Below are positions 1 through 40,661 of a stretch of DNA of 40,661 nucleotides, one piece after another. Position 1 is the first letter of the stretch, and each line of letters begins with the position of its first letter. Location: assembly GCA_020851435.1 (NCBI GenBank), contig JADZCS010000282.1:1-40661 (forward strand). Direction: 5' to 3'. Position numbers and translations under genes: made by a program. Origin of the DNA: Gammaproteobacteria bacterium (GTDB taxonomy: Bacteria > Pseudomonadota > Gammaproteobacteria > Steroidobacterales > Steroidobacteraceae). Under the pieces are notes generated by a model that saw nothing but the letters and a program-made list of their open reading frames with translations, did no database searches and had not been told where the DNA came from.

Positions 1-1074
1 CCCCGCGTCGCTCGAGCTCGGCGAGCCTGCGATCGAACTCGTCGCGCGCGGCCACGGCGGCGCCGGCTTCACGTTCATCCTGGGCCGCCTGCTCGCGGCG
101 TGCCGCCAGTTGTTCGGTCGCGCGCTTTGCGGCCGATGCGGCGAGGCTGGCGTCGGGGGCCCGCTCGCCTGCCGATAGCCACGTGAACAACGCTGCCGCT
201 GCAACCGCAACGGCCGCGACCCCGGCAGCCGCCTTCCAGTGACGCCAGGGGCCGGCTGCGTCCGTGCGCATGGTGGCGGTCGCGGCGCTGGCCGGCGCCG
301 CGGGCTCGTCCGGCGGTTCCTGAGCGGCGGCGGCGAGCAGGGCTGCGACTTCGTCCATCGACGCCGGGCGTTCCGCCGCCGACTTCGCGAGCAGCCGCAG
401 CGCGAGGCGCCGCAGGCCTTCCGGCGTCGGTTGCCGCGGCACGAGCTGCGGAGGCGGCTCGTACAGCACCTTGTCGCGCGTGATCGCGGGATAGAAGGGC
501 GGGCTGGCCGCAAGCAGTTCGTAGAGCATGGCCCCGAGCGCGTACAGGTCGTCCGCTGGCGCCGCAGGCTCGCCGCGCAGGCGTTGCGGTCCCTGGTTGT
601 AGGGCGAGCCACCGCTGGGGGGCAGTTCGCCGATGCGCGTGGCGCGGCCGAAGTCCGCGAGTCGCGGGTTGCCCGCGGCGTCGATCAGCACGTTGCCGCA
701 CTTGAGGTCGCCGTGGGTGGTGCCCAGCGCATGCAGTTGCGCCAGCTGTGCGGCCACGCCCTGCAGCGCGGGCAGGAACGAGCGGTACGAGCGGCCGCGG
801 AACTGACCCAGGTCGCCGCCGGCGACGTATTCGAGCGCGCAGAACCTCCGGCCGCCTTCCTCGTGGAGGCCGTAGACCTCGACCGCCCCGGCCGGCGCCA
901 GGCGCATGCGTTCGAATTCGGCGGTCGCTTCCTCGTCGGGCAGGAACTTGAGTGCGACGCGGCGTGCCGCTTCGCGATCCTCGGCGAGCCAGACTTCGCC
1001 CTGGCCGCCTTCGCCGAGGCGGCGCAGCAGGACGAAGCGCGAGCCGAGCTCGAGCCCGGCCGTAAGCGGCTTCA
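1..1074 (-). CDS. Membrane-anchored Ser/Thr protein kinase, partial (C-terminus beyond the left edge)
   Basis: Translating the minus strand from the ATG at 1074 gives a Hanks-type kinase. It has a glycine loop (GEGGQGEV, residues 21-28), VALK with the ATP-binding Lys43, a catalytic loop HGDLKCGN (121-128) and DFG (141-143). A single hydrophobic segment near residues 281-299 follows, and then an Ala/Glu/Arg-rich probable coiled coil that is still open at base 1. The kinase domain should be cytoplasmic and the C-terminal part periplasmic. The catalytic loop reads HGD rather than HRD, so it is a non-RD-type kinase. The stretch between Lys43 and the hinge is short. The start lies 8 nt after the stop of the upstream lipoprotein gene and lacks a clear Shine-Dalgarno, which suggests translation coupled to that gene. 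The substrate is unknown. The family assignment is secure; the envelope role is inferred from the neighbours. Confidence 0.93.
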
Positions 1075-1082
1075 TGAAACGT

Positions 1083-2342
1083 TCAACCGCCGCCTGGCGG
1101 CGCCGGCGCGGGTGGCGACGGCGCGGGGTTGGCGCTGACGCCGCCGGTTTCCTCCGCGTAGAGCTCGGCCAGCAGCTTGCGCCATTCCGCGTACTGCGCC
1201 TCGGCGGTGCCGGTCAGCTTCAGCGTGCGGCCTTCCACCTCGACGTTGAGCGGCGCGGCTTCGTTCTCGAAGGAACTCGAGATTTCCTTGAGCGCGCTGG
1301 TGTGGATCTTGGCTTCCTCGCCCTTCTGCATGCCGCTCATGATCGCCATCGTGCCGCCGGTGATCGCCGCATAGCGCCCGACGTCGGTGGCTCGCGCGCA
1401 GGCGTCGCTGCTGCAGTTGGTGTCGACGAGGATGCCGGCCAGGATGGCTGCGACGCCGAGCCCGATGCGCGCATTCCGCTGGGCCTTGAGCTTTTCCTCG
1501 GCGACGATCTCGTCGTAGGAATAGCGGCGCCAGTTGAGGTAGGGCTCCTGGGCGCGCTCGCTGAACGCGGCATAACTCTCGTTGACGGTGTCGATGACGC
1601 CGGCGTCGCGCTCGCGGATGCGCTCGATGCGCTCCACCACCACGTCGCCCTCGGCCGGCAGGCGGGCGACCTTCCAGCGTCCGCTCTTCTTGTCGTGCTG
1701 CAGGTAACCGGCGAGCGCCTGCGGCGCGAAGTCCTGCGCGAAACGCAGCTCGGCGACGCGGCGGATCTCGCGCAGTTCGTCTGCGCTCAGGCGCTGGCGC
1801 GCGGCGAGCATGTCGTTGGCAATCGTCGCGTAGACGTTCTGGAAGGGGTCGCGCGCGCGGCCCGCGCCGTCCTTGTAGGCCCGCGTGTCCGCCGGGCCTT
1901 CGTAGCGCTTGCGGATCCAGCTGCGACCGGTCGCATCGACTACCTCGATGTCGAGCTTCAGCACCGAGCCCGTGGACTCGACGATGCGCCCCGACACCAT
2001 CACGTCCATGACCTCGACGGTGGGCGGGATCACGCGCACCGCGCCCCACTGCCCGGCGCCCGCGAGCGTGCTGCCCACCTGGCCGGGCAGGTAACGGGCC
2101 TCGGCCTTGCGGATCTCGGGATAGATGCGGTCCTTCTCGCCGAGCTCGGGGTTGTCCTCGATTTCCTTCGACACGCCCGGGTCGAACAGGCGCACGCCGA
2201 CGTCGAGCAGCTGGTCTTCCGGCACCTCGGTGGTTGCCTGGACGGCCTGCAGCTGAGGCAGCGGCCTCGTTTCCTTCACGACGCAGCCCGCGAGGGCCGC
2301 GATCGCGACGAATGCCGTGAATGCGCGCAATGCCTGCATCAT
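1083..2342 (-). CDS. Conserved hypothetical lipoprotein, 419 aa
   Basis: The N-terminus is a lipoprotein signal peptide ending in the lipobox LAGC with lipidation Cys20, so the mature protein should be an envelope lipoprotein. I do not recognise a named family. The middle (about 60-200) looks like a mixed alpha/beta globular domain. A pair of small-residue-rich hydrophobic stretches around residues 300-350, with a Cys-containing loop (NCSSDAC) between them, could insert into or lie on a membrane. The C-terminus is Pro/Ala rich. It sits 4 nt downstream of the poly-Ser lipoprotein gene and 8 nt upstream of the Ser/Thr kinase gene, so the three are almost certainly co-transcribed. The start is the first of two adjacent ATGs (2342 and 2339); either gives the same signal peptide. 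The function is unknown. Sensing or scaffolding linked to the kinase is inference only. Confidence 0.88.
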   Translation of the reverse strand: MMQALRAFTAFVAIAALAGCVVKETRPLPQLQAVQATTEVPEDQLLDVGVRLFDPGVSKEIEDNPELGEKDRIYPEIRKAEARYLPGQVGSTLAGAGQWGAVRVIPPTVEVMDVMVSGRIVESTGSVLKLDIEVVDATGRSWIRKRYEGPADTRAYKDGAGRARDPFQNVYATIANDMLAARQRLSADELREIRRVAELRFAQDFAPQALAGYLQHDKKSGRWKVARLPAEGDVVVERIERIRERDAGVIDTVNESYAAFSERAQEPYLNWRRYSYDEIVAEEKLKAQRNARIGLGVAAILAGILVDTNCSSDACARATDVGRYAAITGGTMAIMSGMQKGEEAKIHTSALKEISSSFENEAAPLNVEVEGRTLKLTGTAEAQYAEWRKLLAELYAEETGGVSANPAPSPPAPAPPGGG

Positions 2343-2346
2343 GGGT

Positions 2347-3537
2347 TCACTGGCCCTTCTTGTACTTGCGGTATTCCTCCCAGAGCCGCGCGCGCAGCTC
2401 CGGGTCGGTTTCCTTCATCGCCGCCTCGCGCAGCTGGCGAGCCACGATGTCGTCGTCGCTGCCGTCGGGAATGTCGGCCGGCGCGTCTTTCGGGCCGGAG
2501 CCCTTCGTGCCGCCGCCGGCGCCACCGCCGCCACCCTCGGTGCCGTTGCCGGTGGAGCTGTCCCCACCGCCCTCGCGATCCGATTCCATGCTGCCGCTGC
2601 GGTCGCCACCGGCCTTTCCGGTGCCACTGCCCTGGCCGGAGGCGCCGCCAGCGCCATCCTTGCCGCCGGTCGATCCCGCGGAGTCGCCGGACTCACCGTT
2701 GCCGCCCGTGGCCGCGCCTTCTTCGGCGGCACGCGCGCGCGCGATCTCGGCCTGGGCATCCCGCACCGCGGCATCGAAAGTGCCGAAGGTTTCGTCGAGC
2801 CTGCGGTCGATCGCCGCGCGGCGGCCCTCGCCGGTGCTGCCGCCCGCACTTCCACTACCGCTACCACTGGTGGTTCCACTGGCGCCGCCGGCAGTGCCTG
2901 CAGTCGTACCGCCGCCCGTGCCGCCGGCAGTGCCTGCCGAGGACGGCAGGTTCGCGCCCTGGCCGCCGGATGTTGCCGTCTCGGTGCCGCCGGCAGAGCC
3001 GCTGCTCGTCGTAGACGCGCCCTGGCCAGACTGGCCCGCCTTGGCGGTGCCCGGGGTCCCGGCGGCGCCGGACGTGCCAGTGCTGCCAGGGGTGCCCGAG
3101 GCGCCGGAGGTACCAGCGGAACCCGAGGCGCCAGCCGAGCCCGCGCTACCGGCGCTGCCAGTGCTTCCAGTGCTACCAGCGCTGCCGGTACCGCCGGTGC
3201 TTCCAGTACTACCAGTGCTGCCACTGCTCCCGCTACTGCCCTCGCTGCCCGGCTGCGGCAGCGCCGCCGACCCGCCGCCCTGGCCCTGCGTGGGGAAGGT
3301 CTGCTGGGAACCGCCTGACGAGGAAGACGACGATGAACTGGACGACGATGAACTGGAGGAGGACGAGCTGGAAGAGGATGAACTGGATGAGGTCGAGCCG
3401 CTGGACGATGACGGCATTCCGCCCGAGGGCATCGAGGTGCTGCTGCTCTGCGACGATTGCTGATCGGGCAGGCAGCCGGCCACGAGGCTCGCAGCGAGCG
3501 CCCATCCGGCAACATCCCAACGGCGGTTGCAGATCAC
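2347..3537 (-). CDS. Low-complexity lipoprotein with a 25-Ser tract and collagen-like G-X-Y repeats
   Basis: I place the start at the GTG at 3537 because GGGGGA lies 6 nt upstream and the product then begins with a signal peptide ending in LVAGC (lipidation Cys22). An open frame extends further upstream but lacks a signal sequence. The mature protein (396 aa precursor) has a Ser/Gln/Pro linker and a run of 25 serines (residues 50-74). Next come 23 uninterrupted Gly-X-Y triplets rich in Ser/Thr/Ala (97-165), more Gly/Ser/Thr spacer, a charged helix (about 240-280), a Gly-rich linker and a charged C-terminal helix ending KYKKGQ. This looks like an extended envelope stalk or spacer, not an enzyme. 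A Pro- and Asp/Glu-rich plus-strand frame overlaps it but has no start signals. The gene lies between two lipoprotein genes in the kinase operon. Its function is unknown. Confidence 0.86.
   Translation of the reverse strand: MICNRRWDVAGWALAASLVAGCLPDQQSSQSSSTSMPSGGMPSSSSGSTSSSSSSSSSSSSSSSSSSSSSSSSSGGSQQTFPTQGQGGGSAALPQPGSEGSSGSSGSTGSTGSTGGTGSAGSTGSTGSAGSAGSAGASGSAGTSGASGTPGSTGTSGAAGTPGTAKAGQSGQGASTTSSGSAGGTETATSGGQGANLPSSAGTAGGTGGGTTAGTAGGASGTTSGSGSGSAGGSTGEGRRAAIDRRLDETFGTFDAAVRDAQAEIARARAAEEGAATGGNGESGDSAGSTGGKDGAGGASGQGSGTGKAGGDRSGSMESDREGGGDSSTGNGTEGGGGGAGGGTKGSGPKDAPADIPDGSDDDIVARQLREAAMKETDPELRARLWEEYRKYKKGQ
3043..3249 (-). repeat. Collagen-like triplet repeat, 23 G-X-Y units
   Basis: Read on the minus strand within the lipoprotein gene, these 69 codons encode 23 consecutive Gly-X-Y triplets, mostly GST, GSA, GTS and GAS with two GTP. 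Bacterial collagen-like proteins form triple helices with such sequences, but proline is scarce here, so trimer stability is uncertain. Synonymous codons are mixed, so the DNA repeat is imperfect. Confidence 0.8.
3316..3390 (-). repeat. Poly-serine tract (25 codons) built on a 15-bp tandem repeat
   Basis: On the minus strand this stretch is 25 successive Ser codons using all six serine codons. On the plus strand it contains four 15-bp units at 3326-3340, 3341-3355, 3356-3370 and 3371-3385. The first two are identical (GACGACGATGAACTG); the other two carry only synonymous changes. This shows expansion by a five-codon unit followed by drift that kept serine. Confidence 0.88.
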
Positions 3538-3622
3538 GTTAGTCCCCCGACAACGGCATCGAAGCCTTCTGGATTGGAACATGCCTGCGGGGCAAGGTTC
3601 CAATGCATCGAACGGGCGGCCC

Positions 3623-4294
3623 TCAGGGGCTGGCCGCCGCGGCCGCCGAGTCGCCGCCGCGCAGGAACGCGGTGAGCTGCTCGGCGAGACGGTCGCAGGC
3701 GGTAGCCTGCACGCGCGCAATGAACGGCAGCGGCACGATCACGCCGACGAGCGCCGAGGTGCCGGTGACGTTGGTGGTGACCTCGCCGGTGGACTTGCCG
3801 GTCTGCAGGTCCCAGACCGCCGCCTCGTAAGCCGACTCCTTTTCCCACCAGCCAAAACCGAGGCAGCCGCCGCCGCCGGGGCCGATGGCGCAGGAGAAGC
3901 TGCCGCCGCTGTCGGTCTTGCGCGTGACGCCGTCCACCCACACGACGTAGCGCACACCCGTGCCGGCGATGCGTTGCGCGACCGACGGCCGCGCCAGCAG
4001 GCGCGCGATGCCCTCGGGGCGCTGTGGCGCGATCGCGGGCTCGAACCACGGGAACAGCTGGTCGACGAACGCGTCGTTCGCCTGGACCTTGATGCCCTCG
4101 CCGCTGAGCCTGCCGCCCACGCAGTCCATGAACGAATCCTCGGCGCTGCCGCCGTCGACCTTGGGCTTGGCGAGGATGACCACGCCCTCGCCGGAGGCGA
4201 TGTGGGTCGGCGCCATGCGGTTCTCGTCGAGCTTGGCGGTCATGCAGCCCGTCAGCAGGGTGGTGACAGCCACGACCGAAAGCGTGCGTTTCAT
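3623..4294 (-). CDS. Lipoprotein, 223 aa, with a Cys/Gly-rich domain shared with the protein at 34263-35501
   Basis: The protein begins with a short signal peptide and the lipobox LLTGC (Cys17). The remaining ~205 residues form one domain with landmarks D-x3-C-V (an early Cys), LFPWF, a central beta segment, a Cys-x5-GGGGCLG loop followed by W-x-E-x-[ED]-S, and near the end PLPFIA then a Cys. The same landmarks in the same order occur in the C-terminal half of the lipoprotein encoded at 34263-35501, so the two are paralogous over this domain. Conserved cysteines fit a periplasmic, disulphide-containing domain. No named family is recognised. It is the first gene of the minus-strand kinase operon, 85 nt upstream of the poly-Ser lipoprotein gene. 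The start at 4294 has no Shine-Dalgarno, but a TATACT box lies 7 nt upstream, so the mRNA may be leaderless. Confidence 0.88.
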   Translation of the reverse strand: MKRTLSVVAVTTLLTGCMTAKLDENRMAPTHIASGEGVVILAKPKVDGGSAEDSFMDCVGGRLSGEGIKVQANDAFVDQLFPWFEPAIAPQRPEGIARLLARPSVAQRIAGTGVRYVVWVDGVTRKTDSGGSFSCAIGPGGGGCLGFGWWEKESAYEAAVWDLQTGKSTGEVTTNVTGTSALVGVIVPLPFIARVQATACDRLAEQLTAFLRGGDSAAAAASP

Positions 4295-4301
4295 GCGCCT
4301 G

Positions 4302-4307
4302 AGTATA
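4302..4307 (-). promoter_or_regulatory. Candidate -10 box (TATACT) for the lipoprotein-kinase operon
   Basis: TATACT on the minus strand is followed by 7 nt and then the ATG at 4294, the spacing expected if transcription starts at or next to the start codon. No good -35 hexamer is visible 16-18 nt upstream, so this is a tentative call. Confidence 0.35.
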
Positions 4308-4410
4308 CGCCAGCTATCCCGGGCGGTAATTCAGGGACTTGAATTTGACAGGCGCCACGCGGGTTTGGCGTCATGCCGCGGCGCACACAAGAACCTCCAG
4401 GAGACCCGCC

Positions 4411-5910
4411 ATGACCAGCCCCGCCTCGATCACGAACTGGGACGACGAAACCGACGTACTGATCGCCGGCTACGGCGTGGCGGGCTGCGCGGCGGCGATC
4501 GAGGCGCACGACCGCGATCCCTCGGCCGACGTCCTGATCGTCGAGAAGATGACCGAGGCGCGGGCGGGCGGCAACGGCCGGGTGTCGGGCCAGTCGCTGC
4601 TGATCTCGCACAACGCCGAGGCCCTGTACCAGTACCAGCGCGCCATGAGCGCCAAGAACCCTGTGCCCGACGACATGCTGCGCGAGTGGGCGCGGCAGAT
4701 GGCGGGCCTGGAGTCGTACATCGTCGAGCGCAGCAAGGAAGCCGGCACGCAGTACGTGCGCGGCAGCGGCTGGAGCGAGGGCGACGCCGTCTACGAGTTC
4801 CCGGAATTCGGCGCGGAGAACGCGGTCGCCTACAACGCCATCATCAAGCCGATTCCCAGCGGCGTCTGGATCACGATGAAGAACTGCGTCGAGAAGCGCC
4901 GCGTGCGCCGGCAGTACGAGTCGCCCATCGTCGACCTCGTGCAGGACCCCGACACGCTCGAGGTGCACGGCGCGATCGTGCAGCACGAGGGGCGTCGCAA
5001 GGCCATCCGCGCGCGCCGGGGCGTGGTGCTCGCGGTCGGTGGTTACGCCAGCAACGGCGACATGCAGCGCGACTACTACGGCCTGCCCGAGTCCGCGCCC
5101 TTCGGCTCGCCGGCCAACACCGGCGACGGCGTGCGCATCCTGCAGAAGGCCGGCGCCGACCTCTGGCACATGCGCAACTTCGGCCAGTCCGGCGGCATCT
5201 GGCCGGCGGTCAAGGTGCCCGAATTCTCCGGCGTGTTCATGCGCCGCCACCTGTGGCAGACCTTCAGCTGGTTCGACATCGCGGCCGACAACAGGCGCTT
5301 CTACAACGAGGGCGCCGACCTCTACTACACGCACTACAAGGAAAGGAAGCACGGCCACTGGGTCGACACGCCGCTGCCCCGCGCGCTGCCCGCGCACATG
5401 CTGTTCGACGAAACCACGCGCGAGAACAACTGCCTGATCACGCAGGCGATGACGTGGAACACCGTGGTCGAGAAGTACGAGTGGTCTGACGACAACGTCG
5501 CCGAGATCGACCGGGGCTGGGTGCTGCGCGCGGACACGATCGAGGAGCTGGCGGTGAAGATGGGTCGCGATCCGGCGGCGGTGCGCGCCGCGGTGGACCG
5601 CTACAACGCGGCCTGTGCGCGCGGCGTAGACGAGGACTTCGGCCGTCCGTCGTACACGCTGCAGCCGCTGGCCACGGCGCCGTACTACGCGCTGGCGCTG
5701 GTGCCCGGGCTCGTGTGCACCAGCGGCGGCGGACGCCGCAACATCGAGTCGCAGGTGCTGGACCAGACTGGCCAGCCCATCCCGCGACTGTACGAGGCCG
5801 GGGAACTGGGATCGATGATCTCGGACCTCTACCAGAACGGCTCGTACCTGACGGAGGCGATGATCTCCGGCCGCGCCGCGGGCCGCAACGCGGTGCTGGC
5901 GAAGTCCTAG
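4411..5910 (+). CDS. FAD-dependent oxidoreductase, fumarate reductase / 3-ketosteroid dehydrogenase-like (FAD_binding_2)
   Basis: The product (499 aa) starts at the ATG at 4411 behind AGGAG with an 8-nt gap; an in-frame upstream ATG at 4339 would add a poorly conserved leader. A Rossmann dinucleotide motif GYGVAG lies at residues 20-25, followed by an acidic residue at the end of the second strand (IVEK). GGNGRVSGQ resembles the flavin-contact segment of the FAD_binding_2 family. The C-terminal YEAGELGS...GSYLTEAMISGRAAGRNA is the characteristic flavin/active-site closing segment of fumarate reductase, urocanate reductase and ketosteroid-delta1-dehydrogenase relatives. There is no signal peptide or cytochrome domain, so it is a soluble cytoplasmic flavoenzyme. 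The substrate cannot be read from the sequence. It lies next to a catabolic-looking IclR operon; a role in oxidising or reducing a carbon-carbon bond of that substrate is inferred. Its stop overlaps the convergent IclR stop inside CTAG. Confidence 0.88.
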   Translation: MTSPASITNWDDETDVLIAGYGVAGCAAAIEAHDRDPSADVLIVEKMTEARAGGNGRVSGQSLLISHNAEALYQYQRAMSAKNPVPDDMLREWARQMAGLESYIVERSKEAGTQYVRGSGWSEGDAVYEFPEFGAENAVAYNAIIKPIPSGVWITMKNCVEKRRVRRQYESPIVDLVQDPDTLEVHGAIVQHEGRRKAIRARRGVVLAVGGYASNGDMQRDYYGLPESAPFGSPANTGDGVRILQKAGADLWHMRNFGQSGGIWPAVKVPEFSGVFMRRHLWQTFSWFDIAADNRRFYNEGADLYYTHYKERKHGHWVDTPLPRALPAHMLFDETTRENNCLITQAMTWNTVVEKYEWSDDNVAEIDRGWVLRADTIEELAVKMGRDPAAVRAAVDRYNAACARGVDEDFGRPSYTLQPLATAPYYALALVPGLVCTSGGGRRNIESQVLDQTGQPIPRLYEAGELGSMISDLYQNGSYLTEAMISGRAAGRNAVLAKS

Positions 5911-6674
5911 GCCTCCGCGCCGCCGAGCTTGCGGCGCGCACGGAAGTAGATTCCGGTGCAGCGCCGCAGTTCGCGCGCCAGCGTGGCCTCTGCGGCCCGG
6001 ATGCGTTCCGACGGGCCGCCGATGCAGATGACCGCGGCGGTGGAGCCGTCACGGCTCGGCACGGCGCGCGCGATCGCGCCGACCTCCTCGAGCACGCCCC
6101 AGGCCGTCGCATGGCCGCGGCGCCGGGCAGCACGCACCGTCGCGACGACTGCAGCAGGATCGAGCCGGCCTTCGGCGGCGCGCCCGCGGTTCATGCGCCG
6201 TACCAGCTTGGCGATGTCCTCGTCGTCGCGCGTCGAGAGGTAGGCGTGGCCCACCGCGGTGCCGGCCATCGGCAACAGCAGGCCGGGCCGCACGTTCAGG
6301 CTGATCGGCTGCAGGCCCTGCACGATGTGCGTCACCTGCATGTGCACGTCGTTGGGCGTCGACAGGAACACGGTCTCGTGGGTCCTGTGCGCGAGCGCCT
6401 GCATGGCGCCGAGCAGCGCGTCGCTGCCGGTGGCGCCGGTACGCAGCCAGTCACCCAGCAGGGTCACGCGCAGCGTGGGGTAGTAGAGCTTGGCCTGCCG
6501 GTCGAAGCGCAGGTAGCCCAGCAGCATCAGGCTCTTGAGCAGCATCACCGTGCTCGACGGCGGGTACCTGAGCTCGCGCTCGACCTGCTTCGCACTGAGC
6601 GCGCGGCGCTCGCGCGCGAAAACCTCGAGCACCTCGAGCGCGCGGCCGGCGCTCTTGATGACGCCTTCAGTCAC
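5907..6674 (-). CDS. IclR-family transcriptional regulator (third of three)
   Basis: The chosen start is the GTG at 6674, which overlaps the stop of the racemase-like gene as GTGA and gives 255 aa, the usual IclR length. The open frame continues upstream but only as a shadow of the racemase gene. The N-terminus is a winged helix-turn-helix (about residues 5-70: SAGRALEVLEVF, then PPSSTVMLLKSL as the recognition region). It is followed by a GAF-like effector domain with the family pattern GTAVGHAYLS and a late A-V-P-S-R-D-G segment. It is the last gene of the minus-strand operon and is probably made by coupled translation. It is homologous to the IclR proteins at 9062-9823 and 9820-10590, with closely matching DNA-binding regions. 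The effector and targets are unknown; local control of this locus is the likely role. Confidence 0.9.
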   Translation of the reverse strand: MTEGVIKSAGRALEVLEVFARERRALSAKQVERELRYPPSSTVMLLKSLMLLGYLRFDRQAKLYYPTLRVTLLGDWLRTGATGSDALLGAMQALAHRTHETVFLSTPNDVHMQVTHIVQGLQPISLNVRPGLLLPMAGTAVGHAYLSTRDDEDIAKLVRRMNRGRAAEGRLDPAAVVATVRAARRRGHATAWGVLEEVGAIARAVPSRDGSTAAVICIGGPSERIRAAEATLARELRRCTGIYFRARRKLGGAEA

Positions 6675-7483
6675 TCGGGCGCTGTGATGCAGACCGGGCA
6701 GGCCGCGTCCTGGTCGGTTGCCGCCGGGCCGCGGTCCACGAAGTCGACGAGGGCCTTGACCGCCGTGATGCTCGCGGGCGGTCCCTGCGTGGCCGCGTGT
6801 GATCCAGCGGAATCGAGCGTGCTCAGGACGGCGCGCACGCCGGCCCTGGCAGCACAGATGACCGGCACGCTCGCCCGCCCAGCGAGCGCTTCCCAGACCG
6901 GCGCCATGCAGGTGCAGCCGAGCACGATGCTGGATGCGCCTTCGTCGACGAGCGACTGCATCGCCGACGCGATCCGCCCGATCCACCCGGCGTCCTCGCG
7001 GTGCATGGCGCCGAGGGTCTCGCGCGGCGTCTGCTCGCTGGCCGCGGCGCCGCCGACATAGCGGATGCCGACGCAGTTCTCGCGTGAGTCCAGCAGGCGC
7101 AGCTGGCGCTGGTACAGCCAGTCCATCGACTCCGGCCACACCGTGACGATGCCGAAACGCGGGCCAGCCAGCCGGGCCTCGGCGAGCGCGGCCTCCGCCG
7201 CGCCGATGACCGGCATGACCAGCCCGCTGCGCATCGCAGCGAGCCCGTACTCACCGAAAGTGTCGAGCAGCACCGCGTCGGCACTGCCCGGCGCGGCGCG
7301 CAGAGCGGCATCGACGTGGCCGAGCTCGGTCAGCACGACGTCGAGCGGCGTGAACGGAAAGCCGCCCACTCGAGTCGGCTCGATGCGCCAGCCGATGCCG
7401 CGCGCGGCCTGCTCGCGCAGGTGGACGTGCAGCTGTCCCACCTTGGGCGGCGGACCGCTGCCCAGCACCAGCACGCGGCTCAC
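6671..7483 (-). CDS. Asp/Glu/hydantoin racemase-superfamily protein
   Basis: This is a cofactor-independent racemase fold of about 270 aa. The second catalytic position is present in VLGCTCMAP (Cys190). At the first position, where hydantoin racemases have a Cys before FG-x-x-G, this protein reads DTFGEYG, with Thr75. A Thr/Cys pair is known in some Asp/Glu racemase relatives and could mean one-way or altered chemistry. I chose the GTG at 7483 because GAGGGG lies 6 nt upstream and the GTG overlaps the upstream oxidase stop as GTGA; an ATG at 7501 would add six residues and is possible. The stop overlaps the next IclR start in the same way. Related proteins include maleate isomerase and arylmalonate decarboxylase, so the reaction could be isomerisation or decarboxylation. 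The substrate is unknown. Confidence 0.85.
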   Translation of the reverse strand: MSRVLVLGSGPPPKVGQLHVHLREQAARGIGWRIEPTRVGGFPFTPLDVVLTELGHVDAALRAAPGSADAVLLDTFGEYGLAAMRSGLVMPVIGAAEAALAEARLAGPRFGIVTVWPESMDWLYQRQLRLLDSRENCVGIRYVGGAAASEQTPRETLGAMHREDAGWIGRIASAMQSLVDEGASSIVLGCTCMAPVWEALAGRASVPVICAARAGVRAVLSTLDSAGSHAATQGPPASITAVKALVDFVDRGPAATDQDAACPVCITAPE

Positions 7484-9054
7484 GGTGCGCCCCTCGGGCA
7501 TTCGAGCCCCAGCGCGCCGGGATTCGAGCGGCCCAGGGGATCGACCAGCGCCGCGATTCCCTCGAACAGGCGCCGCTGCGTGGAATCGAGGCGCTGCGCG
7601 AACGGGTAGCTGCGGCCGACCTGAAGGTGTCCGGGGTCCAGCGGGGCCCAGGCGTCCACGACCGCGCGGCGCAGGGCGGCAACGGCATCGCGTGCCTCGG
7701 GGTTGGCAGGGACGGGCTTGGTGCGCTTCATCACCTTCTCCTCGAGCGTCTCGCGGTGCAGTTCCTCGAGCGCGTCCGGCCAGAAGAACATGGGTTCGAT
7801 GACGATCACGCCGGGGCCGGCCGCCGAGAACAGCGCCGCGGAGCTGATCGACAGGCGCTCCATGATTTCACGATGCACGTCGAGGGTGTCGAGATAGTTG
7901 CGGTACGCCGCGGCGGCGCGCGATGCCTGGAACAGGCCGTGCACCGGCACCCAGCGCTCGCCGTTCGGGCCGATGACGCCGTTGAGCGGCGTGAACGGCG
8001 CCGCCGCCATCACGGTCGGGATCGTGTTCTCGATGCCGGTTCCGCCATGCCTGCCGGCGATATCCGTGACCTCGGCGAGCAGCTCCCGGAGCGAGCGCTC
8101 CGAGCGTGCCTCGCACATCGCGTGCAGCGTGAAGCCCGCGCCCTCGAGGAAGCCGCGGCCCGCCAGCGTGACGCCCGCCGCGTCGCGCAGGCCCTTGAGT
8201 ATCGAGCCCTGGCCGCGCAGCAGCCGGGTCAGGGTCTTGAAGTCCTCGCCGAGGCTCTGCCGGCGGCTGCGCAGGTTGGCCAGCACGGGGTCGAAGCCCA
8301 CCTGCTGCGCGGCGAGACCGGCGCGGGCGATGTCGCCCATCGCGGCAAGCAGCGCCTCTGGCGCCGCGAAGGAGAACGAGAGTCCGCCCGTAGCCTGCGG
8401 CAGGGGCATCACCGCCAGTGCGATCCGGAGCTTCACGCCGAAGCGGCCGGCATCGCCCACGAACAACTGCGTGAGGTCCGGGCCGAAATGCCGAACGCCG
8501 GTTCGTTCCGCGCTTCGCGCCAGCACGCCCGTGCGCAGGATTTCGCCGTCGGGCAGCGCGATCTCGAAGCCCCGCGCCGCATCGCCCGCGGTCGCAGTCT
8601 GCCCCGAGCCCCAGAAGATCGCGTTCTGCGACAGGCCGCCGCCGACCGTCGCCGTGAGGCCGGACAGCGGACCCCAGAAGTTGGCGCGCAGGCCGCGTGC
8701 CTTCAGCACCTCCCACAGCTGGTGCCAGGTGACGCCGGCCTCCACGACGACGATGCCGTCGTCGGCCGAGCTGAGGTCGATCGCCGTCAGGCCGCGCAGG
8801 TCGACCAGCGCAAAGCGCTGTTGGCCGGCCGCGACATAGCCGCCCGTGTAGGACATGCCGCCACCGCGCGGCACGACCGCGAGGCCGGACGCCGCCGCTG
8901 CCTGGATCGCCTCGCGTGCCTCGGCGAGGCTGCGCGGCGCGAGCACCAGTTCGGGTGAGGCGCCGCTGTTGAAGAAGTCGTGGTTGAAGCGCGCGCGCAG
9001 CTGGGGGTCTGCGCTGGCGATGCCGGCGGCGCTGAGTTCATCGAGCGTGCTCAT
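7480..9054 (-). CDS. PCMH-type FAD-linked oxidase/dehydrogenase (GlcD / 4-cresol dehydrogenase-like)
   Basis: The 524-aa product has the two-domain layout of the vanillyl-alcohol-oxidase/glycolate-oxidase flavoprotein superfamily. An FAD-binding PCMH domain occupies about residues 35-215, with PRGGGMSYTGG, VVEAGVTWHQLWEVL and a WGP-x5-TVGGGLS loop. A substrate domain follows, ending in DPLGRSNPGALGL, the usual C-terminal signature. There is no signal peptide. Length and the mid-sequence AAGPGVIVIEPMFFWPD segment resemble 4-cresol dehydrogenase or vanillyl alcohol oxidase more than lactate dehydrogenase, but I cannot name the substrate. AGGAG precedes the ATG at 9054. The upstream IclR stop is 7 nt away and the downstream racemase-like gene overlaps its stop, so all are one operon. 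Oxidation of an alcohol or hydroxy acid in a catabolic route is inferred. Confidence 0.87.
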   Translation of the reverse strand: MSTLDELSAAGIASADPQLRARFNHDFFNSGASPELVLAPRSLAEAREAIQAAAASGLAVVPRGGGMSYTGGYVAAGQQRFALVDLRGLTAIDLSSADDGIVVVEAGVTWHQLWEVLKARGLRANFWGPLSGLTATVGGGLSQNAIFWGSGQTATAGDAARGFEIALPDGEILRTGVLARSAERTGVRHFGPDLTQLFVGDAGRFGVKLRIALAVMPLPQATGGLSFSFAAPEALLAAMGDIARAGLAAQQVGFDPVLANLRSRRQSLGEDFKTLTRLLRGQGSILKGLRDAAGVTLAGRGFLEGAGFTLHAMCEARSERSLRELLAEVTDIAGRHGGTGIENTIPTVMAAAPFTPLNGVIGPNGERWVPVHGLFQASRAAAAYRNYLDTLDVHREIMERLSISSAALFSAAGPGVIVIEPMFFWPDALEELHRETLEEKVMKRTKPVPANPEARDAVAALRRAVVDAWAPLDPGHLQVGRSYPFAQRLDSTQRRLFEGIAALVDPLGRSNPGALGLECPRGAP

Positions 9055-9061
9055 CGGTTCG

Positions 9062-9823
9062 TCATCTCCTGCGTGCTGCGCGCAGGCGTCGCGTGCGCTG
9101 ATCCATGAAATCGCGGAGCTGTAGTTCGAGTTCAGGGCGCTTGGATTCCATGCGCCTGACGGGGCCGCCGATGCTGACGAACAGCGGACGTTCGAGCGAG
9201 TCGGCGGGGAGATAGGCCCCCATGGCGCCGACCTCCGGGTGGAAGGACCCGCTGGCCCAGCCGTGGCCGCGCAGGCGCGCCTCGCGCGTGGCGGCGAGCG
9301 TGTCCGTCAGCGTCGGCATCGCCCGCGTGAGCTTGAGGGCTGCGGCGCGCCGGTGCATGGCGCGAACGGTCGAGGAGGGAAGCGTCGCGAGATAGGCCTG
9401 GCCCACGGCAGTGCCGAACACGCTGTAGCGCTGGCCGACCTCGGGAGACCAGACGATGCCGGTCGGTGCGCCGACCGCGTGCACGATCTCGATCTCGAGG
9501 TCCGCGGGAACCACGAGGGTCACCGTTTCGCCGGTCGTGGCGGAGAGTTCGGCCAGCGCCTCCCGCAACCCCTCGCCGCCGAGCCAGGCCTGCACCAGCC
9601 AGGTGCCCAGCGCAGAGAAGCGCGCGGTCGGATAGTAGGTTGCCGCCCGCCGGTCGACCGCCAGCAGGTTCAAGTCGACGAGCGTGCGCAGCAGGTCCGC
9701 CATGCTCGACCGCGGCGCGCCCAGGTCGGCCGCCAGCGATGCGCTGGACAGCGGCCGGCGCGCGCGTGCCAGGGCCTCGAAGATCTGGAAGGTCCTGACG
9801 ACTGATCGTGCGTGTTCGCTCAT
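9062..9823 (-). CDS. IclR-family transcriptional regulator (second of three)
   Basis: The start is the ATG at 9823, overlapping the stop of the upstream IclR gene as ATGA, which gives 253 aa. Residues 1-70 form the winged helix-turn-helix (VVRTFQIFEAL, then GAPRSSMADLLRTL). The rest is the IclR effector domain, including FGTAVGQAYLATL and the late SFHPEVGAMGAYLP segment. It shares the RRAATYYPTARF linker pattern with the neighbouring IclR protein (RRSATYFPTARF), so the two look like a tandem duplication that then diverged in the effector pocket. The direct overlap suggests the pair is made in a fixed ratio. IclR proteins act as dimers or tetramers; whether these two mix is a guess. The regulated promoter is probably that of its own operon or of the divergent TonB receptor. 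Confidence 0.91.
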   Translation of the reverse strand: MSEHARSVVRTFQIFEALARARRPLSSASLAADLGAPRSSMADLLRTLVDLNLLAVDRRAATYYPTARFSALGTWLVQAWLGGEGLREALAELSATTGETVTLVVPADLEIEIVHAVGAPTGIVWSPEVGQRYSVFGTAVGQAYLATLPSSTVRAMHRRAAALKLTRAMPTLTDTLAATREARLRGHGWASGSFHPEVGAMGAYLPADSLERPLFVSIGGPVRRMESKRPELELQLRDFMDQRTRRLRAARRR

Positions 9824-10590
9824 GTGCTGATCGAATCCCGGGCGGCCAGGCCCGCAGCCGCGGCAAGCAGGGCCTTTGGCAGCTTGCTGCGCTGGCGCCA
9901 CACGCGGTCGCGCGGCCCGCCGACGCTCAGCACGAGCGGCTGCGCCGCCAGCCCGGCCGGCACGGGAGCGGCGAATGCCGCGACATCCGCGAGCACCTCG
10001 CCGGCCGCGTACGCGTAGCCCAGCTGCCGGGCTTGCCTGGCGTGCTCGAGCAGGTCCTTGATCGCGGCCGCGCTTCCCCTGCGGCTGCCGTCGGCCGCGG
10101 CGGAGCGGACCGCCAGCGAGCGGATCGTCGTGTCCGGCAGCGTCGAGCAGTGCGCCCAGCCGATGGCCGAGTGCGCGAGCGGCAGGCGCTGCCCGACCTC
10201 GATCGCGAGACGGATGCCGCCGCTCTGCCCCGCGACGTAGATCACCTCGGCCGTGAGATCGCCGGGCGCTGACAGCGAGACCGTCTCGGATGTCGCGTGC
10301 TGCAGGGCGTGTACCGCGTCCACGAGCCTGGGATCGAGCCAGCGCGCGTCCGACAGCCAGCCACCCCAGCGTCCGAAGCGCGCGGTGGGGAAGTAGGTGG
10401 CAGAGCGGCGGTCGAGGCTCAGCCAGCCCAGTTCGGCGAGCGCCTTGAGCAGCGTGCCGACCGAAGACCGCGGCGCGTCGAGCGCGTCGGCGATCTGCTG
10501 GCTGGACAGCGGAGTGCGGCGGCCCTCGAACAGGTCGAGCAGGCGTGTCACGCGCGCGAGGGTGGTGTCCGATGCGGTCCGCTGTGGCAT
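9820..10590 (-). CDS. IclR-family transcriptional regulator (first of three, operon leader)
   Basis: The start at the ATG at 10590 gives 256 aa; an upstream in-frame ATG at 10701 would lie beyond the probable promoter and add a non-homologous leader. The helix-turn-helix (TTLARVTRLLDLFEG, then DAPRSSVGTLLKAL) and the effector domain are typical of the family. The effector region has the expected hydrophobic GQRLPLAHSAIGWAH stretch. It is divergently oriented to the TonB-dependent receptor gene with 113 bp between the two starts, the arrangement of a regulator controlling both directions. A TTGACA-N17-TCCAAT promoter and the 10-bp palindrome CGGATATCCG lie upstream. It overlaps the next IclR gene by 4 nt. 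Confidence 0.91.
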   Translation of the reverse strand: MPQRTASDTTLARVTRLLDLFEGRRTPLSSQQIADALDAPRSSVGTLLKALAELGWLSLDRRSATYFPTARFGRWGGWLSDARWLDPRLVDAVHALQHATSETVSLSAPGDLTAEVIYVAGQSGGIRLAIEVGQRLPLAHSAIGWAHCSTLPDTTIRSLAVRSAAADGSRRGSAAAIKDLLEHARQARQLGYAYAAGEVLADVAAFAAPVPAGLAAQPLVLSVGGPRDRVWRQRSKLPKALLAAAAGLAARDSIST

Positions 10591-10596
10591 GAAATC

Positions 10597-10606
10597 CGGA
10601 TATCCG
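10597..10606. promoter_or_regulatory. 10-bp palindrome in the IclR-TonB receptor intergenic region (possible operator)
   Basis: CGGATATCCG is a perfect palindrome just upstream of the IclR start and downstream of its candidate promoter. IclR-type regulators bind short palindromes, so it may be an autoregulatory operator. A palindrome this short can also occur by chance. Confidence 0.3.
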
Positions 10607-10638
10607 TTTGTTTTGCGTGTTTTCTTGGTTTCCTTGAC

Positions 10639-10667
10639 ATTGGACGAAGAGAACGCAAGGCTGTCAA
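10639..10667 (-). promoter_or_regulatory. Candidate sigma70-type promoter for the IclR-oxidase-racemase operon
   Basis: On the minus strand TTGACA (10667-10662) is separated by 17 nt from TCCAAT (10644-10639). That is a perfect -35 and a four-of-six -10 at ideal spacing, placing the start about 40 nt before the ATG at 10590. A second TTGACA faces the other way at 10634-10639, so the two boxes form an inverted repeat across the intergenic region. Confidence 0.5.
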
Positions 10668-10703
10668 CCAGTTTTCCATGGCATTCCGAGGGGGAATCCA
10701 CCG

Positions 10704-12851
10704 ATGCGCGCTTCCATGCTCACCACAGTCATCCGTACGACCTTGGCTTTCGCCGCGCTTTCCGCAGCCGCCACCGGGGCGCGTGCCGCCGAGACTGCCA
10801 CCGATGCCACGGTGCTCGAGGACATCACGGTCACCGCGCAGCGTCGCGAGGAGAGCATGCAGATCGCGCCGGTGTCGGTCACCGCGGTCACCCCCGCAAC
10901 TCTGGAACGTCGCCAGATCGTAGACACCAAGCAGATCGTGTTCAACGCGCCGAACCTGACCGGCAACTCCAACGTCGGCCAGTCCACGGCCACGACGTTC
11001 TTCATGCGTGCGGTCGGCACGACCGAAAACCTGGCCACGGCCGATACCTCGGTCGGCCTGTACCTCGACGACGTGTACATCGCCCGCCAGGCCGTCAACA
11101 ACTTCAACCTCGCCGACGTCGAGCGCATCGAGGTGCTGCGCGGCCCGCAGGGCGCGCTGTACGGGCGCAACACCAACGGCGGCGCCATCAAGATCGTCAC
11201 CAAGAAGCCGGGCGAGGAAACCGAACTCGCAGGCCGCCTGTCCTACGGCAACTATGGCCGCTACGAGGCCAAGCTGTCCGGCAACGTCGCGCTGACCGAC
11301 AGCCTGTTCCTGCGCGCGAACGTGCTGACCCAGCAGGGCGACGGCATCATCCGCAACCTGACGCTCGACAAGGACGTCAACGACCTCGACTACAAGGGCG
11401 CACGCGTGGCGCTGCGCTACGCGCCGGGCGGGAACTTCGAGGCGAACTTCGCCTACGACTACAACCGCGACGAGACCAATGGCGGCTATGCCTCGGACGT
11501 CGCTGGCGTGATCCGTCCGACCACCAAGGACCTGTTCAAGGTCGTGTCCAATCTCGATGCCCACGGCCTGGCCAAGAGCCACGGTGGCCACCTGCGCCTG
11601 GCCTGGGCCCTCGGCAACTTCGACCTGACCTCGATCACGGGCTACCGCAAGACCACGCAGGACCTGAGCCTGGACCTGTCCGACCAGAACCCGTTCCGTT
11701 ACAACCTGCAGCAGTTCCAGGACAATTCGCAGTTCAGCCAGGAGTTCCAGCTCCAGGGCGAGATCACCGATTCGCTGCGCATGGTCGGTGGCCTCTACTA
11801 CTTCAGCGAGAGCACCGACGTCCACATCACCGACATCGTCGTGCCCAACACCTTCACCAAGGATTTCAAGGTCGACTCCGACAGCATGGCCGCGTTCGGC
11901 CAGCTCGAATACGACATCGGCCCGGTGACGCTGATGGCCGGCGCCCGATACACGAAGGACAAGCGCGAGCTCGACATCGTTGCGGACAGCAACCTCAACG
12001 GCCTGTTCGACTTCAACACTGCCACGCTCGAGGCTCGCGGTGCCGCCGGCCAGGACATCGACCCGAATCGCGAGTTCAGCAAGGTAACGCCCAAGGTCGG
12101 CGTGAACTGGAACATCAGCGATGACCTGTTCGGCTACGTTTCGTACACCAAGGGCTTCCGCTCGGGCGGCTGGACCGGCCGCGTCTTCCGCGCCGACCAG
12201 TACATCAACTTCAATCCCGAGAACGTCGAGTCCTACGAAGTCGGCCTCAAGGCGACGCTGGCGGACGGCAAGGTTCGCTGGAACAACTCGGTGTTCAAGA
12301 TGGACTACACCGACCTGTTCAACACCCTGGTGATCGCCGGCGTGTACACCGTGCAGACGGCCGATGCCACCATCCAGGGCCTCGAGAGCGAGTTCACGTA
12401 CCGCGCCACGTCGTGGCTGGACCTGTTCGCCAACGTCGGCCTGCTGAACGCGGAGTACAAGGGCACCCGCCCCCAGAACCTCGCGCCGCAGCTGCAGCGC
12501 GCCCCGGACTTCCAGGGCAAGGTCGGCGCGTCGATCCAGTACCCGCTCACCAACGGCACGCTGCTGATCAACGGCGACCTGTTCTACACCAGCAAGTACC
12601 TCATCACTCCGGCGAACCTGTCCTTCGCGGCGCCGGCGCTGCCGCGCGATGTCGGCATGACCGGCGACTTCGCCATCGCCAACGCCTCGGTGGGCTACCG
12701 CTGGAACGAGGACCGCTACGAGGTCAGCCTGTCCTGCACGAACTGCTTCAACGAGGAGTATTACGACGCCGGCAACTTCATCGGCACCTATGCCGGTGTC
12801 TACCCAGGCGCGCCGCAGCTCTATCGCCTGACGCTGTCCGCCAGGCTCTGA
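10704..12851 (+). CDS. TonB-dependent outer-membrane receptor
   Basis: The 715-aa product has a signal peptide ending near Ala-Arg-Ala-Ala (residues 25-29), then a TonB-box-like EDITVTAQRREE segment. A plug domain follows (about 45-160), including the conserved stretch VERIEVLRGPQGALYGRNTNGG. The remainder is a beta-barrel rich in alternating aromatic and polar residues, ending in an aromatic/Leu-rich last strand (QLYRLTLSARL). It transports a substrate across the outer membrane using TonB energy. The barrel resembles the large FecA/CirA-like class common in proteobacteria that degrade organic compounds; the ligand cannot be read. GAGGGGGA lies upstream of the ATG at 10704. It is divergent from an IclR gene and is followed by a strong terminator. 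Induction by the substrate through IclR is likely. Confidence 0.95.
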   Translation: MRASMLTTVIRTTLAFAALSAAATGARAAETATDATVLEDITVTAQRREESMQIAPVSVTAVTPATLERRQIVDTKQIVFNAPNLTGNSNVGQSTATTFFMRAVGTTENLATADTSVGLYLDDVYIARQAVNNFNLADVERIEVLRGPQGALYGRNTNGGAIKIVTKKPGEETELAGRLSYGNYGRYEAKLSGNVALTDSLFLRANVLTQQGDGIIRNLTLDKDVNDLDYKGARVALRYAPGGNFEANFAYDYNRDETNGGYASDVAGVIRPTTKDLFKVVSNLDAHGLAKSHGGHLRLAWALGNFDLTSITGYRKTTQDLSLDLSDQNPFRYNLQQFQDNSQFSQEFQLQGEITDSLRMVGGLYYFSESTDVHITDIVVPNTFTKDFKVDSDSMAAFGQLEYDIGPVTLMAGARYTKDKRELDIVADSNLNGLFDFNTATLEARGAAGQDIDPNREFSKVTPKVGVNWNISDDLFGYVSYTKGFRSGGWTGRVFRADQYINFNPENVESYEVGLKATLADGKVRWNNSVFKMDYTDLFNTLVIAGVYTVQTADATIQGLESEFTYRATSWLDLFANVGLLNAEYKGTRPQNLAPQLQRAPDFQGKVGASIQYPLTNGTLLINGDLFYTSKYLITPANLSFAAPALPRDVGMTGDFAIANASVGYRWNEDRYEVSLSCTNCFNEEYYDAGNFIGTYAGVYPGAPQLYRLTLSARL

Positions 12852-12876
12852 GGCCTGATCCGCACTGTGTCGTAGT

Positions 12877-12911
12877 GGCGGCGGTCCGGTGACGGGCCGC
12901 CGCCTTTTTTT
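12877..12911 (+). terminator. Rho-independent terminator after the TonB-dependent receptor gene
   Basis: An 11-bp stem pairs GGCGGCGGTCC with GGGCCGCCGCC (one G-T pair) around a 6-nt loop and is followed directly by seven T. It begins 25 nt after the receptor stop, so the downstream hydrolase-like gene probably depends on readthrough or its own promoter. Confidence 0.92.
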
Positions 12912-12923
12912 CAGGCCAAAAGC

Positions 12924-14420
12924 ATGCTGATGCCCCGCTTTCCGACGCGAGTTCCCCAGCTTCACACGATGATCCGCTGCGGCGATCGCCACGTGCACGC
13001 GCGCATCGCCGGCAGCGGGCCGGCGCTCGTCGCCCTGCACGAGTCGCCACGGTCCTCGCTCTCGCTGCTGCCGCTGATGGACGCACTGGCCGACGACTTC
13101 ACCGTGATCGCGCTGGACACGCCGGGCTACGGCTACTCGGATCCCCTGCCGTCCGCACGTCCCGAGATGCCGGAGTTCGTCGAGGCACTGGGCCAGGTGC
13201 TGGATGTGCTGGGCCTCGAGCGACCGGCGATCTACGGGACCCACACCGGTGCCGCGATCGCTGCCGCGTTTGCACTCGCGCGCCCGCAGCGCGTCTCGGC
13301 GCTGGTGCTCGACGGCTTTGCCGCCTTCGACGCGGAAGAGCAGGTGGACTTCGCCGATCGCTACCTCGCGCCCTTCGAGGCCGAGTGGGATGGTTCCCAC
13401 CTTGCGCGACTGTGGTCGCGGTGCCGCGACCTGTTCATGTGGTTTCCCTATCACCACCGCGACGCGGCCCACCGGCTGCAGACCGAGCTGCCGTCGGTCG
13501 AGGCGGTCTACGCGACAGTCCGCGGCTTCCTGCAGGCAGGCAGCGCTTACTGGAAGGGATACCGCTGCGCGGGCGCCCTCGATGCGCCAGCCGCGGCGCG
13601 CGCGCTCACGGTGCCGACGCTGGTCACCGCGCGGCCGCACGACCTCATCGCCGCGCACCTCGTGCGCGTCGAGCCGACGGCGAGCGTGGAGGTCAGGGCG
13701 CTTGGGCCCTCACCCGAGGACTGGGCCTCGGCGATCAAGAGCCACCTCGCGCGGCATGGCAGCGGAGAGCGGGCCACGATGCCGCCGGGTGTCCGACCGA
13801 GATTCGTGGCCCACGGCGATGGCGCGCTGCACCTGCGCTGGATCGAGGGCGACGAGCGCATCGCCGTCGTGCTGCCTGACCTGCCGACGGCGGCGCGCGA
13901 TGTGGAGGTGCCGGAGGCACTTCGCGATGGACGCACGCTGCTGATCATCGACGCGCCGGGCTGCGGCATGTCCGATCCGCTGGCCGGGCCGGCGACGTCG
14001 ATCGGCGATTGGCTCGCGCCCATCAGCGCCGCCTTGACACATTGCGGCATCGATGCGTACGACGTCATCGGCCTCGGACGCGGCGCACTGCTGGCGAAGG
14101 CACTTGAGCAGCACGACCAGCGCGTGACGGGCATGACAGTGATCGACGCGCCGGCGTGGTTCGCTGATCCCGGTGCGACGCCTGTCGAGCCGCTACTGCT
14201 CAAGCCCTGGCCTGATCCGGATGGCGGTTCGCTGCTGTCCACCTGGTACCGCCTGCGCGATCTCGCATTCTACGAAAGCGTTACCAACGGGGTTCCGCGC
14301 GACCGCAGGCCGCAGGCCCGCGAGGACATCCCCGCGCTGCGGGCTGCGCACGCCGGACTATGGATGGGGCCCGAGTCAGCCGACCTCGTCGCCGCGCTGC
14401 AGGCCTGGCAGCGGCGCTGA
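12924..14420 (+). CDS. Tandem alpha/beta-hydrolase-fold protein lacking recognisable nucleophiles
   Basis: The 498-aa product contains two alpha/beta-hydrolase-like halves. Half 1 (about 15-275) has the oxyanion-loop region ALHESPRS, the [10 protein letters not shown] segment typical of the family, and an elbow reading GTHTGA where G-x-S-x-G is expected. Half 2 (about 285-498) repeats the pattern with [14 protein letters not shown] and an elbow reading GLGRGA. Neither half shows a Ser, Cys or Asp at the nucleophile position, and I see no clear catalytic His near the end of half 1. It may be a binding protein, a pseudo-hydrolase or an enzyme with unusual chemistry. No Shine-Dalgarno is evident; ATGs at 12924, 12930 and 12969 are all possible. 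Its 3' end overlaps the convergent glucan synthase gene by 45 bp. Confidence 0.8.
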
Positions 14421-17400
14421 CGCGGACTGGCGGATGTCTACGCTCACGGCATGCTCGCGATGGTCGTCGACCAGCGGAATGCAGCCGTCAGCCTGCTCGA
14501 TGCCGTCGAGCGTAACCATGCGCCCCGGCGAAGAGCCGACACCGTGGCCCTGGGTCACGACGATCCGGTACTGGGTCTCGCCGAAGCGGTAGCTGAGCGT
14601 GCAGGTGGTCCAGTCCGGCGGCAGGCAGGGCGCGACCTGCAGCACCGCGCCGCGGCGCGTCAGGCCCAGCAGCGACTCGATGACCAGCCGGTAGAACCAG
14701 CCGGCGGATCCGGTGTACCAGGTCCAGCCGCCACGACCCGTGTGCGGCGCGATCGCGTAGACGTCCGCGGCCACGACATAGGGCTCGACCTTGTAGGTCG
14801 CGACCGCGTCGGCGGAATTCCCGTGGTGCACCGGATTGACCAATGACAGCAGCTCCCAGGCCCGTTGCCGGTCATCCAGCGCGGCGAAGGCCATGGCGGC
14901 CCAGATCGCCGCATGCGTGTACTGGCCGCCGTTTTCCCGGACGCCCGGGACGTAGCCCTTGATGTAGCCGGGATCCATCGCCGCGTGGTCGAACGGTGGG
15001 TCGAGCAGTTGCACCAGTCCACGATCGCGACGCACCAGGCGCTGGTCGAGGGCGTCCATCGCGGTCCGCGTCCTGTCGGTCGCACCCGCTCCGGACAGCA
15101 CTGACCAGCTCTGGGCTATGGAATCGATCGAGCATTCGAGGTTCACCGACGATCCCAGCGGCGTGCCGTCGTCGAAGTAGGCGCGGCGGTACCAGGAACC
15201 GTCCCAGCCATGCCGCTCGAGGCTGGCCTGCAGCTGCGCGGCTGTCGTCGTGCAGCGCGCGGCAAACACTTCGTCCAGCCGAAGTCGCGCGACGGCCGCG
15301 AAGTCGATGAGTACCCGGTACAGGAAGAAGCCCAGCCAGACGCTCTCGCCCCTGCCGTGGATGCCGACGAGGTTCATGCCGTCGTTCCAGTCGCCCGAGC
15401 CCATCAGCGGCAGGCCGTGCTCCCCGAAGCACAGCCCGTGCTCGATCGCGCGCGCGCAGTGCTCGTAGAGGCTGGCGACCACGGTGGTGCGCCTCGGAAG
15501 GTCGAAGTACGACTCCTCGCTGGCGCCGAGCGCGCGCGCCTCGAGGAAGTGCAGGCTCTCGTCGAGCACGCCGGCATCGCCGGTGACCTCCACGTAGCGG
15601 CACACCGCAGCCGGCAACCAGAGATAGTCGTCGGAGCAGCGCGTGCGCACGCCGCGTCCTGCCGGCGGATGCCACCAGTGCTGCACGTCGCCTTCCGGGA
15701 ACTGGCGCTCGGCGCAGCGCAGCAGGTGTTCGCGCACGAGCCGCGGCTCGGCGTGCACGAGCGCCATCACGTCCTGCAGCTGGTCGCGGAATCCGAAGGC
15801 GCCGCCCGACTGCTGGAAGCCGCTGCGCGCCCACAGGCGGCAGGCCAGCGTCTGGTAGACCAGCCAGCCGTTGGCCAGCACGTCGAGCGACGGATCGGGG
15901 GTCGTGACCTGGATGGCGCCGAGCGTGTGCTTCCAGTATTTCCGGACCGCCGCCAGCGCGGCCCGCGCCGAGCCGGGCGTGCGCAGGCGGCGCGCCAGTT
16001 CATTGGCCTTGTCGGGGTCGCGCCCGACGCCGAGCCGGAAGATGATCTCGCGCTCCTCGCCGTCGGCAAGCTCGAACGGCACCTGGATCGCGCCACAGGG
16101 GTCCAGGGCTGCGCCGAGCCGGCCGGACAGTCGCGCCCGGGACATCGCATCGGGGTTGGCAAGCGTGCCATTGCGCCCGAGGAACTCGTTGCGGTCGCCG
16201 GTGACGCTGCGGCTGCGGTCATCGACATCGAAGAACGCGGTGCGTCCGGAGAACTCGGTGTTGTAGTCGTTGCGGGCGAACAGCGCGCCGCTGCTCGAGT
16301 CCATCTCGGTGACCACGTGCATGGCGGCCTTGGGGCGAAGGTCGCCGAGGACCCACTCGACATACCCGGTGGCGGACAGGCGCCGCGTCCGCCCGGAGCC
16401 ATTGCGCAGCTTGAGCACCGAGAACTTGACGCTGTCCTCGAGGTCGACGTAGACCCAGAGCTCCGAGCGGATGCCGCCCGTGGTGTGTTCGAACACGCTG
16501 TAGCCGAATCCGTGGCGCGTCACGTAGGGCATGGCGCCGCGACTCGGCAGCGGCGTAGGCGACCAGTAATGGCCGCTTTCCTCGTCGCGAAGGTAGAACG
16601 CCTCGCCGCTGCCCGTGCCGACCGCATCGTCGCGCCACGGAGTCAGGCGGAATTCGTGGGCGTTTTCAGTCCACGTGTAGCAGGGCCCGCTCTCGGACAC
16701 CACGGTTCCGAAGTCCGGGTTGGCCAGGACGTTGACCCACGGCACCGGAGTCAGGCGGTCTTTCGTTGTGGTGATGACGTACTCGCTGCCGTCCGCGCTG
16801 AAACCGCCGAGATCGTTGCCGAGCACCAGGCCCTGCCGCGGCCCATCGGCCGCGGCGGCGGGTTCGCCGCGGTGGGTCCGGCTGGGCACCAGCTTGGGTA
16901 CGCGATTGGCGGGTAGGTTCCTGAGCCCGATCTGCTCGAGCAGCGACCCGCGGTCGTCGGAGATCACTGCGCGGGCGACGGCTTGCAGCAGCAGGCGATC
17001 CTCGGCGGAGATCTGCTCCCCGCGTCGGACGAATATCCCGCCGGGCCGGTCGATCACGTACGCCTCGCTGCCCGTCGCGATCAGCCCCACGATCTGGTCC
17101 TGCAGGTGCTGGCGGTAACCGGCGTGGTCCTCGTTCCAGATCACGAGGTCGACGACCAGGCCCTTGAGCCGCCAGTAGGCGTGGCAGCGGATCAGTTGTC
17201 GTGCCAGGTCGATGTGCGCCGAATCCGAGATCTTCAGCAGCACGATCGGCAGGTCGCCTGAAATGGCGTATCCCCACAGTCCCGACTGGCCGCGGCGGTT
17301 CCGCCGCAGCACGGCCGGGTCGGCGCGCAGCGCGGCGTTCGCGTAGATGACCGAGCCGGCGAGCCGCCGGTACAGCTGCGCGTCGTGCTCGCTGGCATTG

Positions 17401-20400
17401 ATCTGCCGCAGCGTCACGCCGCTGTGCGTGCAGGCGACATCGAACACGCGGTTCGCGAAGTTGCGGTCGTGATACTTCTTGACCAGCGCGATGGCCGCGG
17501 CCCTCTCCTCCGTCGCGCCGGAAACGAAGTCGACCGTGACCGACTGCTCGGCCTCGAGCGTGACCTGGCAACGGATGGCGACGATCGGGTCGAGCACCGA
17601 TCCGGCCGTGCCGGACAATGCGCCACGGGTGTCGAGCGCGGCGGGCGCGGCGGGCGTCCCGCCGCGACCGATGAAGCGCATGCGGTCGGTCTCGAAGGAC
17701 ACGCTGTCGATGACGGTACCGTTGGTGGCCAGCATGTGGAACATCCACGGCGTCGGTTCGCCGCGGGAGCGCGGCCTGCGCGAGCAGAGGATGGCGCGCG
17801 AGTCGTCGAGTATCTCGGTCTGCACGAACAGGTTGCCGAAGGAAGGCTGCATCGCGTCGGCCGCGGGCACCGCCAGCACGACTTCCGCGTAGCTCGTGAT
17901 CTCCATCGTGCGACGCCGGTACGAGTGGTTGGTGATCCGGATGCGGCGCAGCTCAATGTCGTCTTCGGGCGATACCACGAGCTCGGTGTAGGTCTCCACG
18001 TCCTGGTCGCGCCGACGGAATTCGGCGCGCCCCTCGGAGAAAACCGCTTCGTAGCTGTCGGCCGCCCTGAGTGTCGGCTGGTGGCCCGCCGACCAGAATT
18101 CACCGCTGACGGCGTCGCGCAGGTAGATGAAGGTGCCCCAGTTGTCGCGCGTTGCATCCTCGCGCCAGCGCGTGACGGCGAGGTCCTTCCAGCGGCTGTA
18201 GCCGCCACCCGCATTGGTGACCATGACCTTGTAGCGGCCGTTCGACAGCAGGTTTACCTCCGGTGCCGGCGTGTTGGCGCGGATCGGCGGCTGCATTGCC
18301 GAACCGGCAAGGTCGACCGGAGTGCTGGCCTCGGCCTGCTCGGATACGCGACTGCGCGGCGCGACAGTCCTGGGGACCCTTTCCTGCAGCAGCAGCAGCG
18401 TCGACTGGAGCAGCGGGTCCGCTGCGAATCGTTGCTGCATCGGCCAGTCCAGCAGCAGGTTGCCGATCGACAGCAGCACCATGCCCTGGTGATGCGCCAT
18501 GAATGAGCGAACGATCTCGGCGGACTGTCCCCTCGCCAGGCGCGACGACGTGTAGTCGATCGCCTCGTACAGTCCGTAGCGGCCTTCGAGTCCGTCGGCC
18601 GCGAGCAGCTGCAGGTTCGCGCAGGCCGCCTCGGGATCCACCATCAGGGCGAGCGCCGAGGCATAGGGCGCGACAACCGAATCGTCCGCCAGCCCGCGCT
18701 TGAGCCCGAGCCCGGGCACGCCGAAGGCGTGGTACTGGTAGTTCAGGCCGGCATCGATGGAGTTGTAGCCCGATTCGGACACGCCCCACGGCAGGCCGCG
18801 CTGTCGACCGTAGGCGATCTGCCGTGCCACGGCGGCACGGCAGGCCTGGTCGAGCAGCGTGCCGGCGTAGCTCGGCATCACCAGCAAGGGCATCAGGTAC
18901 TCGAACATCGACCCGCTCCACGACATCAGCACGGGCTTGCCGCCGGCGGTGGTCAGGCGCCTGCCCAGCGCGAACCAGCTTTCCTGGGGCAACTTGCCCT
19001 GGGCGACGACCACGAAGCTGCACAGGCGGGCCTCCGAGGCGAGCAGGTCGTAGAGGCTGGTGTCGCGGCGGAATTCATCGACGTTGTAGCCGATGGCCAG
19101 CAGGTGCTGGGCACGGTCGTACAGGAACTCGTATTCCATCGCCGCAAACCCAGCGGCCTGCGTGGCAAGCGCCTCGGCCGTGGAGATCATTCCCGCCGCG
19201 CAGGCGTGGCCCGCGGCCAACTGCTCATCGAGCATCGACAGCCACTCCCGCTCCGCGGATGTGGCCGCCGCTGGCATGCGGGCCGCAATCGCTTCGCGAA
19301 GCGCCGCTGCGGCGTCGAGCAGTTCGCGCAGCGTTGGAATGCGGTCAGCTTCGTTCGCGCCCGCGACGCCCAGCACGGTGCACGGGATATCCGGCAGGCC
19401 GCCCAGCCCCGCCGGCCCTGGGGCAGCCTCGAGCCATGGCGCCAGTCGAAGCAGTTCATCGAGGTCAGCGCCGCACTGTCTCAGCACGGCCTGGCGTGGA
19501 TCGGCCGCGTCGGTATCGACGGGCGCACCCCCCGTTCCAGGCGCGGCCTGTGCCGCTGCCGCCAGGGAACGCAGTGCCTGCCAGGCTTCGCGCAGCGACG
19601 ATGGCTGACGAAGTCCGGCGTCATGGATCATCGGCCGCAGTGCGTCCACCGACGCCGTGCTGGCGGCCCGCGCGGAAGACAGCGGCAGTTCGAGCGCGTC
19701 GAGCAGGCCGTCGAACAGCCGCGGGCTGACGGCCGCCTGTCCGGGGAGCGCCAGCAGCGCCGCGCGCAGCGTCAGCAGGTGACCGGCGAGGTTGCCGCTG
19801 TCCACCGACGAGATGTATCGCGGTGCCAGCGGCTGCAGCGTCCGCGTGTCATACCAGTTGAAGAAGTGGCCGTGGTGCCGCTGGAGCCTCGCTAGTGTTC
19901 CGAAGGTATCCCGCGTGCGATCGAGCAGCTGCCCCCTGGTGATGTACGCGAAGTCGCAGGCCGACAGGTTGGCCAGCAGGGCCAGGCCGATGTTGGTCGG
20001 CGAGGTACGGTGCGCGATGACCGGCCCCGGGTCTTCCTGGAAGTTGTCGGGTGGAAGCCAGTTTTCCTCGGCCGTGACGAAGCGGTCGAAGAAGGCCCAG
20101 GTCCTGATGGCCGTGCGTCGCAGGAAGCGGATCTGGTCGGCAGTGAGCCTGGGCTCGGGCCTTGCCAGCGGCCGGCTCAGCAGCCACGCCAGCGCCGGCG
20201 CGGCCAGCCACAGCGCCAGCACGGGTGCGGCGACCGGCAGTGCATCGGGGCGAAGCAGGGTAAGGGCCGTTGCCGTGGCAGCGACCGTGAACGGCGCGAC
20301 CCACATCCATCGGTACGATGCCGACAGCGCGGCTCCGCCGCCGCGCTCGCGCGCGTTGCCACTGGAGGCCTGCCACTCCAGCAATCGACGATGCGAGAAC

Positions 20401-23186
20401 AGCATGCGCCAGCAGGCGCGCAGGATCGCGTTCAGGCTGGTCGCAGCCTCGTGCGGGAGACACGCTATCCGGAATCCGGACAGCGCAAGGCCTTGTCCGG
20501 CCGAATTCGCCGTAGCCGACAGGTGCTGGCCCAGCAGCGCTTCGCGGGACCTGTCCATCAACTCCACGATCAAGGCCAGGACCGGCGGGAGCAGCACGAA
20601 TCCGAGCAGCATCAGCGTCCAGGCAGCTGCCCTCGGCACCAACAGCCAGCCGAACAGCCACAGCGTGACCAGCGCGGCGGGGACGAGGCTGCGGCGCAGG
20701 TTGTCGAATATCTTCCAGCGGGAAAGCGCCGACAGCGGATTGGGCAGCGACTGGCCGCCAGGCCCCGGGACCCGCGGCAACAGCCAGCGCGCGATCTGCC
20801 AGTCGCCGCGAATCCAGCGCTCCTGGCGGCTGACATCCGCGCTGTAACGCGCCGGGCACTCCTCATAGAGCGGCACGTCGCTGAGCAGGCCGGAGCGGGC
20901 GTAACAACCTTCCAGGAGGTCGTGGCTCAGGATGCGGTTGTCGGGGAAGCGCGATCCCAGCGCGCGCTCGAAAGCGGCTACGTCATAGATGCCCTTGCCG
21001 ATGAACGAACCCTCGCCGAAGACGTCCTGGTAGACGTCGGAGACCGAGCGCGTATAGGGGTCGATCCCGGGATCCTGCCCGCACAGCTGCGCGTACCACG
21101 AGCGATCGGCGCCAGACAGCGTCGCGGCCATCCGCGGCTGCAGGATTCCGTAGCCCGCCGTGACCCGCCCGCGGACCTCGTCATGCTGCGCGTGGTTCAG
21201 CGGATGGGCCATCACGCCGACGAACTGGCGGGCGGCGTCGCGCGGCAACAGCGTGTCGGTATCGAGCGTGATCACGTACCTGACATCGGCGAAGAATTCG
21301 ACGTCACCGGCGACCGACGAAAACGCGCTCCAGTCCCCGCTCAGCAGCGCGGCGTTCAGGTCGGCGAGCTTGCCGCGCTTGCGCTCATGGCCAATCCAGC
21401 TTCGATCCGCTGCATTCCAGCGCCGGGGCCGGTGCAGCAGGAAGAACGGACCGTTACCGGCGTCGGCGTACTTCTGGTTCAAGGCCTCGATTCCGTCGCG
21501 CGCCCTGTAAAGCAGCGGCCCGTCGCCAGCGAGTACTTCGGTCGGCGCGTCACAGAAGTCCGTGAGCAGGCAGAAGCCGAGTTGCCTGTCGCGGTTGCCA
21601 AGGAACCGGACTTCCAGGGCCTCGACGAGTTCGTCGATACTGTCGGGGCTCGTCAGCAGCGTCGGGACCACCACCAGGGTGCGCATGTCGGCAGGCAGCC
21701 CCGACGCAAAGTCCATGCGCGGCAGGGCCTTCGGCGTGACCAGCAGCGTGGTGAGCCAGTTCGTCAGCGCCGACGCGAACTGGCTGGCCGCGAGTGCCGC
21801 CAGCGCGCCGAGCGGCAGCAGCAGCCAGCCGCGGATGCCGCCCTCGGTCGCGATCTGCAGCAGCCCGGTCGCGGCCAGCGCGGTGATCACCGCGATCGTG
21901 CCGACCAGAAGGGTCAGCGGGAAGCGCGTAGCCAGGCGGACGACCCGCTGGGCGACGGACACGCGTGCGAGGACGGCGTGCTCGAGCTCGAGGCGGCCGC
22001 GGTCCACCAGGTAGTAGCCGACGTGCGCCGCGCGTTCGTCGCCATCGCTGATATGTCGCCGCGACAGCGCGATCGCCGCAAGGGCGACCTCGGTTTCCGA
22101 GAGTCCACACCGTCGCGCAAACCGCGCGACCGCATGCCGGTACTGGTCGCGCGTGGCGAAGTCCATGCCGTGGTAGACGTCGACTGGATCAGTGCGCAGC
22201 ACCTGCTCGACCGAGCTCATGCGTTCGACGAACACGCGCCAGTCGAGCGCGCCCAGCGAGCGCAGTCCGCCGATGCTGTTGCTGATCGACACCTGGTCGG
22301 CCGCCTGCTGCGTGTTCTCCGACAGGACCATCTGCTCGATGGTCTGGTTCGACTCGGCGAGGCGCTGCTCGATCCAGGTCAGCGGCAGCGCGAGGGCCGG
22401 CCCGCGTCCCTGCAGGTTGCGCGTCAGCTCCGCGACGAACGGCCCCGCCATCGGCGGCCCGGAGCGCGCCATGTCGGCGATCACCAGGATCAGGCTCTTC
22501 GGGTCGGACTCCGCGGTCTCGTGCATCTCCCTGGCCCAGAGCTGTGCCTCGTCGGCGTGGGCACGCGCCGCGGCGATCCGCAGCCCCACCTGGGCGAGGT
22601 TCTCGATGAGCGCCAGGCGCAGCATGATCGGGATGGCCCAGAGCTCGCCGAGGTTCAGCGGCGTGACTGTCTGGTAGGCGCCGACGAACCGGCCGAGTGT
22701 TTCCGCATCCACGCGGCCGTCGCTGTGCGAGATCGACTCGATCGCGAGGTCGTATACGCGTGGCATGCCGCGCGAGGGACCCTGCGCCAGGCGCGGCAGC
22801 TCGCGGCTGTAGCCACGCGGCAGGTGCTGCCTGGCCGTGCGGATCTGGTCCTCGATGAGGTGCCAGTTGTCGACCAGCCATTCGGCGGCCGGGACCATGC
22901 GCAGTTGCGCCTTGGCCGCTGCCGTCAGCATGCTGCAGGTGTCGGTGAGTATCCTTTCGTTTGCGCCCAGGCGAGTGAGCAGCCGATCGGGTGAGCCGGC
23001 GCCGTCGAGGACGTGCCTCGCAGCCAGCCCCTTGCCGTGCTGCTCCATCTGGTCGGAGTTGAAAAGCTCCGCGCGCAGTGGCGCCTGGTATTCGGCTGCA
23101 TCAGGGACGACGTGGCCGCTGCGCAGGACTGGCAGGCGCGCTGCTGCCGCCTGCAGCCGCGTCCAGAGTTCCGTCCCGCTGATCAT
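14376..23186 (-). CDS. ndvB: Cyclic beta-1,2-glucan synthase (NdvB/ChvB/Cgs type), about 2936 aa
   Basis: This giant inner-membrane enzyme makes cyclic beta-1,2-glucan from UDP-glucose. In order (numbering for a frame starting at 23219) it has an N-terminal soluble region; hydrophobic segments around 430-490; a GT84 glycosyltransferase domain (about 510-830) with DTDT at 653-656 and [10 protein letters not shown] near 800; more membrane segments (845-890 and 970-1025); a glycoamylase-like domain (about 1050-1560); and a GH94 phosphorylase region to the end with [10 protein letters not shown] near 2600 carrying the catalytic Asp. This matches the full length and order of known NdvB proteins, so all parts appear intact. 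I prefer the ATG at 23186, preceded by GGCGGA; ATG 23207 and TTG 23219 are alternatives. Periplasmic glucans act in osmotic adaptation and host interaction. A sensor kinase gene lies directly upstream. Confidence 0.94.
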
Positions 23187-23305
23187 GGTGTCCGCCCGTG
23201 CAAGCATCAGGCGAATCAACCCGCAGCGGATGTGGGCCTTCGATCGCCGCTCAGCAACTCTCTTGTAGGCTTCGGCGCGGCCAGGGTCTGTGCGTCAGCG
23301 TACGG

Positions 23306-25252
23306 TCACGCGCCGGCGGTCGGGGGAAGCGGCAAGGTGACGCGAACTTCGGTGCCACGCGTCGCGGCGCCCGCCGCCGATTCTCCGTCGGGCGGCGACA
23401 GCCACTCGATGCCGGCCCCGAGCCGTTCCGCCCGGGCGCGCATGTTGGCCATGCCCTTGCCCGTGCTGCCGGAGCCCGGCGACGGCATGCCGCGGCCGTC
23501 GTCGGTGATCGACAGCACCACCGCATCGCGCGCCGGCGACAAGGCCGTGCGGAACACCAGCCGCGACGCCTGGGCGTGACGCAGCGCGTTGTTGATCGCT
23601 TCCTGGGCGATGCGCGTGAGTTCGCGGCCGCCGGGTCCGCGCAGCGCGGGCAACGGTGGCGTATCCGTCACCGACCACTCGATGGCGAGTCCGGCCGCGG
23701 CGACGCGACTGCCGAGCCGGTAACGCAGGTCCGCCAGCAGCTGCGACAGGTCGCCGTCGCCGGCCGACAGTGCGTCGACCGTCAGGCGCATCTCCTCGAT
23801 GCACCCGTCGAGCGCCTCGACCAGCCCCGGCCGGTCGAGCTCGCCGCGCTCCGCGCGCATCTTCGTCAGCAGCAGCTGCGACCCCAGCCCGTCATGCATC
23901 TCCTGCATCAGGCGCTGCCGTTCCTCGGCCGTGGAGCGCAGGTGCTCGCTCTCGGACAGGGCGGCGAAGTTGGACTCGAGCTGCTCCGTGCGCTCCGCGA
24001 GTCGCCGCGCGAGTTCGTGCTGGGCGTTGCGCTGGGCTTCCAGCGAGGCGACGAAGCGGCGCTGCACCAGCACGGCCGTCACGACTGCGATCGCCGCGTA
24101 ACCGAGCACGTTGACGTCGACGACCGGAATCACGTCGCTCCAGACCAGCGCGAAGGCGCTCACGTAGACCCACAGCCAGAGCGCGAGGCCGACCGCGACG
24201 CCTGGCCACAGCAGGCCCCAGTCGACGCGCCGGATCGCCTCGGCGGCGAGCACGCCGGCCGCGATCACGAGCAGCAGGAAGCGGCTGCCGAGCGCCCACC
24301 AGGGCCAGGGATGCCGGAAGTCGGTCCAGGACCAGGCTTCGAACGCCGCGACCCCGTCGATCACGATGCCGACCGCCATCAGCGTCACGATGGCCATGAC
24401 GAGCCGCTGCTGCGAGCGTCGCAGCAGCCGCAGCACCAGCAACAGCAGCAGGCCCTTGACGAGGATGTCGGCGACGTCGAGCAGCAGTCGCCACCACGGG
24501 TCCGGGAAAGGCGGATCCGAGAGCAGGTGCGGCGACAGCAGCACGCCCATCAGCAGGCACATCAGGCCTGCCAGCCCGTAGAGCCACTCCTGCCGCAAGG
24601 CCAGCCAGACCAGCAGCAGGAACAGGCCGAGCGCGGTGGCGCCCAGCGCGGTCGACGAGCGCACGGTGCGCCAGAGTTCGCGGGCCTGCCAGAGATCCTG
24701 GACGCCGGCCGTCGGTCCCAGCGTCACCGCGGACAGGTAGGCACCCTCCGGTCCCGGCTGGCCGACCCGGATCTGCAGCTGGTGCAAGCCGTCCCCGAGC
24801 AGCGCCGGAGGGATGCTCGCGCGCAGCGGGCGGCTGCCGAACTGGAAGCGGTGCGCCGCTTCGCCCGGTACCTGCGTCGGCACTGACTGCACCAGAAGCC
24901 TGCCGTCGAGGTACACGTGCACGGTGGGGCGGTAGCTGAAGCTCAGCAGGTACTGGCTGTCGAGCTGCCCGGGAGCGCGGAAGTCGAGCATGTACCAGGC
25001 CGGGCCGGGCTTGAAGCTGCGGTCGCGCAGTTGCTCTGCGTGCAGGTGGACCCGCCGGGCGCCGGCCCTTGCCGGCGGCAGCGAGGCGCCCGAAAGAAGG
25101 TAGTCCGCCGACTCCAGCACCTGCACGCCGGGCCCGGGGCGGCCGCTGAAGTGCTGGTTCAGCAGGTGGATGAGCGTGGTCAGCAGCAGCGGCAGCAGCA
25201 GCACGGCTGCGGCGAGCGCCAGCCGCCGTCGTCCTGCGGCAGCCTCAGGCAC
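23306..25252 (-). CDS. Membrane sensor histidine kinase (NarL/LuxR-partner type, 7TM-like) without an adjacent response regulator
   Basis: The 648-aa product starts at a GTG (25252) overlapping the MFS gene stop by 8 bp. It has a first membrane helix (about 11-31) and an extracytoplasmic beta-rich domain (35-195). A block of about seven hydrophobic helices follows (200-395), the layout of 7TMR-DISM sensors. A coiled coil (400-440) leads to a HisKA_3-type dimerisation helix with the phospho-acceptor in QEMHDGLGSQL (His about 452), then an HATPase domain with EAINNALRHAQA (N box), DDGRGM (G1) and GKGMANMRARA (G2). Such kinases normally pair with NarL-type regulators, but none is nearby in the window. 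The ndvB gene follows after 119 nt, so co-expression with or control of glucan synthesis is plausible but inferred. Confidence 0.9.
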   Translation of the reverse strand: MPEAAAGRRRLALAAAVLLLPLLLTTLIHLLNQHFSGRPGPGVQVLESADYLLSGASLPPARAGARRVHLHAEQLRDRSFKPGPAWYMLDFRAPGQLDSQYLLSFSYRPTVHVYLDGRLLVQSVPTQVPGEAAHRFQFGSRPLRASIPPALLGDGLHQLQIRVGQPGPEGAYLSAVTLGPTAGVQDLWQARELWRTVRSSTALGATALGLFLLLVWLALRQEWLYGLAGLMCLLMGVLLSPHLLSDPPFPDPWWRLLLDVADILVKGLLLLLVLRLLRRSQQRLVMAIVTLMAVGIVIDGVAAFEAWSWTDFRHPWPWWALGSRFLLLVIAAGVLAAEAIRRVDWGLLWPGVAVGLALWLWVYVSAFALVWSDVIPVVDVNVLGYAAIAVVTAVLVQRRFVASLEAQRNAQHELARRLAERTEQLESNFAALSESEHLRSTAEERQRLMQEMHDGLGSQLLLTKMRAERGELDRPGLVEALDGCIEEMRLTVDALSAGDGDLSQLLADLRYRLGSRVAAAGLAIEWSVTDTPPLPALRGPGGRELTRIAQEAINNALRHAQASRLVFRTALSPARDAVVLSITDDGRGMPSPGSGSTGKGMANMRARAERLGAGIEWLSPPDGESAAGAATRGTEVRVTLPLPPTAGA

Positions 25253-26483
25253 GCGGATTCTCGAAGTGGTGCATGCGCCGCAGTTCCGGGAACCAGCGCG
25301 CCCACAAGCCGGCGACCACGATGCTGGCGACGCCGCCGACGATCACGGCCGGCCGCACGCCCCACCAGGATGCCGTGAGTCCCGACTCGAACTCGCCCAG
25401 TTCGTTGGAGGCGCCGATGAACACGGCATTGACCGCGCTTACCCGGCCGCGGATCTCGTCCGGCGTCTCGAGCTGCACCAGCATGTGCCGGATGTAGACG
25501 CTGACCATGTCGGCGGCACCGAGCACCGCGAGTGCCGCGAGCGACAACCAGAAACTCGTCGACAGCCCGAAGATCGCTGTGGCCAGGCCGAAGACGGCCA
25601 CTCCGCCGAACATCGCGGCGCCGACGTGGCGGCTGATCGGGCGCCAGGCGAGCCAGGCCGCGATCACCGCCGCGCCCACGCCGGGCGCGGCGCGCAGGAT
25701 GCCGAGGCCGTCGGGACCGACGTGCAGCACGTCGCTGGCGATCGCAGGCAGCAGCGCGGTGGCGCCGCCGAACAGCACGGCGAACAGGTCGAGCGAGATC
25801 GCGCCCAGGATCATGCGCCGCCGGAACACGAAGCGAAGGCCCTCGAGCAAGGTGTGCCAGGAGGCCGGTTCCGTGGGCGCGGGCATGACGGGCGTCCTGA
25901 CGCCGGTCATCAGGATGATGGCGACCGCGAACAGGCTGGCGACCGTGCCGTAGACCACGTCCGGTCCGGCGAGATACAGCAGGCCCCCGAGCGCCGGTCC
26001 GGCGATGGTCGCGACCTGCCAGGCCGAGGAGTTCACCGCCACGGCCCGCCCGAATAACTCCGGCGGGACGATGTTGGGCAGCAGTGCCTGGCTTGCCGGC
26101 ATGTGGAAGGCGCGCGCGACGCCGAACAGCGTCATGGCGCCGAAAACGGGCCACGGCGCGTGGATGTCGGACAGCGTGAACCACAGCAGCAACAGGGCGC
26201 AGACGAGTTCGATCGCGTAGCAGGCGCTGACGATGGCGCGGCGATTGCGCCGGTCCGCGACCTGGCCTGCGGGCAGGACCAGGACCACGAAGGGCAGGAA
26301 CTGGGAGAGGCCGACCAGGCCGAGGTCCAGCGGGTCGCGCGTGAGTTCGTAGACCTGCCAGCCCACCGCGACGGTCAGCATCTGCACGGCGACCGCGGCG
26401 AGGCTTCGTGCGGCCAGGTAGCGCGCGAAGCTGCCGTGCGCCATCAGCGTGGCGAACTCGGCCCGCTGCGTGCTACCCGTCAT
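25245..26483 (-). CDS. MFS transporter, DHA3/EntS-like (MFS_3)
   Basis: The 412-aa protein has about 12 hydrophobic segments and the loop-2/3 signature GQVADRRNRRAIV (about residues 73-85), with a weaker counterpart in the second half. The N-terminal SFARYLAARSLAAVAVQM and FHMPASQALLPNIVP segments are characteristic of the MFS_3 group that includes the enterobactin exporter EntS. It should be an inner-membrane, proton-driven efflux protein for a small organic molecule; the substrate is unknown. It begins 15 nt after asd and overlaps the downstream sensor kinase by 8 nt, so the three are probably one transcript. No strong Shine-Dalgarno is visible before the ATG at 26483. Confidence 0.9.
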   Translation of the reverse strand: MTGSTQRAEFATLMAHGSFARYLAARSLAAVAVQMLTVAVGWQVYELTRDPLDLGLVGLSQFLPFVVLVLPAGQVADRRNRRAIVSACYAIELVCALLLLWFTLSDIHAPWPVFGAMTLFGVARAFHMPASQALLPNIVPPELFGRAVAVNSSAWQVATIAGPALGGLLYLAGPDVVYGTVASLFAVAIILMTGVRTPVMPAPTEPASWHTLLEGLRFVFRRRMILGAISLDLFAVLFGGATALLPAIASDVLHVGPDGLGILRAAPGVGAAVIAAWLAWRPISRHVGAAMFGGVAVFGLATAIFGLSTSFWLSLAALAVLGAADMVSVYIRHMLVQLETPDEIRGRVSAVNAVFIGASNELGEFESGLTASWWGVRPAVIVGGVASIVVAGLWARWFPELRRMHHFENPRA

Positions 26484-26498
26484 GCCGGGCGCCGGGAC

Positions 26499-27611
26499 TC
26501 AGCGCTCGAGCAGGATGCGCAGCATCCGGCGCAGCGGCTCGGCGGCGCCCCACAGCAACTGGTCGCCGACCGTGAACGCGGAAATGTACTCGGGGCCCAT
26601 CGACAGGCGGCGGATGCGGCCGACCGGCACGGACAGCGTGCCCGTCACGGCCGCCGGCGTCAGCGCGGCCAGCGAGGCCTCGCGTTCGTTCGGCACGACC
26701 TTGACCCAGTCGTTGCCGGAGGCGATGAGCGTCTCGACGTCGGCCGTGGGAATCTCGCGGCGAAGCTTGATGGTCAGCGCCTGGCTGTGGCAGCGCATCG
26801 CGCCGACGCGGATGCACAGGCCGTCGATGGGCACGGGCCGTGCCTCGCGCCCGAGGATCTTGTTGCCCTCGGCGCCGCCCTTCCATTCCTCGCGGCTCGT
26901 GCCGTTGCCGAGGTCCTTGTCGATCCAGGGCAGCAGGCTGCCGGCCAGCGCGTGGCCGAAGTGCTGCTTCGGCAGCGCGTCGGAGCGCAGCGTCTCGGTG
27001 ACCTTGCGGTCGATGTCCAGGATGGCGCTCGCGGGATCGGCGAGCAGTCCCGCCACCGCGCCATGCGCCGCGCCCATCTGCGACAGCAGCTCGCGCATGT
27101 TCTGCGCGCCCGCGCCCGACGCAGCCTGGTAGGTCATGGCCGTGCACCACTCGACGAGGTCGTCGCGGAACAGCGCGCCGAGCGCCATGAGCATGAGGCT
27201 CACGGTGCAGTTGCCGCCGATGTAGTCCCGGCGGCCGGCGTCGAGCGCGGCGTCGATGACCGCGCGATTGACCGGGTCCAGGATGATCACGGCGTCGTCC
27301 TTCATGCGCAGCGACGAGGCGGCGTCGATCCAGTAGCCGCGCCAGCCGGCGGCCCGCAGGCGCGGATGCGTGGCGGTGGTGTAGTCGCCACCCTGGCAGG
27401 ACAGCAGGACGTCGCAGGCCGCGAGCGCGGCGAGGTCGCCCGCGTCGGCGACGGGCGCGGTGTCGCGGCCGATGTCGGGGCCGCGGCCCCCTGCCTGGGA
27501 AGTCGAGAAGAACACGGGCTCGACGAGGTCGAAGTCCCGCTCCGCGCACATGCGCTCGACCAGCACCGAACCGACCATGCCGCGCCAACCGATCACGCCT
27601 ACCCGTAGCAT
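26499..27611 (-). CDS. asd: Aspartate-semialdehyde dehydrogenase
   Basis: It converts L-aspartyl-4-phosphate and NADPH to L-aspartate-4-semialdehyde, the branch point to lysine, diaminopimelate, threonine and methionine, in the cytoplasm. The 370-aa product starts at ATG 27611 behind GGGAGA. It has the N-terminal NADP-binding motif GWRGMVGS and the nucleophile Cys135 in [10 protein letters not shown], at the same position as in the E. coli enzyme. The phosphate/substrate segments [11 protein letters not shown] and the acceptor histidine region ([16 protein letters not shown], about residue 270) are present. Length and signatures fit the gammaproteobacterial Asd type rather than the shorter Gram-positive type. 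It follows hutH after 81 nt with its own possible -10 and a hairpin between them, so it need not be co-regulated with histidine breakdown. Confidence 0.96.
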
Positions 27612-27650
27612 CGCCGTCTCCCGCGAATTGTTGCACCGCAAAGGATGGTC

Positions 27651-27656
27651 ACTATA
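27651..27656 (-). promoter_or_regulatory. Candidate -10 box (TATAGT) for asd
   Basis: TATAGT on the minus strand lies 39 nt before the asd ATG, giving a leader of about 32 nt that contains the GGGAGA ribosome site. The -35 region is not convincing. Confidence 0.35.
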
Positions 27657-27662
27657 ACCGCC

Positions 27663-27687
27663 GTCGCCGCGAAATGCGCGGCGCGAC
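27663..27687. other. GC-rich hairpin between hutH and asd
   Basis: CGCCGCG and CGCGGCG form a perfect 7-bp stem around the 5-nt loop AAATG (27665-27683), and the flanking GTCGC/GCGAC offers an alternative outer pairing. It starts a few nt after the hutH stop in the direction of hutH transcription. There is no T-tract, so it may act as an attenuator or an mRNA end-protecting stem, not a classical terminator. Confidence 0.45.
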
Positions 27688-27692
27688 GTGAC

Positions 27693-29225
27693 TCACTCGC
27701 GTCCCGCGGCCAGGCCGTCGGGCGCCAGCGCCAGAAGCGCCTCCGAGGCGATGACCTCGATAGCGGCCTCGATGTCGGGTGCGAACAGCCGGTCGTGGTC
27801 GTAGAAGCCGACGCGTTCGCGCAGCAGCGCGTGCAGGCGCTCGAGCGTCGCCGATGAACGCAGCGGCCGGCGGAAGTCGATACCCTGCGCGGACGCCAGC
27901 AGCTCGATCGCGAGCACGCCCCGCGTGTTCTCGGCCATCGGCCCGAGGCGCCGCGCAGCGAAGGTCGCCATGCTCACGTGGTCCTCCTGGTTGGCGGAGG
28001 TCGGCAGGCTGTCGACGGACGCCGGGTGCGCCAGCGACTTGTTCTCCGACGCGAGCGCCGCGGCGGTCACCTGCGCGATCATGAAACCCGAGTTGAGCCC
28101 GCCGCGCTCGACGAGGAACGGCGGCAGCTGCGACAGCGACGAGTCGATGAGCATGGCGATGCGGCGTTCGGCCAGCGCACCGATCTCGGCGATCGCGAGC
28201 GCGAGGTTGTCGGCGGCGAAGGCGACGGGCTCGGCGTGGAAGTTGCCGCCCGACAGCACCTCGCCCTCGTCGCCGAACACCAGCGGGTTGTCCGACACCC
28301 CGTTGGCCTCGGTGGCAAGCACGCGCCCGGCGTCGCGGATCTGCTGCAGGCAGGCGCCGGCGACCTGCGGCTGGCAGCGCAGCGAGTAGGGGTCCTGGAC
28401 GCGGTCGCAGTGCTCGTGCGAGTGCGCGATCTCGCTGTCGGCGAGCACGCGGCGAAATGCCGCCGCGATGTCGGTCTGCGCAGCGTGGCCGCGCGCGAGG
28501 TGGATGCGCTCGTCGAAGGGCACGCGGCTGCCGAGCGCGGCCTCGACGGTGAGCGCGCCGGTCAGGATCGAGGCCAGCAGCAGGTCCTCGGCCTGGAGCA
28601 GGCCCTCGAGGGCCAGCGCGGTGGAGACCTGCGTGCCGTTCAGCAGCGCGAGCCCTTCCTTGGGGCCCAGCACGATCGGCTCGATGCCCGCAGCCGCCAG
28701 CGCCTCCGCGGCGGGCAGCACGCGGCCGCCGACCCGAACGGAACCCTCGCCGATCAGCGCCAGCGACAGGTGCGCGAGCGGCGCGAGGTCGCCCGAGGCG
28801 CCGACCGAGCCCTTGCTGGGGACGACCGGGTGGATGCCCGCGTTGACCAGCGCGAGCAGCCGCTCGACGACCACGGGCCGGATGCCCGAAAGCCCGCGCG
28901 CCAGGCTCGCGGCCTTGAGCACCATGACGAGCCGCACGACCGCATCGGGCAGCGGGGTTCCGACGCCCGCGGCGTGCGAGCGCACGATATAGAGCTGCAG
29001 TTGCGCCAGTTCCCCGGGAGGAATGAGCGTCTTGGCCAGCTTGCCGAAGCCGGTGTTGATGCCATAGAGCACGGCGCCGGCTGCCAGCCGCGCCTCGACC
29101 GCGGCAAGCGAGCGCAGCACGGCGTGCTGCCAGCCCGCGGCTAGCTCGATGCGGGAGTCATCCCGCAGCACCGCGCGGACCTGGGGCAGGGTGATCGCGC
29201 CGGGTGTCAGGGTCAGGCTGCTCAT
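27693..29225 (-). CDS. hutH: Histidine ammonia-lyase
   Basis: It removes ammonia from L-histidine to give urocanate, the first step of histidine utilisation. The 510-aa product starts at ATG 29225 with GGAG 6 nt upstream. It contains the Ala143-Ser144-Gly145 tripeptide (in [16 protein letters not shown]), which cyclises to the MIO electrophile. Other family landmarks are [41 protein letters not shown] and [10 protein letters not shown]. Length and motifs match characterised HutH and argue against phenylalanine or tyrosine lyase. It is divergent from a hybrid histidine kinase gene with only 47 bp between the starts. hutU lies 3.4 kb away beyond that gene on the same strand, and hutI and hutG are further right. 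Confidence 0.97.
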
Positions 29226-29247
29226 GCGTCGCTCCAGTGGCTCTGGC

Positions 29248-29253
29248 AGTATA
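29248..29253 (-). promoter_or_regulatory. Candidate -10 box (TATACT) for hutH
   Basis: TATACT on the minus strand lies 22 nt before the hutH ATG, giving a very short leader that still includes the GGAG ribosome site. The -35 region is weak, so an activator may be required. Confidence 0.35.
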
Positions 29254-29272
29254 GCGTTGCACTTTTTGCCGG

Positions 29273-32200
29273 ATGTCCGCTCCAGTGCCCAAGCAACCGG
29301 ATTCTGCAACACGCCAGCCTGCTTCGGGGTCCCCGTTCGCAGTGATGCCCGTGGTCCTGGTTGCGGCAGTGCTGGCCTGCGCCGTTGCCAGCCTGCCTCC
29401 GCTCACGCTGCTTCCGGGGTTCAATCTGCACCTGGGCACGGCCCCGATTCTCGCAGCCAGCCTCATGGTGGGTCCGATGGCTGCGCTGGCCGTGCTCGGC
29501 CTGGTGCTGCCGGCCGTGTTCGGCAACATGCCCTGGCCCGACGTCCTGCTGGCGCTGACGGGCGCCCTGCTCATCGGCGCGCTGGCCCAGCGAACGCTGC
29601 ATCCCGTCTGGACGTGGGTGGGCTGGCTCGCGCTCCAGGTCGCCTTCAGCGTGGCCGCCCCTTTCCTGCATGTTCCCGGCGCGTCCGGCGTCGACTGGTC
29701 CTTCGAACTGCTGCAGATCGAGGGCATGGCCACGCTCACGCTGGCCTGGATCATCGTCCTGCTGCTGGGTCGCCGGGCCACGTCGCTGCGCAGCCCGGGC
29801 AGGGCCATGCCACTGGGCCACTTTGCGTTTTCGTGGCTGGTCGTGTTCGTCTCGAGCCTGGCGCTCATGACCTCGCTGGCCTTCCTGCGGGTGTCACATC
29901 GGCAGCTGCTCGAACAGGCCAGCGCGGACCTCGCCGCGCGCGCCGCGCGGATCAGCGCGGTCACGGACCTGCTTCTGCGCGAGCGGCGCAGCGTGATCTC
30001 GACCATCGGCAGGGGCATCGCGCAGGGCGGCCTGATGCAGGCGCCCCCCGAGGAGCTGGCTGAGGCGCTGTACGACTACCTGCAGGCGGACCCGGCGAGC
30101 CTGTCGATCCTCGTCGCGGACATCCGTGGCGCGGTGCTGGCCTCGGCGGGCAACAGGCCGTGGTTGCCCAGGACGAACATCGAACCGCGGACCGTCGTCG
30201 ACCGCATCTATTTCAAGATGGCGCTGGAGAACGGCGGGCCCTATGTTTCGGACGTATTCACGGGACGCGGCATCGGTTCCGACCGCATCGTCGCCGTCAG
30301 TACGCCGATCCCGGGCACGGCCGACCAGCCCGTCGGCGTGATCATGATGGCGCTCGACCTGTCGGCACTCGCCGGCGTCATCCGCCGGGAGGAGCGCGGC
30401 GAGATGACCTCGTCGATCCTCGATTCGACGAGCGCCTTCGTCGTGCCCCCGCCCAGCGAACTGCGCGATGCGGTCATGGCGCGCGGCAGCCTGCCGGTGG
30501 CGGTCGGCCTGGCGAGCCCCAGCGCCGACGCGGACGGCCTGCTGGTGAGGGAGAGCGTCGTGGGCGCGACGGGCTGGCGCGTCGTAACGGTGCTGCCCGT
30601 CGCCGCGCTCGGCGGCGAACTCAGGCAGGCGATGCGCCAGGCACTCTACATCGTGGTCATCGGCCTCCTGGCCGCCCTCTGGATCGGACCCATCGTGATC
30701 GGGCGGCTGCTGATTCCACTGCGGTTCGCCGTCGCGCGCCTGCAGCAGCCGATCGGCCGCAAGGTCGGCATCTCGATCGCCGACCAGCGCCTGGTGCCGC
30801 CGGAGGTTCGCCTGCTGCTGCAGAACCTGCTGCGCGCGCGGGTGCACCAGCGCATCGCCTACAACGCGCTGTCGCGCCTGCGGCAGGGCCTCGACGACAA
30901 GGTCGCAGAGCGCACCCGCGAACTCGAGCAGAGCCGCGCGGAACTCCGCGCGAGCGCCGACAGCTGGCAGATGCTGCTCGAGCTCTCGCCGGATGCCGTG
31001 CTGACCGTGGACGGCCACGGCGCCATCGTGTTCGCCAACAAGGCGGCAGGCCGGTTGACAGGTTGGGAACCTGGCGAACTCCTGCACCGGCCACTCGAGA
31101 TCCTGGTTCCCGAGCGCATGCGCGCCAGCTTCATGCTCGAGTTCGGGCGCTATTTCGCGGGCGGGAAAATTCCTTCGGCCCTGCGCAGCGAGCGGCCCAT
31201 CCTGCGCAGCGACGGCGCCGAGGTTCCCGTGGAGCTGTCTGTCGCAGTGGCACAGGGGCAGGGCGGAACGCGGCTGATCGTCTACCTGCGTGACCAGTCC
31301 CTGCAGAAGCTGGCCGAGGCGACGCTGCTCCAGGCGAAGACCGAGGCAGAGGCCGCCAACGCCTCCAAGACCACGTTCCTGGCGATGGTGAGCCACGAGA
31401 TGCGCACCCCGCTCAACACCATCCTGGGTGCCACCGAGCTCATGGGCAGTGCCGCCGACGAGGCCGAGCGCGAAGCCTGTCGCAGCACGGTGTTCGCCTC
31501 GGCGGAATCCCTGCACAAGCTGGTCAACGACCTGCTGGACCTGTCGTCCATGGAGGCTGGCAAGTTCGTCATACACCGCGGCCCCGTGCCGCTGCGCGAG
31601 ACCCTGGCGCGGGTGGTCGAGGAATTCCGCAGCACCGCGGCGGCGAAGGGGCTGACGCTCGATCTCGCCGTCGGCGAGGACGTGCCGCGCGTGATGGACA
31701 CCGACGGCGCCAGGTTCGCGCAGATCCTGATCAACCTGGTCGGCAACGCGATCAAGTTCACGCGTGCCGGCGGCGTTCGGATCGACGCCCGCCGCGACGC
31801 TGGCCCCGGCAGCCTGAGCTGGCTGGTCGTCGAGGTGATCGACTCGGGCATCGGCATCGCGGCGGAGGCCCGTCGGCGCATCTTCGATCCCTTCGTGCAG
31901 TCCGACGGCTCGATTTCCCGCGCGTTCGGCGGCACTGGCCTCGGGCTCGCGATCAGCAAGCGCCTCGCCACGCTGCTGGAGGGTCGCATCGAGCTGGAGA
32001 GCGAGCCCGGTGTGGGCAGTACGTTCCGGATCAGGCTGCCAATTCCGGAGGCAGCCTTCGCGGGCGGCGCGGGCTCGGCGGCGCCCGCCATGGGGGCTAC
32101 CGGCGTTCACCGCGCCTTGCGTCCCGATGCGCTGTGCAGCCAGCGGCCAGCTCGAATCCTGCTGGTCGACGACATCGAGAGCAACCGGCGGGTCGCCCGG

Positions 32201-32521
32201 CGGTCGCTCGAGCTCATGGGCCATGCCGTCACCGAGTGTTCGAGTGGGCAGGAGGCGCTGGACCTCTGGGAGCGCGGTGGCATCGACGTGGTGCTCATGG
32301 ATGTTTCCATGCCCGGCATGGATGGCCTGGAGGCGACGCGACGCCTGCGCAGCCGTGAGCGTGAACGTGCCCTGGGTCGGGTCTGGATCGTGGGGGTCAC
32401 CGCCCACGCCTCGGAGGATTATGTCGAAGCCTGCCAGGCAGCCGGCATGGACGAGCACCTCGCCAAGCCCTACCGCCGGCAGCAGTTGTTCGACCTGCTC
32501 GAGGGGCGTCCGGACGGATGA
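29273..32521 (+). CDS. Hybrid sensor histidine kinase (membrane sensor, Cache-like, PAS, HisKA, HATPase, receiver)
   Basis: The 1082-aa product has a multi-helix membrane region (about 25-205) and a Cache-like extracytoplasmic domain (about 215-450, with the family-like [13 protein letters not shown] and GPYVSDVF segments). A further membrane helix (455-480) and a coiled coil (530-560) follow. The cytoplasmic part has a PAS domain (560-670), HisKA with His708 in [14 protein letters not shown], HATPase (N box about 820-830, [12 protein letters not shown] about 888-899) and a C-terminal receiver whose phospho-acceptor is Asp1010 in [10 protein letters not shown], with the conserved Lys in LAKPYRR near 1065. 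All phosphotransfer residues are intact. No Hpt or DNA-binding partner is adjacent. Cache/PAS kinases often sense amino or organic acids, and its place between hutH and hutU suggests a link to histidine, but that is inference. No strong Shine-Dalgarno precedes the ATG. Confidence 0.92.
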
Positions 32522-32579
32522 ACCTTCCCCTGCGCCCCGTCGAGAAGCTGCCGGCCTGGCGAGGGGAGCGGAAGCGAGC

Positions 32580-34274
32580 CTACGCGCTGCTCTGACCACC
32601 CAGTGACGGCAGGTCCAGGCCCTCGGCGCGCGCGCAGTCGATCGCCCGCCCGTAGCCCGCATCGGCGTGGCGCATGACGCCGGTTGCCGGGTCGTTGCGC
32701 AGCACGCGCGCGATGCGCCTTGCCGCCGCCTCGGTGCCGTCGCACACGATCACGACGCCCGCGTGCTGGGAGAAGCCCATGCCGACGCCGCCGCCGTGGT
32801 GGATCGACACCCAGGTCGCGCCGCCGGCGGTGTTGAGCAGCGCGTTGAGCAGCGGCCAGTCGGACACGGCGTCCGAGCCGTCCAGCATGGCCTCGGTCTC
32901 GCGGTTCGGGCTCGCGACCGAGCCCGAGTCGAGGTGGTCGCGGCCGATGACGACCGGCGCCTCGAGTTCGCCGCGCGCCACCATCTCGTTGAAGGCGAGT
33001 CCCAGCCGCGCGCGATCGCGCAGGCCTACCCAGCAGATGCGGGCCGGCAGTCCCTGGAAGCGGATGCGCTCGCGCGCCATGTCCAGCCAGCGGTGCAGGT
33101 GCGGGTCGTCGGGGATGAGTTCCTTGACCTTCGCGTCCGTGCGGTAGATGTCCTCGGGATTGCCGGACAGCGCGACCCAGCGGAACGGCCCGATACCCTC
33201 GCAGAACAGCGGCCGGATGTAGGCCGGCACGAAGCCCGGGAAATCGAAGGCCTTGGCGAGGCCCTGCTCGAGCGCGACCTGGCGGATGTTGTTGCCGTAG
33301 TCGAAGGTCACTGCGCCGCGCGACTGCAGGTCGAGCATCGCCTGCACGTGCACCTTCATCGAGGCACGCGCCGCCTGCTCGACGCTCGCCGGATCGGCGA
33401 TGCGCCCCGCGGCGGCCTGCGCCAGCGACCATCCGCGCGGCAGGTAGCCGTTGCGCGGATCGTGGGCCGAGGTCTGGTCGGTGACGACGTCCGGCACGAC
33501 GCCCCGCTCGACCAGCGCGGGGTAGACGTCGGCGGCGTTGCCGAGCAGGCCCACGGACAGCGGCGTGCGCGCACGCGTGGCGGCTTCGATCATCGCGAGC
33601 GCCTCGTCCAGCGTGTGCGCCTTGCGGTCCAGGTAGCCGGTGCGCAGGCGGAAGTCGATGCGCGACTCGTCGCACTCCACCGCCAGCATCGAGAAGCCGG
33701 CCAGTGTCGCGGCCAGCGGCTGCGCGCCGCCCATGCCGCCCAGTCCGGCGGTCAGGATCCAGCGGCCGCGCGCGTCGCCGCCGAAGTGCTGCCGGGCGCA
33801 GGCGCCGAAGGTCTCGTAGGTGCCCTGCACGATGCCCTGCGACCCGATGTAGATCCAGGAGCCGGCCGTCATCTGGCCGAACATCATGAGGCCCTTGCGA
33901 TCGAGCTCGTGGAAGTGTTCCCAGGTCGCCCAGTGCGGCACGAGGTTGGAATTGGCGATCAGCACGCGCGGCGCGTCGGTGTGAGTCCTGAACACGCCCA
34001 CCGGCTTCCCCGACTGCACCAGCAGGGTCTCGTCCTCGCCCAGCCGGCGCAGGGTCGCGAGGATCGCGTCGAACGCGGCCCAGTCGCGCGCGGCCTTGCC
34101 GATGCCGCCGTACACGACTAGCTTGTCGGGATGCTCGGCGACCTCCGGGTCGAGGTTGTTCTGGAGCATGCGGAACGCCGCTTCCGTGAGCCAGTTGCGG
34201 CAATGCAGTGTGCTGCCGCGCGGGGCGCGGACGGGACGCGGGCCGGCAGCGGGAGGCATGGCATGGGTCGTCAT
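32580..34274 (-). CDS. hutU: Urocanate hydratase
   Basis: It converts urocanate to 4-imidazolone-5-propanoate using tightly bound NAD+ as electrophile. The 564-aa product matches the usual length of about 560. Landmarks are [25 protein letters not shown] at the N-terminus (quoted in parts: [16 protein letters not shown]), [33 protein letters not shown] (the substrate/NAD region, partly G-S-W-I-Y-I-G), the Rossmann loop [12 protein letters not shown], the Cys-containing [18 protein letters not shown] near residue 410, and [15 protein letters not shown] near the end. I use the ATG at 34274; an ATG at 34259 is also possible. No Shine-Dalgarno is seen; a TATCCT box 8 nt upstream of 34274 would give a near-leaderless mRNA. 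The start region overlaps the divergent lipoprotein gene. Confidence 0.97.
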
Positions 34275-35501
34275 GGGGCCAGAGGATACCCCGGCCTGAT
34301 CCTGATGGCGCTGCTCGCCGGTTGCGCGGGACCGCTGGTGCGCGTCGACGCGCCAGCCTGGCAGCCGCCGCTGGTCGAGTCCCTGCCGCTGCGCGTAGGC
34401 GTCTACGTCTCGCCCGCGCAGCGCGGTTACATGTTCGTCGACAGCAGCATGAGCGGCGCCAGGCTGGATCTCGGTGAAGCCGGCGCGGCCACGCTGCTGG
34501 CCGCCGCCCGCGGCGGATTTGCCGGGGCAGTTGAACTCGACGATCCTGCGGCAGCCGCCGGCGCAGGCGTCGATGCGGTGCTCAGCGTCGCCGCCATGGA
34601 GTGGCGCAGCACGCTCACCCGCGAAGCCACGACGACGTCGGCGCACTACACGCTGCGACTCGCGGAACCCTCGGGTGCGCTGGTGGGCGAGTGGACGCGT
34701 GAATTCTCCACCAGCCTCGAGGAAATCGTGCCGGATCCCGGCCAGCCAGGACTCTGGAGCCTCAACAGCGTGTACGAGGCGCCGGCGACGGTGCTGCTGG
34801 AGAGGCTAGGGTCCGCATTCCTGCGCGAGTTTCGCGACGAGCCCGCCATCCGCGCCTGGCTCGAGGCGCGCGCCGCCTACCGGCCCGCGCTGCCTGCGCC
34901 GGCCGCGGGCGCGGCGCTGGCCCCGTGGGCACGTCCCTCGGGTGTGCAGGTCGCCAGCGACGCAGGCAGCGACGTGGTGCGGCGTTGCGTGATCAAGGGC
35001 CTGCGCCGTGAACTGCCCGAGCGCCCCGTGGTGGCCGGCCCGGCGCTGCGCCAGGCCTTGTTTCCCTGGTTCAGCGACCAGCCCGCGGCGGCTGCCGGCG
35101 CCGAACGGCTGCGGGCGCTGCTCGCGCTACCCGAAGCGCGTTCGCGGCTGGAAGCCATCGGCGTCGGAACGGTTGTCCTCGTGAGCGGCGGCACGCGCCA
35201 GGACTGGCATGGCGCGGGCTTCTGCGGCGCGGGCTACGGCGGCGGGGGCTGCCTGGGCCTGACCTGGGGCGAGCGCGACTCGCTGATCGTCGCGCGCATC
35301 GTCGACCTCGCGTCTCCTGCCGCGCTGAGCGAGAGCAGTGCGCACAGGTCAGGAACGACCGTGATTCCCATGCTGGGAATTCCGCTGCCGTTCATTCCCG
35401 CCACCCAGTCGGCCGCTTGTCACGAGATGGCGCATGCGCTGGCCCGCGAACTGCGCGCGCAGCGGCCGCCGTTTGCTTCGCCCGATCGTACTGGGCCATG
35501 A
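34263..35501 (+). CDS. Two-domain lipoprotein, 412 aa, sharing its C-terminal domain with the lipoprotein at 3623-4294
   Basis: I choose the ATG at 34263 because GGGAGG lies 6 nt upstream and the product then starts with a signal peptide ending in LLAGC (Cys21). A longer frame from 34131 has no signal sequence. The N-terminal domain (about 25-215) starts [16 protein letters not shown] and resembles uncharacterised proteobacterial lipoprotein domains of that pattern. The C-terminal domain (about 235-405) repeats the landmarks of the small lipoprotein at 3623-4294: an early Cys, LFPWF, Cys-x3-GGGGCLG, then G-E-R-D-S, IPLPFIP and a late Cys. It should be a periplasmic-facing lipoprotein. Its stop overlaps the OPT transporter start as ATGA, and the OPT gene overlaps hutI, so the three are translationally coupled. 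The function is unknown. Confidence 0.87.
34283..34288 (-). promoter_or_regulatory. Candidate -10 box (TATCCT) for hutU inside the divergent lipoprotein gene
   Basis: TATCCT on the minus strand is followed by 8 nt and the hutU ATG at 34274. The spacing suits a leaderless or near-leaderless transcript. It lies within the first codons of the plus-strand lipoprotein gene. The -35 is not convincing. Confidence 0.3.
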
Positions 35502-37408
35502 TCCGCGGCATGCTCGACAACAATAACGACAGTATCCCGGAATTCACGTTCAAGGCCGTTGCGATCGGCGTCGTGCTCGGCATCGTGTTCGGCGCCGCGA
35601 ACGCCTACCTGGGCCTGCGCGTGGGCATGACGGTCTCGGCCTCGATCCCGGCCGCGGTCATGACCGTCGCGACCTTCCACCTGCTGCGCACGCGCGGCAC
35701 GCTGCTCGAGGCGAACATGTCGCAGACGGTGGCTTCGGCCTCCACCTCGCTGGCGACCGGCACCATCTTCACGATTCCCGCGCTGTTCCTGTGGGGCGCC
35801 GTGCCGCCGTACTGGCAGGTGGTCGTGCTGGCGTTCCTCGGCGGACTGCTGGGGCTCTCGGCCATGATCCCGCTGCGACGCCTGCTGATCGTCAAGGCGC
35901 ACGGCGAACTGCCGTACCCGGAAGGCACGGCCTGCGCCGAGGTGCTGCGCGCGACCGCAACCGGGCGCGACGGCGCGGCCAGCGGCAGCGCCTGGATCTT
36001 CAGGGGCATCGCGGTCGGCGCAGCGGTCAAGCTGCTGATCTCGCTCGCCTACCTGTTTCCCTCGGAGGTGCAAGCGGCCCTGCCCGTGCTGCCCAAGGCC
36101 GAGCTCGCGCTGGAGATCGCGCCGGCGCTGATCGGCGTCGGCTACATCCTGGGTTACCGGCAGTCGGCGGTCTGCGTAGCCGGCGCGCTCATCTCGGCGG
36201 TCACCCTCATTCCGCTCATCGCCTGGCTGGGCGCCGGGCTCAGCGCGCCGCTGTTCCCGGAGGCTTCGCGGCTGGTCGTTGACATGGACGCGGGCGCCAT
36301 CTGGTCGCGCTACGTGCGCTACATCGGCGCGGGCGCGGTGGCGACGGCCGGCGTGCTGACAGTGCTGCGCGGGCTGCCGGCGATGGCCGGCGCCTTCACC
36401 GCGGTCGCGCGCGGCGTGCAGGGCGGCGGGGCGCGCGCCACCGGCGAGTCCGTGCTGCGCACCGACCGCGACCTTCCCGCCAGCTTCGTGTTCGGCGGCG
36501 TCGCGACCGTCGTGCTGGTCGCCGGTCTCGTGCCCGGCGTGTTCGCGGGCGAGATGAGCGCCATCCAGCGCGCGGTGCTGGCCGGTGGCGTGGGCCTGTT
36601 CGGCGTGCTGTTCGTCGCCGTGGCGGCGCGCATCGTCGGCATCGTCGGCGTGTCGTCGCAGCCCACCTCGGGCATCGCGCTGGTCACGCTGCTCGGCACC
36701 GCCTCGGTGTTCGCCGCGGCGGGATGGGTGGACGCCGATGCGCGCGCAGGCGTTCTGACCGTCGGCACGATCGTCGCGATCGCGGCCAGCAAGGCCGGCG
36801 ACATCTCGCAGGACCTCAAGACGGGCTGGCTGGTGGGCGCCACGCCGGCACGACAACAGCTCGGCCAGCTGATCGGCGCGGCCTTCGCCTGCTGGGCGGT
36901 GGCCGCGACGGTGATGCTGCTCGGCACGGCCTACGAGTTCGGCTCACAGGAAATCCCTGCGCCGCAGGCCACGCTCATGAAGACCATCATCGAAGGCGTG
37001 CTGTCGGGCCAGCTGCCCTGGGACCTGGTGCTGACCGGCGCCGGCCTGGCGATTGGCGCGATGCTGTGCGGCGTGTCGGGCCTGGCGTTCGCCATCGGCG
37101 TCTACCTGCCGCTCGCGACCATGGCGCCGCTGTATGTCGGCGGCTGCGTGCGCGCGCTCGTGGAGCGCCGGCGCGGGCCGCTGGCCGAGGGCGACAGCGA
37201 TCCCGGCGTGCTGGCCGCGTCGGGCCTGGTCGCGGGCGAGGGCCTCGCCGGCGTGCTGGTCGCAGGCCTGGTCGCGGCGGGCGCTGCGCCGAAGGCCATG
37301 GAACCCAGGTTCGGCGGCCTGACCGGCGAACTGGTCGCGCTGGCCGTGGCGCTGCTGGTCTGCCTGTTCCTCTGGCGCGGCGCGCTCGGCGCCCGCGCCG
37401 CACGCTGA
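35498..37408 (+). CDS. OPT-family oligopeptide transporter
   Basis: The 636-aa product is almost entirely membrane-embedded, with about 14-16 hydrophobic segments. It begins with the OPT hallmark FTFKAVAIGVVLGIVFGAANAYLGLRVGMT (residues about 13-42, quoted in parts: VVLGIVFGAANAYLGLRVGM) and contains PYPEGTACAEVL (about 145), the typical conserved loop of prokaryotic OPT proteins. The start at 35498 overlaps the lipoprotein stop as ATGA; an ATG at 35510 is possible. Family members import small peptides or metal chelates using the proton gradient. Its coupling to hutI (TGATG overlap) suggests it brings in histidine-containing peptides or a pathway intermediate, which is inference. No substrate can be read from the sequence. 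Confidence 0.93.
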   Translation: MIRGMLDNNNDSIPEFTFKAVAIGVVLGIVFGAANAYLGLRVGMTVSASIPAAVMTVATFHLLRTRGTLLEANMSQTVASASTSLATGTIFTIPALFLWGAVPPYWQVVVLAFLGGLLGLSAMIPLRRLLIVKAHGELPYPEGTACAEVLRATATGRDGAASGSAWIFRGIAVGAAVKLLISLAYLFPSEVQAALPVLPKAELALEIAPALIGVGYILGYRQSAVCVAGALISAVTLIPLIAWLGAGLSAPLFPEASRLVVDMDAGAIWSRYVRYIGAGAVATAGVLTVLRGLPAMAGAFTAVARGVQGGGARATGESVLRTDRDLPASFVFGGVATVVLVAGLVPGVFAGEMSAIQRAVLAGGVGLFGVLFVAVAARIVGIVGVSSQPTSGIALVTLLGTASVFAAAGWVDADARAGVLTVGTIVAIAASKAGDISQDLKTGWLVGATPARQQLGQLIGAAFACWAVAATVMLLGTAYEFGSQEIPAPQATLMKTIIEGVLSGQLPWDLVLTGAGLAIGAMLCGVSGLAFAIGVYLPLATMAPLYVGGCVRALVERRRGPLAEGDSDPGVLAASGLVAGEGLAGVLVAGLVAAGAAPKAMEPRFGGLTGELVALAVALLVCLFLWRGALGARAAR

Positions 37409-38658
37409 TGGTAACAATCGTGCCAGGCACGATTGTTACCAGCTGGACGCGCGTGCTGCGACACGCGACGGTGGCGACGTTGACACCGGACGGCGCTCCC
37501 TATGGGCTCGTCGCGGATGGTGCTGTCGCGCTCGCCGGTGATCGCATCGCCTGGGTCGGCGCCTCAAGGGACCTGCCGACGCTGCCGGACTCGACACAGG
37601 TCGATGCGCTGGCCGGCGCGCTGGTGACGCCGGGCCTCGTCGATTGCCATACGCACCTCGTCTGGGCCGGCAACCGGCACCGCGAGTTCGAGCAGCGACT
37701 GCTGGGCGCGAGCTATGCCGACATCGCGCGCGCGGGTGGCGGCATCCTCTCGAGCGTTCGCGCGACCCGCGCCGCGTCGGAGGACGAGCTCCTGGCCGCG
37801 GCCTTGCCGCGCGCACGCGCGCTGCTCGCCGAGGGCGTCACCTGCATCGAGGTCAAGTCCGGCTACGGCCTCGACGTCGACACGGAACTCCGCCAGTTGC
37901 GCGTCGCGCGCCGCCTGGCCGCCAGCCTTCCCCTGACCGTGCGGACGACCCTGCTCGCTGCGCACGCGGTGCCCCCGGAGTTCGCTGGTCGCGCCGACGA
38001 CTACGTCGATCATGTCTGCGACGTGATCCTGCCAGCGGCCGCCGCCGCGGGCCTCGCCGACGCGGTCGACGCCTTCTGCGAGGACATCGGGTTTTCGGCC
38101 GCACAGGTGGAGCGGCTGTTCCATCGGGCCGCCGCGCTGGGCCTGCCGGTCAAGCTGCACGCGGAACAGTTGTCAAACCAGCACGGCGCTGCGCTGGCCG
38201 CGCGCTTCGGCGCCCTGTCCGCGGATCACCTCGAGTGGCTCGACGAGCCCGGTGCGCGTTCGCTGGCCGCCGCGGGCAGCGTGGCCGTGCTGCTGCCGGC
38301 GGCGTTCTACTGGCTGCGCGAGACGCGCGCGCCGCCCGTCGACGTGCTCCGCCGCGAGCGTGTGCCGATGGCGGTGGCGACCGACCTCAATCCCGGCAGC
38401 GCACCGGTGGCTTCGCTGCTGCTGGCGATGAACATGGCCTGCGTGCTGTTCCGGCTCACCGCGGAGGAGGCGCTGGCCGGCGTCACGCGCGAGGCCGCGC
38501 GCGCGCTGGGACTGGCGGCTGAGCGCGGCACGCTGGAGGCCGGCAAGGCCGCCGACCTCGTCGCCTGGGACGCGGGTCATCCTTCCGAACTGGTTTCACA
38601 GGTAGGCCTGGCGCGGCCGCGCGTGATCCTGCGGGCGGGAGTGGACGTCGCCGGCTGA
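37408..38658 (+). CDS. hutI: Imidazolonepropionase
   Basis: It hydrolyses 4-imidazolone-5-propanoate to N-formimino-L-glutamate, the third step of histidine breakdown. The 416-aa amidohydrolase has the metal pair H-x-H in DCHTHLVWAG (His81, His83), the substrate-loop Arg/Glu region REFEQRLLGASY, VKSGYGLD (about 150), KLHAEQLSNQ with a metal His (about 250) and ATDLNPGSAP with the catalytic Asp (about 325). The start ATG at 37408 overlaps the OPT stop as TGATG and gives the family's usual length. The first 11 residues (after Met) are encoded by a perfect 31-nt palindrome that is not part of the conserved protein; a downstream GTG at 37453 is the alternative start. It converges on hutG, 11 bp away. 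Confidence 0.96.
   Translation: MVTIVPGTIVTSWTRVLRHATVATLTPDGAPYGLVADGAVALAGDRIAWVGASRDLPTLPDSTQVDALAGALVTPGLVDCHTHLVWAGNRHREFEQRLLGASYADIARAGGGILSSVRATRAASEDELLAAALPRARALLAEGVTCIEVKSGYGLDVDTELRQLRVARRLAASLPLTVRTTLLAAHAVPPEFAGRADDYVDHVCDVILPAAAAAGLADAVDAFCEDIGFSAAQVERLFHRAAALGLPVKLHAEQLSNQHGAALAARFGALSADHLEWLDEPGARSLAAAGSVAVLLPAAFYWLRETRAPPVDVLRRERVPMAVATDLNPGSAPVASLLLAMNMACVLFRLTAEEALAGVTREAARALGLAAERGTLEAGKAADLVAWDAGHPSELVSQVGLARPRVILRAGVDVAG
37410..37440. repeat. Perfect 31-nt palindrome covering the hutI start
   Basis: GGTAACAATCGTGCC, a central A, and its exact reverse complement form a 15-bp inverted repeat beginning at the G of the hutI ATG. It is markedly less GC-rich than its surroundings and encodes residues not conserved in HutI, so it looks inserted. 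This is the pattern of a REP-like or other miniature mobile palindromic unit. No second copy was noticed in the window. Confidence 0.85.
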
Positions 38659-38676
38659 GCCGCGCCGGATCAGCCG
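38652..38676. other. Small hairpin joining the convergent hutI and hutG stop codons
   Basis: CGGCTGA at 38652-38658 (ending in the hutI stop) pairs with TCAGCCG at 38670-38676 (starting with the hutG stop on the other strand), with an 11-nt loop. There is no T-run on either side, so it is at best a weak bidirectional transcript end. Confidence 0.4.
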
Positions 38677-39629
38677 AGCGCTGCGTGGGCTTCGGCGATG
38701 CGGGCGACCAGCCTTGCCGCCAGCCGCGCCGTGCGGCCGTCGACGTCGTGTGCGGGATTGAGCTCGGCCACGTCCGCGACGTGCAACTTGCCGGAGGCGA
38801 CGACGCCGTCGATCAGGCGCTCCACGAGCGCCGGCTCGACGCCCAGCGCCGCGGGGGCGCTGACGCCGGGTGCTGCGTGGGCGGGAAACACGTCCAGGCA
38901 CACAGTCAGGTACACGTGGCCGACGGATTCGACGAACCGCCCCAGCGCGGCGGCGATCGCGTCATGCCGTTCCGCGCGCAGGTCCTCGTCGAGCATCCAC
39001 TGCACGCCCAGTTCGTCCGCGCGCCGGAACAGCGCGGCGGTGTTCGCGTAGCGGCTGACGCCGAGGCAGCAGTAGCGCAGGTCGCGGCCCGCGCCCGAAG
39101 CCTGCTCGAGGATCTGCCGGAACGGCGTGCCCGAGGAACCTCGCGCATCGGCGCGCAGGTCGAAGTGGGAGTCGAAGTTGACGATGCCGACCGGCGCCGT
39201 GTCGCCGCGCGCCGCCAGTGCGGCGACGAGTCCGGAGGCGGTCGCGAGCGCTATCTCGTGACCGCCGCCGATGCCGATCAGCAGCGCGCCGCGCCCGAGT
39301 GCCGCGGCGACCAGCGCGGCGAATTCAGCTTGCGCGTTTTCGAGCGCATCGCCCTCGCAGGCCACGTCGCCGAGGTCGTCGACGGCCTCAAGCCCATGCA
39401 CGGGCAGGTTGGCCAGTGCGCGACGCAGGGCGAGCGGGCCGGCAGCTGCACCGGCACGACCCTGGTTGCGCACGACTCCTGCATCGCAGGCGAAGCCGGC
39501 GATCGCGACACTGCCGGTCTCGCCCGTTGCGGCGTTCACCAGCTGGTGCCAGCGCCGCGCGTCGGCGCCGTCCGCGGTGTCCTCGCGGCCCTGCCAGACG
39601 AACGGTTGATCAGCGTGCCGTGACACCAT
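38670..39629 (-). CDS. hutG: Formimidoylglutamase (arginase/agmatinase fold)
   Basis: It hydrolyses N-formimino-L-glutamate to L-glutamate and formamide, finishing the four-step hut pathway. The 319-aa product shows the ureohydrolase metal motifs GGGHE (His124) and NFDSHFD (Asp153, His155, Asp157). The third motif, usually D-x-D, reads VCLDVFPA, so Cys244 stands where an Asp ligand is expected and Asp246 is kept. The following HAAPGVSAPAALGVE is typical of HutG. The arginase fold shows the pathway releases formamide and does not use the HutF / N-formylglutamate route. The ATG at 39629 has GGAG very close; the adjacent GTG at 39626 has better spacing. It follows the DUF3429-like gene after 12 nt and converges with hutI. 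Confidence 0.94.
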   Translation of the reverse strand: MVSRHADQPFVWQGREDTADGADARRWHQLVNAATGETGSVAIAGFACDAGVVRNQGRAGAAAGPLALRRALANLPVHGLEAVDDLGDVACEGDALENAQAEFAALVAAALGRGALLIGIGGGHEIALATASGLVAALAARGDTAPVGIVNFDSHFDLRADARGSSGTPFRQILEQASGAGRDLRYCCLGVSRYANTAALFRRADELGVQWMLDEDLRAERHDAIAAALGRFVESVGHVYLTVCLDVFPAHAAPGVSAPAALGVEPALVERLIDGVVASGKLHVADVAELNPAHDVDGRTARLAARLVARIAEAHAALG

Positions 39630-39641
39630 GCTCCGCCCCGC

Positions 39642-40112
39642 TCACGAGAGGTCCGAGGATCCGATCAGCGCGAGCGCCAGCGACGAGCAGGCGACTGCCG
39701 TCAGGCGCCTGCGCAGGTCGAGGTAGGCGCGCGGCAGGACGCGTTCGCCGAGCGCGCGATTTTCGTACAGCCAGAAGAAGCCGAAGCCAGCGATCTGCAC
39801 CACGAGCGACTGGTCGTAGGGCAGGGCCAGCGAGCCCCATCCGACCAGGCTCGGCACGACGCCCATCACCAGCAGGCGCTTCTGTCGCGTGGCGTTCGGC
39901 GCCAGCGCGACACCCCAGTGCACGCCACCCAGGAACGAGAGGATCACGGCGCCGTACAGCACCAGCAGTCGTCCTGCCCACTCGGCCTGGTCAAGGTCGT
40001 CCAGCGCCACGGTGCCGAGGGCGCCCGCGATGAAGGGCAGCAGTCCGGCGTAGCCCAGCACAGCCGCATTGGCGGGCAGTCCGTCGGTCGATCGGGCATC
40101 GTCGGGCGTCAT
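39642..40112 (-). CDS. DUF3429-like small integral membrane protein, 156 aa
   Basis: The start is the ATG at 40112, which has GGAG 6 nt upstream; a longer frame to 40334 crosses the intergenic region and is Pro/Arg-rich, so I reject it. The product has about four to five hydrophobic helices. The motifs GYAGLLPFIAGAL near the N-terminus and FLGGVHWGVAL (about 60-70) are characteristic of DUF3429 proteins of proteobacteria, as is a central P-S-L-V-G-W segment. The function of that family is unknown. It lies 12 nt upstream of hutG on the same strand, so the two are probably co-transcribed, but there is no known link to histidine breakdown. Confidence 0.85.
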   Translation of the reverse strand: MTPDDARSTDGLPANAAVLGYAGLLPFIAGALGTVALDDLDQAEWAGRLLVLYGAVILSFLGGVHWGVALAPNATRQKRLLVMGVVPSLVGWGSLALPYDQSLVVQIAGFGFFWLYENRALGERVLPRAYLDLRRRLTAVACSSLALALIGSSDLS

Positions 40113-40198
40113 CGGCCACTCCGGCGCAAGGGGGGATGGTGGATTATGCGCCACGGCGCGCCGTCGGCGGCCACCCTGTACGCATGCATGGATCGCGC

Positions 40199-40204
40199 TA
40201 GGAT
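40199..40204 (+). promoter_or_regulatory. Candidate -10 box (TAGGAT) for the Asp-box protein gene
   Basis: TAGGAT lies 41 nt before the ATG at 40246 in the 133-bp divergent intergenic region. The sequence at the expected -35 position (CTGTAC) matches poorly. Confidence 0.25.
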
Positions 40205-40245
40205 GTCGCCGAAGGACTGGCGGCCGTCCCTGGGGGGGATGCGGA

Positions 40246-40661
40246 ATGAAGCAATACCTGGCTTGCCGGGGTGTGGCTGCGCTGGCGCTTGCGGCAGCAC
40301 TGGCCACGACGTCGGTCGGCGCGGCACCGGTCACGGTCAGCGACGCGGCGCGGCGCGGGCTGGCGCCCGAAGTGGCGGTCGGACGCGACGGCTCGATTCA
40401 CGTGCTGTGGCTCGACAAGGGCGTGGCGCCGGCGGACGGCCCGCCGCCTTCGGGCCGACCGTCAGGCCCGCCGTCCGGCGGCCACAGCCACCAGAGCAGC
40501 ACCGACCTCTTCTATGCGCGCTCCGACGATGGCGGCAGGACTTTCCACCCAGCCGTGCGCGTCAACACCGTGCCCGGCGAGGTCTGGGGCTTCGCGGTCT
40601 CGAAGCCGCGCATCGCGATCGGCGCGACGGGCATCGTGCACGTGTTCTATCCGGCCAACGC
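40246..40661 (+). CDS. Secreted Asp-box (BNR/sialidase-like) protein, partial (C-terminus beyond the right edge)
   Basis: The ATG at 40246 follows a strong GGGGGGGA site. The product starts with a Sec signal peptide (MKQYLACRG, a hydrophobic Ala/Leu stretch, probable cleavage after VGA near residue 26). A domain follows that opens APEVAVGRDGSIHVLWLD. After a Gly/Pro/Ser/His-rich loop comes YARSDDGGRTF, an Asp-box (S-x-D-x-G-x-T-[WF]) as found in the beta-propeller blades of sialidases and related exo-acting or binding proteins. A second blade begins with PRIAIGATGIVHVFY before the window ends. It is probably a periplasmic or extracellular beta-propeller. An enzymatic function cannot be assigned from this fragment. 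Confidence 0.85.
   Translation, partial: MKQYLACRGVAALALAAALATTSVGAAPVTVSDAARRGLAPEVAVGRDGSIHVLWLDKGVAPADGPPPSGRPSGPPSGGHSHQSSTDLFYARSDDGGRTFHPAVRVNTVPGEVWGFAVSKPRIAIGATGIVHVFYPAN

Follow-up and report, generated by a model that had tools for sequence, protein, structure and literature searches.

To our knowledge, ion-driven envelope motors come in only a few kinds, each of them driving a major process: swimming, nutrient uptake, division, gliding or secretion, and defence. The 5:2 ion-driven motors include MotAB, ExbBD, TolQR, GldLM and AglRQS, of which the last is a precedent for one A subunit with two different B proteins (PMC9389320). In type IX secretion, an inactive FGE fold that has been put to a new use, PorK/GldK, makes up an outer-membrane-associated ring, which PorLM energises (PMC12421860). 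The type VI secretion system (T6SS) is under the control of PpkA, PppA and Fha, a pathway of threonine phosphorylation (PMC3953482). Here we report an operon whose single parts can be assigned to known families or resemble them, and whose whole assembly matches no named system tested. The genes very likely form one system, and on balance we read the operon as encoding an ion-driven machine that spans the envelope and is switched by a kinase-FHA pair. On the whole it looks like another ion-driven envelope motor, still nameless, whose conservation extends over many environmental Gammaproteobacteria, one further proteobacterial family and Acidobacteriota. The system may be a 5:2-type motor, and possibly a categorically new machine. 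The original prediction knew of no described envelope system with this composition, and indeed none was found in open-access papers and family libraries, although an account of the gene combination elsewhere is possible.

The window, i.e. the whole stretch of 40,661 nucleotides that was analysed, is identical with the whole contig C282 of a Steroidobacteraceae genome. Its minus strand carries three lipoproteins and a transmembrane Ser/Thr kinase, as originally described, with three lipoboxes and a Pkinase match of 1.3e-21 beside one TM helix (residues 282-300). The idea of an operon also stands, while its size does not, since the four genes are the 5' third of about 11. The features are as follows.

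3623-4294, minus strand: LP1 lipoprotein, 223 aa, lipobox LLTGC
2347-3537, minus strand: pS lipoprotein tether, 396 aa, GTG start, lipobox LVAGC
1083-2342, minus strand: LP3 lipoprotein, 419 aa, lipobox ALAGC
2-1075, minus strand: KIN Ser/Thr kinase, N-terminal 358 aa, cut by the window edge
1-127: exact 127-bp overlap with contig C149, where the operon continues
34263-35501, plus strand: 412-aa lipoprotein outside the operon, an LPX-like half fused with an LP1-like half
3679-4002 of locus L009 (contig C149): SM, small exported protein, 104 aa

Between LP1, pS, LP3 and KIN, in this order, the intergenic gaps measure 85, 4 and 7 nt. The reconstruction past the window relies on two 127-bp overlaps: contig C149 (L009) shares 127 bp exactly with the left end of C282, and contig C17 (L032), from the same genome, shares 127 bp with C149. 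Uninterrupted versions of the joined gene series are present in relatives. The full operon then reads LP1 - pS - LP3 - KIN - FGE - SM - MOT - ASK - VWA1 - VWA2 - LPX, with the end of KIN, FGE, SM, MOT and the start of ASK on L009, and the end of ASK, VWA1, VWA2 and LPX on L032. Thus the kinase C-terminus and further members, which had been expected to the left of the window, are located on C149 and C17. In the joined frames the proteins have lengths of 741 (KIN), 795 (FGE), 104 (SM), 265 (MOT), 444 (ASK), 365 (VWA1), 341 (VWA2) and at least 178 aa (LPX, cut by the contig end). The remainder of KIN (L009:1-1278) carries TPR and a PEGA-like end, the latter assigned by eye.

The homologues of these genes come mostly from MAGs. 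Searching with LP3 gives a homologue in 39 of 59 relatives. Dozens of loci, drawn from two phyla and many families, are long enough to judge the core order, and they keep pS-LP3-KIN-FGE-MOT-ASK-VWA1-VWA2 almost without change, the exceptions being a missing cluster MOT in L033 and L039 and a missing ASK in some divergent loci. The core is flanked by LP1 and LPX in one of three arrangements: LP1 may precede it with LPX following, both may lie upstream and point the other way, or both may follow at the end. Some clusters lack them. Because order and content are kept in dozens of genomes, several orders and two phyla, the gene grouping is not a chance one; the conservation of gene order that the original prediction asked for is extreme, with homologues linked rather than scattered. 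Furthermore, LP3 and a strong MOT match are both present in 39 of the 59 relatives and both missing in 19, and MOT alone is found only in one genome (G025, 87% complete and 6% contaminated). In three genomes (G004, G010 and G030) the MOT gene is located elsewhere, so that the association of LP3 with MOT is independent of adjacency. A MOT-less variant of the operon was considered and rejected, as those genomes carry MOT at another place.

With MOT as query, at least 588 stretches were confirmed among GTDB species genomes, and the best 80 of these include Steroidobacteraceae, Woeseiaceae, Pseudomonadales, Nevskiaceae and Lysobacterales, as well as Thermoanaerobaculia and Candidatus Sulfomarinibacter. 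The linkage of MOT in these 80 exists by construction, since they were picked by MOT, while the loci found by LP3 are free of this. Another proteobacterial class contributes one family (f200; L149, L150 and L151) with a minimal core that has neither kinase domain, ASK, LP1 nor LPX. In VWA2 of these three loci the Asp is kept, and the helix Cys is replaced by Ser.

MOT matches MotA_ExbB (PF01618) with 3.2e-14 and 53 bits, against a cutoff of 22.9. Two threonines, T189 and T222, are 100% conserved in the 98 rows of the alignment and correspond in position to threonines of TolQ, which we take to be the pore residues T145 and T178. VWA1 and VWA2 each have one N-terminal TM helix with an invariant Asp at the helix start (D16 of VWA1 in 94 rows, D18 of VWA2 in 90 rows, both 100%), and their MIDAS DxSxS residues are 100% conserved. 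In the Pfam scan, VWA1 matches VWA_2 with 3e-6; VWA2 matches no VWA family and has the invariant motif DTSxSM. The locus shares with 5:2 motors a MotA/TolQ/ExbB domain having two pore-type Thr and single-helix partners having the helix Asp, and these residues match the A/B subunit logic of such motors; moreover, one A-type protein stands beside two B-type proteins as in AglRQS. The differences are that the partners here end in VWA domains, which the motor would employ where others employ peptidoglycan-binding or shaft domains, and that the similarity of MOT to TolQ in sequence is weak. TolQ is the nearest solved relative, with a weak resemblance to its structure (E 0.023) and an equivalog score of 29.5 bits against a cutoff of 221, and in the structure comparison no solved motor partner was matched by VWA1 or VWA2. 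VWA is not mentioned in the review of 5:2 motors (PMC9389320) or in a Zorya paper, nor are MotA and TolQ in an account of VWA-rich conflict systems (PMC7159879).

A machine built from these parts is likely ion-driven, judging from its residues. The operon, its kept order, the co-occurrence, the key residues and the covariation of kinase and FHA can be seen in the sequences themselves, and from there we infer ring stoichiometry, ion flow, force transfer and an outer-membrane target as follows. MOT would form an inner-membrane ring of the MotA/TolQ/ExbB type that encloses the single helix of each VWA protein; the invariant Asp of these helices would play the role it has in ExbD, TolR and MotB, and ion flow would turn or shift the VWA1/VWA2 axle. 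Force would pass on through periplasmic coiled coils and the metal-binding VWA domains to a scaffold of TPR/PEGA and PEGA/pseudo-FGE domains, and from this to lipoproteins that most likely sit at the outer membrane: LP3, the pS tether, the PelC/CsgG-like LP1 and LPX. The output would then be force or torque acting on an assembly of outer-membrane lipoproteins, which would serve either to maintain the envelope or to export to the surface. More tentatively, and with somewhat less than even confidence, this may be an unrecognised class of machine, in which a VWA1/VWA2 heterodimer serves as the axle, metal-dependent VWA domains grip periplasmic partners (the C-terminal motif of pS or the FPVDI tail of SM), and kinase-FHA on/off control is an add-on gained or lost several times. 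Of 93 loci, at least 56 have an SM with a C-terminal tail of the FPVDI form, a possible ligand of a VWA or PDZ-like site. The orphan proteins LP1, LP3, pS, LPX and SM also gain a testable context.

As for where the force goes, two further readings have to be weighed. The first, a narrower version of the machine in which the motor powers export or surface assembly through an outer-membrane ring of LP1, like PorLM with PorK, we consider possible but rather unlikely. It draws on the FGE protein, which has an FGE-sulfatase match (6e-46) at its end and four PEGA repeats, and whose nearest NCBIfam model is GldK (1e-29, 104 bits, below the cutoff of 350). The catalytic cysteines are absent from all alignment rows inspected, which led us to reject an active enzyme and agrees with the inactive FGE fold of type IX secretion. 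A 5:2-type motor beside a catalytically dead periplasmic FGE-fold protein is thus what the locus has in common with GldK(PorK)-GldL-GldM-GldN, where PorK, as an inactive FGE-fold ring, is fed by a 5:2 motor. It draws also on LP1, which has no Pfam match and no match to the PelC/CsgG sequence families, and for which a single-chain structure prediction (pLDDT 89) gives a PelC/CsgG-like fold (PelC E 6e-6 with probability 1.00, CsgG 3e-5). LP1 shares the predicted fold and, by its lipobox, the lipid anchor with these outer-membrane lipoproteins, although the identity is 10-15% and the operon context is unrelated; the model also has a long beta-hairpin with two invariant Cys (C135 and C144) at its tip. 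Against the export reading, a large outer-membrane beta-barrel is missing from the cluster, as is any substrate that could be recognised; LP1 and LPX are dispensed with in some clusters; and the FGE protein is anchored in the inner membrane by a TM helix (145-163), whereas PorK is a lipoprotein. The locus differs from the type IX core also in its PEGA repeats, in a cluster with no recognisable GldM, GldN or Sov, and in its hosts, which are Proteobacteria and Acidobacteriota.

The second reading, equally doubtful, is a machine like Tol-Pal that pulls on outer-membrane lipoproteins and thereby holds the envelope together or aids division. Here TolQ as the nearest relative of MOT, the lipoproteins with the pS tether among them, and a weak likeness of LP3 to the TolB N-domain speak in favour. 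LP3, without Pfam match, is predicted (pLDDT 89.5) as an alpha/beta domain with a long helical hairpin; however, its TolB match falls short of significance (E 4.5e-3, low TM-score). TolA, the TolB propeller and Pal are not in the cluster, which has instead a VWA axle and a kinase module. Besides, VWA2 is matched in 26 of 275 genomes of a class-wide sample, mostly by strong matches, and this patchy presence argues against an essential role.

The residues at +2 after the lipobox Cys in the three window lipoproteins are M, L and V, with no Asp, compatible with sorting to the outer membrane. The recurrence of a Cys-rich domain in the window, noticed earlier, is borne out by the 412-aa protein, in which an LP1-like half (E 1e-31) is fused with an LPX-like half (E 2e-15); this fusion supports LPX and LP1 acting as a functional pair. 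The pS protein had been described as a poly-Ser/collagen-like stalk. A long Ser tract followed by about 23 Gly-X-Y triplets can be read off its sequence, in a poly-Ser/Gly-rich linker that varies greatly in length; the linkers of the homologues are unrelated low-complexity sequence. As Gly-X-Y is not kept and the last ~34 residues are (DDDIVARQLREAAxxETDPELREKLWEEYRKYKK), a collagen stalk was rejected.

We then turn to the kinase. KIN has the catalytic K, D, N and DFG and is of the non-RD type (HGDLK). ASK ends in an FHA domain (7e-9 for the L036 homologue tested), and its N-terminal part is ATPase-like, of the Hsp70/actin type, as assigned by eye only. Scoring the kinase catalytic residues and the pThr-binding residues of FHA in 75 loci, we found both intact in 50, both lost in 22, kinase only in two and FHA only in one (Fisher 1e-15, not corrected for phylogeny). 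Both kinase-only loci have ASK cut by a contig end, leaving one real exception; ASK is cut as well in L095 and L107, so the call of FHA loss is unsafe in these two both-lost loci. With these four left out, a tree of MOT+VWA1+VWA2, made by a quick method and having some long branches, gives 8 changes of kinase state and 7 of FHA state. Of 6 independent pairs 5-6 agree, and 6-7 of 7 when ASK-less loci are counted, with none opposed (sign test p 0.016-0.06). In the non-intact loci the kinase domain is degenerate or wholly absent. The loss of FHA is not a general decay of ASK, since R199, D201, P202 and E209 of ASK stay 100% conserved.

Where both domains are kept, as in this genome, kinase-FHA control is likely by this evidence: the kinase would phosphorylate a Thr, and the FHA domain of ASK would bind the pThr, a phospho-switch of assembly or activity. 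No convincing conserved Thr substrate appeared in the cytoplasmic parts of FGE, KIN, MOT and ASK. The set of kinase and FHA, with PP2C in some loci, resembles the control of T6SS by PpkA, PppA and Fha. Both have a membrane kinase, an FHA protein and, in some lineages, PP2C, together with an FGE-like periplasmic domain and a lipoprotein as with TagQRST; PP2C phosphatase genes are present in only 18 loci, including all 15 with an extra kinase upstream. The differences are that FHA is fused here to an ATPase-like domain and that the target would be the MotA/VWA complex, and no family of T6SS structural genes was found among the cluster proteins scanned.

It is improbable that MOT and the VWA proteins are a gated channel or sensor of envelope stress with the kinase as output, even if the periplasmic TPR/PEGA domain of the kinase and the logic of TagR/PpkA (PMC3953482) fit such a sensor. 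In many lineages the kinase domain is gone or degenerate with all envelope parts kept. The kinase domain is dispensable, and in evolution it goes together with the FHA domain of ASK; from the sequences, the kinase looks as if it feeds control into the machine and is not the output. For an envelope structure with a cytoplasmic kinase output, as first proposed, the envelope and the kinase as part of the operon hold good, while stalk and output probably were the wrong emphasis. Nor is the switch universal in the ion-driven machine, since the same core is found in some loci without kinase and without ASK. Since the switch is naturally present in some lineages and absent from others, phospho-control of a 5:2-type motor can be tested.

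An anti-phage system of the Zorya kind is very improbable, and defence found no support. Both are 5:2-type motors having a MotA-like channel and a single-helix partner, and ZorA2 matches MOT weakly (8e-6, 23 bits, a stretch of 94 aa only). However, the partners here are of the VWA type, the cluster has no OmpA-type ZorB, no ZorC and no ZorD, and no Zorya effectors, and no distribution by mobile elements was seen: among 72,556 plasmids none has a homologue of VWA2, and there is usually a single copy per genome in constant order. Finally, that these are neighbour genes without a common function, for which nothing speaks except that no promoter was predicted, is refuted by the near-invariant order across orders and phyla and the co-occurrence without adjacency, and deserves practically no credence.

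Some minor observations are added. Two genomes (G056 and G043) have beside the full copy a second divergent copy without ASK and without kinase domain (L048 and L049). Lone divergent MOT genes away from the cluster are found in L141, L142, L143, L144 and L145, and one genome (G033) has one MOT in the cluster and one lone MOT, which suggests duplication and replacement. In the window itself, a very long ORF of 2943 aa is called at 14376-23207 on the minus strand.
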